Assembly (NCBI GenBank): GCA_902604695.1
Contig: CACKZT010000001.1
Coordinates: forward strand, 62,001 to 126,000
Origin: an uncultured Pelagibacteraceae bacterium
GTDB taxonomy: Bacteria; Pseudomonadota; Alphaproteobacteria; Pelagibacterales; Pelagibacteraceae
Direction of reading: 5' to 3'
DNA length: 64,000 bases
The position numbers and the translations under genes were made by a program. This document shows, one piece after another, positions 1-64,000 of the stretch. The number at the start of each line of letters is the position of its first letter. Position 1 is the stretch's first letter. The notes below the pieces were generated by a model. That model saw nothing but the letters and a program-made list of their open reading frames with translations. It did no database searches and was not told the DNA's origin.

Positions 1-145
1 AGTTGTTGCTGGTTCTATTACGATTAAACAAGCTGAAGCAATAGCTAAAGAAAAAATGAAAGATTTAAACGCTTTTGATCTTAAAGAAGCTACGAAAATA
101 ATTTGTGGATCAGCAAGATCAATGGGAATAGAAGTTAAGGAATAA
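1..145 (+). CDS. rplK: 50S ribosomal protein L11, C-terminal part (partial)
   Basis: Only the last 47 codons are present, read from base 2 to the TAA at 143-145. The translated end ([14 protein letters not shown], then a SARSMGIEV-type finish) matches the C-terminal RNA-binding domain of L11, which binds the GTPase-associated region of 23S rRNA. The stop codon shares its last A with the start of rplA (TAATG), so the two are translationally coupled, as in the standard rplK-rplA pair. The 5' part, and probably nusG and secE, lie outside the window. Confidence 0.93.
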
Positions 146-834
146 TGAAAAAAAGATCTAAAAGATATAATGAGATATTAAAACTTTCTGAAAAAGAAAA
201 AAAAGTTGATATTAAAAAAGTTTTCGATTTAGTAAAAAAAACAAGTACAGCTAAATTTGATGAATCAATTGACATATCGTTAAAAATTAATCTTAAACAA
301 TCAAAAGGTGGAGACTTTAATTTAAGATCCATCATTAAATTACCAAAGGCTACTGGTAAAAAATTTAGAGTTGCTGTCATATGTGAACAAGATAAAATAG
401 AAGAAGCTAGAAAAAGTGGTGCTGACCTTGTAGGTTCAGATGATTTAATTGAAAAAATTGAGTCAAAAAAATTTGATTTCAACAAACTTATTTGTACTCC
501 AGCCATGATGTCAAAACTAGGAAAACATGGAAAAGTTTTGGGTCCTAAAGGTTTAATGCCAAATCCTAAATTGGGAACAGTTTCTAACAACATCAAGAAA
601 GCAGTTGAAGATATTAAAAATGGTTTAGTTGAAGTTAAGAATGACAAAGATGGAAATGTAGGATCATCAATTGGCAGAAAAAGTTTTAATAATGAAGATT
701 TAATAAATAACTTTAACTTTTTTATTGATGCTATTAAAAAAGAAAAACCTGATACTATGAAAGGTGAATTGATTAAAAGTACATACATTACTTCATCGAT
801 GGGTATTTCTTATAGAGTAGCTGGGGGAAAATAA
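145..834 (+). CDS. rplA: 50S ribosomal protein L1
   Basis: Ribosomal protein L1 forms the L1 stalk of the large subunit, binds 23S rRNA and helps release deacylated tRNA; in many bacteria it also represses its own mRNA. The 229-residue product has the usual length and carries the L1 signature LGPKGLMPNPK at residues 132-142. The ATG overlaps the rplK stop by one base, which fixes the start. The stop is followed by only three bases before rplJ, leaving no space for the L10 leader found in that gap in E. coli. Confidence 0.98.
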   Translation: MKKRSKRYNEILKLSEKEKKVDIKKVFDLVKKTSTAKFDESIDISLKINLKQSKGGDFNLRSIIKLPKATGKKFRVAVICEQDKIEEARKSGADLVGSDDLIEKIESKKFDFNKLICTPAMMSKLGKHGKVLGPKGLMPNPKLGTVSNNIKKAVEDIKNGLVEVKNDKDGNVGSSIGRKSFNNEDLINNFNFFIDAIKKEKPDTMKGELIKSTYITSSMGISYRVAGGK

Positions 835-837
835 ATT

Positions 838-1350
838 ATGATGAACAAAGAAAGTAAAAAACAATACATCGAAGAAATGAAAAAAAATTTTTCATCTAAC
901 GATTCTGTTATGATTGCTCAATACCAAGGACTAAATGTTAATGAATTAGATGATTTAAGAAAACAACTAAGAGATAAAGGAATATTATTTAAAGTTACAA
1001 AAAACAGAATCACTAAATTAGCAATTAAGGATTCCCCAGTGAAAGATTTAGAAAAATACTTTACTGGACCAACAGCTGCAGCGCTATCTTCAGATGCGAT
1101 TACCACAGCTAAAATTTTAACAAAATTTGCAAAATCACATAACAAGCTAAAAATTATAGCAGGTTTTATGGATGGAAAGGTTTTGGATCAAAAAGAAGTG
1201 GCTATTATCGCCACACTACCAACATTAGAGGAAGCAAGGGCTAAAATAGTAGGAATTTTAGCTACACCTGCTCAAAAATTAGTTAGTATTTTACTTGCAC
1301 CTGGCTCAAAAATCGCTAATTTAGCGCGCGCGAAGAGTTTAAAAAAATAA
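838..1350 (+). CDS. rplJ: 50S ribosomal protein L10
   Basis: L10 is the base of the flexible L7/L12 stalk that recruits translation factors to the ribosome. The 170-residue product begins with the usual basic helix, has the RNA-binding N-terminal domain ([11 protein letters not shown] around residues 52-62) and ends in the helical region that binds L12 dimers. Two ATG codons are in tandem (838 and 841) and either could be used; a purine-rich GGGGGAAAA lies at the end of rplA. The gene sits between rplA and rplL in the normal order. Confidence 0.97.
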
Positions 1351-1364
1351 TTTATAGGATTCAA

Positions 1365-1733
1365 ATGGCAGATTTAAACAAAATTATAGAAGACTTATCT
1401 ACGCTTACAGTTGTAGAAGCAGCAGAACTTTCAAAACAATTAGAAGAAAAATGGGGTGTAACAGCAGCAGCTCCAGCAGCCGCAGCTCCTGCAGCAGGTG
1501 CAGCACCAGCGGGTGAAGAAAAATCAGAATTTACAATTTTTTTAGCAGCTTCTGGAGACAAAAAAATTAATGTAATAAAAGAAGTAAGATCTATTACAGG
1601 ATTGGGACTTAAAGAAGCAAAAGATTTAGTTGAAGCGGCACCTAAAGAAGTTAAAGCAGGTGTACCAAAAAAAGATGCAGAAGAGATGAAGAAAAAACTC
1701 GAAGCTGCAGGTGCTAAAGTAGAATTAAAGTAA
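1365..1733 (+). CDS. rplL: 50S ribosomal protein L7/L12
   Basis: L7/L12 is the multicopy stalk protein that stimulates GTP hydrolysis by EF-Tu and EF-G. The 122-residue product has the three expected parts: an N-terminal dimerisation and L10-binding helix pair (residues 1-33), an Ala/Pro/Gly-rich hinge (about 35-50), and the factor-binding C-terminal domain with [22 protein letters not shown] sequence precedes the ATG, a reasonable ribosome-binding site. It is followed by a 61-base gap that contains a strong hairpin before rpoB. Confidence 0.98.
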
Positions 1734-1749
1734 ATACAAATTTAAGTTA

Positions 1750-1781
1750 ATTTTACTGCAAGTTAAAATTTGCGGTAAAAT
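1750..1781 (+). promoter_or_regulatory. Hairpin between rplL and rpoB
   Basis: The 5' arm TTTTACTGCAA (1751-1761) and the 3' arm TTGCGGTAAAA (1770-1780) form an 11-bp stem with one T-G wobble and an 8-base loop; a flanking A-T pair extends it to 12 bp. No run of T follows, so it does not look like a simple terminator. It ends 13 bases before the rpoB ATG. By analogy with E. coli, where the rplL-rpoB gap holds an attenuator and an RNase III site, it may set the ratio of r-protein to polymerase mRNA; that role is inferred. Confidence 0.65.
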
Positions 1782-1794
1782 AATATTATTATTA

Positions 1795-4700
1795 ATGGAA
1801 TTATCTTTTACTCAAAAGAAAAGCATAAGAAAAAGTTTTGGTAAACTTACAGAAAGTTTATCTATACCTAATTTGATAGAAGTACAAAAAAATTCATACA
1901 ATGAATTTTTAATCTCAAAAAACCTCAATGAACAATTAGGCGAACTTTCAAAAGGTATAAATAAAGTTTTTAAAAGCATTTTTCCCATTGAAGATGGATC
2001 TGACAAATCAACTTTAGAGTACGTTTCTTATAGATTAGAAAAACCAAAATTTGACGTAATTGAGTGTAAACAAAGAAGTCTTACTTACTCTGCTTCACTT
2101 AAGGCAGTTCTTAGATTAGTTGTTTATGATATCGACGATGAGAATAACACTAAGCAAATTTTATCTGCAAAAGAACAAGAAGTTTTTATTGGTGAACTAC
2201 CTTTAATGACATCAAGTGGTACTTTTGTAGTCAATGGAGTTGAAAGAGTTGTTGTAAATCAAATGCACAGAAGCCCTGGTGTTTTCTTTGATCATGATAA
2301 AGGAAAAACCCACTCTAGCGGTAAATTATTATTTAACTGTAGAATAATTCCCGGAAGAGGATCTTGGTTAGATTTTGAATTTGACCCAAAAGATATTTTA
2401 TATTTTAGGATAGATAGAAAAAAAAAACTACCAATTACATCTATTCTTTATGCTCTTGGCTTATCAAGAGAAAAAATAATTAATACTTTTTATTCTTGTG
2501 ATTTATATGAGTATGATAAAGAAAATAGCAAATGGAAAGTAAAATTCACTCCCGAAAATTATAAAAGACCAATTAAACTTTCTTTCGATTTAGTTGACGC
2601 GAAAACAAATAAAAAACATTTAAGCACAGGTGACAAGTTAAATTATATTATTGCGCAGAAACTAAAAGAAAAAGGTTTAAATTATATTTATGTTTCAAAT
2701 AAAGAAATAGTCGGCAAATATATTCTTTCAGATATTAAAGACAAAAATGGCTCTGTATTAATTAAATCAGGATTTGACATAACTGAAGAGAATTTACAAA
2801 ATATTATAAAAGAAGAAAAATTTAGTTTAGAGCTAGTAAATATTGACCCTATTAACAAGGGACCTTATTTACTTGAGACACTTAAAGTAGACAAAAATCT
2901 AAATAAAACAGAAGCTTTAAATGATATATATAAAGTTTTAAGACCAGGTGAGGCTCCAACAATTGAGATAGCAGAGGAAATTTTTAAAAATCTTTATTTT
3001 AACAAAGATCGTTATGATTTGTCTGAAGTTGGTAGAGTTAAACTAAACGCAAAACTTAACCTCAAAGTAAATATCAAAGATACAATTCTTAATAAAGACG
3101 ACATTATAGCAATAATTAAATTTATGCTAAATCTAAGGGATGGAGTTGGTGAAGTTGATGATATTGATCATCTAGGAAATAGAAGGGTAAGATCTGTAGG
3201 TGAATTGGTTGAAAATCAATTTAGAATTGGGTTAATCAGAATGGAAAGAACTGTTAAAGAAAAAATGTCTACCTTTCTAGAAATTGAGTCAGCAATGCCA
3301 CAGGATCTTATTAACGCTAAGCCAATAACAACCTCACTAAAAGATTTTTTTGCAACTTCTCAACTTTCTCAGTTTATGGATCAAACTAATCCTTTGTCTG
3401 AAATTACTCACAAGAGAAGAGTTTCAGCTTTAGGTCCAGGGGGGTTAACTAGAGAAAGAGCAGGATTTGAAGTTCGAGATGTTCACCCAACTCATTATGG
3501 AAGAATTTGTCCAATCGAGACACCCGAAGGTCCAAATATCGGATTAATTAATAGTTTGGCAACTTATTGCAAGGTTAACAAGTATGGCTACATTGAAAGT
3601 CCTTATAAAAAAGTTGTGAATGGAAAAGTAACAGACAAAGTAGAGTATTTATCAGCTATAGAAGAAGAAAAATTTACTATAGCACAAGCCAACTCAGTCA
3701 TTAATAAAAACGGAGCTTTTGAAGAAGAATTAGTAGCTTGCAGAAAAAATCTGAATTTTTTACTCTCAAACAAAGAAAATATCGATTATATCGATGTTTC
3801 ACCAAAACAATTAGTCTCTGTCGCTGCAGCTTTAATACCTTTTCTTGAGAATGATGATGCTAATAGGGCTTTAATGGGCTCAAACATGATGAGGCAGGCA
3901 GTGCCACTTTTAAAACCTGAGTCTCCTTTAGTAGGAACTGGAATGGAGTCTGATGTTGCTTTAGACTCTGGAGTAACTATTGTTGCAAAAAGAAACGGTG
4001 TCGTTGATAAAATTGACGGAAAAAGAATAGTTGTTAAAGCAACTGAAGAAAAAGATTTATCTCAGTCAGGAGTTGATATTTACAATCTTTCTAAGTTTAA
4101 AAGATCAAATCAAAATACATGTATTAATCAAAAGCCATTAGTTAAAGTTGGTGATATTATAAAAAAGGGAGATATCATTGCTGACGGACCTGCCACGAAA
4201 CTTGGAGAATTGGCATTAGGAAAAAACGTAACTGTAGCTTTTATGCCTTGGCAAGGATATAATTTTGAAGATTCAATTCTTATTTCAGAGAGATGTGTTA
4301 CAGATGATGTCTTTACGTCCGTTCATATAGAAGAATATGAGTCTATGGCTAGAGACACAAAATTAGGAGCAGAAGAAATTACCAGAGACATACCGAATGT
4401 TAGCGAAGAGAGCTTAAGAAATTTAGATGAGTCCGGGATTGTGTATGTTGGTGCGGAGGTAAAGCCAGGAGATATTTTGGTTGGTAAAGTCACGCCAAAA
4501 AGCGAGACATCTTCAAGTCCGGAAGAAAAACTTTTAAGATCAATATTTGGGGAAAAAGCTACTGATGTTAGAGACTCATCTCTTAAGTTAAAATCTGGAA
4601 GTTCTGGTGTTGTTATTGATGTGAGAGTTTTTAATAGGCACGGTATTGAAAAGGACGAAAGATCTTTAGCCATTGAAAGATCTGAAATTGAGTTAGTTCA

Positions 4701-5886
4701 GGAAGACAAAAAAGTTGAAGAAGAAATACTAAATAGAAATATAAAATCAAGAGCCATAAACCTTATAAAAGATAAAAAAATTAGTAAAGACTACAAAAAT
4801 ATAAGCTCGAACAATCCTTTAACTTTAGAGCAGTTAGATGAGCTTTCTTTAAAAGATATTTGGAAACTAAATTTTTCAGAGGATCAGACAAACAATAATA
4901 TATCTACTTTAAATAAACAATACGAAGAAGCTCAAGAAGATATCAAATTAAGATTTGAAGACAAAGTAATTAAGATAAAGCAAGGTGATGATCTTTTACC
5001 AACAGTAATGAAAGTAGTAAAAGTGTTTGTTGCAGTAAAAAGAAGATTAATGCCCGGAGATAAAATGGCCGGAAGACACGGTAATAAAGGCGTAGTAAGT
5101 AAAATTGTTCCTGTTGAAGATATGCCATACATGGAAAATGGTAAACCAGTTGATATTGTATTAAATCCGCTTGGAGTACCTAGTCGTATGAATGTTGGGC
5201 AAATTTTAGAAACTCATCTAGGATGGGCTTGTTCTGAACTTGGAGAACAAATTAAAAATTATATTAAAGATTTTGAAAAAAAATATGAACAAATTAAGAA
5301 TAAATTAAAAGATGTATACGGAAAAGAATATTACGAAAAAGTTATAAATAAATTGGAGAAAAAAGAAGTTTTAGAACTAGTAGAAAATATTTCTAATGGA
5401 TTGCCAATAGCCACTCCAGTTTTTGACGGAGCGTCTACAACAGATATTTCAAAAATGTTAGATCTTTCATCTTTACCTAATTCTGGACAAACCACATTAT
5501 GGGATGGAATATCAGGAGAAAAATTTGATAGGCCGGTTACTGTTGGTATTATCTATATGCTTAAACTAAATCATTTAGTAGAAGATAAAATTCATGCGAG
5601 ATCAACAGGACCATATAGCTTAGTTACTCAACAACCTTTAGGTGGAAAAGCTCAATCAGGTGGACAAAGATTTGGTGAAATGGAAGTTTGGGCTTTAGAA
5701 GCTTACGGAGCATCTTACTCTCTTCAAGAAATGTTAACTGTAAAATCTGATGATGTGGCAGGAAGAACTAAAGTTTATGAAACTATTGTAAAAGGAAATA
5801 ATAATTTCGAGTCAGGAGTTCCTGAGTCTTTTAATGTTTTAATTAAAGAAATTAGGGCTTTAGGATTAAATATAGAATTAAATTAG
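1795..5886 (+). CDS. rpoB: DNA-directed RNA polymerase subunit beta
   Basis: Beta subunit of RNA polymerase; with beta' it forms the catalytic cleft. The 1363-residue length is usual for proteobacteria. The rifampicin region starts at residue 522 (SQLSQFMDQ) and continues with [14 protein letters not shown]; residues matching E. coli D516, H526 and S531 are the sensitive types. The downstream motifs [13 protein letters not shown] and [18 protein letters not shown] are also intact. The start at 1795 gives the typical [14 protein letters not shown] beginning. The stop is one base before the rpoC start, so the two subunits are translated together. Confidence 0.99.
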
Positions 5887-5887
5887 T

Positions 5888-8800
5888 ATGGAAAAAAATT
5901 TATCAAAAACTTTTGCTAATCAAAATCTTTCTAACGAAAATAATTTCAGTAATATTAAAATTACGCTAGCTAGTCCGGAAAAAATTAAATCATGGTCCTT
6001 TGGCGAAATAAAAAAACCTGAAACAATAAATTATAGAACTTTCAGGCCTGAAAAAGATGGCTTGTTCTGTGCAAGAATATTTGGTCCAGTCAAAGACTAT
6101 GAGTGTCTTTGTGGTAAATATAAACGTATGAAGTTTAGAGGAATTATATGTGAAAAATGTGGAGTTGAAATTACTAAATCAAATGTAAGAAGGGAAAGAA
6201 TGGGTCATATAGATCTTGCCTGTCCCGTTGCTCATATTTGGTTTTTAAAATCCTTACCAAGTAGAATAGCTTTAGCCATTGATATGAAACTAAAAGATGT
6301 TGAAAAGGTTTTATACTTTGAAAGTTTCATAGTCGTTGAACCAGGACTTACTACTTTAAAAAAAGGTCAATTATTAACTGAAGAAGCTCTAACTAAGGCG
6401 CAAGAAGAATTTGGTGAAGATGCATTTTCAGCTGGTATAGGCGCAGAAGCTGTAAGAGATATACTGATTAATTTGGATTTATTAAAAGAACAAAAAAGAT
6501 TAAGGGACTCTCTTGGGGAAATAAAATCAAAAGTTACTGAAGAAAGAACAATTAAAAGACTAAAATTAGTTGAGTCATTTATAACTTCAGGAAATAAACC
6601 TGAATGGATGATTTTAACAACTGTTCCAGTAATACCTCCAGAATTAAGACCGCTTGTGCCTCTCGATGGAGGTAGATTTGCCACTTCTGACTTAAATGAT
6701 TTATATAGAAGGGTAATAAATAGAAATAATAGACTTAAAAGGTTACTAGACTTAAAAGCTCCTGACATCATAGTTAGAAATGAAAAAAGGATGCTACAAG
6801 AGTCTGTGGATGCTCTCTTCGATAATGGGAGAAGGGGTAGAGTAATTACAGGAACTGGAAAACGTCCTCTTAAATCTTTAGCAGAAATGCTAAAAGGAAA
6901 ACAAGGTAGATTTAGACAAAATCTGCTTGGAAAACGTGTAGACTATTCAGGTAGATCAGTAATTGTTGTTGGCCCTGAACTTAAATTACATCAGTGTGGT
7001 TTGCCAAAAAAAATGGCATTAGAACTCTTTAAACCTTTCTTATACGCAAGATTAGATAAACTAGGTTTAGCTACTACTATTAAACAAGCAAAAAGATTAG
7101 TTGAAAAAGAAAAAAGTGAGGTATGGGATGCATTAGAGCATATTATTAGAGAGCACCCTGTGATGCTGAATAGAGCACCAACCTTGCACAGATTAGGAGT
7201 TCAAGCTTTTGAGGCTAAATTGATAGAGGGAAATGCTATCGAACTTCATCCATTAGTGTGTGCAGCTTTTAATGCAGATTTTGATGGAGATCAAATGGCT
7301 GTTCATATCCCATTAAGTTTAGAAGCGCAATTAGAAGCAAGAGTTTTAATGATGTCTACTAACAATATACTAAGTCCTTCAAACGGAAAACCAATAATAG
7401 TTCCCAGCCAGGATATAGTTCTAGGGATCTATTACTTATCGCAATCTAATGATGAAAATGATAAAGTTAAGGGAATTTTTTCAAACATAGATGAGATTGA
7501 ACAAGCTATTGAAAATAAATCTATAAGTTTGCACTCCAAAATAATATCATTGTTTAAAACTATTGATGAGACAGGTAAAGAAACTGTTCAAAAATATAAG
7601 AGCACTGCGGGTAGATTTTTACTAGCTAATATTTTACCAAGACATAATAAAATTAAATTTACTCTTATTGATCGATTATTAACAAAAAAAGACGTTTCGG
7701 AAGTTATAGACACAATTTTTAGATATTGTGGCCAAAAAGAAACTGTTATCTTCTGCGATAGAATAAAATCTTTAGGATTTAAACACGCATTTAGAGCAGG
7801 AATCTCATTTGGAAAAGATGATTTAATAATACCAAAAACTAAGATCGGATTAATTAACGAAACTAAAAAGAAAATTGAAGATTACGAGAAACAATATTCT
7901 GATGGTTTAATTACTCGTGGAGAAAAATATAATAAAGTTGTAGATATTTGGTCTAAATGTACAGACACAGTTGCAAATGAAATGATGAAAGAAATTTCAT
8001 CAGCCGAAAAAATTTATAAAGACGATAGAATCGAAACTAACTCAGTCTATATGATGGCAGACTCAGGTGCTAGAGGTTCGCAAGCACAGATGAAACAATT
8101 AGCAGGAATGAGAGGTCTAATAGCCAAACCTTCAGGAGAAATTATTGAAACTCCCATTGTCGCAAATTTTAAAGAAGGTTTAACAGTTCTAGAATATTTC
8201 AACTCAACTCATGGAGCTAGAAAAGGTTTAGCAGATACTGCGCTAAAAACAGCTAACTCAGGTTATCTAACAAGAAGATTATGTGATGTTGCTCAAGATT
8301 TACAGGTTACTATGAAGGATTGTAACTCTAAATCTTCAATTACTCTGACTGAAATAATTGAGGGTGGAAATATATTAGTTAGTTTATCAGAGAGAATTTT
8401 AGGAAGAGTACCGTCTATAGACGTAAAACATCCAATTACGGGAGAAATAATTCTTAAAAAGAAGAAATTAATTGATGAAAGCGATTGTGAAATTATAGAT
8501 GCTGCAGGCGTTAAATCTATAAACGTTTACTCTGTTATTACTTGTGATGCAAAAAGAGGTGTCTGTCAAACTTGTTATGGTAGAGATCTATCTAGAGGTA
8601 AAATTGTTAGTGTAGGAGAGGCTATTGGAATGATTGCTGCTCAGTCAATAGGAGAACCTGGGACTCAATTAACAATGAGAACTTTCCACGTTGGAGGTAC
8701 AGCACAAATTAAAGAAGAATCCCAAATTGTTTGCCAAACAAAAGGTAAATTAAATATTATAAATAAAAATTTAATTGAAGACTCGAAAAAAAATATTATT

Positions 8801-10057
8801 GTAATGGGCAGAAATACTCAGCTGTCTATAGAAGATGATAATGGAATACAGCTTGCAATATATAAAGTAAATTATGGATCTAAATTATTTTTTAAAGATG
8901 GTGAAGTAATTGAAAAAGGAAAAAAAATTGCCGAATGGGATCCTTATACACTTCCTGTAATTGCTGAAACAAGCGGAATTGCAAATTATATGGACTTAAT
9001 TGAAGGAACTTCTTTAACAGAAACATTGGATGATGCAACTGGTATTTCATCAAAATCTGTTACTGACTGGAAATCGTTAACTAAAAATTCTGAACTTAAA
9101 CCAAGAATTACTTTAAGAAATGAAAAGGGAGAAATTATTAAAAAAGCCGATGGAAATGAAGCTAGATATTACTTAGTTCCAGACTCAATCTTGTCAGTTA
9201 AAGATGGACAAAAAATTTCTGCTGGAGACGTTTTAGCCAGATTACCAAAAGAAACTTCAAAAACAAAAGATATAACCGGAGGCTTACCTCGAGTTGCAGA
9301 ATTATTTGAAGCTAGGCGCCCAAAAGATAGTGCTATAATCGCAGAAAATGATGGTGTGATAGAATTTGGTAAAGAAGTGAGAGGTAAACAAAAAATTTCA
9401 ATTGTTTCAGGAAAAGGGGAAACTTCAAATTATTTAATTCCTAAAGGAAAACATGTCAATTTCAATCAAGGTGAAAAAATTAAAAAAGGAGAATATTTAT
9501 TAGACGGAAGTCCAGCTCCTCATGATATTTTAAGAATTTTAGGTGTAGAAAAATTAACTGAGTACTTTGTAAGTGAAGTCCAAGAAGTTTATAGATTACA
9601 AGGAGTTGTAATTAATGATAAACATATAGAAACTATTGTTAGACAAATGTTAAAAAAAGTTGAAGTTAAAAACCCAGGTGACTCTGATCTTCTGCAAGGT
9701 GAAATGATTGACCTTTTAGATATTGATGTAATAAATGAGTCTCTTAAGTCAAAAAATAAAAAACAAGTATCTTATGAAAGAGTTTTGTTAGGTATTACCA
9801 AAGCTTCACTTCAAACAAACTCATTTATTTCTGCCGCATCTTTCCAAGAAACGACAAGAGTTTTAACAGATGCTTCTATAAAAGGTAAAGTTGATACACT
9901 ACAAGGTCTTAAAGAAAATGTCATAGTTGGAAGATTGGTACCAGCTGGTACCGGGTTAACTAAAATGGGTTGGGATGAAGAGGCTAGAGAGCAAGATAAA
10001 GTTAGACTAGAAAAAATCAAAAAAGAACAGCTTGAAAACCCTACAGTTGTTGAATAA
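5888..10057 (+). CDS. rpoC: DNA-directed RNA polymerase subunit beta'
   Basis: Beta' subunit, 1389 residues. The N-terminal zinc site has cysteines at 73, 75, 88 and 91; the catalytic magnesium loop NADFDGD is at 462-468; the trigger-loop and bridge-helix region ([18 protein letters not shown]) and the second zinc site ([15 protein letters not shown]) are present. It starts one base after rpoB. The stop is followed by 172 non-coding bases carrying a promoter and structured leader for the str operon, so this is the probable end of the rif-type operon. Confidence 0.99.
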
Positions 10058-10096
10058 AAAAAGCATATTTTTCAATATAAATAACCCTATTAGACA

Positions 10097-10124
10097 TTGA
10101 CTTTTACCGTTTCAATGTTAGTTT
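10097..10124 (+). promoter_or_regulatory. Promoter for rpsL and the following r-protein genes
   Basis: A -35 box TTGACT (10097-10102) is followed after 16 bases by TAGTTT (10119-10124), preceded by a TGn extension (116-118). The -10 match is modest, but the -35 is strong and the site lies just after rpoC, about 130 bases before rpsL. Transcription would begin near 10131 and include the two hairpins of the leader. No other promoter-sized gap exists before rpsM, so this site may drive more than 13 kb of ribosomal genes. Confidence 0.55.
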
Positions 10125-10147
10125 AGCGCAATTTTGATAGTTAGAAG

Positions 10148-10207
10148 TAAGGTAGTATTTAACCTTAAACACTGACTTAAGAACCTTGAAATCAAGGCCT
10201 TCCTTAA
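10148..10207 (+). promoter_or_regulatory. Structured leader upstream of rpsL
   Basis: Two stem-loops lie between the rpsL promoter and its start. The first pairs TAAGGT (10148-10153) with ACCTTA (10162-10167). The second pairs CCTTG (10184-10188) with CAAGG (10193-10197) around AAAT, with an outer TTAAG/CTTAA pairing (10177-10181 with 10203-10207). The AAGGT segment could also pair with the second ACCTT, so alternative folds are possible. This looks like an r-protein autoregulatory leader, but the ligand (for example S7 or S12) is a guess. Confidence 0.5.
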
Positions 10208-10229
10208 CTTTTGCTTCAAAATAAAATTT

Positions 10230-10601
10230 ATGCCTACGATAAATCAGCTAATAAAAAAAGCTCGTGTGAAGCCTTTGATGAGAAATAAAGTTCCAGCTTT
10301 AGAAAGGCAGCCGTTGAAGCGTGGAGTTTGTGTAAAAGTTTATACCACTACACCTAAAAAACCTAATTCTGCATTAAGAAAAGTAGCCAGAGTAAGATTA
10401 TCAAATGGTTTTGAGGTCACTGCTTACATCGGTGGCGAAGGCCATAACTTACAAGAGCACTCTGTTGTTTTAATTCGAGGCGGAAGAGTTAAAGACTTAC
10501 CAGGTGTGCGTTATCATATTTTAAGAGGAAATCTAGACACACAAGGTGTAGCCAACAGGAAAAAAAGAAGATCTTTATACGGAACAAAAAAACCTAAATA
10601 A
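10230..10601 (+). CDS. rpsL: 30S ribosomal protein S12
   Basis: S12 sits at the decoding centre of the small subunit and affects accuracy. The 123-residue product is full length. The streptomycin-related lysines are the wild-type residues K43 ([11 protein letters not shown]) and K88 (GGRVKDLPG), and D89, the residue methylthiolated by RimO in other bacteria, is kept. It is first in the str-type cluster and has its own candidate promoter and leader upstream. rpsG follows after five bases. Confidence 0.98.
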
Positions 10602-10606
10602 ATCAA

Positions 10607-11077
10607 ATGTCTCGAAAAAGAAAAGCTCCAGTAAGAAAAGTATTTCCCGATCCAAAATTTAGATCTGAAATTATATCAAAATTTATTAATTCCATAATGT
10701 ATGACGGAAAAAGATCGACTGCAGAAAAAATCCTTTACGATGCCTTAGATAAAATTAAAGAAAAAAGCAAAGAAGATCCGATAAAAATTTTTAATAACGC
10801 TATCGGAAATGTTAAGCCCAATGTTGAGTGTAGATCTAGGAGAGTAGGTGGAGCAACCTATCAAGTTCCAGTTGAGGTAAAATCGAAAAGAGCACAAGCT
10901 CTAGCTTTGAGATGGTTAATGGAAGCCACTAGAAAGAGAAAAAATAAAACTATGGCAGAAAAATTATACTATGAATTATTAGATGCATCACAAAATAAAG
11001 GTGCAGCTATAAAAAAAAGAGAGGATACACATAAAATGGCAGAGTCCAATAAAGCCTTTGCACATTTTAGATGGTAA
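10607..11077 (+). CDS. rpsG: 30S ribosomal protein S7
   Basis: S7 nucleates assembly of the small-subunit head and contacts E-site tRNA. The 156-residue product has the standard length and the conserved stretches [15 protein letters not shown] and ALRWL, and it ends at NKAFAHFRW. In E. coli, S7 is the translational repressor of the str operon, which is why the leader upstream of rpsL is of interest. fusA begins six bases after the stop. Confidence 0.98.
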
Positions 11078-11083
11078 AAATTT

Positions 11084-13159
11084 ATGTCTAAAAAATATAC
11101 ATTAGATAAATATAGAAATATTGGAATAATGGCGCACATAGATGCTGGCAAAACTACCACAACTGAAAGAATATTATATTATACCGGAAAAAGTCACAAA
11201 ATTGGTGAAGTTCATGATGGTGCAGCAACTATGGATTGGATGGAACAAGAGCAAGAACGGGGAATAACTATTACATCAGCTGCTACAACTTGTTTTTGGA
11301 ACGATCACAGAATAAATATTATAGACACGCCTGGTCACGTTGATTTTACTATTGAAGTAGAAAGGTCTTTAAAAGTTTTAGATGGAGCTGTTTGTGTATT
11401 TGATGGAGTCGCAGGAGTTGAACCTCAATCTGAAACTGTATGGAGACAAGCAGATAAATATAAAGTACCAAGAATTTGTTTTGTAAACAAACTCGATAGA
11501 ACTGGAGCTGATTTTTATAGATGTGTTGATATGATTAAAGATAGACTTGGTTGCAAACCTTTGGTTTTACAATTGCCTGTTGGAGCTGAGTCAGATTTAA
11601 AAGGAGTTGTAGATCTCATAAAAATGAAAGCCATAATTTGGCAAAATGAAGATTTAGGTGCAAAATTTGATATTGTAGATATTCCATCTGAATTAAAAGA
11701 TAAAGCTGACCAATACAGAAAAGAATTAGTTGAAGCAGCAGTAGAGGAAGATGAGAAACTGATGGAACAATATCTAGAGGGCAAAGAGCCTTCTGAGTCC
11801 GAACTTATTAAATGTATAAGAAAAGGAACTTTAGGATTTAGTTTTGTGCCAATAACAACAGGCTCAGCATTTAAAAATAAAGGGGTTCAACCCTTGCTTG
11901 ACGCGGTAATTGATTTTTTACCAAGTCCCAAAGACCTTGGTTCTATTGAAGGTACTAAATTAGGGTCTGAGGATAAAGTAGAGATGAAGTTTAATGACTC
12001 AGAGCCTTTTTCAGCTCTAGCATTTAAAGTGGCTAACGATCCATTTGTAGGTTCACTTACGTTTATAAGAATTTATTCTGGCACAATTAAAGCAGGGACA
12101 TCAATTTACAATTCATCAAAAGAAAAAAATGAAAGAGTAGGAAGAATGCTTTTAATGCACGCTAATAGCAGAGAAGATATTAAAGAGGCTAATGCTGGAG
12201 ATATTGTTGCTTTAGCGGGATTAAAATACACTATTACAGGTCACACGCTTTGTGACGAAGGAAAGCCTGTTCTACTTGAGCCAATGGAATTCCCAGATCC
12301 TGTGATCGAAATTGCAGTTGAGCCAAAAACTAAGGCGGACCAAGAAAAAATGGGTGAAGCATTAGGTAGATTGGCTAAAGAAGATCCTTCATTTAGAGTA
12401 ACTTCAGACGAAGAGTCAGGTCAAACAATTATTAAAGGAATGGGAGAATTACATTTAGATATTATCGTGGATAGAATGAAAAGAGAATTCAAAGTAGAGG
12501 CAAATATTGGAGCACCCCAAGTGGCTTATAGAGAAACAATTTTAGGCACTTCAGAAGTAACTTATATTCATAAAAAACAAAGTGGAGGCGCGGGTCAATT
12601 TGCAAAAGTTACTTTAAATGTTGAACCTCTTGAGCCCGGCAAAGGTCGAGAAGTTGAAAATAAGATTAAAGGAGGCGCGATTCCAAAAGAATTTATTCCT
12701 GGAGTTGAAAAAGGAGTTGAAAGTGTAGCAGAGAGTGGCATACTAGCAGGCTTTCCTTTAATAGATTATAAGGTAACAATTTTAGACGGACTTCATCACG
12801 ACGTTGACTCAAGTGTATTAGCTTTTGAAATTGCATCTAGAATGTGTTTTAGAGAAGCTTGTACTAAAGCAACGTTAAAATTACTAGAACCGATGATGAA
12901 AGTAGAAGTGGTAACACCTGAAGATTTCATGGGTGATGTTATTGGTGATTTAAATAGTAGAAGAGGTCAAGTTGGATCTACGGAACCTAGAGGAAATGCT
13001 ACAGCAATTGCTGCCGTAGTGCCTTTGGCTAATATGTTTGGTTATATAAATAACCTTAGATCATCAACACAAGGTAGAGCACAATATACAATGCAATTTA
13101 GCCATTACGATAAAGTTCCACAAAACGTTCAAGACGAGGTAACAAAAAAATTAGCTTAA
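11084..13159 (+). CDS. fusA: Translation elongation factor G
   Basis: EF-G is the GTPase that drives translocation of tRNA and mRNA. The 691-residue product has the G1 loop AHIDAGKT at 17-24, the G3 motif DTPGH at 81-85 and the G4 motif NKLD at 135-138, followed by domains II to V of normal extent. The gene ends two bases before rpsJ. The tuf gene that normally follows fusA in the str operon is not here, so EF-Tu must be encoded elsewhere. Confidence 0.98.
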
Positions 13160-13161
13160 TT

Positions 13162-13470
13162 ATGGATAAACAAAATATAAGAATACATTTGAAGGCCTAT
13201 GACAATAAAATTTTAGACTTGTCTACTGAAGAAATTGTTAATACTGCAAAAAGAACAGGAGCTCAAGTAAAAGGCCCTATTCCATTACCTACAAGAATTG
13301 AAAGATATACAGTTTTAAGATCACCTCATATTGATAAAAAAAGCAGAGAACAATTTGAGTCGAGAACTCACAAGAGACTTATTGATATAATTGAACCAAC
13401 ACCTCAAACAGTAGAAGCCTTAATGAAGTTAGACTTGGCTTCAGGTGTAGATATAGAGATTAAGATATAA
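13162..13470 (+). CDS. rpsJ: 30S ribosomal protein S10
   Basis: S10 is a head protein of the small subunit and, as NusE, part of transcription antitermination complexes with NusB. The 102-residue product has the typical core [19 protein letters not shown] and the ending [12 protein letters not shown]. It opens the S10 gene set but follows fusA with a two-base gap, so there is no room for a separate promoter or for an L4-type leader. rplC follows after two bases. Confidence 0.98.
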
Positions 13471-13472
13471 TT

Positions 13473-14180
13473 ATGACAATTGGATTAGTAGGAACAAAAA
13501 TAGGTATGACGAGAGAGTTCATTAAAACTGGACAATCAGTTCCTGTAACAGTTATCAAAGTTGAAAAAGGAAGAGTCTTAGAAGTTTTATCTAAGGATAA
13601 AAGAGGCTACACAGCAGTGCAGGTTGGTTTTGGAAAAATTAAAAATTCAAAGCTAACAAAACAAATGAAGGGAGTTTACGCAAAAAAAAACACAGAAGCT
13701 AAAAAAATTATTAAAGAATTTAGATTAGATAAAATTGATACATATAAAGAGGGAAACGAATTTGGTTTAGAAATATTAAAAGATAAAAAATTTGTAGATG
13801 TAAGATCTAAAACAATTGGTAAAGGTTTCGCAGGTGTTATGAAAAGATGGAATTTTGGAGGATTAAGAGCATCACATGGTGTTTCGGTTTCTCACAGGTC
13901 TCATGGTTCTACAGGACAAAGACAAGATCCAGGGAAAGTTTTTAAAGGAAAAAAAATGGCTGGTCATATGGGAGATAAATACAGAACTATGTTAAATTTA
14001 GAAATTATAAAGTCAGATTTAGATAATAATTTAATTTATTTGAAAGGATCGATACCTGGTTCAAAAAACTCAACAATTTTCCTGAGAGAGTCAGTAAAAA
14101 ATGTGAGAAGAAAAACTCTAATGGAAAAAATTGAAAGCAAAGCAAAAAAATTAGCTTCAGAAAAAGGAAAGAAGAAATAA
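13473..14180 (+). CDS. rplC: 50S ribosomal protein L3
   Basis: L3 is an early-assembly protein of the large subunit whose extended loop reaches the peptidyl-transferase centre. The 235-residue product has the typical MTIGLVGTKIGMTREF start and the loop region with RASHGVSVSHRSHGSTGQ and the glutamine (RQDPGKV) that PrmB methylates in E. coli. The lysine-rich C-terminal tail is somewhat longer than the E. coli protein, as often seen in alphaproteobacteria. rplD begins immediately after the stop with no gap. Confidence 0.97.
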   Translation: MTIGLVGTKIGMTREFIKTGQSVPVTVIKVEKGRVLEVLSKDKRGYTAVQVGFGKIKNSKLTKQMKGVYAKKNTEAKKIIKEFRLDKIDTYKEGNEFGLEILKDKKFVDVRSKTIGKGFAGVMKRWNFGGLRASHGVSVSHRSHGSTGQRQDPGKVFKGKKMAGHMGDKYRTMLNLEIIKSDLDNNLIYLKGSIPGSKNSTIFLRESVKNVRRKTLMEKIESKAKKLASEKGKKK

Positions 14181-14816
14181 ATGAATTTAAAGTTGTTAAA
14201 TATAGATGGATCGAAATCAGAAACAATCAAAGTATCTGACAAGTTGATTAATCTTAAGGTTAATCACAAATTAATAAAATATGTAATTGATTGGCAGCTT
14301 AATCATTTAAAACCGAGAACTGCTAAAACAAAACAAAGAAATGAAATTCGAGGATCTACAAAAAAAATTATAGCTCAAAAAGGAACAGGTGGAGCAAGAC
14401 ATGCTAGTAAAAAGGCTCCATTATTTGTTGGAGGTGGTGTTGCGCATGGCCCTAAAGGAGATTCTTATAAAGTAAAAAAAATCAATAAAAAAGTTCGTAA
14501 ACTTGCTCTGGCTCAAACATTGTCTAAAAAATATATAGATAAAAATTTATTTTTTTTAGCGGATGTTAAAAAAGAATTAAAAAAAACTAAAGAATTTAAT
14601 ACTTTTTTGATTAAAAATGAAATTTCAAACGCCTTAATTATATCTGATAAAATTTCACATAAAAATATTAACAAATCAGCAAGAAATATAAAGAATATCA
14701 AAATAATAAGCGATGAGGGAGCTAATGTATACGACATGGTTAAATATAAAAATGTGATAATAACTTCTAGTTCTATTAAAAATATTGAATCAAAGGTGTT
14801 AAATGAAAAAAATTAA
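14181..14816 (+). CDS. rplD: 50S ribosomal protein L4
   Basis: L4 lines the exit tunnel of the large subunit; in E. coli it also regulates the S10 operon, but the required leader is absent here. The 211-residue product contains the tunnel loop with RGSTKKIIAQKGTGGARHAS and GGGVAHGPKGDSY. The start abuts the rplC stop, and the end overlaps rplW by 14 bases. The C-terminal half is very rich in Lys, Asn and Ile, in line with the AT bias. Confidence 0.96.
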   Translation: MNLKLLNIDGSKSETIKVSDKLINLKVNHKLIKYVIDWQLNHLKPRTAKTKQRNEIRGSTKKIIAQKGTGGARHASKKAPLFVGGGVAHGPKGDSYKVKKINKKVRKLALAQTLSKKYIDKNLFFLADVKKELKKTKEFNTFLIKNEISNALIISDKISHKNINKSARNIKNIKIISDEGANVYDMVKYKNVIITSSSIKNIESKVLNEKN

Positions 14817-15096
14817 TTTTATTGACTCTATTAGAAACCCGATAATAACCGAAAAAGCTACAATTCTTTCAGAATTTAATAAAACAGTTTTTAAAGTTCA
14901 CCCAAAAGCTAATAAAAAAATAATTAAAAAAAATATTGAAAAAATTTTCAAAGTTAATGTCGTTAAGATAAATATAATCAATACGAAAACTAAAAAGAAA
15001 ATTAAACAAGGAAAACCATCAATAAAAAGTGGTTATAAGAAAGCTATAATAACTTTAAAAAAAGGTCAAAGTATCGACCTAACTAGTGGTATATAA
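14803..15096 (+). CDS. rplW: 50S ribosomal protein L23
   Basis: L23 sits at the tunnel exit and is the docking site for trigger factor and SRP. The 97-residue product has the conserved start IDSIRNPIITEKATIL, the FKVHPKANK stretch and the hydrophobic beta-strand KKAIITLKKGQSI. It begins inside the end of rplD (14-base overlap) and finishes three bases before rplB. The length is normal for the family. Confidence 0.96.
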   Translation: MKKINFIDSIRNPIITEKATILSEFNKTVFKVHPKANKKIIKKNIEKIFKVNVVKINIINTKTKKKIKQGKPSIKSGYKKAIITLKKGQSIDLTSGI

Positions 15097-15099
15097 ACT

Positions 15100-15930
15100 A
15101 TGGGATTAAAAACTTTTAAACCTTATACAAAATCGAATAGAGGAACTGTCATAGTTGACAAAAGTTCTTTATGGAAAGGTTCACCATATAAACCTCTTAC
15201 AAAAGGTCAATCAGTTACTGGTGGAAGGAATAACTACGGAAGAATTACATCAAGACATAGAGGTGGTGGGCAAAAACATAAATTTAGGATAATAGATTTT
15301 TTCAGAAAAAAGAAAAATATTTCTGGAACTGTTGAAAGAGTTGAATATGATCCAAATCGTACTGCTTATATAGCTTTGATAAAATATGAAGATAATGTAA
15401 GAAACTATATTATTTGTCCCCAAAATTTAAATACGGGTGATAAGATTGAGTCTGGAAAAAACGTTGAAATTAAAACTGGAAACTGTCTAGAACTTAAAGA
15501 TATTCCTCCAGGCACATCTTTACATAATGTTGAATTATTACCCGGTAATGGTGGTAAATTAGCTAGATCAGCAGGCTCATCGGTAACTTTATCTGGTTAT
15601 GATGGCGACTATGCAATTATTAAACTTGCATCAGGAGAAACTAGAAAAGTAAGAAGTGATTGTGTTGCTACTATCGGTGTTGTATCGAATCCTGATCAAA
15701 AAAATATTAAGATTGGAAAAGCTGGAAGAAATAGATGGAAAGGTAAAAGGCCACAAACTAGAGGTGTAGCGATGAACCCGGTAGACCATCCTCATGGCGG
15801 TGGAGAAGGTAAAACTTCCGGCGGAAGAAGTCCAGTGTCACCTTGGGGACAATCAGCTAAAGGATTAAAGACTAGAAGACCAAAGAGAAGCGATAAGTTA
15901 ATTATAACTAGAAGGAAAAAAAGAAGGTAA
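15100..15930 (+). CDS. rplB: 50S ribosomal protein L2
   Basis: L2 is a core 23S rRNA-binding protein needed for subunit joining and peptidyl transfer. The 276-residue product is full length and has the motifs GRITSRHRGGGQKHKFR near the start and GVAMNPVDHPHGGGEGKT near the end; the latter includes the conserved histidine linked to peptidyl-transferase activity. rpsS starts three bases downstream. Nothing unusual is seen. Confidence 0.98.
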   Translation: MGLKTFKPYTKSNRGTVIVDKSSLWKGSPYKPLTKGQSVTGGRNNYGRITSRHRGGGQKHKFRIIDFFRKKKNISGTVERVEYDPNRTAYIALIKYEDNVRNYIICPQNLNTGDKIESGKNVEIKTGNCLELKDIPPGTSLHNVELLPGNGGKLARSAGSSVTLSGYDGDYAIIKLASGETRKVRSDCVATIGVVSNPDQKNIKIGKAGRNRWKGKRPQTRGVAMNPVDHPHGGGEGKTSGGRSPVSPWGQSAKGLKTRRPKRSDKLIITRRKKRR

Positions 15931-15933
15931 ATT

Positions 15934-16251
15934 ATGGCTAGATCAATTTGGAAAGGACCATTCGTGCATCCGAGTTTATTAAAAAAAGTTGATAAACTTA
16001 AAGATTCTTCAAATAAAAAACCGATTAAGACTTGGTCCAGAAATTCAACAATAATTCCTGATTTTGTTGGTCATAGTTTTTTAATTCATAATGGAAAATC
16101 ATTTATACCAATTACTATATCTGAAGAAATGGTTGGTCATAAACTCGGCGAATTTGCTCCTACTAGAACTTTTAGAGGACATACTCCTGCTGATAAAAAA
16201 GCTGCTGCAGCTCCAAAAGCCGAAGTGGGAGGAACAGATGCAAAAAAATAG
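15934..16251 (+). CDS. rpsS: 30S ribosomal protein S19
   Basis: S19 forms a complex with S13 in the small-subunit head near the A site. The core is typical ([19 protein letters not shown] at the start, then [17 protein letters not shown] and [14 protein letters not shown]). At 105 residues it is longer than the usual 92 or so; the extra residues form an Ala/Lys-rich tail after TPADKK. That tail coding region also holds the ribosome-binding site and start of rplV, which overlaps the last 14 bases. Confidence 0.97.
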
Positions 16252-16615
16252 TACTTTGATTAAAGCAGTGAATAAAAATGTAAGATCTAGCGCGAGAAAA
16301 ATTGCTCTTGTTCTTGATTATATTAGAGGGAAAAAGGCTGATGTAGCATTAAGAGATTTGGAATTTGCGAGAAAAAGAATAGCTAAAGATGTTAGTAAAA
16401 CCGTTAAATCAGCTATAGCAAACGCAGAAAACAATTTTCAATTTGATATTGATAATTTATTTGTCAAAGAAGCTTATGTTGGTAAATCACTTGTCATGAA
16501 AAGATTTAGACCTAGAGCCAAAGGAAGAGCAAGCGGTATAAAAAAACCATTTAGTAGAATTACAATTGTATTAGCAGAAAAAAAAAAAGAGGTGAAAAAT
16601 GGGCCAAAAAATTAA
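16238..16615 (+). CDS. rplV: 50S ribosomal protein L22
   Basis: L22 lines the exit tunnel and its beta-hairpin contacts nascent chains and macrolides. I chose the ATG at 16238, giving 125 residues that begin [21 protein letters not shown]; it is preceded by a very good GGGAGGA site at 16228-16234. The frame is open back to 16091, but that extension is a hydrophobic shadow of rpsS and is not L22-like. The C-terminal hairpin [20 protein letters not shown] is intact. The end overlaps rpsC by 17 bases. Confidence 0.96.
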
Positions 16616-17285
16616 TCCAATAGGTCTTAGGTTAGGAATTAATAGAGGTTGGGACTCAACCTGGTTCGCTAAGAAAAAAGAATTTGGAAAATATTTAATA
16701 GAAGATTTTAATATTAGAAAATATATAAAAAAGAATATTGTTAATTCTGGAGTCTCTGAAATAATAATTGAGAGATCTTCTAAAAAATGTTCTGTCTCTA
16801 TACACACATCAAGGCCTGGTTTTGTAATAGGAAAAAAAGGAGCGGATATAGAAAAAATTAAAAAAAATATAATGAAAATTACAGATAGTGATGTATCGGT
16901 AAATATTAAAGAGATTAAAAAACCAGAATTAAACGCAAGCCTAGCCGCAGAAAATATTGCTCAACAATTGGTAAAGAGAATTGCTTACAGGAGAGCAATG
17001 AAGAGATGTATGCAATCTGCCATGAGATTAAATGCAAAAGGTATAAAAGTTATGGTTAGCGGGAGATTAGCAGGTAATGAAATTGCTAGAACAGAGTGGT
17101 TGAGAGAAGGAAGTATTCCATCCCACACTTTAAGAGCAAATATTGATTATGGTTTTGCAGAAGCCCTAACAACGTATGGAATTATAGGCATTAAAGTTTG
17201 GATTTATAAAGGTGATTTATTTGAAAAAGATATTGAAAAAGAAAAAATAGAAAGAGTAAAAAATGTTACAGCCAGTAAGAACTAA
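16599..17285 (+). CDS. rpsC: 30S ribosomal protein S3
   Basis: S3 lies at the mRNA entry channel and contributes to ribosomal helicase activity. The 228-residue product starts [20 protein letters not shown] and has the KH domain with the [12 protein letters not shown] loop and the C-terminal domain [21 protein letters not shown]. The start lies within the last 17 bases of rplV, and the end overlaps rplP by 23 bases. The length is normal. Confidence 0.97.
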
Positions 17286-17667
17286 ATATAGAAAAGCTTT
17301 TAAAGGAAGAATTCACGGCAAAGCGACCAGAGCTGCAGTTTTAAACTATGGTCAGTACGGGTTGAAAGCAATGGAACCAGAAAGAATAATTGGTAAACAA
17401 ATAGAAGCCGCTAGAGTAGCTTTAACTAGATATATGAAAAGAACTGGAAAAGTTTGGACTAGAATCTTTCCTAATATACCTGTTTCAAAAAAACCAACAG
17501 AAGTTAGAATGGGAAAAGGCAAAGGTTCACCTGAATATTATGCTTGTAGAGTTAAACCTGGAAGAATTATTTTTGAGGTTGACGGTGTTACAGAGGAAGT
17601 TGCAAAGGAGGCTTTATATAAAGCTTCCGCTAAATTACCAATAAAAACAAAATTTATAAGAAGATAA
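17263..17667 (+). CDS. rplP: 50S ribosomal protein L16
   Basis: L16 helps to position A-site tRNA in the large subunit. The 134-residue product starts [20 protein letters not shown] and includes [19 protein letters not shown]-type residues and the loop [11 protein letters not shown] containing the conserved glycine-lysine turn. The start is 23 bases inside rpsC, a larger overlap than usual, but the N-terminal sequence leaves no doubt. rpmC follows after two bases. Confidence 0.97.
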
Positions 17668-17669
17668 AA

Positions 17670-17858
17670 ATGAATAAAAAAAAAGAAGATAAAAAATTGA
17701 CCAAAGATCAGGCTACTAAAAAAATTCAGTCTCTTAAAAAAGATTTATTTAATATTCGGTTTAAAAAGATTAATGGTCAAATTGAAAATCCGGCTCAATA
17801 CAATCTTATCAAAAAAAGTATAGCAAGACTTTATTCAAATATAAGGAATTCAAAATGA
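17670..17858 (+). CDS. rpmC: 50S ribosomal protein L29
   Basis: L29 is a small helical protein near the tunnel exit, next to L23. The 62-residue product is unusually lysine-rich at its start ([18 protein letters not shown]) but keeps the L29 core: [21 protein letters not shown] followed by [13 protein letters not shown]. It lies between rplP and rpsQ, where rpmC is always found, and its stop overlaps the rpsQ start (ATGA). Confidence 0.94.
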
Positions 17859-18085
17859 GTAAAAAAATATTAAAAGGAAAAGTAACAAGCGCTAAGAGTA
17901 ACAAAACGATAGTTGTTGAAGTTACTAGAAAATTTAAGCATCCTTTTTATGAAAAAGTTATTTCAAGATCAAAAAAATATCATGCTCATGATGAAAAAAA
18001 TAAATTTAAAGAAGGAGATTTTGTTCAAATAATTGAATGTAAACCAATTTCTAAAAAAAAAACTTGGGAAGTAATTGACAGATGA
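17855..18085 (+). CDS. rpsQ: 30S ribosomal protein S17
   Basis: S17 is an OB-fold primary 16S rRNA-binding protein. The 76-residue product has the core [20 protein letters not shown], then the [19 protein letters not shown] stretch and [19 protein letters not shown]. The start overlaps the rpmC stop by four bases and the stop overlaps the rplN start by four bases, so all three genes are translationally coupled. Confidence 0.97.
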
Positions 18086-18450
18086 TTCAAATACAAACAG
18101 AATTAATGGTTGCGGATAATACTGGCGCTAAAAGAGTTGAATGCATAAAGGTTCTTGGTGGCTCAAAGAGAAGATATGCAGGAGTAGGAGATTTAATTGT
18201 GATCAGTGTTAAAGATGCGATACCAAAGGGTAAAGTCAAAAAAGGAGCGGTTCACAAAGCAGTAGTAGTAAGGACTAAAAAAGAAATATTTAGAGATGAT
18301 GGATCTAAAGTTCAATTTGATACAAACGCCGTTGTCCTTACAGATGAAAAAGGTGAACCTATTGGCACAAGAATTTTTGGTCCAGTAACCAGAGAACTTA
18401 GAATAAAAGGGCACACTAAAATAATTTCACTTGCACCGGAGGTAATATAG
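18082..18450 (+). CDS. rplN: 50S ribosomal protein L14
   Basis: L14 lies at the subunit interface and is the binding site of the silencing factor RsfS. The 122-residue product is typical: [20 protein letters not shown] at the start, then [18 protein letters not shown] and a C-terminal GPVTRELR. It opens the spc gene set but starts inside the rpsQ stop (ATGA), so no separate spc promoter is possible at this point. Confidence 0.98.
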
Positions 18451-18453
18451 AAA

Positions 18454-18714
18454 ATGTTATTAAAAAAAGGGACTACAGTCAAAGTTATAGCTGGAAAAGA
18501 TAAAGGTAAAACTGGTGAAATTATTGAGATAAGGAGAAAATTTTCACAAGTAAAAATTAAAGCTATAAACTTAATAAAAAGACACACTAAGCCTACTAAA
18601 GAAAATAAAGGCGGTATAATCTCTAAAGAAAGTTTTATACATCAGTCAAATGTTAAAAATATAGATTTAAAAAAAACAGATAAGAATAAAGATAAAAAGA
18701 GTGCAAAAAAATGA
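18454..18714 (+). CDS. rplX: 50S ribosomal protein L24
   Basis: L24 is an assembly-initiator protein of the large subunit. The 86-residue product has the KOW motif (GTTVKVIAGKDKGKTGEI) and the following RRKFSQVKIKAINLIKRHTK. It is shorter than the usual 100 or so residues and the last 20 are almost all Lys, Asn and Asp ([14 protein letters not shown]). The stop overlaps the rplE start by four bases. Confidence 0.95.
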   Translation: MLLKKGTTVKVIAGKDKGKTGEIIEIRRKFSQVKIKAINLIKRHTKPTKENKGGIISKESFIHQSNVKNIDLKKTDKNKDKKSAKK

Positions 18715-19268
18715 TAGCTAGATTAAAAGAAATATATGATAAAGAAATAATTACTAAACTTATGTCTAAACTATCATATAAAAATAGACATCAAGTTCCA
18801 AAAATTTCAAAAATTGTTTTAAATATGGGCTTGGGTGAAGATGCTAATGATAGCAAAAAAATTAAATCATGTATTGAAGATATGGGATTAATAACTGGAC
18901 AAAAAGCTGTTATCACTAAGTTTAAAAAGTCTATTGCTAATTTCAAGACTAGAAAGGGCTCAAGCGCTGGTGTTAAAGTTACTCTAAGATCAAATAAAAT
19001 GTATGAGTTTTTAGATAGATTAATAAATATTGCTTTACCTAGAATTAAAGACTTTAGAGGACTAAGCGATAAGGGTATTGATAATTCTGGAAACTTTAGT
19101 TTTGGAATAAAAGAACATATTATTTTTCCAGAAGTAAATTTTGATAAGGTGGATAAGATACGTGGCATGGATATAACTTTAGTATTAGATAGCAATTCTA
19201 AAGAAGCGACAAAGGAATTATTAAAAGAATTTAATTTTCCATTAACAAGTAACAAAAAAAACAATTAG
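18711..19268 (+). CDS. rplE: 50S ribosomal protein L5
   Basis: L5 binds 5S rRNA and contacts P-site tRNA in the central protuberance. The 185-residue product shows the L5 pattern: [20 protein letters not shown], then [21 protein letters not shown] and [20 protein letters not shown], with [15 protein letters not shown] near the C terminus. The start lies in the rplX stop (ATGA), and rpsN begins seven bases after the stop. Confidence 0.97.
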
Positions 19269-19275
19269 GATAAAT

Positions 19276-19581
19276 ATGGCAAAAACTAGTGCGGTTCAAA
19301 GAAATTTAAAACGAATTAAGTTAAGTAAAAAATTTGCAAAAAAGCGTATGGAACTAAAAAAGATAATTAATAACAAAAAATTACCTTTGGCTGAAAGATT
19401 TAGCGCACAATTAAAACTAAACAAACTTCCTAAAAATTCTTCAAAGATAAGAATTAGGAATAGATGTGAAATAACTGGTAGACCACATGGTGTATACAGA
19501 AAATTAAAAATATCAAGAATTGCTTTAAGAGACATGGCTTCTTCTGGCAAAATTCCTGGTATGATAAAATCGAGTTGGTAA
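19276..19581 (+). CDS. rpsN: 30S ribosomal protein S14 (zinc-free type)
   Basis: S14 is a small-subunit head protein next to S3 and S10. The 101-residue product is the long form without the CxxC zinc motif: the central residues are [20 protein letters not shown] and the end is [13 protein letters not shown]. The length and ending match the standard proteobacterial S14. A GGAGAAA site after its stop serves rpsH. Confidence 0.97.
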
Positions 19582-19590
19582 GGAGAAAAT

Positions 19591-19989
19591 ATGGCTTTAA
19601 TGGATCCAATAGGTGATATGTTTACAAGAATAAGAAACGGTCAAATGAGGTCTTTGATCAGTATAGATGTTCCTGCATCTAACTTTAGGCAAAATATTTT
19701 AGATATTTTAAAAGCTGAAGGTTACATAAAAAATTATTATGTAGAAAAATTAGATAATAATAAAAAAAATTTGAAAGTAGATCTCAAATATTACGAAGGT
19801 ACTCCTGTTATTAAAGAAATTAGAAGAATTTCAAAACCAGGTAGAAGAATTTATTCAAGAGCTACGAGCATACCCAAAGTTATGAATGGTCTAGGTCTTG
19901 CAATTTTATCAACCCCCAAAGGTGTTATGACCGATACAGACGCAAGAAAAAATAATATCGGCGGGGAAATTATTTGTAGAGTGTTTTAA
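19591..19989 (+). CDS. rpsH: 30S ribosomal protein S8
   Basis: S8 is a primary 16S rRNA-binding protein; in E. coli it represses the spc operon by binding the mRNA near rplE. The 132-residue product starts MALMDPIGDMFTRIRNGQM and ends with the conserved MTDTDARKNNIGGEIICRVF. An AAGGAGAA site lies before the ATG. The stop overlaps the rplF start by one base (TAATG). Confidence 0.98.
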   Translation: MALMDPIGDMFTRIRNGQMRSLISIDVPASNFRQNILDILKAEGYIKNYYVEKLDNNKKNLKVDLKYYEGTPVIKEIRRISKPGRRIYSRATSIPKVMNGLGLAILSTPKGVMTDTDARKNNIGGEIICRVF

Positions 19990-20534
19990 TGTCAAAAATT
20001 GGTAAAAAAAACATATTAATTCCTAAAGATTCGACTATAAAAGTTGATAAAAATATTATTACTGTTACAGGCCCAAAAGGTTCAAAATCAATGAGCATAA
20101 ATGATAAGATTTTCTCTTCTTCATTAAATGAAAAAAATGAATTTCAAATCCTTCCCTTGAACAAAAAGATTGACAAGAAAACATCAATTATGTGGGGAAC
20201 CTTTAGAAGTTTGGTAAGTAATGCAGTAACTGGTGTTACAACAGGACATGAAAAAATTCTTGAAATTACCGGTGTGGGTTTTAGAGCAAATTTAAAAGGT
20301 GAGATGCTAAATTTACAGTTAGGTTTTAGTCACGATATAAACTTTAAAATTCCAAAAGAAATTAAACTTAGCGTTGAAAAGCAAACTATTATAAAGATCA
20401 ACGGTGTTGATAAAGAATTAGTCTCAAAAGTAGCTTCAGATATTAAATCTTTAAAGCCCGTAGAACCTTATAAAGCTAAAGGTATTAAGGAAAAAGGACA
20501 ATTTGTTCTTAGAAAAGAAGGTAAAAAGAAATAA
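19989..20534 (+). CDS. rplF: 50S ribosomal protein L6
   Basis: L6 lies near the factor-binding site and the sarcin-ricin loop. The 181-residue product has two related beta-sheet domains and the typical stretches MSKIGKKNILIPKDSTIKV, LEITGVGFRANLKGEMLNL and the C-terminal PYKAKGIKEKGQFVLRKEGK. It is coupled to rpsH by a one-base overlap, and rplR follows after three bases. Confidence 0.97.
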   Translation: MSKIGKKNILIPKDSTIKVDKNIITVTGPKGSKSMSINDKIFSSSLNEKNEFQILPLNKKIDKKTSIMWGTFRSLVSNAVTGVTTGHEKILEITGVGFRANLKGEMLNLQLGFSHDINFKIPKEIKLSVEKQTIIKINGVDKELVSKVASDIKSLKPVEPYKAKGIKEKGQFVLRKEGKKK

Positions 20535-20537
20535 ACT

Positions 20538-20891
20538 ATGAAAAAATTAAGCAAAAATACTAAGAGACAATTAAGAACTAGAAAAAAACTTAAATCTGTA
20601 AATGTAGGTAGATACAGAATTTCAGTTTATAAATCTCTTAAAAATATATCGGCACAAATTATCGATGACAAAGTTAATAAAACTCTTGTCTCTGCTTCTT
20701 CTATAGAAAAAGACGTTAAAAAAGATAAAAAAAATAAAAATGCAACCTCAACTTTATTAGGTGAAATTTTAGCAAAAAGGGCGTTAGAGAAAAAAATTAA
20801 CAAAGTATATTTCGATAGGGGAGGCAATAAATATCACGGTAGAATCAAAGCTTTTGCAGACTCGTTAAGGAAAAATGGATTGGAGTTTTAA
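20538..20891 (+). CDS. rplR: 50S ribosomal protein L18
   Basis: L18 binds 5S rRNA together with L5. The 117-residue product has the basic N terminus ([20 protein letters not shown]), a central LISASS-like strand ([11 protein letters not shown]) and the C-terminal [20 protein letters not shown] with the conserved FDRGG motif. The stop shares one base with the rpsE start (TAATG). Confidence 0.97.
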
Positions 20892-21409
20892 TGGCAGAAA
20901 AAAATAAAATTGAGAGCGAATTTAAAGAAAAATTGGTTGCTATTAATAGAATAACTAAAGTTGTTAAGGGCGGAAGAAGATTTGGTTTTGCTGCTTTAGT
21001 AGTTGTTGGTAATCAAAAAGGATCTATAGGTATTGGGCAAGGAAAATCAAAACAAGTACCAGATGCTATTAAAAAAGCTACTGATGTTGCAAAAAAAAAT
21101 CAAATACAAATTCCTCTTAAAGAAGGAAGGACTTTACATCATGATATAAGAGGAAAAAATGGATCAGGTAAGATTTTTATGCGTTCAGCGCCAGCTGGTA
21201 CAGGAATAATTGCCGGAGGTGCAGTTAGGGCAGTATGTGAAGTTCTAGGTATTCAAGATGTTGTAGCAAAATCTTTAGGGTCCTCAAATCCACATAATGT
21301 TTTAAAAGCTTGTATTAAAGGTCTTACATCACAAAGTTCCCCAAAAATCTTATCAGCAATAAGAGGAAAAAAAATCTCTGAAGTTGTATTAAAAAGAGAG
21401 ACAAGATAA
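20891..21409 (+). CDS. rpsE: 30S ribosomal protein S5
   Basis: S5 lies at the back of the small subunit near the decoding centre and affects fidelity. The 172-residue product has the dsRNA-binding-like N domain ([20 protein letters not shown]) and the C-terminal [20 protein letters not shown]. The rpsE stop overlaps the rplO start directly; the gene for L30 (rpmD), usually found at this junction, is missing. Confidence 0.97.
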
Positions 21410-21861
21410 TGAAATTAGATAGTTTAAAAAAAATAAATAAGAAAAAAATAAGACCTGGAAGAGGAATAGGATCGGGAAAAGGTAAAACTTCTGGCAGAGG
21501 ACACAAAGGTCAAAAGTCTAGATCAGGCGTTGCTATTAAAAGTTTTGAGGGTGGTCAAATGCCATTATATAGAAGATTACCCAAAAGAGGTTTTAAATCT
21601 TTATTTGCCAATAATATTGCGATAATTAATCTTTCAAATTTACAAAAATATCATGAGCTTAAAAAAATTGACTTAAATTCTCCAATAAATCTTAAAATGC
21701 TAAAAGAAAAAAATATTATTAAAAAAAAGTTCATTAAATTAAAAATTCTTGGGTCTGGTGAAATAAAGAATAAAATTGATATATCAGCTAATTTTTTTTC
21801 TAAACAAGCAAAAGAAAAAATTGAAAAAATTGGCGGAAAACTTAACATACTCAAAAATTAA
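21409..21861 (+). CDS. rplO: 50S ribosomal protein L15
   Basis: L15 is a late-assembly protein of the large subunit. The 150-residue product has the glycine-rich N terminus (RPGRGIGSGKGKTSGRGHKG) and FEGGQMPLYRRLPKRGF, with a lysine- and isoleucine-rich second half of the normal L15 fold length. The start shares one base with the rpsE stop. secY starts five bases after the stop, the conserved L15-SecY pairing. Confidence 0.97.
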   Translation: MKLDSLKKINKKKIRPGRGIGSGKGKTSGRGHKGQKSRSGVAIKSFEGGQMPLYRRLPKRGFKSLFANNIAIINLSNLQKYHELKKIDLNSPINLKMLKEKNIIKKKFIKLKILGSGEIKNKIDISANFFSKQAKEKIEKIGGKLNILKN

Positions 21862-21866
21862 ATTTT

Positions 21867-23171
21867 ATGTCTAATGAAAACATAGGTAGAGCTGGTGTTT
21901 TTAGTCAAGCTAACGACCTTAAAAACAGAATTATCTTTACGATATTAATTCTCTCTGTATATAGGCTGGGTACTTATGTTCCTTTAGCAGGAATTGATCC
22001 AATCGCTTTAAAGGAAATAATGGCCAATAGTCAAAAAGGTTTATTAGGAATGTTTAACATGTTCTCTGGAGGAGCAGTTAATCGAATGGCTATATTTGCT
22101 TTAGGAATTATGCCTTATATTTCCGCTTCTATTATTGTTCAACTTTTAACTGGTGTATCAGACTATTTTAAAAATTTAAAAGAACAAGGGGAATTAGGGA
22201 GAAAAAAAATAACTCAAATTACGAGATATGGAACGGTACTAATTGCTTGTTTACAAGGTTATGGTGTCGCCGTTGGTATAGAAAATGCTGGATCTATTGT
22301 AACTGAACCAGGGATGAATTTTAGGATTACAACAACAATTTCTTTAGTAGCAGGGACAACTTTTTTAATGTGGTTAGGAGAACAAATTACTTTAAGAGGT
22401 GTTGGAAACGGAATTTCATTGATTATTTTTTCAGGAATAGTAGCTGAAATACCAAGAGCTTTAGCATCTACTTTTGAGCTAGGAAGAACCGGTGCTTTAT
22501 CAGCATTGATGATTGTTTTAATTTTTGTCTTAGTAATTTTTACAGTTTTATTTATAGTTTTTTTTGAAAGAGCAATGAGAAAAATATTAATAAATTATCC
22601 TAAAAGACAAGTAGGAAATAAAATTTACGGAGGAGATTCATCTCACCTTCCGTTAAAGATTAATACAGCTGGTGTAATTCCAGCAATTTTTGCTTCGGCG
22701 CTTCTATTGTTACCTGTTACCTTATCAAACTTTGGAATGTCTGACTCAGAATTATTTCTAAATATATCTTCGATGTTTACTCAAGGACAACCACTCTATA
22801 TGCTTTTATATGCTTCGGGAATTATATTCTTTTCATTTTTCTATACCTCAATAGTTTTTAATCCAAAAGAAACGTCTGAAAATTTAAGAAAACATGGTGG
22901 ATATATTCCAGGAATTAGACCTGGAGATAGAACTGCTGAATATATAGATAAAATTTTAACTAGGTTGACAACAGTAGGTGCTTTATATTTAACTTTTGTA
23001 TGTTTAATGCCTGAATTTTTAATATCTAAATATCCTATTCCTTTTTATTTAGGAGGAACTTCAATTTTAATTGTTGTAGTAGTTGCAATGGATACCGTAA
23101 CACAAGTACAAACAAGATTAATGAGCTCTCAATATGAGTCATTAATTAGAAAGACTAAGTTCGGAAAATAA
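21867..23171 (+). CDS. secY: Preprotein translocase subunit SecY
   Basis: SecY is the channel of the Sec translocon in the inner membrane. The 434-residue product has the expected ten membrane segments; conserved pieces include PLAGIDP before the second helix, GIMPYISASIIVQLL, and the cytoplasmic loop motif NPKETSENLRKHGGYIPGIRPG. Its place after rplO and before adk is the usual alphaproteobacterial order. It serves the secreted and membrane proteins of this window, together with the signal peptidase at 58286-59026. Confidence 0.98.
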   Translation: MSNENIGRAGVFSQANDLKNRIIFTILILSVYRLGTYVPLAGIDPIALKEIMANSQKGLLGMFNMFSGGAVNRMAIFALGIMPYISASIIVQLLTGVSDYFKNLKEQGELGRKKITQITRYGTVLIACLQGYGVAVGIENAGSIVTEPGMNFRITTTISLVAGTTFLMWLGEQITLRGVGNGISLIIFSGIVAEIPRALASTFELGRTGALSALMIVLIFVLVIFTVLFIVFFERAMRKILINYPKRQVGNKIYGGDSSHLPLKINTAGVIPAIFASALLLLPVTLSNFGMSDSELFLNISSMFTQGQPLYMLLYASGIIFFSFFYTSIVFNPKETSENLRKHGGYIPGIRPGDRTAEYIDKILTRLTTVGALYLTFVCLMPEFLISKYPIPFYLGGTSILIVVVVAMDTVTQVQTRLMSSQYESLIRKTKFGK

Positions 23172-23179
23172 TTAATTTT

Positions 23180-23752
23180 ATGAATTTAATTATATTTGGA
23201 CCTCCCGGTGCTGGCAAAGGTACGCAAGCTGATTATATTGTAAAAAAATACGACTTATATCAACTTTCTACTGGTGAAATTCTTAGAAATGAAATTAAAA
23301 ATAAAACTAAATTAGGAATTGAAATTTCATCAATTATAAGTTCAGGCACTTTAGTTTCAGATGATATTGTAAAAAAACTAGTTGAAAATTTTATTTCTGA
23401 AAATAAATATAAAAATAGATTAATCTTTGATGGATATCCAAGGAATATAGTTCAAGCTAAAACTCTTAATGAACTACTTAAGAAATATGGACAGAAAATT
23501 GACTTAGTTTTTAAGTTATCAGTTTCATTAGAAACAATAAAAAAAAGGATTTCCGAAAGACTTACTCTTGAAAAAAGAACTGATGATAGTGAGGTCATAG
23601 CAATTAAAAGGTATAAAACTTATGAGAAATCTACAGAACCAGTGATCGATTATTATAAAAAATTGAATTTACTAAAGGTGATAGATGGAGAAAGGTCTAT
23701 TGATCAAATAAATAAAGAAATATCAGATATTATAAGCCTAATAGAGGGTTGA
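23180..23752 (+). CDS. adk: Adenylate kinase (short form)
   Basis: Adenylate kinase interconverts ATP, AMP and ADP. The P-loop GPPGAGKGT is at residues 7-15, with the AMP-site motif STGEILRNE and the DGYPRN strand. At 190 residues it is of the short class: the LID insertion is reduced to a few residues in RISERLTLEKRTDD, with no zinc cysteines. It follows secY by eight bases. The stop codon lies inside the -35 box of the next promoter. Confidence 0.96.
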   Translation: MNLIIFGPPGAGKGTQADYIVKKYDLYQLSTGEILRNEIKNKTKLGIEISSIISSGTLVSDDIVKKLVENFISENKYKNRLIFDGYPRNIVQAKTLNELLKKYGQKIDLVFKLSVSLETIKKRISERLTLEKRTDDSEVIAIKRYKTYEKSTEPVIDYYKKLNLLKVIDGERSIDQINKEISDIISLIEG

Positions 23753-23776
23753 CTTTAGACTACAACGCCATATAAA
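23749..23776 (+). promoter_or_regulatory. Promoter for rpsM-rpsK-rpoA-rplQ
   Basis: TTGACT (23749-23754) and TATAAA (23771-23776) are separated by 16 bases, a near-consensus housekeeping promoter. The -35 box overlaps the adk stop codon. Transcription would start near 23783, giving a short leader of about 24 bases before rpsM. It is the only gap between secY and rplQ large enough for a promoter, so it is the likely start of the alpha operon. Confidence 0.75.
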
Positions 23777-23806
23777 TACATTTTTTAAAACTTAATTAAC
23801 TTAATT

Positions 23807-24190
23807 ATGGCTCGAATTGCCGGAATAAATATTCCACAGAATAAAATTGTAAGTGTAGCTTTGACTTATATACATGGTATAGGGTTGCATTCCTCAAAAA
23901 AAATTTGCGAACATCTAAATATTTCTACAAAAACAAGAGTTAATCAATTATCTGAGGAACAGGTTTTAAAAATTAGAGAATATATCGACGGCAAACATAA
24001 AGTTGAAGGTGATCTTCGTAGAGAAATTTCTGTAAATATAAAACGATTAGTAGATTTAGCAACATATAGAGGTAGTAGACATAAAAAAAAATTACCTGTT
24101 AGAGGTCAAAGAACGCATTGTAATGCTAGAACAAGAAAAGGAAAGGCTATTGCAATTGCAGGAAAAAAATTAACACCACTAAAAAAATAA
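23807..24190 (+). CDS. rpsM: 30S ribosomal protein S13
   Basis: S13 is a head protein that bridges to the large subunit and contacts P-site tRNA. The 127-residue product has the typical [13 protein letters not shown] start, the HhH-like [14 protein letters not shown] and the basic C terminus [18 protein letters not shown]. It is the first gene after the TTGACT/TATAAA promoter. rpsK follows after nine bases. Confidence 0.98.
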
Positions 24191-24199
24191 GATTAATTT

Positions 24200-24649
24200 A
24201 TGAATAAAAAAAATGAAGATAAAAATAAAAAAGTAGAAGATAAGAAAGAAGTTGTTAAATTAAAAGATTCAAGTTTTAAAAAAAAAAAGAAGGTAAAAAA
24301 AAATATTACGTCTGGAATTGCCTTCGTTTATTCAACATTTAATAACACAATAATTTCAATTTCAGATGAAAGTGGGAATGTAGTTTCATGGTCTTCTGCT
24401 GGATCTAAAGGATTTAAGGGTTCAAGAAAATCAACTCCTTATGCAGCTCAAGTAGCTGCAGATGACGCTGGCTCTAAGGCTTATGAGCAGGGTTTGAGAA
24501 CTTTAACAGTTCAGGTGAAAGGCCCGGGCTCTGGAAGAGAAACTGCACTAAGAGCTTTTCAAGCTAAAGGATTTAAAATAACTTCAATTAAAGACACAAC
24601 ACCAATGCCACATAATGGTGCAAGACCACCAAAAAAAAGGAGAGTATAA
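24200..24649 (+). CDS. rpsK: 30S ribosomal protein S11
   Basis: S11 forms the small-subunit platform near the E site. The core starts at [20 protein letters not shown] and ends with [19 protein letters not shown], including the asparagine-glycine pair conserved in S11. At 149 residues it is about 20 longer than usual: the first 35 residues are almost only Lys, Asp, Glu and Asn, an extension with no known role. The ATG at 24200 is the only plausible upstream start. Confidence 0.97.
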
Positions 24650-24652
24650 AGA

Positions 24653-25687
24653 ATGCAAACATCAAACAATATAATTGATAAGAATTGGAAAGCTTTAATA
24701 AAGCCTAATAAATTAGAGATAACAAGCAACGATGATAAAAGTATTGCTAAAGTTGTTGCTGAACCTTTGGAAAAAGGATTCGGACAAACAATAGGCAACT
24801 CACTAAGAAGAATTCTTTTATCTTCGATACAAGGTGCTGCAGTAACAGCAATTCAAATTGATGGCGTTCTTCATGAATTTTCCTCAATCAAAGGTGTCAG
24901 AGAAGATGTAACGGATATAGTTTTAAACGTAAAAAATTTAGCTATCAAATCTACTGCCAATGGACCAAAAAAAATTATTTTAGATGTTAAAGGACCTAAA
25001 GAAGTTAAAGCGGAAGATATTACATTGGTACCTGAAATTGAGATATTAAATCCAAACTTAGTTATATGTAATTTAGATGAAAAAACCCATTTTCATATGG
25101 AGTTAATTGTTAATAATGGAAAAGGCTATGTTTCAGCAATTAAAAATAAATCTGAAGATAATCCTTTGGGTTTAATAGCGATAGACTCTTTATTTAGTCC
25201 TGTAAAAAAAGTTTCATTTACAATTGAAAATACCAGAGAAGGTAGCGCTCTAGATTATGATAAACTTTTAATGACTGTAGAAACAAATGGAACAGTTAAT
25301 GCCGAAGATGCAATCGCTTATTCAGCAAGAATATTCCAGGATCAACTTTCAATGTTTGTAAATTTTGATGATCCAAAAGAAATTGTACAGGAACCAAAAT
25401 CAACCGAACCAGAATTTAATAGAAATCTTTTAAAAAGAGTTGAAGAACTTGAACTTTCAGTGAGATCAATGAATTGTTTAAAAAATGACAATATAATTTA
25501 CATAGGTGATTTGGTTCAAAAAACTGAACCTGAGATGCTTCGTACGCCGAATTTTGGCAGAAAATCTTTAAATGAAATTAAAGAAGTTCTTAATACAATG
25601 TCTTTATATTTGGGAATGGAGATACCTAATTGGCCCCCTGATAATATAGCTGAATTGTCAAAAAAACTTGAAGAAAATAATTATTAA
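24653..25687 (+). CDS. rpoA: DNA-directed RNA polymerase subunit alpha
   Basis: The alpha subunit dimerises to start polymerase assembly and contacts activators and UP elements. The 344-residue product has the N-terminal dimerisation domain ([20 protein letters not shown], then [12 protein letters not shown]) and the C-terminal helix-hairpin-helix domain ([18 protein letters not shown]). It is preceded by AAAGGAGAG at the end of rpsK. The stop is immediately followed by the rplQ ATG with no gap. Confidence 0.98.
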
Positions 25688-26155
25688 ATGAGACACAAAA
25701 TAGGTTATAGAAAATTAAATAAAACTGGAGAGCATAGAAAAGCCCTATTTAAGAATATGCTAAATTCTTTAATTAAGTATGAGCAAATAATTACCACTTT
25801 GCCCAAGGCAAAAGAGCTAAAACCACAAATAGATAAGGTAATAACAATTGGAAAAAAAAAGATTTTAAGTAATAAAAAAAGGTTATTTTCAAAGTTACAA
25901 GACAAAAAATCAGTTACAAAAGTGTTTGAAATTCTGTCATCTAGATATAATAAAAGAAGCGGAGGTTACTCAAGAGTATTAAAGGCTGGTTTTAGGACCG
26001 GTGATGATGCTCCAATGGCAATAATTGAATTAGTTGATAGAGACAAAGAGGCAAAAAAAATTGATAAACCTAAAAAAGTAGAAACCAAAGATAAAGAAAA
26101 AAGCAATAAAGACCTAACTCCAAAAGAAACTTCAGTAAAAACTGCAAGTAAATAA
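25688..26155 (+). CDS. rplQ: 50S ribosomal protein L17
   Basis: L17 sits near the tunnel exit. The core is standard: [19 protein letters not shown], then [20 protein letters not shown] and [12 protein letters not shown]. At 155 residues it carries a C-terminal tail of about 35 residues made almost only of Lys, Asp, Glu, Ser and Thr, likely disordered. It starts directly at the end of rpoA and is the last gene of the ribosomal block; an unrelated rluC-like gene follows 12 bases later on the same strand. Confidence 0.97.
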
Positions 26156-26167
26156 ATTAGATTTTAC

Positions 26168-27073
26168 ATGTCAGAAACGTACAAAGTTGAAAAAGAATAT
26201 AATAATGCGCGTTTTGATAGATGGTTTAAACAAAAAGTATTAAATATACCACAATCTCTTCTAGAAAAATTAACAAGAAAAAGCAAAATTAAAATAAATA
26301 AAAAGAAAATTAAAACTTCATATAGAGTTAAAACTGATGATAATGTTGAATTATTTGACCTAAAGAATCTAAAAGAAGCTATCAGATCAAATAAAATAAA
26401 GTACAAGCCATCTAAAAAAGAAAAAAGTTTATATGAAGATTTTATAATTGAGGACAATGATAATTTTTTAGTTATTAATAAACCTCAGGGTATGCCAGTT
26501 CAATCTGGAACAAAATCATTTAAGAATATAATTGATATACTTAAAGATACAAAATATTTTATCGATACTAAACCTTTTATAGTTCATAGATTAGATAAAG
26601 AAACCTCAGGGATATTAATTATTGCTAAGAATAGGGAGTATGCGCAACTTTTTACTTCTCTTTTTAGAATAAGAAAAATTCATAAAACATACATTGCAGT
26701 AACTCAAGGTTCAATTTCCAATAAAATAAATAAATTAGAAGACGATTTAATTACGTACGATAAGAATAAAAAAACAATTCAAAAGGCCATTTCTAATATC
26801 AAAGTTTTAAAAAAAAATTCAGATTATTCGTTAGTAGAATTAAATCCTATCACTGGTAGAAAACATCAATTAAGAAAACAACTGTACAATATAGGAAATC
26901 CAATTGTTGGAGATGATAAATATTACATTAGGAAATATAATAAAATTAATTATAAAAATAATTTATTAATGTTACATGCAATCAAAATTAAATTTATGAT
27001 TAATAATATTAAGTATAACTTTAAGGCCAAATATAATGAAAAATTTGAAGATTTTTTGAAAAAGAATTTTTAA
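26168..27073 (+). CDS. rluC: Ribosomal large subunit pseudouridine synthase, RluC/RluD family
   Basis: This enzyme isomerises specific uridines of 23S rRNA to pseudouridine. Residues 12-65 form an S4-like RNA-binding domain, and the catalytic motif HRLDKETSG is at 140-148 with the nucleophile D143. Further family motifs are NKPQGMPVQSG (104-114) and GRKHQLRKQL. The 301-residue length fits RluC; RluD or another member cannot be excluded from motifs alone. It follows rplQ and may be cotranscribed with it. The last four bases overlap the convergent lipB. Confidence 0.85.
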   Translation: MSETYKVEKEYNNARFDRWFKQKVLNIPQSLLEKLTRKSKIKINKKKIKTSYRVKTDDNVELFDLKNLKEAIRSNKIKYKPSKKEKSLYEDFIIEDNDNFLVINKPQGMPVQSGTKSFKNIIDILKDTKYFIDTKPFIVHRLDKETSGILIIAKNREYAQLFTSLFRIRKIHKTYIAVTQGSISNKINKLEDDLITYDKNKKTIQKAISNIKVLKKNSDYSLVELNPITGRKHQLRKQLYNIGNPIVGDDKYYIRKYNKINYKNNLLMLHAIKIKFMINNIKYNFKAKYNEKFEDFLKKNF

Positions 27074-27681
27074 ATCTTATTTATATTTTTCATAAATATT
27101 TTTATTAAATCATCATTGATATTTTTTGGTACTTTTTTAATTTCATTGTAAATTGACGTTAATTTTTTATTATTGAGCCCACAAGGAAGAATTTTTTCAT
27201 AGTTTTTTAAATTATTATTAATATTTATGGAACACCCATGATATACAATCCATTTACTTATTCTAAGCCCTATTGCAGATATTTTCTTATCACCAATCCA
27301 TATTCCTATGTTTCGTTTATCTGGCTTACCTTTAATATTATATAGATTTAAAAAATTGATAATACTTTTCTCAATTATATTTAAAAAATTTCTAACATCT
27401 CTCTTCTTATTATTAAGATTTATTGCAAAATAAATTATCTTTTGTCCAGGGTTATGCAAGGTAATTTTTCCACCTCTGTTTGTTTTTATTAATTTGATTT
27501 TTTTATCTAAAATGTCTTTTTTGTTATACCTTATCCCTGCTGTATAAGTTGTTGGATGTTCTAACAGCCAGAATAAGTCGTTTTTTTCATTTTTTTTAAT
27601 TAGATCAACCCTTTTTTCAAGAAATTTCATTGCGTATTTGTAGGAAACTGGTCTTTTACTAATTTTTATTTCTATGCTCAT
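27070..27681 (-). CDS. lipB: Octanoyl-[acyl carrier protein]:protein octanoyltransferase
   Basis: LipB moves octanoate from acyl carrier protein to lipoyl domains, the first step of lipoate assembly. The 203-residue product has the motif RGGKITLHNPGQ at 69-80, where the usual HGPGQ reads HNPGQ, the catalytic lysine K133 (DKKISAIG) and the catalytic cysteine C167 (PCG). The gene is a single minus-strand unit divergent from mgtE and overlapping the end of rluC by four bases. Confidence 0.92.
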   Translation of the reverse strand: MSIEIKISKRPVSYKYAMKFLEKRVDLIKKNEKNDLFWLLEHPTTYTAGIRYNKKDILDKKIKLIKTNRGGKITLHNPGQKIIYFAINLNNKKRDVRNFLNIIEKSIINFLNLYNIKGKPDKRNIGIWIGDKKISAIGLRISKWIVYHGCSININNNLKNYEKILPCGLNNKKLTSIYNEIKKVPKNINDDLIKIFMKNINKI

Positions 27682-27686
27682 TTAAA

Positions 27687-27715
27687 TTGAATTTTACCAT
27701 TTTATACACTATTAG
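27687..27715 (+). promoter_or_regulatory. Possible mgtE promoter
   Basis: TTGAAT (27687-27692) and TATTAG (27710-27715) are spaced by 17 bases in the 61-base divergent gap between lipB and mgtE. Each box matches the consensus at four of six positions. A clear AGAGG ribosome-binding site (27733-27737) follows before the mgtE ATG. The spacing is right but the boxes are weak, so this is only a candidate. Confidence 0.35.
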
Positions 27716-27742
27716 TCTCACAAAAAGTATTCAGAGGTTTTT

Positions 27743-29122
27743 ATGAGTTTAGTAAAATCTATAGGCGGCAAGAAAGTAAATTTTGATTTTAATAAAGATT
27801 TTATAAGTATTTTCAGTGATAAAATAAAATCTGGAGACTTAAAGTTTATTAATCAAACGTTAAAAGATCTACATCCTTCAGATGTAGCTAATCTTATTGA
27901 AAATATTTCTCCTGATATAAGATCTAAACTAATTGAAATTGAGGAATTTAATATTGATCCTGAAATATTTATAGAGATAAACGAGTCAGTCCAAAGTGAA
28001 GTACTTCAACTTTTATCAACAGATTCTATTGTTAAAATTCTAAAAAGAACTGAATCTGACAATTCTATAGCTATTTTAGAAAATCTAGACTCTAAAAAAA
28101 AAAGTTCAGTATTAGATAAACTTCCACCAAAAGACCGATTTTTAATAGAAGAAGGATTGAGCTATCCTGAAGATTCAGCTGCTCGAATTATGCAAAGAGA
28201 ATTTACTGCAGTTCCAAGCAATTGGTCTGTTGGCCAAACAATAGATTATTTGAGAGAAAGTAAAGAGTTACCTGAGGAATTTTTAGAAATTTTTGTAGTT
28301 GATAATGAATTCAAGCCTGTTGGAATAGTTCCGTCTTCAAGAGTCTTAAGAACACCAAGAGAGTCAAAGATGAACAACATAATGAGAGAAATGCCAGTTT
28401 TGATTTCAGTTAATATGGATAAAGAAGAAGTGGGTCATACTTTTGAAAATTATAACTTAATTTCTGCGGGAGTAGTTAATAAAGATAACAAGCTTGTAGG
28501 TATGATAACAGCTGACGATGTAGTTACTGTAGTTCAGGAAGAGGCAGAAGAAGATGTTTTAAGATTAGCAGGGGTTGGAGATGAGGAAATTACCGACAGT
28601 GTTTTTGTCAAAACTAAAAGAAGATTTAATTGGTTGCTATTAAATCTATTTACAGCATTATTAGCAACATGGGTTATTAGTAAATTTGGAGCAACGATTG
28701 AACAAATGGTTGCCTTAGCCTTTTTAATGCCAATAGTCGCTTCAATGGGAGGAAATGCTGGAATGCAAACTCTTGCGGTCACTATAAGAGCAATAGCTAC
28801 AAAAGAAATTTCAGAAAGTAATTTTAGTAAGATTGTTGGAAAAGAATTTTTAATAGGGATATTAAATGGGATTATCTTTGCAGTTATTACAGCAATAATA
28901 GTTCAACTATGGTTTAAGGAATTTAACTTATCAATATTGATTGGTGTTTCAATGATATTAAATATGATAGTAGCAGGATTATTTGGAATTTTAGTGCCAG
29001 TATCTTTAAAAAAATTAAATATAGATCCGGCTTTAGCTTCTAGTGTTTTTGTAACAACAATCACTGATGTTATAGGTTTTTTATCTTTTTTAGGAATTGG
29101 ATCATATTTTTTATTTAATTAA
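27743..29122 (+). CDS. mgtE: Magnesium transporter MgtE
   Basis: MgtE is a Mg2+ channel of the inner membrane gated by intracellular Mg2+. The 459-residue product has the N domain of helical repeats (LHPSDVANLIENISPDIRSK near residue 45), two CBS domains (roughly 145-270), the plug helix and five C-terminal membrane segments with MPIVASMGGNAGMQTLAV, the selectivity-filter region. An AGAGG site precedes the start. The end overlaps panC, on the other strand, by four bases. Confidence 0.96.
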   Translation: MSLVKSIGGKKVNFDFNKDFISIFSDKIKSGDLKFINQTLKDLHPSDVANLIENISPDIRSKLIEIEEFNIDPEIFIEINESVQSEVLQLLSTDSIVKILKRTESDNSIAILENLDSKKKSSVLDKLPPKDRFLIEEGLSYPEDSAARIMQREFTAVPSNWSVGQTIDYLRESKELPEEFLEIFVVDNEFKPVGIVPSSRVLRTPRESKMNNIMREMPVLISVNMDKEEVGHTFENYNLISAGVVNKDNKLVGMITADDVVTVVQEEAEEDVLRLAGVGDEEITDSVFVKTKRRFNWLLLNLFTALLATWVISKFGATIEQMVALAFLMPIVASMGGNAGMQTLAVTIRAIATKEISESNFSKIVGKEFLIGILNGIIFAVITAIIVQLWFKEFNLSILIGVSMILNMIVAGLFGILVPVSLKKLNIDPALASSVFVTTITDVIGFLSFLGIGSYFLFN

Positions 29123-29937
29123 ATATTATCTATTAGTCGTGTTTTTCCAACATAATATGCTATAAAAATATTATACTTATCTTTATAAAATTTAGGTGAA
29201 GATAGATTATTTGTATTTAATATTTCTATATAATCAATTTTTTTAACACCCAAATCTATAAAATCATTTATTATCTTTTTATTATTCACTTTAAAGGAAC
29301 GATTTTTTTTAGTCTTTATTTTTAACTTCTTAATATAATGATAAACAGAAGATGCTATTTTTAACTCATTAGTTGACAAATTTTCATTTCTAGATGAACA
29401 AGTTACTCCATTTTTCTCTCTTATAGATTTACAAGCAATAACCTTAGTATTTATTTTGCGTTTATTAATATGTTTAGATATAAGGAAAAGTTGTTGAAAA
29501 TCTTTTTTTCCTAAAAAAATAAACTTAGGTTTAATAATATCTAAAAATCTATTAACTACATTTATAACGCCTGGAAAATGTTTTTTTCTGTAATGACCAC
29601 ATAATTTTTTATTAAAAGCATGAAGAAAAATCTTTTTACTTGTTTTGAAGCCGAATATATCTCTATTATTTGGTAGATAAACATAATCAACTTTTAATCC
29701 TTTGAGAACTTTTAAATCTTTTTTTAAATTTCGTGGATATGTTTTAAAATCCTGATTAGAGTTAAATTGTTTTGGATTAACATAGATAGAGACAATACAT
29801 TTACCGGTTTTTTTTAAAGCGGTTTTAATCAAATATTTGTGACCTTTATGAAAACCACCCATAGTTGGCACAAAAGACAAATTATTAATCTTTGAAATTT
29901 CTTTATAAAGTGAATATCTATTTTTAAATATTTTCAT
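29119..29937 (-). CDS. panC: Pantoate--beta-alanine ligase
   Basis: PanC condenses pantoate and beta-alanine, using ATP, to make pantothenate (vitamin B5). The 272-residue product has the nucleotidyl-transferase motif PTMGGFHKGH with H30 and H33, the FLGKKDFQQL motif, and CSSRNENLS in place of the usual MSSRN. panB and panE are not nearby, so only the last step of the pathway is seen here. The sequence is lysine-rich and rather divergent, but the motifs and length are clear. Confidence 0.93.
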   Translation of the reverse strand: MKIFKNRYSLYKEISKINNLSFVPTMGGFHKGHKYLIKTALKKTGKCIVSIYVNPKQFNSNQDFKTYPRNLKKDLKVLKGLKVDYVYLPNNRDIFGFKTSKKIFLHAFNKKLCGHYRKKHFPGVINVVNRFLDIIKPKFIFLGKKDFQQLFLISKHINKRKINTKVIACKSIREKNGVTCSSRNENLSTNELKIASSVYHYIKKLKIKTKKNRSFKVNNKKIINDFIDLGVKKIDYIEILNTNNLSSPKFYKDKYNIFIAYYVGKTRLIDNI

Positions 29938-29976
29938 TTTTATGATGTAGTGATATTAATAAAATATAAGAATCAT

Positions 29977-30795
29977 ATGATAAAACAAGCAATTATTCCA
30001 CTCGCTGGTTTAGGTACAAGAATGCTTCCATTAACTAGCGTTATTCCCAAAGAACTTATGCCGATAAATGGCAAACCTAATTTAGAATATATATTAGAAG
30101 AATGTTTAAGTGCCGGTGTTAAAGAATTCATATTTATTATTTCTAAAAAAAAAATGGGTATTAAGAAATATTTTTTTAATGATAAATTTTATAAAAAAGT
30201 TATAAAAAAAAATAAAGACCAAAGAATAATTGATGAATATAACAAGATTAAAAAATACCAAAAAAAAATTAGATTTGTTTATCAAAATAAACCCAAAGGC
30301 ACCGGTGATGCTATTTTAAAATGTAAAAAACTTATTAAAAATAAATATTTTCTTTTATTGCTGCCAGATGATTTAATTATAAAAAAAAATTGTTCAAGTG
30401 AAATGATCAAATTGCACAAAAAAATTAAGGGTTCAGTTATTGCTACTAAAAAAGTTGAAAAAAAAAATATTTCAAGGTGGGGAATTTTATCTATTAAAAA
30501 TAAAAAAAAAAATTATTTTCAGATTAAAGATGTAGTGGAAAAACCGAAGATTAAAAATGCACCTTCAAATTATGCAATTATTGGCAGGTACATCCTTCCA
30601 AGCGATATATTTAGTGAAATAAAAAAATTAAAACCTGGTCAAGGTGGGGAAATACATATTACTGATGCGATTAAAAATCTTATTCATAAAAATTATAAGT
30701 TTTATGGAAATATCTTTAAAGGAAAATATTTAGATTGTGGAACTTTAGATGGATATATAAACTCTGGAGCAGAAATTACCAAAGGAATAAAATGA
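29977..30795 (+). CDS. galU: UTP--glucose-1-phosphate uridylyltransferase
   Basis: GalU makes UDP-glucose from UTP and glucose 1-phosphate. I chose the ATG at 29977 (272 residues, beginning MIKQAIIPLAGLGTRMLPLT); the frame stays open to a GTG at 29950 but the extra nine residues are not family-like. The nucleotide-binding GLGTR and KELMPI motifs, the RFVYQNKPKGTGDAI segment and a GGEIHITDAI stretch are present. The stop overlaps the ugd start (ATGA), and the two enzymes form a UDP-glucuronate pathway. Confidence 0.95.
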   Translation: MIKQAIIPLAGLGTRMLPLTSVIPKELMPINGKPNLEYILEECLSAGVKEFIFIISKKKMGIKKYFFNDKFYKKVIKKNKDQRIIDEYNKIKKYQKKIRFVYQNKPKGTGDAILKCKKLIKNKYFLLLLPDDLIIKKNCSSEMIKLHKKIKGSVIATKKVEKKNISRWGILSIKNKKKNYFQIKDVVEKPKIKNAPSNYAIIGRYILPSDIFSEIKKLKPGQGGEIHITDAIKNLIHKNYKFYGNIFKGKYLDCGTLDGYINSGAEITKGIK

Positions 30796-32096
30796 AATTA
30801 TGTATGATAGGTACCGGCTATGTTGGTTTAGTTAGTGGTACTTGCTTTGCTGATATAGGTAATCAAGTAATTTGTGTAGATAAAGATTTAAATAAAATTA
30901 AAAAATTAAACATGGGTATTTCTCCGATTTATGAGCCTGGTTTAAATGAATTAATAAAAAAAAATTTTTTAGCAAAACGATTATCTTTTACAACAGATAT
31001 CAAAAAAGCTATTGAACTTTCTAATATAATTTTTATTTGTGTGGGCACGCCAACTCAGAAAGGATCTCTTAATGTAGATCTTTCATTTGTATACAAGTGT
31101 ACAAAAGAAATTTTAAAATATACAAGAAATAAGAAAATTATCGTTACAAAATCTACCGTACCAATTGGAACTGGAGATCAGATTGATAAGTTAGTTAAAA
31201 AAAAGAGAAAACTATTTACCGTTATATCAAATCCAGAGTTTCTTAGAGAAGGAGAGGCTATACGTGACTTCAGGTATCCTGACAGAATTGTAATTGGCTC
31301 TAATGAAAAAAAAGTATTTAATGTAATGAAAAAACTTTATTCTCCTTTAATAAACAAAGGCGCAAAATTTTTTACAACATCGAGAAAAAGTGCAGAATTA
31401 ATAAAGTATGCTTCAAATGCGTTTCTTGCAACAAAAATTACTTTTATAAATGAATTAGCTAATTTATGTGAGAAATCAGGAATAGAGGTAGAAGATATTT
31501 CTTTGGGAATTGGATCTGATAATAGAATAGGTAGTAGATTTTTACGAGCTGGACCAGCCTATGGAGGGTCCTGTTTTCCAAAAGATACAAAAGGATTAGT
31601 ATCAGCTGCAGACAAATATAAAGTAAATTTATCAGTTGTTAAATCTGTAATTAAATCCAATAATGAAAGAGTTAATTTGTTAACTCAAAGAATACATAAA
31701 ATTTTAGGAACTAATTTAAAAAATAAAAAAATTTCATTTTTAGGGGTGACGTTTAAGCCTAATACAGATGACATGAGAGACTCAACTAGCTTAAGAATGA
31801 TTCCTTATCTATCAAAAAAAGGTGTAAAAATTAATTATTATGATCCATCAGGTAAAAAAGAAGAATTTAAAAATGTTAAAAATTGTTTTTTTAAACCTAA
31901 TATTAAAAAAAATTGCTTCAATGTAGATTTAGTTATTTTATTAACTGAGTGGGATGAGTTTAAAACTATAGATTTTAAAAAGATTGTAAGAAACAATAAA
32001 TTTAAAGTTTATGATCTAAGAAATCTTTATAGTGCAAAAGACATGAAGAAAAAGAAAATTAAATATTATTCAGTTGGTAGGCCAAATTTTAAATAA
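30792..32096 (+). CDS. ugd: UDP-glucose 6-dehydrogenase
   Basis: This NAD-dependent enzyme oxidises UDP-glucose to UDP-glucuronate for surface polysaccharide. The start at 30792 gives 434 residues with the Rossmann motif GTGYVG at 7-12; upstream in-frame codons to 30735 lie within galU and are a shadow. The catalytic cysteine is C261 in GGSCFPKD. AAAGGAATAAA before the ATG is a good ribosome-binding site. It is coupled to galU by a four-base overlap, and the end overlaps the convergent RidA-like gene by eight bases. Confidence 0.96.
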   Translation: MKLCMIGTGYVGLVSGTCFADIGNQVICVDKDLNKIKKLNMGISPIYEPGLNELIKKNFLAKRLSFTTDIKKAIELSNIIFICVGTPTQKGSLNVDLSFVYKCTKEILKYTRNKKIIVTKSTVPIGTGDQIDKLVKKKRKLFTVISNPEFLREGEAIRDFRYPDRIVIGSNEKKVFNVMKKLYSPLINKGAKFFTTSRKSAELIKYASNAFLATKITFINELANLCEKSGIEVEDISLGIGSDNRIGSRFLRAGPAYGGSCFPKDTKGLVSAADKYKVNLSVVKSVIKSNNERVNLLTQRIHKILGTNLKNKKISFLGVTFKPNTDDMRDSTSLRMIPYLSKKGVKINYYDPSGKKEEFKNVKNCFFKPNIKKNCFNVDLVILLTEWDEFKTIDFKKIVRNNKFKVYDLRNLYSAKDMKKKKIKYYSVGRPNFK

Positions 32097-32550
32097 TTTC
32101 AAATATAGCATCAACTTCAACTGCTACTCCCAGAGGCAAACTATTTGTGCTTACAGCAGCACGAGTATGTTCTCCTCTTTGATCCAATATTTTTACTATT
32201 ATGTCTGAAGCACCATTAATAACTTTAGGCTGATCGATAAAATCATCTGTTGAATTTACATAACCAGTTATCTTTACACATGTTTTAATTCTATCTAAGT
32301 CACCTTCACAAGCTTTTCTAGCATGGGCAATTATACTTAAACCACAATTTTCCGCAGCTTTGTAACCTTGATCTAAATTTAACTCTCTTCCTACCTTACC
32401 CTTGATAAGTTTTGCATGATTATCTATAGATACTTGTCCTGATATAAATAGAAGTTTACCAACAATTTTAGTAGCAACATAGGCTCCTACAGGTGATTTA
32501 GGCTCTGGTAAAACTATTCCCAACTTCTTTAATTTATCACTTGAGCTCAT
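32089..32550 (-). CDS. RidA/YjgF-family protein
   Basis: The 153-residue product belongs to the RidA (YjgF/YER057c/UK114) superfamily, whose best-studied members hydrolyse reactive enamine or imine intermediates from PLP enzymes. The LLFISGQVSIDNHAKLIKGK strand and the C-terminal LPLGVAVEVDAIFEI match the fold. It is longer than true RidA (about 128 residues) and resembles the YjgF-like subgroup of unknown substrate. It follows the small secreted-protein gene, sharing one base, and is the last gene of the topA group. Confidence 0.85.
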   Translation of the reverse strand: MSSSDKLKKLGIVLPEPKSPVGAYVATKIVGKLLFISGQVSIDNHAKLIKGKVGRELNLDQGYKAAENCGLSIIAHARKACEGDLDRIKTCVKITGYVNSTDDFIDQPKVINGASDIIVKILDQRGEHTRAAVSTNSLPLGVAVEVDAIFEII

Positions 32551-32795
32551 TAATTACTTTTTGGTAAACCTTTCAAAATTTTTTCTTTACTATCTTTTAA
32601 TTGGTTTTTTCCTTCCTGAAGTTTTATTTTCTGAAAACTTTTAGTGTCATCTATAAATTTTTTTGTTTTACATTTTATGTCAAATTTTTTACATTTAGAA
32701 ATATCAGCATTTACAGATGCTATTGATAGAGACAGAAATATAAAAGTAAAAAATAAAAAAATTATTCTATTTTCTTTTTTTTTTGGTTTTGTCAT
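32550..32795 (-). CDS. Small secreted hypothetical protein
   Basis: I do not recognise this 81-residue protein. Residues 1-9 are basic, 10-26 form a strongly hydrophobic stretch, and VNA followed by Asp at 31 looks like a signal peptidase I site. The mature part of about 51 residues is Lys-rich with two cysteines (SKCKKFDIKCKTKK) and a predicted amphipathic helix. The gene overlaps the end of topA by 29 bases in another frame and touches the RidA-like gene. A clear signal peptide in a conserved operon position argues that it is real. Confidence 0.65.
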   Translation of the reverse strand: MTKPKKKENRIIFLFFTFIFLSLSIASVNADISKCKKFDIKCKTKKFIDDTKSFQKIKLQEGKNQLKDSKEKILKGLPKSN

Positions 32796-35328
32796 ATTCT
32801 TTTCTTTTTTCTATTAGTATTAATGCTTCATCCATTGTCAACTCATTTGGATCTTTTTCTTCTGGTATTGTTGCATTTAAAGATTTATATTTTATATAAG
32901 GACCATATTGGCCTTTCATTATTCTAACAGGTTTTTTATCCTCAGGGTGTTCTCCTAGATCCTTAATTATAGAAGATGAAATTCTACCAGGTTTAGCTTC
33001 AGCAATCATAGTGATTGCCCGATTTAAACCAATTGAAAAAATATCCTCTACATTTTCAAGCCTAGCAGATTTTTTTTCACATTTTAGATATGGGCCAAAT
33101 CTACCCGAGTTTAAAGTTATATCTTCACCATTTTCGGGATGTTGTCCTAATACTTTTGGCAATGAACATAAAAACTTTGCTTTATTCAAATCTACACTTT
33201 CAACATCTATGCCTTTTGGAATTGAAACATTCTGAAAGTTTTCATTTTCTTTCTTTTTCTTTTTCTTCTTCTTCTTTTTGATTTCTTGATCAACGTTTTC
33301 TTTTTCATACTGCAAGTATGGACCAAATCTTCCATTTTTAAGATATATATCTTTTCCATTATCGTTTTGACCAATTAATTTTGGTTCTGCTAAATTATAT
33401 TGAGCTGCCGCTTTGCTTTTAGACAAAGGTCTAGTAAATTTACAATCTGGGTAATTTGAACAACCAATAAAAGCACCACCTCGGAAGCTATTCTTTAGAC
33501 TAAGTTGGCCATTTGAACATAATTTGCATTTTCTATCTATGGTGTTATTAGAATCTCTGTCAAAAATAAGCGTACCTAAACTTTCATTTAAAAGATCTAA
33601 AACTTCCCTAGTTCTCTTTTCTTTAACTTCGCCTATATTTTTATAGAAATCTTTCCAAAAGTTTTCTAAAACTTTAACCCATTCAATTTTACCACTAGTT
33701 ATTTCATCTAGCTGGTTTTCTAGATCAGCAGTAAAATTATAGTCTACATATTTGGAAAATAACTTTTCTAAAAACGCAGAAATTAATTTACCTCTATCCG
33801 TAGGGTGGAATCTTTTATTTATTAGTTCTACGTAATTTCTCGTAGATAAAACTGAAATAATACTGGCGTATGTAGAAGGCCTGCCAATACCTAGTTCTTC
33901 CATCTTTTTAACCAAACTGGCCTCAGAGTATCTTGGTGGTGGGTCTGTGAAATGTTGTTCATCAATAAGTTTTAAAATATTTACATCTTCATTAATCTTA
34001 ATTTCAGGTAATATATTTTTAGCATCTTCATCTGTTTCTTGAACTTGATATACTTTTAAAAAACCATCAAATTTAATAATAGAGCCACTCGCTCGAAAAT
34101 TTATTTTTTTATCATCAGATGAGATAATTATTGTACTTCGATCAAATTCTGCAGGTGTCATTTGAGAAGAGAGAGCTCTTGACCAAATTAGCTCATAAAG
34201 CTTCAGTTGATCTGAGTTGACATATTTTTTTAAATCAGAGGGTTTTTTTAAAATATTTGTTGGTCTTATAGCCTCATGAGCCTCTTGTGCATTTTTTGCT
34301 TTTTTTCCACTATAATTATTAGAAAACTCAGGTAAATATTTCTCTCCAAAATCATCCTCAATAAATTTTCTAATATCATTAACTGCTTCTTTAGAAATAT
34401 TTGTGCCATCGGTTCTCATATAAGTTATTAAGCCGGTTGTTTCACCGTCTATATCAACACCTTGATACAATCTTTGTGCAATCTGCATTGTTCTAGATGC
34501 ACCAAAGCCAAATTTACTTGAAGCAGTTTGTTGCAATGTAGAAGTAGTGAAGGGGGCCAAAGGATTTCTTCTGAATGTTTTCGTGTTCACATCAGATACT
34601 TTAAAATTTGAATTATTTATTATCTTTATAGCGCTATCAATTTCACTTTTATTCTTAAAAGAGAATCTCTCAATCTTATTGGAATTATACAAACTTAATT
34701 TTGAGAAAATATTTTTATTATCTTTGTTTGTAAAATTGGAAGTTAGAGTCCAATATTCTTCTGGCTTAAATAATTCAATTTCTTTCTCTCTTTCAGTTAT
34801 TAATTTAAGGGCTACAGATTGAACTCGACCTGCTGATTTAGATCCAGGTAATTTAGTCCATAAAATCGGAGATATATTAAAACCAACAAGATAGTCAAGG
34901 GCTCTTCTTGCAAGATATGCCTCAACCAAAGAAATTTCAATTTTCCTTGGATTTTCAATTGCTTTTAAAATAGTTTTTTTTGTTATTTCATTGAAAACAA
35001 CTCTTTCTAAAGATTTATCTTTCAATAATTTTTTTGACTCCAGCACTTCTTTAACATGCCAGGCTATTGCTTCGCCTTCTCTATCAGGGTCGGTAGCTAA
35101 TATAATTTTTTTCGAGTCTTTAGCTGCGTCAGTTATTTCTTTAAGATATTTTTTCGAAAAAGAGTCTATTTCCCACTGCATTTCAAAACTTTTTTCTGGA
35201 TTTACAGATCCGTTTTTAGAGGGCAGATCTCTGATATGTCCATAGCTAGCTAAAACTAGATAATCTTTTCCAAGATATTTATTTATGGTCTTTGCTTTTG
35301 CAGGACTTTCAACAATTACTAAATTCAT
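32767..35328 (-). CDS. topA: DNA topoisomerase I
   Basis: Type IA topoisomerase that relaxes negative supercoils. The Toprim domain begins SPAKAKTINKYLG and has the acidic DPDREGE motif; the catalytic tyrosine is Y303 in TYMRTDGTNIS. The C terminus has one four-cysteine zinc ribbon (CKLC...CSNYPDC) followed by degenerate repeats of the GRFGPYL type. Between these repeats lies an uninterrupted run of ten lysines. At 853 residues the length is normal. It follows plsY by 69 bases and could have its own promoter. Confidence 0.97.
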   Translation of the reverse strand: MNLVIVESPAKAKTINKYLGKDYLVLASYGHIRDLPSKNGSVNPEKSFEMQWEIDSFSKKYLKEITDAAKDSKKIILATDPDREGEAIAWHVKEVLESKKLLKDKSLERVVFNEITKKTILKAIENPRKIEISLVEAYLARRALDYLVGFNISPILWTKLPGSKSAGRVQSVALKLITEREKEIELFKPEEYWTLTSNFTNKDNKNIFSKLSLYNSNKIERFSFKNKSEIDSAIKIINNSNFKVSDVNTKTFRRNPLAPFTTSTLQQTASSKFGFGASRTMQIAQRLYQGVDIDGETTGLITYMRTDGTNISKEAVNDIRKFIEDDFGEKYLPEFSNNYSGKKAKNAQEAHEAIRPTNILKKPSDLKKYVNSDQLKLYELIWSRALSSQMTPAEFDRSTIIISSDDKKINFRASGSIIKFDGFLKVYQVQETDEDAKNILPEIKINEDVNILKLIDEQHFTDPPPRYSEASLVKKMEELGIGRPSTYASIISVLSTRNYVELINKRFHPTDRGKLISAFLEKLFSKYVDYNFTADLENQLDEITSGKIEWVKVLENFWKDFYKNIGEVKEKRTREVLDLLNESLGTLIFDRDSNNTIDRKCKLCSNGQLSLKNSFRGGAFIGCSNYPDCKFTRPLSKSKAAAQYNLAEPKLIGQNDNGKDIYLKNGRFGPYLQYEKENVDQEIKKKKKKKKKKENENFQNVSIPKGIDVESVDLNKAKFLCSLPKVLGQHPENGEDITLNSGRFGPYLKCEKKSARLENVEDIFSIGLNRAITMIAEAKPGRISSSIIKDLGEHPEDKKPVRIMKGQYGPYIKYKSLNATIPEEKDPNELTMDEALILIEKRKEYDKTKKKRK

Positions 35329-35397
35329 TATATGTTATTTTCAAATATAAGAGTGTTTGTCAAATTATTGATACAAAATTGTATAAAAACATATATA

Positions 35398-35979
35398 TTA
35401 GAACTTTATTTTGTTTTCCGTTCTATTCTTTAGCCTGATCACATTTTCTTTATGTGTATATAAAATTATTACAAAAAATATAAATAACAAAAGACTAATA
35501 TTAATATCAAAAATAATTAAAGAATATATAAAAACTATAAGCGTTGATAAGATGGAAGATAATGAAGAATATTTAAAAAAAATTAAAACAATTAACCAGG
35601 AGACTGAAAAAATTATTCCAAAATTGAAAGATAAAGCAGTGATAATCCCTAAATAAGTCGCAACACCTTTTCCACCTTTAAATCTTAACCATATTGGAAA
35701 AATATGTCCAATAAAGCTTGAAAGAGCAGAAAGGTAAATTAAATCATTAAAATAAATTATTGTTAGATATACAGATATATAACCTTTAGAAATATCAAAA
35801 AACAAAGTTAAGGCAGCTAATTTCTTTTCACCTGTCCTAAGAACATTTGTTGCACCAATATTTCCTGAACCTATATTTCTTACATCTTCCTTTAAAAAAA
35901 ATTTAGTAAGAATCAATCCAAATGGTATTGAACCAAGTATGTAGGAATATAAAACAACAATTATTAGATCTAGATTCAC
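35398..35979 (-). CDS. plsY: Acyl-phosphate--glycerol-3-phosphate acyltransferase PlsY
   Basis: PlsY is an inner-membrane enzyme that transfers an acyl group from acyl-phosphate to glycerol 3-phosphate, the first step of phospholipid synthesis. The 193-residue product has about five membrane helices and all three signature motifs: GSIPFG (16-21), the GSGNIGATNVLR loop, and FKGGKGVAT. The start overlaps the end of the upstream pyrC homologue by four bases, so the two are coupled. Confidence 0.95.
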   Translation of the reverse strand: MNLDLIIVVLYSYILGSIPFGLILTKFFLKEDVRNIGSGNIGATNVLRTGEKKLAALTLFFDISKGYISVYLTIIYFNDLIYLSALSSFIGHIFPIWLRFKGGKGVATYLGIITALSFNFGIIFSVSWLIVLIFFKYSSLSSILSTLIVFIYSLIIFDINISLLLFIFFVIILYTHKENVIRLKNRTENKIKF

Positions 35980-37268
35980 TTTTGACTAAATACTAACTCA
36001 CCATTTAAGAAAGTCATCAAAATTCTTCCTTGTAATTTTCTTCCTTCAATTGCCGTATTCTTAGATTTTGACATTAATGGATCTGCTTTAACCACCCATG
36101 GTTCATTTAAATCAAAAATGCATATATCAGCATCAGATCCTTGAACTAATGTTCCTTTGTTAATGTTCAAAATTTTTGAAGGATTAATAGTTAATGTTTC
36201 AATTATTTTATTCAAACTTAAGGATTCGTTATGATACATTTCAAGAGCTAATGGAAGAAGTGTTTCAATGCCTATAGCACCAACCGCGGCTTGGGCGAAA
36301 GGCAATCTTTTACTTTCTTCATCTTCAGGCCTATGATCAGAAACTATCACATCAATTAATCCGCTCTTAACACCTTCAACCAGTGCTTTTCTATCATCTT
36401 CAAGTCTTAAAGGGGGTGAAATTTTTAAAAAAGTTTTAAAATCTCCGATATCATTTTCATTTAAAGATAGATTATTAATAGAAACTCCAACTGAAAAAGC
36501 TTTCTTATTATCTTTATTTTTTTTAATTACCTCAAGAGAATGTCTAGATGATATTTGATTTATATGATATCTACATGGATATTCACTTAGCAGAGTAAGA
36601 TCTCTTTCTATAATTATTTTTTCAGCCACAGAGGATATTCCTTCTAATCCTAATCTGTTTGAAATTTCCCCTTCATTTATACAACCATTTTTCGATAGTT
36701 CATAATCTTCAGCGTGTTGCATGATTAAAACTCCTAGATCAGAAGCATAATTCATAATTCTAGCCATAGTTTCTGTGTTTTGAACAGTTTTTTTAACATC
36801 GGTAAAACCGATAATACCTCTAGCAGATAAAAGACCAAATTCAGTCATTAGCTTTCCTTGCATTTGTTTTGTAAGGGATGCACAAGGAAATAAATTCACC
36901 GAAGCTTTATCTCTGCCTCTTCTTATTATAAAGTCTACCATTGATACATTGTCAATTATTGGGTTTGTATCTGGCATTGTTACTATAGAAGTCACACCTC
37001 CAGATAATGCAGCTTGACTTAATGTTCTGAAATTTTCTTTATATTCAAAGCCTGGTTCACCAACAAAAGCTTTCATGTCAACTATTCCTGGTATTAGAAT
37101 TTTATTATTGATATCTATAATTTCTGCTGAAGAGGAGGCATCATTTTTTTTAATATTTTTACCTATTTTTTTAACTTTTCCGTTTTCATCAATTATTAGG
37201 GAACCTTTTTCATCTATATTTTGAGATGGATCTATTATTCTAGCGTTTATTAAAATTTTTTCTTTCAT
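35976..37268 (-). CDS. pyrC: Dihydroorotase homologue lacking metal ligands (PyrX type)
   Basis: The 430-residue product has the class I dihydroorotase fold and follows pyrB directly, with no gap. The metal-binding HxH motif, normally DLHVHFREPG, reads DMKAFVGEPG at 64-73, so both histidines and the substrate-binding arginine are lost. The later histidine of the HxxHxS motif is Gln (YHINQIS), and DHAPH reads DHRPE. It is therefore probably not a working dihydroorotase but a structural partner of aspartate carbamoyltransferase, as described for Pseudomonas PyrC'. An active pyrC should exist elsewhere. Confidence 0.88.
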   Translation of the reverse strand: MKEKILINARIIDPSQNIDEKGSLIIDENGKVKKIGKNIKKNDASSSAEIIDINNKILIPGIVDMKAFVGEPGFEYKENFRTLSQAALSGGVTSIVTMPDTNPIIDNVSMVDFIIRRGRDKASVNLFPCASLTKQMQGKLMTEFGLLSARGIIGFTDVKKTVQNTETMARIMNYASDLGVLIMQHAEDYELSKNGCINEGEISNRLGLEGISSVAEKIIIERDLTLLSEYPCRYHINQISSRHSLEVIKKNKDNKKAFSVGVSINNLSLNENDIGDFKTFLKISPPLRLEDDRKALVEGVKSGLIDVIVSDHRPEDEESKRLPFAQAAVGAIGIETLLPLALEMYHNESLSLNKIIETLTINPSKILNINKGTLVQGSDADICIFDLNEPWVVKADPLMSKSKNTAIEGRKLQGRILMTFLNGELVFSQK

Positions 37269-38213
37269 TTATTTACAATATATTTTTAAACATGCCATTC
37301 TTATCGCTACCCCTAATTCAACTTGTTCTTTAATTAAGCTTACATTAATATCATCAGCTAGTTTTGTATCTATTTCTACTCCTCTATTCATAGGTCCAGG
37401 ATGCATAATCAAAGCATCCTTACTAGCATATTTTAATTTTTCAGGTGTTAAACCGAAATATTCATAATATTCTCTTTTGGAAGGAAGAAAAGATCCCTGC
37501 ATTCTTTCGTTTTGAAGTCTTAACATCATAACGATGTCACATGATTCTAAACCTTTTCTCATATTAGTAAAAGATTTTACACCAAGTCTATCTATAGATT
37601 TTGGCATTAAAGTTTTTGGTGCGATAACATTTACTTCTGCACCTAGCATATTCATTAAGTAAATATTAGATCTAGCAACCCTTGAATGAAGAATGTCTCC
37701 ACATATTGCAATTTTCAAACCTTCAATCTTTCCTTTTCTATTTATTATAGTTAAAGCGTCTAATAATGCCTGAGTAGGATGTTCTCTTCTACCATCTCCA
37801 GCATTTATAACTGCACAATTTACTTTTTGAGATAAAAGATTTGGAGCACCAGAGTCTTGGTGCCTTATTACTATTAGATCTGGGTGCATAGCATTTAATG
37901 TCATAGCTGTGTCAATTAAAGTTTCTCCTTTTTTAAGAGCGGAGTTTGACATATTCATTGACATAACATCTGCACCTAATCTTTTTCCAGCTAAATCAAA
38001 AGAGCTTTGAGTTCTAGTTGAAGGTTCAAAAAATAAATTTATTTGTGTTTTTCCTCTAAGAACATCTAATTTTTTTGATTTGCTTCTATTTAACTTTATA
38101 AATGCTTTAGCTTCGTTTAGAATTTTTTTAGCATCTAAAATTGATAGATTTTGAATACCTAAAAGGTGTTTTTGAGAATTTTTAACAGCTGAAGTATTTT
38201 TTATTACTGCCAT
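37269..38213 (-). CDS. pyrB: Aspartate carbamoyltransferase catalytic subunit
   Basis: PyrB joins carbamoyl phosphate and aspartate in the first committed step of pyrimidine synthesis. I chose the ATG at 38213 (314 residues, [14 protein letters not shown]); the frame is open to a TTG at 38222. The carbamoyl-phosphate motif [35 protein letters not shown] and the C-terminal [12 protein letters not shown] are intact. It heads the pyrB-pyrC-plsY-topA group. No pyrI gene is present, consistent with an ATCase that uses a DHO-like partner. Confidence 0.96.
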
Positions 38214-38248
38214 TAAAATCAACTCTATAGGCCTTTTGCTGCTTTATA

Positions 38249-38713
38249 TCAAGTATTTTCTTTAGTTAAGTAATCAAGTGCTCCTTGTAGTATAAATTGA
38301 GCTGAGTTTTCATCTAATTTACTAACTTTTTTACTTGAATTAATGTCCAAATTTCTCGATAAATTGAAGGCACCCTGGCTTGAATATCTCTCATCCCACA
38401 TAGTGACATTTTCTGTAATATCTTTTGATAAATTTATTGCTAAATCTTTCGCTGATTGAGATGATTTACTTTTTGATCCATCTAAGTTAATTGGATTTCC
38501 TACTATTATTCCCTTGATATCATTTTCTTCCATTATTTGTTTAAGCTCTTTTAAAAAAATTGAATATTCGTTTTTTATAATGGTAGAATAGGGAGTTGCT
38601 ATAATTTTATTTTCATCTGATATAGCTATTCCAATCCGTTTTTTTCCGGGGTCGATTCCCATTAATCTTGATTTTTTATCTAGTTTTTTCTTAAAATCTT
38701 CAATATCCAGCAT
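38249..38713 (-). CDS. ruvX: RuvX/YqgF-family putative pre-16S rRNA nuclease
   Basis: Members of this RNase H-like family (RuvX/YqgF) process the 5' end of 16S rRNA in bacteria. The 154-residue product from the ATG at 38713 has MGIDPGKKRIGIAISD with the catalytic D21, the GNPINLDGSKSKSSQSA motif, and MWDERYSS near the C terminus. A further in-frame ATG at 38758 would add 15 residues but would leave only nine bases to the divergent gatC. pyrB follows 35 bases downstream on the same strand. Confidence 0.93.
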   Translation of the reverse strand: MLDIEDFKKKLDKKSRLMGIDPGKKRIGIAISDENKIIATPYSTIIKNEYSIFLKELKQIMEENDIKGIIVGNPINLDGSKSKSSQSAKDLAINLSKDITENVTMWDERYSSQGAFNLSRNLDINSSKKVSKLDENSAQFILQGALDYLTKENT

Positions 38714-38767
38714 GTTTATGTTATATTTTATGATATTAATTTCCTGTAAAATTAACATAATTCACAA

Positions 38768-39055
38768 ATGTCTATAGATAAAGATAAAATTAAACATGTT
38801 AGCAAATTAGCTAGAATCTCAGTCAATGATAAGAAAATTGACGGTTTAACGAAAGACCTTACTTCAATATTCAAATTTATAGAACAGCTTAACGAACTAA
38901 ACACCGATAAAGTTGAACCTTTATCATCAATTTTAAATGAGCCATTAAGAACCAGAGAAGACAAAATTACAGATGGAAAAATGAGAGAAAAAATTTTAGA
39001 GAACTCTCCTCAAAAAAATGAAGAATTTTTTATTGTACCGAAGGTTATAGAATAA
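38768..39055 (+). CDS. gatC: Asp-tRNA(Asn)/Glu-tRNA(Gln) amidotransferase subunit C
   Basis: GatC is the small subunit that clamps GatA and GatB together. The 95-residue product has the typical start ([20 protein letters not shown]) and the central [18 protein letters not shown]. It is divergent from ruvX and first in the gatC-gatA-gatB operon. Its stop shares one base with the gatA start (TAATG). The complex supplies Gln-tRNA(Gln), and possibly Asn-tRNA(Asn), by amidating mischarged tRNA. Confidence 0.95.
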
Positions 39056-40515
39056 TGTCAGATATTACAAAAAAAAGTTTAACCGAGATTGTTAATTTAA
39101 TTAAAAAAAAAGAAGTAAAATCTGAAGAAGTCACTTTATCATTTATTAAAAATATTGATAAAGATAAAAAATTAAATTCATTTATTACAAAGTGTTCAGA
39201 TCAAGCTTTGATTAGAGCTAAAACCTTCGATAAAAAACCAAATTTAGAAAAACTAATTCCAGGTATTCCTATAGCGGTGAAAGATCTATTTTGTACTCAA
39301 GGTGTCAAAACAACTGCTGGGAGTAAAATGCTTGAAAACTTTACTCCAAATTACGAGTCAACAATCACAGAAAATTTATGGAATGAAGGAGCATTTCTTC
39401 TAGGAAAATTAAATTGCGATGAATACGCAATGGGATCATCAAACGAAACAAGTTATTATGGAAATGTAATAAATCCTGTTGCGGAAAATACTGTTCCCGG
39501 AGGATCTTCAGGAGGATCAGCAAGTGCTTTGGCTGCAGATTTAACTCCAACAACTATAGGGACAGATACAGGTGGATCTATTAGACAACCTGCATCTTTT
39601 ACTGGAACTGTAGGATTAAAACCAACTTATGGATTATGTTCTAGATGGGGTATAGTTGCTTTTGCCTCATCTTTAGATCAAGCAGGACCTATGACTAAGA
39701 CAGTACAGGATAGTGCATTAATGTTAGAGGCAATGGCTAGCTTTGACGTAAAAGATTCTACATCTATAAATAAAAAAAAGGAGAACTACTCAAAAAAATT
39801 AACTGATAATATAAAAGGTTTAAAAATTGGAATTCCAAAAGAATATAGAGTAGAGGGTATGCCTAGAGAAATAGATCAACTTTGGGAGAATGGAAAAAAA
39901 ATATTAAAGGAATCTGGCGCTGAGATTGTAGATATTTCACTTCCTAACACTAAATATGCATTACCAGCTTACTATATAGTTGCACCAGCAGAAGCCTCAT
40001 CAAATTTAGCCAGATATGACGGAGTAAAATATGGTTTTAGATCTTCTAATGGAAATAATTTAATTGAAATGTATGAAAATACTAGATCTGAAGGTTTTGG
40101 TGATGAAGTTAAGCGAAGAATTTTAATTGGAACATATGTTTTATCTTCTGGTTATTATGATGCTTACTATATTAAGGCACAAAAAGTTAGGCAATTAATT
40201 AAAAATGATTTTGATAAATCTTTTAAAAACGTAGATGCGATACTTACACCATCTACTCCAAGTTCTGCTTTTAAAATAGGTGAAAAAAAAAATGATCCTA
40301 TATCAATGTACCTAAATGATATATTTACAGTACCAGTAAATCTAGCTGGTTTACCTGCAATCTCTATTCCAGCTGGAAAAGATAACAATAATTATCCTTT
40401 GGGTCTTCAATTTATAGGTAAAGCTTTAGATGAACAAAAACTTTTAAACATTGCTTATGCTGTTGAAAATAAAATAAACTTTAAACAAAATTTAAATAAA
40501 TGGTGGGAAAGGTAA
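39055..40515 (+). CDS. gatA: Asp-tRNA(Asn)/Glu-tRNA(Gln) amidotransferase subunit A
   Basis: GatA is the amidase subunit that releases ammonia from glutamine. The 486-residue product has the amidase-signature triad: K76 in IAVKDLF, S151 in [10 protein letters not shown], and the nucleophile S175 in [11 protein letters not shown]. The length is standard. The start overlaps the gatC stop, and the stop at 40513-40515 overlaps the gatB start by one base. Confidence 0.97.
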
Positions 40516-41981
40516 TGAATAAAGCTGAGGGAAAATATATAATTAATGGTGAAAAAGGAAAATGGGAAGTAGTTATAGGACTAGAGGTTCATGCTCAAGT
40601 AACATCCAATTCTAAACTTTTTTCAGGTTCTGCAACTAAATTTGGAGCAGATCCCAATACCCAAGTAAGTCTAGTAGACTCTGCTTTTCCAGGTATGTTG
40701 CCTGTTATTAATGAATATTGCGTTCAACAGGCAATTAAAACCGGCTTGGGTTTAAACGCTAAAATCAATTCCTACTCAGTTTTCGATAGAAAAAATTATT
40801 TTTATGCTGATTTACCTCAAGGATATCAAATTTCTCAATATAAAAATCCTATAGTCGGTGAAGGAAAAATTACATTAGATTTACAAGAAGGAACTAAGAC
40901 AATTGGAATTGAAAGACTTCATTTAGAGCAAGATGCAGGCAAAAGTATTCACGATTTAAATCCAAGTAATACTTATGTAGATTTAAATAGGTCAGGCGTA
41001 GCACTAATGGAAATAGTAAGTAAACCTGATTTAAGATCTCCAGAAGAAGTAAATGTTTATATAAAAAAACTTAGGTCTATTATGAGATATTTAGGCACTT
41101 GTGATGGTAATATGCAAGAAGGTTCTTTACGTGCCGATGTAAATATATCTGTTAGAAAAGAAGGAGAAAAAAAATTAGGCACCAGGTGTGAAATTAAAAA
41201 TGTAAATTCTATTAAATTTATGCAAATGGCAATAGTTTATGAAGCGCAAAGACAAGTTAAATTATTAGAATCAGGAAAAAAAATCGATCAAGAAACTAGA
41301 TTATTTGATACAAAAAAAAATGAGACTAGATCAATGAGATCAAAAGAAGATGCACACGATTATAGATATTTTCCTGATCCAGATTTACTACCATTGAACA
41401 TTGATAAAAACTTAATAGAAAAAATTAAAAGTAATTTACCGGAATTACCAGATCAGAAAAAAGAACGTTTTATAAAAGACTATTTATTAAGTAACTATGA
41501 AGCAAATATTATAGTTTCAGAGAAAGAAATATCTGATTACTTTGAGGAAGTAGTCAAAACATCAGACGTAAAATTAGCAAAAAATTGGATTATGGGAGAT
41601 CTTTTTGCTTCATTAAATGACAAAAATATTTCTATTACTCAATCAAAAGTAACAGCAAAAAAAATGGCTCAACTAATTGACTCAATAGCTTCAGGAGTGA
41701 TTTCTGGAAGAACTGCTAAAGAGGTATTCGAAATAGTAAAAGAAACAGGTGAAGAACCAAAAAAAATTATAGAGACTCAAGGCTTGCAACAAAAAAGCGA
41801 TCCTAAAGAATTAGAAAAAATTATAGATAAAATTCTTGAAGATAATAAAGATAAAGTAGAGCAATACAAATCTGGCAAAAACAAGCTATTCGGTTTTTTT
41901 GTTGGTCAGGTTATGAAGCTTTCGAGCGGTAAAGCTAACCCACAATTGGTTAATGAAATACTCAAGAAAAAATTGAAATAA
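40515..41981 (+). CDS. gatB: Asp-tRNA(Asn)/Glu-tRNA(Gln) amidotransferase subunit B
   Basis: GatB binds the mischarged tRNA and activates its acyl group with ATP before amidation. I start it at 40515 (488 residues, [13 protein letters not shown]), which has a GGGAAAGG site directly upstream; an in-frame ATG at 40500 lies before that site. The motif [12 protein letters not shown], the FSGS and [13 protein letters not shown] stretches and the C-terminal YqeY-like tail domain are present. It is the third gene of gatCAB. Confidence 0.96.
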
Positions 41982-41988
41982 AATAAGA

Positions 41989-42645
41989 ATGGGCAAAGAT
42001 CTTGAAATAAATGAGGAAATAGAAAAATATATTCAAGAATTGAGCAAAACTCTTCATCCTGTCCAATCTGAGATAATTTCTTATAATAAAACTTTAGGAG
42101 ATATTATGAGAATGCAAATATCCGTTTCCCAATGTGTTTTATTAGAATTTATTACTAAAGTTTCTAAGGCAAAAAAAATTTTAGAAATAGGAACTTTTAC
42201 AGGACTAAGCACTTTGTCAATGTCTTTGGGTATGTCCGAAGAAGGATTAATAATTACAGTAGATAAAAATAAAGAAACAAATATAAAAGCAAAAAATTTT
42301 TTTAAAAAAGCTAAACAGAACAAGAAAATACAAACAATTGTAAAACCTGCCTTAGAAACTTTAGAAGAACTAAAAAGTAAAAATTCAATATTTGATATTG
42401 CTTTTATAGACGCGGATAAAGATAACTATAAAAATTATTATGAAAATATTGTATCGATGGTTAGGGTTGGTGGTTTAATTATAGTAGATAATGTTTTGTG
42501 GCACGGTGAGGTTGCAGATAGTAATAATAACAAAAAATTTACAAAAATTATTAGAGAATTTAATAATTATGTTAAAAATGATAATAGAACAGAACAAATA
42601 ATAATCCCGCTTGGAGATGGCTTAATGATCTGTAGAAAGTTATAA
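41989..42645 (+). CDS. SAM-dependent O-methyltransferase, family 3
   Basis: This resembles the caffeoyl-CoA/catechol O-methyltransferase family of class I SAM enzymes. The 218-residue product has the SAM-binding EIGTFTGLSTLSMSLG (about residues 65-80), the metal-ligand strand FIDADKDNYKNYY and DNVLWHGEV, both diagnostic of this family. The substrate is unknown; bacterial members methylate diverse catechol-like compounds. It follows gatB by seven bases, and its stop overlaps the trhO start. Confidence 0.88.
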   Translation: MGKDLEINEEIEKYIQELSKTLHPVQSEIISYNKTLGDIMRMQISVSQCVLLEFITKVSKAKKILEIGTFTGLSTLSMSLGMSEEGLIITVDKNKETNIKAKNFFKKAKQNKKIQTIVKPALETLEELKSKNSIFDIAFIDADKDNYKNYYENIVSMVRVGGLIIVDNVLWHGEVADSNNNKKFTKIIREFNNYVKNDNRTEQIIIPLGDGLMICRKL

Positions 42646-43547
42646 TGTTTACTATTTTAGGTTTTTATAAATTTAAAAATTTAAAATCATTGAATAAAGT
42701 TAAACATGTACTTCACAAATTATTTTTTGAAAAAAATATTAGAGGTACTTTGATTATTTCTAGAGAAGGACTTAACGGAACAATTTCAGGCAAATCTAAA
42801 GATATTTCTTTTATCAATGAAAAGATTAAAAGTTTATTTAATTTTACAAATTTCGATAGCGTCAATCTTTCAAAAAGTAAATTTCAACCATTTCACAGGT
42901 ATAAAATTAAAATTAAAAAAGAAGTTGTTCCAATGGGTCTAAATATTTCCTCTAAAAAAATAAAAGGCAACTATATAGAACCAACTAAATGGAACAATAT
43001 TATCAAAAATAAAGATACGTTTGTCTTAGACGCAAGAAAACCATTTGAATATGATGTTGGCACTTTTAAAAAAGCTGTTAATCCTAAAATTAATCATTTT
43101 AGAAATTTTCCTAAATATTTAAATAAATTAAATAAGAACAAAACAGTGGCCATGTTTTGTACTGGAGGAATTCGATGTGAAAAAGTCTCTGTTTATTTAA
43201 ATAAAAAAGGGTTTAAGAATATTTTTCAATTAAAAGGTGGAATTTTAAATTATTTAAAACAAATCAAGAAAAAAAATAGTATGTGGAAGGGTGAATGCTT
43301 TGTTTTTGATAATAGAGTTTCGGTTAAACATGGACTAACACTAGGATCATATTTTATTTGCAGTGGATGTAGAACTCCAATTTCTTCAAAAGATAAAAAA
43401 TCTAAAAAATATGAAGAGGGTGTTTCATGTCATAGATGTTATGACACACTCACTATTACACAGAAATCAAGATTTAGAACTAGACAAAAGCAGATTACCC
43501 TTGCTAAAAAAGTTGGAAAAAAGCATATATTCAAAAAGGAATTTTAA
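42645..43547 (+). CDS. trhO: tRNA uridine(34) hydroxylase, rhodanese-like
   Basis: TrhO (YceA, UPF0176) hydroxylates U34 of certain tRNAs in an oxygen-dependent way, leading to 5-hydroxyuridine modifications. The 300-residue product has an acylphosphatase-like N domain (about 1-95), a rhodanese domain with the active-site loop CTGGIRC (C172 and C178), and a C-terminal cysteine-rich part (CSGCRTPIS, then CHRCYD) that may bind zinc. The start shares one base with the preceding methyltransferase. Confidence 0.92.
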   Translation: MFTILGFYKFKNLKSLNKVKHVLHKLFFEKNIRGTLIISREGLNGTISGKSKDISFINEKIKSLFNFTNFDSVNLSKSKFQPFHRYKIKIKKEVVPMGLNISSKKIKGNYIEPTKWNNIIKNKDTFVLDARKPFEYDVGTFKKAVNPKINHFRNFPKYLNKLNKNKTVAMFCTGGIRCEKVSVYLNKKGFKNIFQLKGGILNYLKQIKKKNSMWKGECFVFDNRVSVKHGLTLGSYFICSGCRTPISSKDKKSKKYEEGVSCHRCYDTLTITQKSRFRTRQKQITLAKKVGKKHIFKKEF

Positions 43548-43552
43548 AAATA

Positions 43553-44914
43553 ATGAATCTTACAAAAGACTCAATTTGGATATTATTAAGAAAAGTCACG
43601 ATACCAGCTAGCACTGGATCTTTATTTATGACTTTTTATAACCTAGTCGATACATATTTTGCTGGAAAAATATCACCCGAAGCTCTTGCAGCCGTTGCTA
43701 AATCTTGGCCGATAACATTTATTGCATTGGCCATATCAATTGGTATTCAAGCAGGAACTCAAGCACTTATCAGTAACTCAATAGGGGCTAAAGAAAATAA
43801 AGAAGCATCTTTATATGTTGCACAATCTATAACCTTTGCAATTATTACTTCAATTTTTGTAACTCTATTTGGTCTTAACTTTTCGGAATTTTTACTCAAA
43901 ATTATGGGTTCAACTAATGAAAGTGTAATTTTAACCAGAGAATATCTAGATATCATTTTTTTTGGCTCAATAATTATTTTAGTGCAACTCTCTTTAAACG
44001 GAACTTTAGCCGCTCAAGGTGATACTAAAAGTTATAGAAATATTTTAATTATTTCATTTTTTTTAAATATAATCTTAAATCCACTTTTTATATTTGGTTA
44101 TGGAGTTATCCCTGGTTTTGGCATAGCAGGTTTAGCTATATCAACTTTAATTGCTCAAGCAGTAGGAGTCTTTTATTTAATATATAAAGTCTATTGTTGT
44201 AAATTAAAAAAATTTCTATATTTTGAATGCTTCGTTCCTAAAATTAATTTTCTATTTAATATTCTTAAACAGTCAGTCCCTATAATGTTTACAATGCTCA
44301 TGATAATGTTTGGTATTTTTAATATTTTCTATTTCGTAGGTCAATTTGGTGAACTTGCTACAGCTGGATATGGTACTGCTGTGCGTATAGAGCAAGTTTT
44401 GTTATTACCTGTAATAGGTTTAAATACAGCGGTTTTATCAATAGCAGGGCAAAATTATGGTGCTAAACATTTTAATAGAATTAAAGAAGTTTATGGTAAA
44501 GCTTTAACATTCGGATCAGGATTTATGGTGATTGCGGGAATAATTATTTATTTTTCCTCAAGTTTTGTAATATCGTTATTCACCAATGACTTGGAAGTAA
44601 TTAAAAGTGGAGCTCTTTATTTACAAGTAGCAGCCTTAATAGGTCCGATCTATCCTGTCTTTTTTATTACATCAGCATTGTTCCAAGCTGTAAAATTACC
44701 CATCTTAAGTCTTTATATGACTATTATACGATTAACTTTAATACCATTTTTATCTCTTTGGTATGTAATCAATATTAAAGAAGGTGAATATCAAGATATT
44801 TTTTACACTATAATGGCAACTAACTGGCTTATGGGTATAGCTGTATTATCTTTCATCCCATTTTTTTTAAGAAAAAAATTAAAAATGAGCTTTAAACAAT
44901 TATTTGTATTTTAG
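43553..44914 (+). CDS. MATE family efflux transporter
   Basis: A multidrug and toxin extrusion transporter of the inner membrane, probably using a Na+ or H+ gradient. The 453-residue product has 12 predicted membrane helices and two MatE halves; the first has PASTGSLFMTFYNLVDTYFA and PEALAAVA, the second a matching PIMFTMLMIMFGIFNIFYF. The substrate cannot be told from the sequence. It starts five bases after trhO and its end overlaps a convergent ABC permease gene by 15 bases. Confidence 0.9.
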   Translation: MNLTKDSIWILLRKVTIPASTGSLFMTFYNLVDTYFAGKISPEALAAVAKSWPITFIALAISIGIQAGTQALISNSIGAKENKEASLYVAQSITFAIITSIFVTLFGLNFSEFLLKIMGSTNESVILTREYLDIIFFGSIIILVQLSLNGTLAAQGDTKSYRNILIISFFLNIILNPLFIFGYGVIPGFGIAGLAISTLIAQAVGVFYLIYKVYCCKLKKFLYFECFVPKINFLFNILKQSVPIMFTMLMIMFGIFNIFYFVGQFGELATAGYGTAVRIEQVLLLPVIGLNTAVLSIAGQNYGAKHFNRIKEVYGKALTFGSGFMVIAGIIIYFSSSFVISLFTNDLEVIKSGALYLQVAALIGPIYPVFFITSALFQAVKLPILSLYMTIIRLTLIPFLSLWYVINIKEGEYQDIFYTIMATNWLMGIAVLSFIPFFLRKKLKMSFKQLFVF

Positions 44915-45634
44915 TTTATTCTCTAGTTTTCTTACAAAGTAAGAAACAAATAAAATTAGAATTAAGTACTCTAAAATTAAAAAGGTGTAAATTTCTAGTG
45001 GTCTGTAAGTGGTTGTAACAAGTTCATTAGCTTTTCTTGTTAAGTCAGCTATACCAATTATCGATACTAGAGACGACATTTTTAAAACATAAACAAATTG
45101 ATTACCCAAAGCAGGTAGAACTACTTTTATCGCTTGTGGCAAAATCACAAATCTCATTTTTTTCCAGAAATCCATTCCAAGCGACATGGACACCTCATGT
45201 TGACCTTTGTTAATTGAGTTAATTCCTGCTCTAAAAATCTCAGCTTGAAATGCACTCTCACTAATTGTTAAAGCTATAATTCCAGATACAAAAGGAGAGA
45301 AGCTGACTCCTAGCATTATAGGTAGTCCATAATAAATCCAAAGTATTAAAACTAATAATGGAATAGCTCTTACGATTTCGACATATGCAATATTAAAATA
45401 ACTTAAGAACTTATTATTTGAAAGTGACGGTAAGGCCACAATTAAACCTATAATCATTGCAAGAATTATTGATACAACAGAAATATAAATTGTAGTAGTT
45501 ATTCCACTTATTAAAAATTTAATATTAGTTAATCCTTCAACGTTATCAGGATTTAAGATGTACCATCCCCACTCATAATTTGATGAACATCCCTGTAAAA
45601 ATAAAAAGAAAATAATGTATTTAATAAACTTCAC
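44900..45634 (-). CDS. Amino-acid ABC transporter permease with lipobox-like N terminus
   Basis: Inner-membrane permease of the polar amino-acid (HisM/GlnP) class. The 244-residue product has five main membrane segments and an EAA-type loop (SMSLGMDFWKKMRFVILPQA) that contacts the ATPase. The N terminus reads like a lipoprotein signal, with LQGCSS around residues 14-19 followed by a Trp/Tyr-rich stretch (YEWGWYILNP), which is unusual for a permease. It follows the binding-protein gene by 41 bases. No ATPase or second permease gene is in the window, so partners must be elsewhere. Confidence 0.88.
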   Translation of the reverse strand: MKFIKYIIFFLFLQGCSSNYEWGWYILNPDNVEGLTNIKFLISGITTTIYISVVSIILAMIIGLIVALPSLSNNKFLSYFNIAYVEIVRAIPLLVLILWIYYGLPIMLGVSFSPFVSGIIALTISESAFQAEIFRAGINSINKGQHEVSMSLGMDFWKKMRFVILPQAIKVVLPALGNQFVYVLKMSSLVSIIGIADLTRKANELVTTTYRPLEIYTFLILEYLILILFVSYFVRKLENKLKYK

Positions 45635-45675
45635 AAGATAACTATATTTGTTATTGTAAGTTTTTTAAACTTAAA

Positions 45676-46443
45676 TTATAAGCTTTTGAGATTATATTTA
45701 GCTAGCAAAGTCTTAAAAAACCCCGACGCTTTTTTATTTTTAATCCAATTACTAACATAATCGTTCCAAACTTTGTCTTTTTTAGGAACCATCATGGCTA
45801 AAAAAGCTGGATTTTTTTCTCCATCCGGAACTATTGCTAATTGAGGATATTTGACAACTAATTTATTTGCTTCTGTTGAACTTGTTATATTTCCATCAGC
45901 TCTTCCCGCTAGTACTTCTTGAAAATCTCTTGCTGGAGCTTCGATTGATTTTAATTTTGATTTTGGAAAAAATTCTTTAGCCTTTTCTTCCTGAGAAGTG
46001 CCCAAAGTAGTGGCAATTGTTACATTTTTATTATTTAAAGAATTCCATGTTGAAAATTTTTTCAAATTTTTTTTTAACACCAATGGTACTGTTCCGTATT
46101 TGTAGTAAGTAGTTGTAAAGCCGGCTACTTCTGCTCTTTTAGGAGTTTTAGTTACACTTGTAGAAATATCATATCTATTAGCTGTAATTCCTGATACAAT
46201 TGTTTTCCAGTCGGTCGGAACGAATTTCACTTTAACACCCATATCTTTTGCCAGTTCATTCATTACATCTATATCAAATCCTTTGTATTTATTTGTAGCC
46301 GGATCTTTCATAGACATTGGATCCCAATCCCCTGTAGTACCAACTCTTAATTCTCCATTTTTTTGTATCGTTTGAAGCCGAGACTCTGCTTGAAGATTTG
46401 TGGTCAGAAGAATAAAGCTAATTATAGATAGTATTTTTTTCAT
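45676..46443 (-). CDS. Periplasmic amino-acid-binding protein, family 3
   Basis: Solute-binding protein for an ABC transporter. The 255-residue product has a signal peptide ([19 protein letters not shown], cut before ESR) and the family 3 pattern [27 protein letters not shown] and the [16 protein letters not shown] hinge. Similar sequences include cyclohexadienyl dehydratase (PheC), so an enzymatic role is possible but less likely beside a permease. It shares a 109-base divergent region with umuD. Confidence 0.85.
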
Positions 46444-46504
46444 ATATTATTTTTATTATGAATTTTTACTTTTTTCCAAACGCATATTGACCCAATTAAT
46501 AAGG

Positions 46505-46534
46505 TTGACTTATACATAAAAATTATCGTATAAA
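46505..46534 (+). promoter_or_regulatory. umuDC promoter
   Basis: TTGACT (46505-46510) and TATAAA (46529-46534) with an 18-base spacer form a strong promoter. The SOS box starts at the base right after the -10, so bound LexA would cover the transcription start, near 46541. The message would have a leader of only about a dozen bases before the umuD ATG at 46553, with no evident Shine-Dalgarno sequence. Confidence 0.8.
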
Positions 46535-46549
46535 GAACAAAACAAGAAC
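46535..46549 (+). promoter_or_regulatory. LexA (SOS) operator, GAAC-N7-GAAC
   Basis: The sequence GAAC-AAAACAA-GAAC is a perfect match to the alphaproteobacterial LexA site (GTTC-N7-GTTC on the other strand). It lies between the -10 box and the umuD start codon, the right place for repression, and in front of the classic SOS-controlled gene pair. No lexA or recA gene is in the window, so a working SOS circuit is inferred. Confidence 0.85.
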
Positions 46550-46552
46550 ATT

Positions 46553-46948
46553 ATGAAGTTAACAATTCCATTTTATTTACACAAAGTAGGAGCGGGGTTT
46601 CCATCGCCAGCCACAGATTATATAGAAGACGACGTTGATTTAAATAGCCATCTTATAAGCAATCCACCAGCCACTTTTATAATAAGGGTACAGGGAAAAT
46701 CTATGGTTAATGTAGGAATTCATGATGGTGATTTATTAATAGTAGATAAGAGTATTAATCCAAAAAAAGTTTCAACGGTAATAGCAAATGTAAATGATGA
46801 ACTTGTAGTAAAAACTTTGATTAAAGACAAGGGAGTTAGCTACCTCACATCAGGCTCAAAGAATATAACAGATAAAATTAATCTTATAGAAAATCCAGAA
46901 ATAGTAATCTGGGGAGTGGTAACCTATGTCATACACAAACAACAATAA
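46553..46948 (+). CDS. umuD: UmuD, SOS-regulated polymerase V accessory subunit
   Basis: UmuD is cut by itself, with help from RecA filaments, to UmuD', which pairs with UmuC to form DNA polymerase V. The 131-residue product has the cleavage site GAGFPSPA with the A14-G15 bond, the catalytic S50 (QGKSM) and K87 (VVKTL) of the S24 peptidase dyad, and DGDLLIVD. The segment before the cut is shorter (14 residues) than in E. coli (24). It is preceded by a strong promoter and SOS box and overlaps umuC by 23 bases. Confidence 0.95.
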   Translation: MKLTIPFYLHKVGAGFPSPATDYIEDDVDLNSHLISNPPATFIIRVQGKSMVNVGIHDGDLLIVDKSINPKKVSTVIANVNDELVVKTLIKDKGVSYLTSGSKNITDKINLIENPEIVIWGVVTYVIHKQQ

Positions 46949-48206
46949 AAAAAATAAAATTGCGTTGATTGACTGTAATTCATTTTATGTTTCTTGCGAA
47001 AGATTGTTTAAACCTAAAATAAATAACAAGCCTGTTGTTGTACTTTCTAATAATGATGGATGTGTAATTTCAAGGTCTACAGAAGCAAAAATAATAGGAA
47101 TTAAAATGGGAGAGCCATATTTTAAGGTTAAAGAACTTGTAAAAAAAAATAATGTTAAAATTTTTTCTTCAAATTATGCTTTATATGGAGATATTTCTAG
47201 AAGAGTTATGAAAACATTAAGATCTTTTTCAGATAAAATAGAAATTTATTCAATAGATGAAGCGTTTATTGATTTGTCACATATAGAGGAAAAAGAAGTA
47301 GAGAGTTACGGAAAAGAAATAAGGGAAAGAGTTTTAAAATGGACAGGAATACCAACAAGTGTTGGCATTTCAAATACAAAAACTTTAAGTAAGGTTGCTA
47401 ATAATATAGCTAAGAAAAAAAGAGCTGGGGTTATATATATAAAAGATAATATTGATGAATATTTAAAAAATTTTCATGTTTCAGATATTTGGGGTGTTGG
47501 AAAACAATTGTCAAAACTATATATAAAGAATGGAATCGATACAGCGTATAAACTTAAAAATATTTCTAATACTTGGGTTAAAAAAAGTACAAACGTCTTA
47601 GGCGCAAAGACAGTAATGGAACTTAGAGGAATTTCTTGTATTAATTTAGAAACACAAGAAACAAAAAGAAAGAGTTGCTGTGTTTCTAGATCATTTGGTA
47701 AAAAAATTGAAAGTTTAGAAAAGTTACAAGAGTCTATTACAACACATTGCTTGAATGCTGCAGAAAAAGTTAGGAATGATAATCAAATAACAAAATCTGT
47801 AACAGTATTTATTAGAACAAGCCCTTTTGACAAATATAGAAAGTATTATTCAAACTCCATAACTATTGATCTACCGGTTGCCACAAGTAACAGCATAGAG
47901 TTAGTCAAAACAGCAATTGATGGATTAAAAAAAATATATAGATATGGTTTTTTTTATCAAAAAGCTGGAATTATTTTGTCTAGATTAAAAGATTCAAGTG
48001 ATAATGACCTAAATCTATTAGCACCAATTATGGAAAATAAATCTCAAATACTTATGAAAGCAATGGATTTTACAAATGCCAAATACGGAAGAAATGCAAT
48101 TAGTATCGCACAAGCAGGGGTTAATAATAGCTGGAAAATGAGAAGAGAACATTCTTCAAAAATTGACACTGCATCATTTGACTCCTTACCAAAGATTAGT
48201 GTATAA
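46926..48206 (+). CDS. umuC: UmuC, error-prone DNA polymerase V catalytic subunit
   Basis: Y-family polymerase for translesion synthesis across damaged DNA. The 426-residue product has the catalytic acids D16 (ALIDCNSFYVSCERLF) and D111/E112 (YSIDEAFIDL), the helix-hairpin-helix thumb (SDIWGVGKQLSKLY), a little-finger domain, and DLNLL near the C terminus at the place of the E. coli clamp-binding motif. It overlaps umuD by 23 bases. Its last codons also contain a complete promoter for the next gene; the stop codon lies within that -10 box. Confidence 0.96.
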   Translation: MSYTNNNKKNKIALIDCNSFYVSCERLFKPKINNKPVVVLSNNDGCVISRSTEAKIIGIKMGEPYFKVKELVKKNNVKIFSSNYALYGDISRRVMKTLRSFSDKIEIYSIDEAFIDLSHIEEKEVESYGKEIRERVLKWTGIPTSVGISNTKTLSKVANNIAKKKRAGVIYIKDNIDEYLKNFHVSDIWGVGKQLSKLYIKNGIDTAYKLKNISNTWVKKSTNVLGAKTVMELRGISCINLETQETKRKSCCVSRSFGKKIESLEKLQESITTHCLNAAEKVRNDNQITKSVTVFIRTSPFDKYRKYYSNSITIDLPVATSNSIELVKTAIDGLKKIYRYGFFYQKAGIILSRLKDSSDNDLNLLAPIMENKSQILMKAMDFTNAKYGRNAISIAQAGVNNSWKMRREHSSKIDTASFDSLPKISV

Positions 48207-48207
48207 A
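48178..48207 (+). promoter_or_regulatory. thiV promoter inside the 3' end of umuC
   Basis: TTGACT (48178-48183) and TATAAA (48202-48207) are separated by 18 bases, the same boxes and spacing as the umuD promoter. The site is within umuC, with the stop TAA (48204-48206) being part of the -10. Transcription would begin near 48214, just at the first bases of the TPP riboswitch, so thiV can be expressed apart from the SOS-controlled genes. Confidence 0.75.
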
Positions 48208-48210
48208 AAA

Positions 48211-48279
48211 GTTAAACGGGGTGTCTAAAAGACTGAGAATATACCCGAAGAACCTGACCGGTAATTCAGTAAGGGAAAT
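48211..48279 (+). promoter_or_regulatory. TPP (thiamine pyrophosphate) riboswitch
   Basis: The conserved TPP aptamer elements occur in order: ACGGGGTGTC, GACTGAGA, ATACCCGAAGAACCTGA, TAAT and AAGGGAA. P2 pairs CGGG with ACCCG, P3 is a minimal GTC/GAC stem, P4 pairs CCT (48253-48255) with AGG (48272-48274), and P5 is short. The GGGA at 48273-48276, partly in P4, is also the Shine-Dalgarno sequence of the gene whose ATG is at 48280. Ligand binding should therefore block translation directly. P1 is weak (GTT with AAT). Confidence 0.93.
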
Positions 48280-49731
48280 ATGGAAAAAACATATACATCA
48301 ATACAAACATCATTAACAGTCACAGTAATAATTGGCCTATTTTTCATAGGATTGGGGTATTTAAATTCTAAAAAAATTTCTGATAACAAAAATTATATAG
48401 TCGGAGACAGAAATGAAAATATATTTTCACTGACTGCAAGCTTAACGGCTTCAGCACTCGGAGCCTGGATTTTATTTGGACCAGCTTCTGCAGCAACATG
48501 GGGTGGAATAGGAGCAGTTATAGGTTATGCTTTAGGCACAGCTGCTCCAATGTTATTTTTATATAATTTTGGTCCAAAAATAAGAAAAGAGTTTAAAAAA
48601 GGTTTAACATTAACAGAATTTATTAAAAAAAGATTTGGTATTAGCATACTTAAAGTAAGTTTGTTTTTAACACTGTTCTATTTAACAATATTTTTAATTG
48701 CTGAGGTTACAGCAATAGCTTCTCTGCTAAAGTTTATATCAAAAGTTCCACTTTGGATAACTTCTGGAATAACTCTAGTTATTTGCCTCCTATATATATT
48801 AAGAGGAGGATTTAAACTTTCTATTATTACCGATAAATTTCAATTTAGTTTTATAATGTTGATTATTTTAGCATCTATATTAATAATTTTAGGAAATTTA
48901 GAATTCTCAAGCTATGAGATTATAAAAAAAGAATCGCCAAATTTAATTGATAAAAAATATTTACCAAATTATACAGCTGGATTAACTTTTTTTATAGCAG
49001 TAGCAGCAACTAATTTATTTCACCAAGGAAATTGGCAAAGAGTTTTTTCTGCAAAAGACAATTCTATTTTAAAAAGAAGTTTAATTTATTCATCTATAAT
49101 TATTTTCTTTACTGTTTTTTGGATGGGATATTCAGGCCTTATATCATACTCATTAAATTCTAAAGTAATACCTGATTTGGCTTTTTTTAGTTTAATTTTT
49201 AAAAATAATAGTCCACTAATAGTTATAGGAATACTTATACTAGCATTGTCATTAACATTGAGCACTATAGACACACTAATTAATGCAATTTCTAGCTTAT
49301 TAATTGTTAATGGAAATCAAATCAATAAATCAATATCGGGAAAAAATGTTAAAGATAAAGCAAATTTAATAATTTTGATATTAAGCATAATAGTTTTCAC
49401 CTTAGCTTCAAAAGGTTATAGTATATTATATTTATTTTTATTAGCTGATTTACTTTGTTGTGCAGCCGTAGTCACAATATTTTATGGTTTTTTTAATAAA
49501 AAAATAAATTCTAAATTAGCGCACTGTTCAATAATTGTCGGTTTAATAAGTGGCTTACTTTTTTTTCCAAGTATGGATTTTCAAAGTAGTATTTTAGTAG
49601 GAAATTTAATATCTATTAAATTTTTTAATTCTTTAATTACTAACAATCTTTTATTTATTTCCTTTATCATTTCAATAATAATGCCCTTGTTAATGATATG
49701 GATTTATTCTTTACGTAATTCATTTAAGTAA
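48280..49731 (+). CDS. thiV: Sodium:solute symporter, predicted thiamine-precursor transporter ThiV
   Basis: Member of the SSS family with about 13 membrane helices over 483 residues; early motifs include LTASALGAWILFGPASAATWGGIGA and an ALGTAAPM helix. The direct control by a TPP riboswitch points to thiamine or a precursor as substrate. In SAR11, a riboswitch-linked SSS protein named ThiV is proposed to import the pyrimidine precursor HMP, and this gene fits that description; the symbol is by context. Its end overlaps the convergent rarD-like gene by 28 bases. Confidence 0.85.
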   Translation: MEKTYTSIQTSLTVTVIIGLFFIGLGYLNSKKISDNKNYIVGDRNENIFSLTASLTASALGAWILFGPASAATWGGIGAVIGYALGTAAPMLFLYNFGPKIRKEFKKGLTLTEFIKKRFGISILKVSLFLTLFYLTIFLIAEVTAIASLLKFISKVPLWITSGITLVICLLYILRGGFKLSIITDKFQFSFIMLIILASILIILGNLEFSSYEIIKKESPNLIDKKYLPNYTAGLTFFIAVAATNLFHQGNWQRVFSAKDNSILKRSLIYSSIIIFFTVFWMGYSGLISYSLNSKVIPDLAFFSLIFKNNSPLIVIGILILALSLTLSTIDTLINAISSLLIVNGNQINKSISGKNVKDKANLIILILSIIVFTLASKGYSILYLFLLADLLCCAAVVTIFYGFFNKKINSKLAHCSIIVGLISGLLFFPSMDFQSSILVGNLISIKFFNSLITNNLLFISFIISIIMPLLMIWIYSLRNSFK

Positions 49732-50576
49732 ACAATAACAGCTATCCAAATAAATATAAAAGAAATTAATTTATCTAAATTTAAAGGTTCGTTAAAAAAA
49801 TAAAATCCTAAAAAAAACTGCGCTGTAGGAGTCAAGAAAAAAATCATACTAGCTGGCCCAATTCCAATAAGTCCAAATCCTTTCGTATACCAGAAAAGTG
49901 GTATTAAGGTCATAAGACCAGCCCAAAATAAGTAAAAAGATAATACAGGTTCATTAAAAGAAAAAATATTTAAATTATTATTAACTAAAAAAACAAAAAA
50001 TCCAATTGCAATAGGAGATATCAAAAGAGTTTCAATAAGTAGGCCTATATCTGATGAAACTTTTACTTTTTTTCTAATAAGACCGTACAAACTAAATGTA
50101 ACTGCAACAATAAGACCAATCCAGGGAACTTCACCTAATTTTATTAGTAGATAAATTAATGATACAATTACTAAAATAACTGATATAATTTGATTTCTAT
50201 TAAATTTTTCTTTTAAAAAAACAAAGCCCAAAAATACGCTTAGAATTGGAAAAATATAATATCCTAAAGCGCCATCTAATAGATTGTTGGTTTTTACTGC
50301 GTATAGCCAAGTAAACCAATTAATTGAAATTAAAAGACCTGTAATAAACAAAATAAGAATATTAATTCTTTTACTTATAATTTTATTAAATTCGCCCCAA
50401 TTAGATGAATAAGATGTAGTAATTATTAATAATAAGGCAGTCCAGATCGTTCTATGTATAGTTAATTCTAAAGCGGACGCGAAAGAAACAAACTTAAAAT
50501 ATAATACACCAATAATCCCCCACCATAGAGAGGCTAAAATAGTATAAGAAGCTCCGACAATGTAATTTTTTTTCAT
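49704..50576 (-). CDS. rarD: RarD-like EamA/DMT superfamily permease
   Basis: The 290-residue product has ten predicted membrane helices in two EamA halves. The opening (ASLWWGIIGVLYFKF), the WLYAVKTNNLLDGALGYYI segment and LIPLFWYTKGFGLIGIGPAS match the RarD subgroup, whose substrates remain unclear. The gene is alone on the minus strand, divergent from tRNA-Ser, and its last 28 bases overlap the end of thiV. Assignment to the RarD subgroup is good; function is unknown. Confidence 0.87.
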   Translation of the reverse strand: MKKNYIVGASYTILASLWWGIIGVLYFKFVSFASALELTIHRTIWTALLLIITTSYSSNWGEFNKIISKRINILILFITGLLISINWFTWLYAVKTNNLLDGALGYYIFPILSVFLGFVFLKEKFNRNQIISVILVIVSLIYLLIKLGEVPWIGLIVAVTFSLYGLIRKKVKVSSDIGLLIETLLISPIAIGFFVFLVNNNLNIFSFNEPVLSFYLFWAGLMTLIPLFWYTKGFGLIGIGPASMIFFLTPTAQFFLGFYFFNEPLNLDKLISFIFIWIAVIVYLNELRKE

Positions 50577-50654
50577 AAAAGGATAAATATCGGGTAAATT
50601 TTTAATGAAATATAGGCAAAAATTAATTATAAAGATACTTAATTGTAAACCTGT

Positions 50655-50747
50655 GGAGGCTTGGGAGAGTTGGTTTAATCCAGCAGTTTGCTAAATTGCC
50701 GTACGGTTAATTCCGTACCATTGGTTCGAATCCAATAGCCTCCGCCA
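50655..50747 (+). tRNA. tRNA-Ser (anticodon GCU)
   Basis: The acceptor arms GGAGGCT (50655-50661) and AGCCTCC (50737-50743) pair fully, followed by G and an encoded CCA. The anticodon stem is GCAGT/ATTGC (50683-50687 with 50695-50699, one G-T pair) around loop TTGCTAA, giving anticodon GCT at 50690-50692 for AGC and AGU serine codons. A long variable arm (GTACGG...CCGTAC) and the T-arm ATTGG-TTCGAAT-CCAAT confirm a class II serine tRNA. It ends seven bases before the convergent lytic transglycosylase gene. Confidence 0.97.
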
Positions 50748-50754
50748 TAAATTA

Positions 50755-52986
50755 TTAAAACAATATCTCAAAATCAGTTGGCGCTTTTTTTATCATATAC
50801 TTATATACATTGATATTTTCTAAAACTCTTTGAACATAGTTTCTTGTTTCTTTAAATCTAATGAGTTCAATCCAATCAATATAACTTAATTCACCCTTAG
50901 TAGGATCACCGTTAACTCGTCTCCATGTTTTGACCCTATTAGGTCCTGCGTTATAAGCTGCAATAGCAAACGGATAAACTTCGTTATACTGATCCAATAG
51001 AGTTCGAAAATAGTATGACCCTAATTTAATATTATATTCGGGATCTTTAGTTAAACCGCTTATGCTGTATGGGAGTTTAGCTTGCTTAGCAACTAATTTT
51101 GCGGTGTATTTCATTAATTGCATCATTCCTCTTGCACCTACGTAGCTTTGAGCTCTTTTATCAAATTCACTTTCCTGTCTTATTATAGAATGAATTAATT
51201 CAGGTTTTGGCATTAATTTATTATTAATTTCACGAGGCACAGTTATTATTGGATAATTATATTCATTTAAAAATCTCTTTTGATAAGAAGCTCTTTTAGA
51301 AATCTGAATAGCAAAGTCATATCTTTCAACACTTGTAGCCAATCTTGCTGCTAAAACTTCACTTCCTTTTTCAATATTTAAATTTGAAAGATGAACAATA
51401 ATATCTTTTGATAATTGAGTTTGATCCAATTCTTTTAATAATATCACATGCTTAACTAGACGATTATTGTTAAATTCTTTTTCAAAGTCTTTATCAAAAT
51501 AAGAATCATCTTTTAATGTAAATTTTTCTTCCTTATTAATTTCATTAAAACACAACTGTCCATAATATGTTGTTAAAAAAACAGATCCTTCATCAAAATA
51601 TTTATTGGCAATTTCATTTTCGTTTAAACTTTGATAGGCTTTACCTAACCAATAAGCACCTCTAGCACGACTAATTGGATAACTTACGTTGTTATAAAAA
51701 TTATCAAAATGATTTATTGCATATTCACCAGATTTTAAAAAAGTTAGAGCTATCCAACCTGAAAGCCATTCTGCATCAGCAAATTCTGCTCCAGATGATA
51801 AAGAGTGTTCACTTGCTACTTTGTATGCTGTTTTGTATCTTTTTTTATACAATAGGGCTCTTACAACACTTTCTCTTTGAACCCACCACAAATCAGCTCT
51901 GACTAAATCATCTTCAGATTTATTTCCATTTGTATAAAGAATTTCTAAAGAAGATTCTAATCTTCCACGTCTATTACGCCATTTCAATCTATCGTATTCT
52001 AATCCAACATTATTTTTTAGATGAGCAGGTACATTTGAAATGGAGCTATCTACCCCATAAGAATTACTCATTAATATTTGTCTTGCATTATAAAGTGCTT
52101 TTTCATCCTTGGGTAAATATCTTAGCATTCTTTTCAAATCCCAATATTTTGAATTCCATGCTAGGTAATCAGCTCTTTTAATATGATCGTCAGTTGTTAA
52201 AAATTTTTTAAATTTTGCCCTATAGTATCCTAGATCATTTTTTCTAATTTTTGCGTCAGTCCAGCCTTCTTTAATTAAAATTGAAACCTTATCAAATTTT
52301 TTCTGTTCAAGATATGCTTCGGCTAGTTTTATTTTACCCATACCACTAACAGGAGGATATTTTTGAAACCAGTTTATTATAGAAGTGGGAGAATTATTTT
52401 TTAGATATATTTTATGTTCAGCTAAATACTGTAGGCGACTTATTCTAGGATAATCAGAATTATTACTTATAAATGTTCTGTAGTCATTAAAAGATGCTGA
52501 ATTACCAGTGGTTTTCAAATACATCCAATTTATTAAATTTCTAAACTCAGGATTTTTAACTTTTTTTGTTGCTTTTAAAGCACTATTCCATTTTCTAGCT
52601 TTTACAAATTTAATTACTTCTTTTGCATTTAAAAAATCTTTTTTATTTAATATTTGTGATGTTTTTAAAGGTTTAGATACAGATTTATAACTTGCAGGTT
52701 TTTTTTTAGGAATTGTAAAAGTGACTTCAGCTATTTTTTTTATTGGTTCTTTAAGAGGTTTTTTAATATTTGATTTAATTACTTTTTGGTTTTCTTTAAT
52801 TGCATTATTTTTAGTGGGTTTTTTTTGAGGTATAGCAATCTTTTTTTTAATGTCTTTTTTTACTATTGTATTTTTAAAGACTGAAGGTTTATTTTTAGGG
52901 TAAATAAATTGTTTATTATCAGCCCAAACAATTAACGAACTGTTAAAAATTAATAAAATAACTAGACTAATCAAACGAATAAGCAT
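50755..52986 (-). CDS. slt: Soluble lytic murein transglycosylase
   Basis: Cleaves peptidoglycan glycan strands in the periplasm, forming anhydro-muropeptides. The 743-residue product has a signal peptide (first 22 residues, ending VWA), a Lys/Pro-rich linker to about residue 110 with three copies of an xPxxKP motif, a long superhelical domain, and the catalytic SLT domain near the C terminus with E605 in IRQESEFD, then GARGMMQLM and AYNAGPNRVKTWR. It is monocistronic and divergent from dapA. Confidence 0.93.
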   Translation of the reverse strand: MLIRLISLVILLIFNSSLIVWADNKQFIYPKNKPSVFKNTIVKKDIKKKIAIPQKKPTKNNAIKENQKVIKSNIKKPLKEPIKKIAEVTFTIPKKKPASYKSVSKPLKTSQILNKKDFLNAKEVIKFVKARKWNSALKATKKVKNPEFRNLINWMYLKTTGNSASFNDYRTFISNNSDYPRISRLQYLAEHKIYLKNNSPTSIINWFQKYPPVSGMGKIKLAEAYLEQKKFDKVSILIKEGWTDAKIRKNDLGYYRAKFKKFLTTDDHIKRADYLAWNSKYWDLKRMLRYLPKDEKALYNARQILMSNSYGVDSSISNVPAHLKNNVGLEYDRLKWRNRRGRLESSLEILYTNGNKSEDDLVRADLWWVQRESVVRALLYKKRYKTAYKVASEHSLSSGAEFADAEWLSGWIALTFLKSGEYAINHFDNFYNNVSYPISRARGAYWLGKAYQSLNENEIANKYFDEGSVFLTTYYGQLCFNEINKEEKFTLKDDSYFDKDFEKEFNNNRLVKHVILLKELDQTQLSKDIIVHLSNLNIEKGSEVLAARLATSVERYDFAIQISKRASYQKRFLNEYNYPIITVPREINNKLMPKPELIHSIIRQESEFDKRAQSYVGARGMMQLMKYTAKLVAKQAKLPYSISGLTKDPEYNIKLGSYYFRTLLDQYNEVYPFAIAAYNAGPNRVKTWRRVNGDPTKGELSYIDWIELIRFKETRNYVQRVLENINVYKYMIKKAPTDFEILF

Positions 52987-53022
52987 AAGTTTAAGATAGA
53001 TTTAATTACCTTATATTGTTTT

Positions 53023-53907
53023 ATGTTTAAAGGATCAATCGTTGCATTAATAACACCATTTAAAAATGATAGATTAGATGAGGAAAATTACTTAAAACTC
53101 ATTAATTATCATCTGGAAAATGGCACAAGTGGCATAGTACCTGCGGGAACCACTGGTGAGTCACCAACTTTATCTCACGATGAGCATAAGAAAGTAATAG
53201 AAATCTCTGTGAATGCTTGTAAAAACAAAATTCCTGTCATTGCTGGAACTGGCTCAAATTCAACAGCTGAAGCAATTGAGTTATCCAAACATGCTGAAAA
53301 TATAGGGGCAAATGGATTGTTAATTGTTACACCTTATTATAACAAACCCACTCAGGAGGGGCTATATCAACATTATAAAAAGATTAACGATAATGTTGGA
53401 ATACCAATAATCATTTACAATATACCTTCCAGATCTGTAATAGACATGAGCATAGAAACTATGGCAAGATTATCCGAGTTAAAAAATATTATTGGAGTTA
53501 AAGATGCGACAGGTGATCTATCAAGAGTTGATAAGGTTTTAAAAATTATTGGAAAAGAATTTATCCAACTTACAGGGGAAGATAATAATGCTTTAGAATT
53601 TAATAAAAGAGGTGGAAAAGGATGTATAAGTGTTACTGCTAATATTGCAGCCAAACTTTGTTCTGAATTTCAAAACGCAACAATGAAAGTAGATGAACCA
53701 ATCATGCAAAAAAGAGCAATAGAAATAAACAAACTTCTTACACCACTTCATAAAGCTTTATTTATTGAAAGTAATCCTTCACCTGTTAAATATGCTGCAT
53801 CTCTTTTAAATCTGTCTTCAGACACTGTAAGATTACCTTTAGTAAAAATAACGACTGAGACCCAGTTAGAAGTTACAAATGCCCTTAAATATGCAAAATT
53901 ACTTTGA
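53023..53907 (+). CDS. dapA: 4-hydroxy-tetrahydrodipicolinate synthase
   Basis: DapA condenses pyruvate and aspartate semialdehyde, the first step towards lysine and meso-diaminopimelate for the cell wall. The 294-residue product has [29 protein letters not shown] with the catalytic-triad tyrosine, IYNIPSRS, and the Schiff-base lysine K160 in [11 protein letters not shown]. It is first in a ten-gene run; its stop overlaps the smpB start (TGATG). Confidence 0.97.
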
Positions 53908-54380
53908 TGAAAAAGAAGTCATTAACTGGTCAAAAGGTAATTTGTTTTAATAGAAAAGCATCATTCAATTATTTTTTTTATGACAAATTAGAAGCGGGTA
54001 TAGTTCTTAAAGGTTCTGAAGTTAAGTCAATACGAGACGGAAAAGTTAATATAACTGATTCTTATGGTGTTGAAATTAATGGTGAAATCTTTCTAATTAA
54101 TTCACATATTCCATTATATAGGCAATCAAGTTATAACAATCACGATCCTAAAAGTGAACGAAAACTTTTATTTAAAAAAAAAGAAATAAACAAATTAATT
54201 GGTAAAATAAACCAAGAAGGTTTAACTATAATTCCTACAAGAATGTATTTCTCTAAAGGAAAAGTAAAAGTTGAAGTTGCAGTTGCTAAAGGAAAAAAAT
54301 TATATGACAAAAGAGAAACCAAAAAAAGAAGAGATTGGGATAGAGAAAAAAGAAGAATTTTTAGAAAAATTAACAAATGA
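53907..54380 (+). CDS. smpB: SsrA-binding protein SmpB
   Basis: SmpB delivers tmRNA to stalled ribosomes for trans-translation. I start it at the ATG at 53907 (157 residues), which shares one base with the dapA stop; a TTG at 53904 would add one residue. The core motifs [20 protein letters not shown] and the [10 protein letters not shown] loop are typical, and the basic tail [16 protein letters not shown] is the segment that acts in the decoding centre. folK overlaps its stop by four bases. The ssrA gene is not in the window. Confidence 0.97.
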
Positions 54381-54892
54381 TATTTTTAAATATTGGCTCA
54401 AATTTAAACTCCAAGTATGGAAACAGATCAGATAATATTTTAAGATCTATTGAACTTTTAGTATCGAAAGAAATTAAGATAATTAAGAAATCAGGTTTTT
54501 ATGAAACTCCATCGTATCCAGATAAGTCTTATCCTAAATTTTTAAATATATCATTATGTGTCTTATACCAAAAAACAGCAAAAGAACTTTTATACAATAT
54601 TTCTTTAATTGAGAAACAAATGGGAAGAAAAAAAATAAAAAGAAATGATCCCCGGATTATTGATATTGATATAATTGATTTTAATAAAGAGATAATTAAT
54701 CATGACAATCTGACATTGCCACATAGATCTTTAAAAGATAGAAATTTCGTACTGATACCCTTGAAGGAGATATGCCCCGATTGGTCTCACCCTATTTCTA
54801 ACGAAAAGATTGATATTTTAATAGAAAAACTGGAAAGTTCATCAAGGAATGAGATTACAAGAATAAATCAAAGTGATATAAACAATCTATGA
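54377..54892 (+). CDS. folK: 2-amino-4-hydroxy-6-hydroxymethyldihydropteridine pyrophosphokinase
   Basis: FolK transfers pyrophosphate from ATP to the pterin precursor in folate synthesis. The 171-residue product begins [16 protein letters not shown], matching the GSNxG start of the family, and has the signature region [15 protein letters not shown] in place of RWGPRxLDLDIL, then [18 protein letters not shown]. It lies between smpB and relA, overlapping each by four bases. Its position takes the place that rpoZ often has in alphaproteobacteria. Confidence 0.94.
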
Positions 54893-56643
54893 TCAATAAT
54901 GACCAACTCATAAATAAAGTCAAATCATATAATAAATTTTTAAATCACACCACTTTAACTAAAGCGTATAATTTTGCAGTAAGTGCGCATAAAAATCAAA
55001 TGCGTAAGTCAGGTGATCCATATGTTATACATCCTGTAGCAGTAGCAGATATTTTAACAGATCTTAAGCTCGATAGCGCAACCATTGCAACGGGATTGTT
55101 ACATGACACAATAGAAGATACTAAAGCAACTTACGAAATAGTTCTTAAAGAATTTGGAAAAGAAGTAGCCGATTTAGTTGATGGAGTGACTAAAATTTCT
55201 GCTTTAGAAAATAAAGCTGTAAAAAACTCAAAGGCAGAAAATTTTAGAAAACTAATTTTAGCCACATCAAAAGATATAAGAGTTCTACTTGTTAAAATTG
55301 CAGATAGACTTCATAATATGAGAACAATTGATGCTTTTGACTCAGACTCAAAAAAGAAACAGATAGCAAAAGAAACAATGGAAATTTATGCACCATTAGC
55401 AGATAGAATGGGAATGAATAGAATAAGAGATGAATTAGAAGATTTATCATTTTCAGTATTAAATAGCAAAGCTAGAAAATTAATTATTGAAAGATTAAAC
55501 TTTTTAAAAAATAATAGAGATGATAATTTTAATTTAATTTCAGGTGAACTTATTGACTTATTAAAATCAAAAGGTGTTAACGCTAAGATAACAGGGAGAG
55601 AAAAAACTGCTTTCTCGATTTGGCGTAAAATGCAAAATAAAAAAATTTCACTTGAACAACTCACTGATATTATTGGTTTTAGAATTTTATTGGATAATGT
55701 TGATGATTGCTATAAAACTTTAGGAATTTTCCATAATAAATATTCAGCCGTTCCTGGTAAATTTAAAGATTACATTTCAACACCAAAAATTAATAAATAT
55801 AAATCTATTCACACATCATTAATAGGTCCAATGAAACAAAGAATTGAAATTCAAATTCGAACTCATGAAATGCATGAATTTGCTGAAAGAGGTATTGCAT
55901 CGCATTGGAAATATAAATCCTCAGAAAAATATTCTGATATATCTTGGAAAGAATATGATTGGTTAAGAGATTTAGTTGAAATTATTGAAACAGGTAATAG
56001 CCCAGAACATTATTACGAATTTACTAAATTACAAATGTTTCAAGATAATGTTTTCTGTTTTACTCCAAAAGGCGCGGTAATTAAACTACCAAGAAATGCG
56101 ACACCAATAGATTTCGCTTATGCTGTTCATACTAAGATTGGAGATACTGCTATAGGGTGTTATATTAATGGAACGGAATCTCCACTTCAAAGTCAATTGA
56201 ATAATGGAGATATTATAAGGATTATAAATTCTAAAAAAGTTTCTCCATCACTACATTGGCTTTCTTCTTCAAAAACAGGTAAAGCAAGATCTTCTATAAG
56301 AAAATATTGGCAAGGTAAGTTTTCTGACCCCGAGAAAAATTTAAATTTAAATAAAAAGTATACGAGCACATTGGAAATAGACCTTCCTCATCAACCAGGT
56401 GTTCTAGGTGAAATTAGTACTTTAATAGGTATGAATAGGAGCAATATTTTAAACGTTGAATTATTAGAGAGAAAAGATAAATATTTAAAATTTTCATTTG
56501 ATATACAAATAAGTGATCTAAAAAATTTTACTAACTTGATAAGTGAAATTAAACAAAAAAACTTTAATTTTACTATAATAAGACACAAAGAGAAAAAAAA
56601 TGCTTTCATACAAAGAATCTTTAAAAATTTTAAAAGAAACTAA
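54889..56643 (+). CDS. relA: Bifunctional (p)ppGpp synthetase/hydrolase, compact Rel
   Basis: Makes and degrades the stringent-response alarmone. The hydrolase domain keeps H48, H72-D73 and E76-D77 (LLHDTIEDT); the synthetase domain has GREKTAFSIWRKM and KFKD at 291-294, the RxKD form typical of bifunctional enzymes. A TGS domain (about 387-445) and a C-terminal ACT domain (about 494-565) follow. At 584 residues it is well short of the usual 700 or more: only about 40 residues separate TGS and ACT, so the helical and zinc-finger linkers are missing. It overlaps pyrE by 44 bases. Confidence 0.95.
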   Translation: MINNDQLINKVKSYNKFLNHTTLTKAYNFAVSAHKNQMRKSGDPYVIHPVAVADILTDLKLDSATIATGLLHDTIEDTKATYEIVLKEFGKEVADLVDGVTKISALENKAVKNSKAENFRKLILATSKDIRVLLVKIADRLHNMRTIDAFDSDSKKKQIAKETMEIYAPLADRMGMNRIRDELEDLSFSVLNSKARKLIIERLNFLKNNRDDNFNLISGELIDLLKSKGVNAKITGREKTAFSIWRKMQNKKISLEQLTDIIGFRILLDNVDDCYKTLGIFHNKYSAVPGKFKDYISTPKINKYKSIHTSLIGPMKQRIEIQIRTHEMHEFAERGIASHWKYKSSEKYSDISWKEYDWLRDLVEIIETGNSPEHYYEFTKLQMFQDNVFCFTPKGAVIKLPRNATPIDFAYAVHTKIGDTAIGCYINGTESPLQSQLNNGDIIRIINSKKVSPSLHWLSSSKTGKARSSIRKYWQGKFSDPEKNLNLNKKYTSTLEIDLPHQPGVLGEISTLIGMNRSNILNVELLERKDKYLKFSFDIQISDLKNFTNLISEIKQKNFNFTIIRHKEKKNAFIQRIFKNFKRN

Positions 56644-57181
56644 TGCTTTGATGGAGGGACATTTTATCCTTTCCTCAGGATTGCATAGCACAAAATATGT
56701 TCAATGTGCTCAATTATTAAGTAAACCACAATATTCAAAAAAAATATGTGAGTCGTTGGCTGATAAAATTAAAAATGAATTCAGAGATATTAATTTAATT
56801 TTATCTCCAGCTATGGGCGGCATCATTATTGGATATGAAATCGGGAAGTTGCTTAATATAAATACAATATTTTCAGAGCGAGTTAATGGTGCTTTTACCT
56901 TAAGAAGAGATTTTATTATTCCAAAAAATATAAATGTATTAATTGTCGAAGATGTTATTACAACAGGTAAATCAAGCCTCGAATGCTCTGAACTTGTCAA
57001 AAAAGCTCAAGCAAATGTTCTAGGCTATGCCTGTATAATTGACAGATCTAATGGAAAGTCCTTTATTAAAGAGAAAATTATTTCCCAAATAGAATTGAAT
57101 ATTTCTACATTCGAAGCAAATAATATTCCAAAAGAACTAGAAAAAGTAAAAGCTATAAAACCTGGCAGCAGAGGTCTTTAA
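56600..57181 (+). CDS. pyrE: Orotate phosphoribosyltransferase
   Basis: PyrE joins orotate to PRPP to give OMP in pyrimidine synthesis. The 193-residue product has LSSGLHSTKYVQCA near the start and the PRPP loop VLIVEDVITTGKSS at 113-126, with the SERVNGAFTLRRDF flap. The ATG at 56600 is 44 bases inside the end of relA; a downstream start would remove conserved residues, so this overlap is accepted. AGAGAAAA precedes it. pdxJ shares one base with its stop. Confidence 0.95.
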   Translation: MLSYKESLKILKETNALMEGHFILSSGLHSTKYVQCAQLLSKPQYSKKICESLADKIKNEFRDINLILSPAMGGIIIGYEIGKLLNINTIFSERVNGAFTLRRDFIIPKNINVLIVEDVITTGKSSLECSELVKKAQANVLGYACIIDRSNGKSFIKEKIISQIELNISTFEANNIPKELEKVKAIKPGSRGL

Positions 57182-57906
57182 TGTCAAAAATAAGACTTGG
57201 TGTTAATATAGATCATGTTGCTACCGTAAGAAACGCAAGGGGAGAAATCTATCCTAGTCCTGAAAGAGCTGCATTATTAGCTCAAAAATCTGGCGCGGAC
57301 TCTATTACAATTCATTTAAGAGAAGATAGAAGACATATTAACGATTTAGATCTTAAAAGAATTAAAAAAATTTTAAAAATTCCCTTAAATTTAGAAATGG
57401 CATGTACGCTTGAGATGTTTAAAATAGCAAAAAAAACTAAACCTGATTTTGTGTGTATCGTCCCCGAAAAAAGAAAAGAAGTGACAACTGAAGGTGGCTT
57501 GAACTTAGATATTAATAAATCATACTTAAAAAAAGTAGTAACTTCTCTTAAAAAAAATGGATCTAGAGTCAGTCTTTTTGTCGAACCAAGTAAATTAGCT
57601 ATACTAAAAGCTAGTAACCTTGGAGCAAATTGTATTGAAATACACACTGGAAAAATTTGTAATTTAATAAACAAAGGTAAGAGCTATAAAGTCGAGCTAA
57701 AAAAGATTAAGAAAAATTCCGAATATGCAGAAAAACTAGGCTTATATGTTCATGCCGGGCATGGCCTGACCTATAAATCTGCAAAAATATTGTCTAAAAT
57801 AAAGTCTATCAGTGAATTAAATATAGGACATTTTTTAATAGGAGAATCTATTTTTTTTGGTTTAAAAAACGTAATAAGAAATTTTAGAAAAATTATAAAA
57901 AGATGA
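57181..57906 (+). CDS. pdxJ: Pyridoxine 5'-phosphate synthase
   Basis: PdxJ closes the pyridine ring of vitamin B6 from 1-deoxyxylulose 5-phosphate and a 3-amino-2-oxopropyl phosphate. The 241-residue product has the very conserved start RLGVNIDHVATVRNARG, then HLREDRRHI, the PEKRKEVTTEGGLN loop and the C-terminal GHGLTYKSA and LNIGHFLIGES. It lies between pyrE and acpS, the usual alphaproteobacterial order, overlapping each. Other B6 genes are not in the window. Confidence 0.97.
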   Translation: MSKIRLGVNIDHVATVRNARGEIYPSPERAALLAQKSGADSITIHLREDRRHINDLDLKRIKKILKIPLNLEMACTLEMFKIAKKTKPDFVCIVPEKRKEVTTEGGLNLDINKSYLKKVVTSLKKNGSRVSLFVEPSKLAILKASNLGANCIEIHTGKICNLINKGKSYKVELKKIKKNSEYAEKLGLYVHAGHGLTYKSAKILSKIKSISELNIGHFLIGESIFFGLKNVIRNFRKIIKR

Positions 57907-58289
57907 ATATTCATGGAATAGGGTTAGATATGGTAAATATTAACAGAATAAAAGTTTTACTTTTAAAAAAAGACTCTTTTAAAAAACGAATTTTCTCTAA
58001 TTATGAAATAAATTTTTGTCAGAAAAAAAAGAATAAATATTCTTGTTTTGCAAAAAGATTTGCGGCTAAAGAAGCTTTTTCAAAAGCTTTAGGAACGGGT
58101 ATTTCTGGTGGACTTAATTTTAAAGATATTGAAATTAATAATGATCTTAGAGGCAAACCATACTTTAAAATTAAAAATAATAGTCTTAAAATTGTAAATA
58201 AAATCCTTAAAAGAAAAAAATTTAAGATCTATTTGTCATTAACAGATGTAAAATCATATGCTTTAGCCAATGTAATATTGATGGCATGA
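57903..58289 (+). CDS. acpS: Holo-[acyl-carrier-protein] synthase
   Basis: AcpS moves 4'-phosphopantetheine from CoA to acyl carrier protein, so it depends on the pantothenate pathway of which panC (29119-29937) is a part. The 128-residue product has the two family motifs: GIGLDMVNI with the metal-binding D9, and KRFAAKEAFSKAL with E57. The start overlaps the pdxJ stop by four bases and the stop overlaps the lepB start. Confidence 0.96.
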   Translation: MNIHGIGLDMVNINRIKVLLLKKDSFKKRIFSNYEINFCQKKKNKYSCFAKRFAAKEAFSKALGTGISGGLNFKDIEINNDLRGKPYFKIKNNSLKIVNKILKRKKFKIYLSLTDVKSYALANVILMA

Positions 58290-59026
58290 TGAAAAAAAAT
58301 TACTTAGAAATAATTATAGATAATCTTAAAACGTTAATCTATGCACTTTTAATTGCAATTTTTATTAGATCGCTCTTTTTCCAACCTTTTTATATTCCTT
58401 CTTCGTCAATGGAAAATACATTGTTGATAGGGGATAGGATTTTTGTATCTAAGTATGCGTATGGATATAGTAAGCATTCGTTCCCATTTAGCCCAAATAT
58501 TTACGATAAAAGAATTTTTAGCAAAGATCCAAAATATGGCGATTTAGTTGTCTTTAAAACACCTGCTGATAACAGGACGGACTATATTAAGAGACTAATA
58601 GCTTTACCCGGGGATACAATCCAATTCATAGATGGAGATATATTTTTAAATAAAAAAAAAATTTCAAGAAAGAAAATTAATATTAAGAAAAAAGTTAGAT
58701 GCGGGAGTGGTAATTTTGAAGTAAATTCTTTTAAAGAAACACTACCAAACGGAATAAGTTACATAGCAGTTTATAACAGCTCAGGAACATTACAAAATAC
58801 TGATCTTTATATTGTTCCTAAAGATCACTATTTTTTTTTAGGAGATAACAGAGACTGTTCTAAAGACAGTAGATATTTAAGCAGTGTTGGTTATGTAAAT
58901 AAACTTAATCTAGTAGGAAAAGCAAAAGTCATATTTTTTTCAAATGATACTGTAAAAGGAAGTATTTTTAAAATTTGGAATTTAGGAAATTCAATGAGGT
59001 TAGATCGTTTTTTTAAAATATTATGA
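58286..59026 (+). CDS. lepB: Signal peptidase I
   Basis: LepB removes signal peptides from exported proteins at the outer face of the inner membrane. The 246-residue product has one N-terminal membrane helix (about 16-33), the catalytic serine S41 in IPSSSMENTL, the catalytic lysine K102 in YIKRLIALPGD, and the GDNRDCSKDSR box. Two ATGs in tandem (58286 and 58289) can serve as start. Its likely clients here include the binding protein at 45676 and the small protein at 32550. Confidence 0.96.
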   Translation: MMKKNYLEIIIDNLKTLIYALLIAIFIRSLFFQPFYIPSSSMENTLLIGDRIFVSKYAYGYSKHSFPFSPNIYDKRIFSKDPKYGDLVVFKTPADNRTDYIKRLIALPGDTIQFIDGDIFLNKKKISRKKINIKKKVRCGSGNFEVNSFKETLPNGISYIAVYNSSGTLQNTDLYIVPKDHYFFLGDNRDCSKDSRYLSSVGYVNKLNLVGKAKVIFFSNDTVKGSIFKIWNLGNSMRLDRFFKIL

Positions 59027-59691
59027 GAATAAAAAAATATTTAGATATACAAAATATTATTAAAGTAAAATTTAATGACTTAAATTTATTGAAAAAGTCT
59101 CTCATTCATAAAAGTTATAGCAATACCAATAATAATGAAAAATTAGAATTTTTAGGCGATAGAGTCCTTGGTTTAGTTTTATCTAAAAAATTAATAAATG
59201 TTTATCCAAATGAAAAAGAGGGGATTATTGATAAAAAATTTGCTAATTTAGTCAATAAAAAAATTTGTGCAAAAATAGCAGAAGAATTAAATTTAAAAGA
59301 TTACATGTTCTTAGGTGGATCATCAAAAAAAACTAATAGATCAAACGTAAAAATTACTAGCGATTGTTTAGAGGCATTAATTGGTGCTATTTATTTAGAT
59401 AAAGGTCTGGATACCTCTGAGAAATTTATATTAAGATATTGGGATAAATATCTCAAAAAATCAGATTTCACTTTAATAGATTCTAAAACGCAACTGCAGG
59501 AATATAGTTTAAAAAATTTTAAGAAATTGCCATTATACAAAATGTTTAAACAAACAGGTCCTCATCACAGCCCTGTTTTTAAAGTAGAAGTTCAGATAAC
59601 AGGATCTGAAAAATTTGTTGCAAAAGGAAAATCTAAAAAGGATGCACAGCAAAATGCAGCAAAAATATTATTAAAAAGTTTGAATATTTAA
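59023..59691 (+). CDS. rnc: Ribonuclease III
   Basis: RNase III cuts double-stranded RNA, including rRNA precursors and some mRNA leaders. The 222-residue product has the signature KLEFLGDRVLG at 40-50, the second acidic cluster DCLEALIGAIYLD with E117, and a C-terminal dsRNA-binding domain (about 153-220). It overlaps lepB by four bases. recO follows after four bases; era, usually between them, is absent. The hairpin at 1750-1781 is a possible substrate. Confidence 0.97.
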   Translation: MRIKKYLDIQNIIKVKFNDLNLLKKSLIHKSYSNTNNNEKLEFLGDRVLGLVLSKKLINVYPNEKEGIIDKKFANLVNKKICAKIAEELNLKDYMFLGGSSKKTNRSNVKITSDCLEALIGAIYLDKGLDTSEKFILRYWDKYLKKSDFTLIDSKTQLQEYSLKNFKKLPLYKMFKQTGPHHSPVFKVEVQITGSEKFVAKGKSKKDAQQNAAKILLKSLNI

Positions 59692-59695
59692 TTAA

Positions 59696-60373
59696 ATGAA
59701 CTGGCAAGATGAAGCTTTTTTACTTGGTAAACGAAAATTTAGAGAGAATGCAAATATAATTGATATTTTTAGCAATCTATATGGCAAAGTAAGTGGCATT
59801 GTTTATGGAGGGAACTCAAGAAAAATAAGAAATTTATTACAAATTTCTAACAATATTTTTGTAATATATACTGCTAAAAATGAAAATAGAATTGGTTATT
59901 TTAAAACAGAATTGATTGAACCTATATCACCTCGTTTTTTCAACGATAAAAAAAGAACTTCTGCCCTTCTTTCATTATCAGCATTATTAAATAATCTACT
60001 TCCTGAGTCGCAACCTTATAAATCTATTTATAGTTCTTTAAAAGATCTTACAAAAAATTTGAATACCGATAACTGGCCAATTTTGTATGTATACTGGGAG
60101 TTAAAATTAATTAAAGAACTTGGTTATGACCCAAATTTTAAGGAAAATTTGTATGATTTATCCAAAGATAAAAAAATAAGTAATTTGGAGATCGATGGAG
60201 TTAAATATAACGTTCCGAATTTTATTATTAAAAATGAAATTCCAGATTTAAATAGAAATTTAATTAAAAATGCACTTATTTTTAATAGAAACCTTATGCT
60301 TAACAAGTTTTTTATTCCTAATAATATGATTTTTCCAAAGGCTAGAATTATATTAGAGAGTTATTTTAGTTAA
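59696..60373 (+). CDS. recO: DNA repair protein RecO
   Basis: RecO helps to load RecA on single-stranded DNA coated with SSB. The 225-residue product has the N-terminal OB fold start MNWQDEAFLLGKRKFRENA and VYGGNSRK, then the helical part with YVYWELKLIKELGYDPNF. The cysteine zinc finger found in some RecO proteins is missing, as in the shorter homologues. It is last in the dapA-recO run, and its end overlaps the convergent hemB by eight bases. Confidence 0.92.
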   Translation: MNWQDEAFLLGKRKFRENANIIDIFSNLYGKVSGIVYGGNSRKIRNLLQISNNIFVIYTAKNENRIGYFKTELIEPISPRFFNDKKRTSALLSLSALLNNLLPESQPYKSIYSSLKDLTKNLNTDNWPILYVYWELKLIKELGYDPNFKENLYDLSKDKKISNLEIDGVKYNVPNFIIKNEIPDLNRNLIKNALIFNRNLMLNKFFIPNNMIFPKARIILESYFS

Positions 60374-61364
60374 ATTTTCTCAGATTTTTAGCGACTTCAA
60401 TGGCAAAATAAGTAACTATACCAGCAGATCCCGCTCTTTTTAAGGATATTAAACTTTCAATAATTGCTTTTTTATCTATTATCTTATTTTTAATTCCATT
60501 TTGGATTAAAGCATACTCCCCTGAAACTTGATAAGACAATATAGGAATTCTAAAAGTATCTTTAACCATTCTAATTATATCTAAATAAGGTAAACCTGGT
60601 TTTATCATTACCATGTCGGCTCCCTCCTTAATATCTAAAGCAACTTCTCTTAAAGATTCATTGGCATTTTTATAATCCATTTGATAAGTCTTTTTATCTC
60701 CCTTTAAATTAGACTTAGAGCCTATTGCATCTCTAAAAGGCCCATAAAAGTTAGAAGCATATTTAACGGCATAAGAAATTATTTTTGTATTCGTGTATTG
60801 ATTTGTATCTAAAGCTTTCCGTATTTTTCCAATTCTTCCGTCCATCATATCAGAAGGTGCAATAATATCTGCTCCCATTTCAGCTTGTAATAAAGCTTGT
60901 TGAACTAAAATTTCTATTGTTTTGTCATTGTGTATTTCTCCATTTATTAAAACACCATCATGACCATGGCTTGTATATGGATCTAAAGCCACATCACACA
61001 TGATACCAATATTTTTAGAATTTTTTTTTATTCTTTTTAAAGCACGACAAATTAAATTTTTTTCATTAAGTGCTTCATTACCCATATTATCCTTTTTATT
61101 TTTTAAAACTTTTGGAAATAGTGCAACCATAGGAATTTTAAGTTTTTGAGCTTGATTAATTATTCCCTCAATTCTATCTATGCTGTATCTATAAAATCCA
61201 GGCATTGTCTTTATTGATTCCTTTTTATTGCTACCTTCGGTCAAAAAAATAGGCAAAATTAAATCATTTACTGAAAGATTGTTTTCAGCCACTAATCTCC
61301 TTATCCAATCTGAATTGCGAATCCTTCTCATTCTTGTTGATGGGTATTTTCCTAATAATTTCAT
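60366..61364 (-). CDS. hemB: Delta-aminolevulinic acid dehydratase (porphobilinogen synthase)
   Basis: HemB joins two 5-aminolevulinate molecules to form porphobilinogen in haem synthesis. The 332-residue product has the active-site lysines K201 (ISYAVKYASNFYGPFRDA) and K255 (VMIKPGLPY). The metal segment reads CDVALDPYTSHGHDG and lacks the three-cysteine zinc site, so it belongs to the magnesium-type enzymes. It is monocistronic, divergent from the oxygenase-like gene and overlapping recO by eight bases. Confidence 0.96.
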   Translation of the reverse strand: MKLLGKYPSTRMRRIRNSDWIRRLVAENNLSVNDLILPIFLTEGSNKKESIKTMPGFYRYSIDRIEGIINQAQKLKIPMVALFPKVLKNKKDNMGNEALNEKNLICRALKRIKKNSKNIGIMCDVALDPYTSHGHDGVLINGEIHNDKTIEILVQQALLQAEMGADIIAPSDMMDGRIGKIRKALDTNQYTNTKIISYAVKYASNFYGPFRDAIGSKSNLKGDKKTYQMDYKNANESLREVALDIKEGADMVMIKPGLPYLDIIRMVKDTFRIPILSYQVSGEYALIQNGIKNKIIDKKAIIESLISLKRAGSAGIVTYFAIEVAKNLRKFN

Positions 61365-61443
61365 TTGTATAACTTATAAAAGTTTATATTATGCGACAAA
61401 TATAATATTATAAAAAATTAATAAAGTAACTTAAATAGATTAT

Positions 61444-62037
61444 ATGACACACTTAAGTTTCCAAGATTTTTATCAAGTTCCTAATTTGAAGTTTGATATT
61501 GCAAAATTGAGACGTGATCTTGATAAAGTAATGAAAAATAAAAAGTTCAAGACTCTTGGCATCTCACATTTTGGTGCAATTTCATTGAATCAAATTCCAA
61601 ATGATGAAAGTTCAATACAAGGTAACAATATAAGAGGTGTTTACTGGACTAAACCAGATGAAAGTGGAAAAGAAGTATTACGAGATGTTAAAATTGATGA
61701 GTCTAAATATACTGAAGTAGTTCCTGAATTTAGAGATACATATTTTAATGAAGTTTATAATGTTCTGAAAAAAAAATTTAAACTTGGTAGAGTTAGAATT
61801 TTATTAAAAGAGCCGAGATCTACTTTATCATGGCATAGAGATCCAGAACCAAGACTGCATATTCCAATTATAACTAACCTTGGTTGTTCAATGGTTATTG
61901 AAAATGTTGCAAAGCATTTGCCTGCCGATGGAACAGTAACAATTACAAATAATACAAAATACCATAATTTTTTTAATGGAGGGGAACAAGCTCGGATCCA
62001 TTTGGTTGCGTGTATATTAGATAATCCGTTTAAGTAA
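61444..62037 (+). CDS. Putative Fe(II)/2-oxoglutarate-dependent hydroxylase
   Basis: The 197-residue product resembles aspartyl/asparaginyl beta-hydroxylase-type oxygenases. A possible iron triad is H131, D133 (SWHRDPEPRLHIPI) and H174 (KYHNFFNGG), with R184 (ARIHLVACI) placed to bind 2-oxoglutarate. The substrate is unknown. It stands alone between hemB (divergent) and rpiB (one base downstream, same strand), so it may be cotranscribed with rpiB-glyA-nrdR. The family call is moderate; a free-standing metabolite or peptide hydroxylase is possible. Confidence 0.65.
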   Translation: MTHLSFQDFYQVPNLKFDIAKLRRDLDKVMKNKKFKTLGISHFGAISLNQIPNDESSIQGNNIRGVYWTKPDESGKEVLRDVKIDESKYTEVVPEFRDTYFNEVYNVLKKKFKLGRVRILLKEPRSTLSWHRDPEPRLHIPIITNLGCSMVIENVAKHLPADGTVTITNNTKYHNFFNGGEQARIHLVACILDNPFK

Positions 62038-62038
62038 T

Positions 62039-62476
62039 TTGAAATCAATTTTTAAAAAACTTTGTATTGCATCTGACCACGCTGGTTATGATCTAAAAGA
62101 ATTTATTAAAGAAAATTTAATTAAAAAAGGAATATCAATTATAGATTTAGGCCCCAATACTAATACTTCTGTTGATTATCCTGATTTTGCTAAAAAAGTT
62201 TCTAAAAGAGTAAAGTTTAAAAAAAGTGATATTGGTATTTTAGTCTGTGGCTCTGGTACAGGAATGGCAATTTCAGCTAATAAATTTAAAGGGGTTAGGG
62301 CGGTAGTAGGTTATAATGCCACTTCAACAAGATTGTCCCGACAACACAATAATGCTAATATATTAGCATTAGGATCAAGATTAACTAAAAAAAAAATCGT
62401 GTTAAAAATTATATCAATTTTTTTAAACACAAAATTTGAAGGAGGAAGACACTTAAGGCGAGTTAAAAAAATATAA
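62039..62476 (+). CDS. rpiB: Ribose-5-phosphate isomerase B
   Basis: RpiB interconverts ribose 5-phosphate and ribulose 5-phosphate in the pentose phosphate pathway. The 145-residue product has [16 protein letters not shown] at 10-25, the catalytic C70 in [13 protein letters not shown], and [14 protein letters not shown]. The start codon is TTG at 62039, one base after the upstream stop; no ATG is placed suitably, as the family's core begins within ten residues. It precedes glyA by one base, a common alphaproteobacterial pairing. Confidence 0.94.
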
Positions 62477-62477
62477 T

Positions 62478-63782
62478 ATGTCTAGCATAATTAAAATAAA
62501 TAAATTATTAAGTAACTTTTTTGATTTAGGCTTGAAAGAAAGTGACAAAGAACTTTTTAAGTCAATTACTGATGAGTTTTCGAGACAGCAGAATCATTTA
62601 GAATTGATTGCTTCAGAAAATATTGTCTCTAAAGCTGTTTTAGAAGCACAAGGTTCTGTTCTTACAAATAAATACGCTGAAGGATACTCTGGAAAAAGAT
62701 ATTATGGAGGATGTGAACATGTTGACGTCGCTGAAGATTTAGCAATTGAACGTGCCAAAAAGCTTTTTGATTGTAATTTTGCTAATGTTCAGCCGCACTC
62801 AGGCGCTCAAGCTAATGGAGCTGTTTATTTAGCTTTAATTAAACCTGGTGATACAATTTTAGGAATGAGTTTAAATTCAGGTGGTCATCTAACTCATGGA
62901 GCAAAACCAGCTCAATCTGGTAAATGGTTTAATGCAATTCATTACGATGTAGATAAAAATACTGGTTTAATTGACTATGAAAATATTCGTAAACTTGCTT
63001 TAGAAAACAAACCTAAACTTATAATTGCTGGGGGGAGTGCATATTCTAGAATTATTGATTTTAAAAAATTCAGAGAAATATGTGATGAAGTCAATGCTTA
63101 TTTGTTAGTAGATATGGCACATTTTTCTGGTTTAGTCGCCGGCGGCGCTTATCCTAATCCAACTAAATATGCTGATGTAGTTACATCGACAACACATAAA
63201 GTTTTAAGGGGACCAAGAGGTGGAATTATTTTAACAAATAATGAAGAATTAATTAAAAAATTTAATAGTGCGGTTTTTCCAGGATTACAAGGTGGACCAT
63301 TAATGCATGTAGTTGCAGCTAAAGCTGTATGTTTTAAAGAAGCTTTAAACCAAGATTTTAAAATTTACACAAAAAAAGTTATAGAAAATGCAAAAGTTCT
63401 GTCTGACTCTCTAATTAAAAATAATCTTAAGATTTTTTCTGGAGGAACTGACACACATTTGATGCTAGTGGATCTAAGATCTTTCAAAGTTACCGGTCGA
63501 GATGCTGAAAAATCTTTAGGGAGAGCAAACATTACTTGCAATAAAAATGGAATACCTTTCGATACTGAGAGCCCTATGATTACCTCTGGGATTAGACTTG
63601 GCACACCTGCATGTACCACTAGGGGTTTTGAAGCTAAAGAATTTAGGTTAATAGGAGACTTAATATCTAAAGTTATAAAAGGTTTGTCTTCAAATCCTGA
63701 AAAAAACAGCAAAGTTGAAGATGAGGTTAAAAAAGAGGTAATTGATCTTTGTGCATCTTTTCCTATATATAGTAGTAAATAA
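62478..63782 (+). CDS. glyA: Serine hydroxymethyltransferase
   Basis: GlyA converts serine and tetrahydrofolate to glycine and methylene-tetrahydrofolate. The 434-residue product has [34 protein letters not shown] and the PLP lysine K241 in [14 protein letters not shown]. It lies in the rpiB-glyA-nrdR cluster typical of alphaproteobacteria. No glycine riboswitch is seen upstream, since rpiB abuts it. Twelve bases separate it from nrdR. Confidence 0.97.
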
Positions 63783-63794
63783 ATTATAAATATC

Positions 63795-64000
63795 ATGATT
63801 TGCCCTTTTTGTAGAGAAAAAGATACTTCTGTAGTTGATTCAAGACCAACAGAAGATGGTACTGCTATTCGAAGAAGAAGAGTTTGTACATGTGGAGGCG
63901 GTCAAAGATTTACAACATTTGAAAGAGTTCAATTTAGAGAACTAACTGTGATAAAAAAAAATGGTCGTAGATCGCCTTTTGATAGGGAAAAGCTAGCTAA
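63795..64000 (+). CDS. nrdR: Transcriptional repressor NrdR, N-terminal part (partial)
   Basis: NrdR represses ribonucleotide reductase genes when dATP is bound. Only 68 codons are present; the gene runs off the window. The zinc-ribbon begins MICPFC (C3 and C6), followed by [17 protein letters not shown], and the ATP-cone domain begins at about residue 48 ([18 protein letters not shown]). The second zinc pair reads C31-T-C33 rather than the usual CxxC, with an extra residue before RFTTFE. The identity is not in doubt. Confidence 0.94.

Follow-up and report, generated by a model that had tools for sequence, protein, structure and literature searches.

The open reading frame at positions 35,976 to 37,268 of the window, by which we mean the whole analysed stretch of 64,000 nucleotides, most probably encodes a catalytically dead type I dihydroorotase. 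We suggest that this protein, PyrC', is the non-catalytic chain of a class A2 aspartate transcarbamoylase (ATCase) formed with PyrB, and that a separate PRK09060-type enzyme makes dihydroorotate; we give this reading a probability of roughly 0.88. Three features of class A2 were found here: a type I homologue adjacent to pyrB, lost metal ligands (H61K, H63F, D153V and H232Q) and a separate dihydroorotase. The putative role as inactive partner of PyrB is supported by its fit with the adjacency of the genes, the loss of the metal site, the predicted fold, purifying selection and the separate dihydroorotase. The binding of the two chains, their stoichiometry, PyrB's need of PyrC' and the inactivity of PyrC' are what we infer. 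A first-pass annotation had described a dihydroorotase homologue without its metal-binding residues beside pyrB; the protein is a full-length type I homologue, and the loss goes further than was stated there.

The pyrB-pyrC' locus

The host belongs to SAR11, its closest relatives in the genome collection being Pelagibacteraceae with 83% identity. Its own genome comprises 815,218 bases in 21 contigs and is 78.6% complete. We take the neighbours of pyrB-pyrC' to be plsY, ruvX and topA. The genes of the locus are:

35398..35979, minus strand: plsY, the gene after pyrC', overlapping it by 4 bases; used as divergence control (ORF list)
35976..37268, minus strand: pyrC' (pyrX; also pDHO), putative pseudo-dihydroorotase of 430 aa with an ATG start (ORF, family scores, alignment, predicted structure)
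37269..38222, minus strand: pyrB, aspartate carbamoyltransferase catalytic chain (NF002032, 404.8 bits against a cut-off of 263)
38249..38758, minus strand: ruvX-like gene, 26 bases upstream of pyrB; used as synteny anchor (ORF list)

The listed start of pyrB is a TTG at 38222, with an ATG at 38213 as an alternative. The order pyrB-pyrC' without a gap, as given in the first-pass annotation, is confirmed: the TAA of pyrB is directly followed by the ATG of pyrC' (gap 0). In the window the order ruvX-pyrB-pyrC'-plsY-topA lies on one strand, which suggests one transcription unit. The topA gene (32767-35328) encodes a protein with a run of 10 lysines. It directly follows plsY in the window, at the place where five alphaproteobacterial loci (L200, L201, L242, L243 and L244) have an ORF of 370-388 aa that we take to be DprA-like. 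Elsewhere in the window, the ORF at 44900-45634 is presumably amino-acid ABC permease-like, and has a lipoprotein-like N-terminus with LQGCSS.

Other SAR11 loci were fetched in two sets, 109 loci in all; 22 proteins occur in both sets, leaving 84 distinct PyrC'. All 108 other SAR11 loci with both genes have pyrB and pyrC' on one strand, with no more than 2 bases between them. The gap is 0 in 73 loci and 1-2 in 11; the genes overlap by 1-4 bases in 22 and by 25 in 2, the latter with a mechanical start. Two pyrB-pyrC' loci with equal identities, L023 and L026, lie about 39 kb apart on CACKXF010000001.1, and may be a duplicated block or an assembly artefact.

The wider sample of the class consists of 142 alphaproteobacterial genomes, the host's own included. 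A partner was called at 258 bits or more against NF006558, and PyrB when over its cut-off. PyrB was found in 98 genomes and a PyrC'-type partner in 90: 89 have both (89 of the 98 with PyrB), 9 have PyrB only, 43 have neither and one, at a contig end, has the partner only (1 of the 44 genomes without PyrB; G007). The association has a Fisher p of 3e-26, uncorrected for relatedness. These counts include a few partners that are probably active, because 5 of the 87 partners read keep D153. Among loci of the class with both genes, that of the window included, the two are on the same strand in 87/87 and within 60 bases in 80, the farthest being 1682 bases apart.

Active site, fold and selection of PyrC'

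Nine active-site columns were read, in the numbering of the Aquifex dihydroorotase: H61, H63, R65, N95, D153, H180, H232, D305 and H309. We take R65 to be the substrate arginine, and R65, N95 and H309 to have substrate roles. By alignment, PyrC' of the window has K F G D V H Q D E in these columns:

37071..37073, minus strand: K66, replacing the alpha-site ligand H61
37065..37067, minus strand: F68, replacing the alpha-site ligand H63
37059..37061, minus strand: G70, replacing R65
36969..36971, minus strand: D100, replacing N95 (in the window only among the SAR11 loci read)
36795..36797, minus strand: V158, replacing the alpha-site ligand D153
36714..36716, minus strand: H185, kept (Aquifex H180)
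36555..36557, minus strand: Q238, replacing the beta-site H232
36336..36338, minus strand: D311, kept (Aquifex D305)
36324..36326, minus strand: E315, replacing H309

The first-pass annotation had the HxH motif replaced by KAF, a second metal histidine by Gln and the substrate arginine lost. All three recur in the alignment (H61K and H63F; H232Q; R65 to G70); it had missed D153V, which removes the third alpha-site ligand, as well as N95D and H309E. What marks an active type I dihydroorotase is thus missing, both the HxH and Asp of the alpha site (K66, F68, V158) and R65/N95/H309 (G70, D100, E315).

These losses differ in weight. The zinc ligands of the Aquifex enzyme are H61, H63 and D153, and H180 with H232 forms a second site that is zinc-free there (PMC3880350, in excerpt). 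An H180A/H232A double mutant is still active with unchanged kinetics (PMC3880350, in excerpt), and H232Q alone is therefore weak evidence of inactivity. The best evidence that PyrC' would be inactive is the alpha site (H61, H63, D153), with K66, F68 and V158 as the decisive losses. In the other SAR11 loci the columns read KFGNVHQDE in 106/109 (82 of the 84 distinct proteins) and GFGNPHQSE in the remaining 3 (2 of the 84). Since all 109 share the loss of ligands, it is neither chance nor sequencing error, and since all 109 read N at the position of N95, N95D is particular to the window.

Similar observations were made across the class. Of the 87 partners read, that of the window apart, 82 are without D153 and without one or both of H61/H63, and 68 of these lack all three; most partners in this sample have thus decayed. 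D153 is kept in five, two of which have one of the histidines and three both. The latter (L106, L153 and L163) have all nine active-site residues intact. They are probably active, and may be a class A1 remnant or a reacquisition.

PyrC' scores 364.5 bits against TIGR00857, the type I dihydroorotase family, over the curated cut-off of 279.05, and the earlier warning that automatic annotation would name it an active dihydroorotase was justified. The nearest model is NF006558 (PRK09059) with 553.9 bits, below its cut-off of 645; it should be noted that this cut-off is reached in only 1 of the 142 genomes of the class.

The structure of PyrC', predicted from an input alignment of 40 rows, has a mean pLDDT of 95.2 and a pTM of 0.93. 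The best solved matches of the model are 4bjh_A (Z 59.8) and 3d6n_A (Z 59.6), with an rmsd of 1.4 over 422 aligned residues. Both are dihydroorotase chains from the DHO-ATC complex of Aquifex aeolicus, a class A1 ATCase, and have the same fold as PyrC' at 38-39% identity. The Bacillus anthracis structures 3mpg (Z 59.3) and 4yiw (Z 59.1) are tied with these, and the isolated Aquifex dihydroorotase, in which loops are missing, gives Z 51.8-53.0 over 362-372 residues.

Selection was estimated from 86 loci with distinct pyrC' DNA. The median omega of pyrC' is 0.046 (638 usable of 3655 pairs of distinct sequences) and the highest value 0.157. Over 588 shared pairs the median is 0.046 for pyrC' against 0.027 for pyrB, and the median pN is 0.130 for PyrC' against 0.056 for PyrB. 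By these estimates pyrC' is under strong purifying selection, with the predicted fold kept and selection acting on the fold. That a small genome keeps a dead enzyme of 430 aa under strong selection argues that PyrB needs PyrC'. The frame is full-length in 79 of the 80 SAR11 loci of the first fetched set. Frames broken near the end were seen in L079 (4501-5786, a frame of 391 aa) and G155:C32 (two pieces, one with stops), and these may be assembly errors or recent decay.

Source of dihydroorotate and role of PyrC'

A second dihydroorotase is encoded at G000:C9:36294-37511, within a frame of 439 aa, and scores 636 bits against NF006559/PRK09060 (cut-off 482). The first-pass annotation had called for a second pyrC with intact HxH; a separate gene is indeed present, with the difference that its motif, DTQVHFREPG, is QxH and not HxH. 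Because of this QxH, its activity is something we infer. The columns of PRK09060-type proteins read QHRNGHHDH in 4/4 SAR11 copies, in 6/6 copies from f139, another family of the same order as SAR11 (24 genomes), and in 10/11 other alphaproteobacterial copies read. QxH stands in place of HxH in 20 of the 21 alphaproteobacterial copies read (e.g. L002 1450-2769). The closest solved relative, the putative dihydroorotase 2gwn of P. gingivalis, has the same QVHFREPG.

In f139, TIGR00857 finds one gene in 20/24 genomes; the six that were read are PRK09060-type, and the matches of the remaining 14 cover the same lengths. The pyrD gene was found in 24/24 f139 genomes and is present in the host's own genome, and the ORF at 56600-57181 of the window is presumably pyrE-like. 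A class II dihydroorotase (TIGR00856) was considered as the working enzyme and rejected: 0/61 relatives scored over the cut-off, and the weak matches compared coincide with the positions of the PRK09060-type gene. The QxH enzyme is the likely source of dihydroorotate, since it is the sole candidate found in f139, where PyrC' was not found, class II matches stay under the cut-off in the 61 genomes and pyrD is kept. A search for PyrI with TIGR00240 gave no match in the host's own genome, which is weak evidence of absence at 78.6% completeness.

The class A2 ATCase of P. putida is reported to consist of PyrB plus pDHO (Schurr 1995, as cited). In P. aeruginosa, ATCase activity requires the inactive pDHO, and the catalytic chain by itself is a monomer (PMC7053772, in excerpt); this biochemistry bears out the first-pass annotation's appeal to Pseudomonas. 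The SAR11 system likewise pairs pyrB with a predicted inactive type I homologue. PyrC' has been described as an inactive paralogue (PMC2770081, in excerpt), and dodecameric ATCases with an active or inactive dihydroorotase have been described (PMC4581275, in excerpt). In 15 Pseudomonadota loci outside the class (L255-L269) the partners have decayed differently, with columns such as SARQGTQHH and ARRDARRDV against KFGDVHQDE in the window.

A further parallel by description is smc01361 (PyrX) of the alphaproteobacterium S. meliloti. It is annotated as a dihydroorotase, adjoins pyrB, has a second PyrC elsewhere in the genome and is proposed to be an inactive PyrB partner; its disruption leads to pyrimidine auxotrophy (PMC5929573, in excerpt). 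There the evidence is an experimental phenotype, and the likeness to SAR11 is one of description. The Aquifex dihydroorotase is active when bound to ATC (PMC3880350, in excerpt), unlike the predicted inactive PyrC' of SAR11. The fungal ura2 pseudo-dihydroorotase is also inactive and kept with ATCase (PMC7053772, in excerpt); it is a domain of one long chain, whereas PyrC' is a separate gene. In the open-access literature searched, we found no paper on SAR11 or Pelagibacter together with dihydroorotase.

We suggest that PyrB and PyrC', made from abutting genes, would assemble, most likely into a dodecamer in which two PyrB trimers are held by three PyrC' dimers; for class A2 a mass close to 500 kDa would be expected. 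The PyrB trimer would thereby stay together and retain its shared active sites, while dihydroorotate would be supplied by the separate PRK09060-type enzyme.

PyrC' might instead be mainly regulatory, binding nucleotides or passing signals to PyrB, with structural help secondary. Pseudomonas class A2 ATCases are inhibited by nucleotides (PMC7053772, in excerpt), and the regulatory chain of E. coli contacts Glu109 of the catalytic chain (PMC6056424, in excerpt), with which S124 of the window PyrB is aligned. However, in P. aeruginosa nucleotides are said to act by weakening assembly, and the ATP site is placed on the catalytic chain (PMC7053772, in excerpt); we consider a mainly regulatory PyrC' highly improbable.

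It is similarly improbable that PyrC' has kept dihydroorotase activity, working with a changed metal site or with none. Activity has been attributed to one Pseudomonas PyrC paralogue that lacks the conserved zinc residues (PMC2770081, in excerpt), and PyrC' keeps H180 and D305; against this, three alpha-site ligands and R65, N95 and H309 are all replaced, the genome has a separate dihydroorotase, and f139, where no PyrC' was found, keeps the PRK09060-type gene (20/24 with a match, 6 of these read). Least probable of all is a decaying, functionless remnant that persists by chance or because it is coupled to plsY. The faster change of PyrC' than of PyrB, its absence in relatives and the two broken frames are what such a remnant might leave, but the low omega, even at its highest, and the full-length frame in 79 of the 80 loci of the first set speak against it. 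An inactive structural partner of PyrB is the reading that we prefer.

Loss of the partner and changes in PyrB

The order ruvX-pyrB-plsY-topA was found on one strand and without pyrC' in all 20 f139 loci fetched. Of the nine genomes of the class with PyrB but no partner, seven were analysed. The other two were set aside: in G021 (L245) an Aquifex-like dihydroorotase with HVHLRDPG lies close to pyrB, and in G139 the end of the contig truncates pyrB. In six of the seven, pyrB is followed by plsY and topA; in L247 pyrB is reversed. Since these 20 f139 and seven class loci keep PyrB without PyrC', the partner has been dispensable in evolution.

Compared with the PyrB of the window, the proteins have a median identity of 63.2% in the 86 partnered loci of the class, 54.2% in the 20 f139 loci (18 distinct proteins) and 46.4% in the seven partnerless class loci. 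For plsY the corresponding medians are 41.8% (75 class loci with partner), 43.1% (20) and 43.8% (7). The pyrB-minus-plsY difference separates the groups with a Mann-Whitney p of 2e-9, with f139 counted once and other relatedness uncorrected; this test used 102 partnered rows, without L197 and L198. Two parts of PyrB were singled out by residue comparison:

37821..37853, minus strand: PyrB residues 124-134 (with L129 and L130), candidate docking surface
37470..37472, minus strand: PyrB E251, second partner-linked position

Residues were counted in 104 partnered rows, 18 from sampled SAR11 (17 distinct) and 86 from the class, here with L197 and L198 included. Residue 129 is L, M or F in 104/104 partnered rows and E or K in 20/20 f139 rows; the seven other partnerless rows have M, F, E (three rows), K or R. 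Residue 251 is E in 104/104 partnered, 2/20 f139 and 1/7 other partnerless rows. All 108 SAR11 PyrBs (74 distinct) match both motifs, and 30/30 partnered Pseudomonadota loci outside the class, where the partner has all nine active-site residues in 14 and not in 16, have L or F at position 129 and E at position 251. The Aquifex ATC is an exception: it lacks the L129/E251 signature, with E and S at the two positions, yet binds dihydroorotase, which argues against a general rule.

A phylogeny-aware test of the link on a plsY tree (usable plsY in 94 of 106 chosen rows) was not significant, which also speaks against a general rule; the best tree has eight changes in PyrC' presence, but only one independent pair on supported branches. 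In the PyrB tree, f139 and four of the seven partnerless class rows fall outside the partnered rows and the other three inside. Long branches and unusual composition were flagged in this tree, which does not tell a loss with fast change from a replacement of pyrB.

In the R state of the E. coli enzyme, Glu109 of the catalytic chain forms a bond with the regulatory-chain residue Asn111 (PMC6056424, in excerpt), and the PyrB segment 124-134, including S124, aligns with the PyrI-contacting stretch. The patch formed by 124-134 and 251 may be an interface, a candidate that we regard as a lead. E. coli Glu239 was considered as the counterpart of E251 and dropped; the loop alignment, itself unsure, put Glu239 elsewhere. 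An N-terminal extension of PyrB as the cause of partner dependence was also rejected and is not a useful marker, because partnerless f139 ORFs, with mechanical starts, carry a similar stretch before the first conserved motif, and because its deletion left assembly and activity in P. aeruginosa unaffected (PMC7053772, in excerpt).

Based on these observations we tentatively speculate, at a little under even odds, that a docking surface of alphaproteobacterial PyrB (a hydrophobic residue 129 in SGAxxLL, and E251) is also gone from the lineages without PyrC', f139 among them, while the gene order was kept. This would be a switch from a class A2 to a stand-alone ATCase within the same operon, reached either through faster change in pyrB or through its replacement in place.

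Pairs of PyrB with an inactive partner are already known in Pseudomonas and proposed in Sinorhizobium, and the SAR11 case is well-supported but ordinary. Family scores would name pyrC' an active dihydroorotase across SAR11, and the working enzyme is probably another gene. What could become interesting is that relatives have lost the partner without a change in gene order and show a corresponding change in PyrB; f139, which is without PyrC', offers a natural comparison for the PyrB residues that create the dependence.
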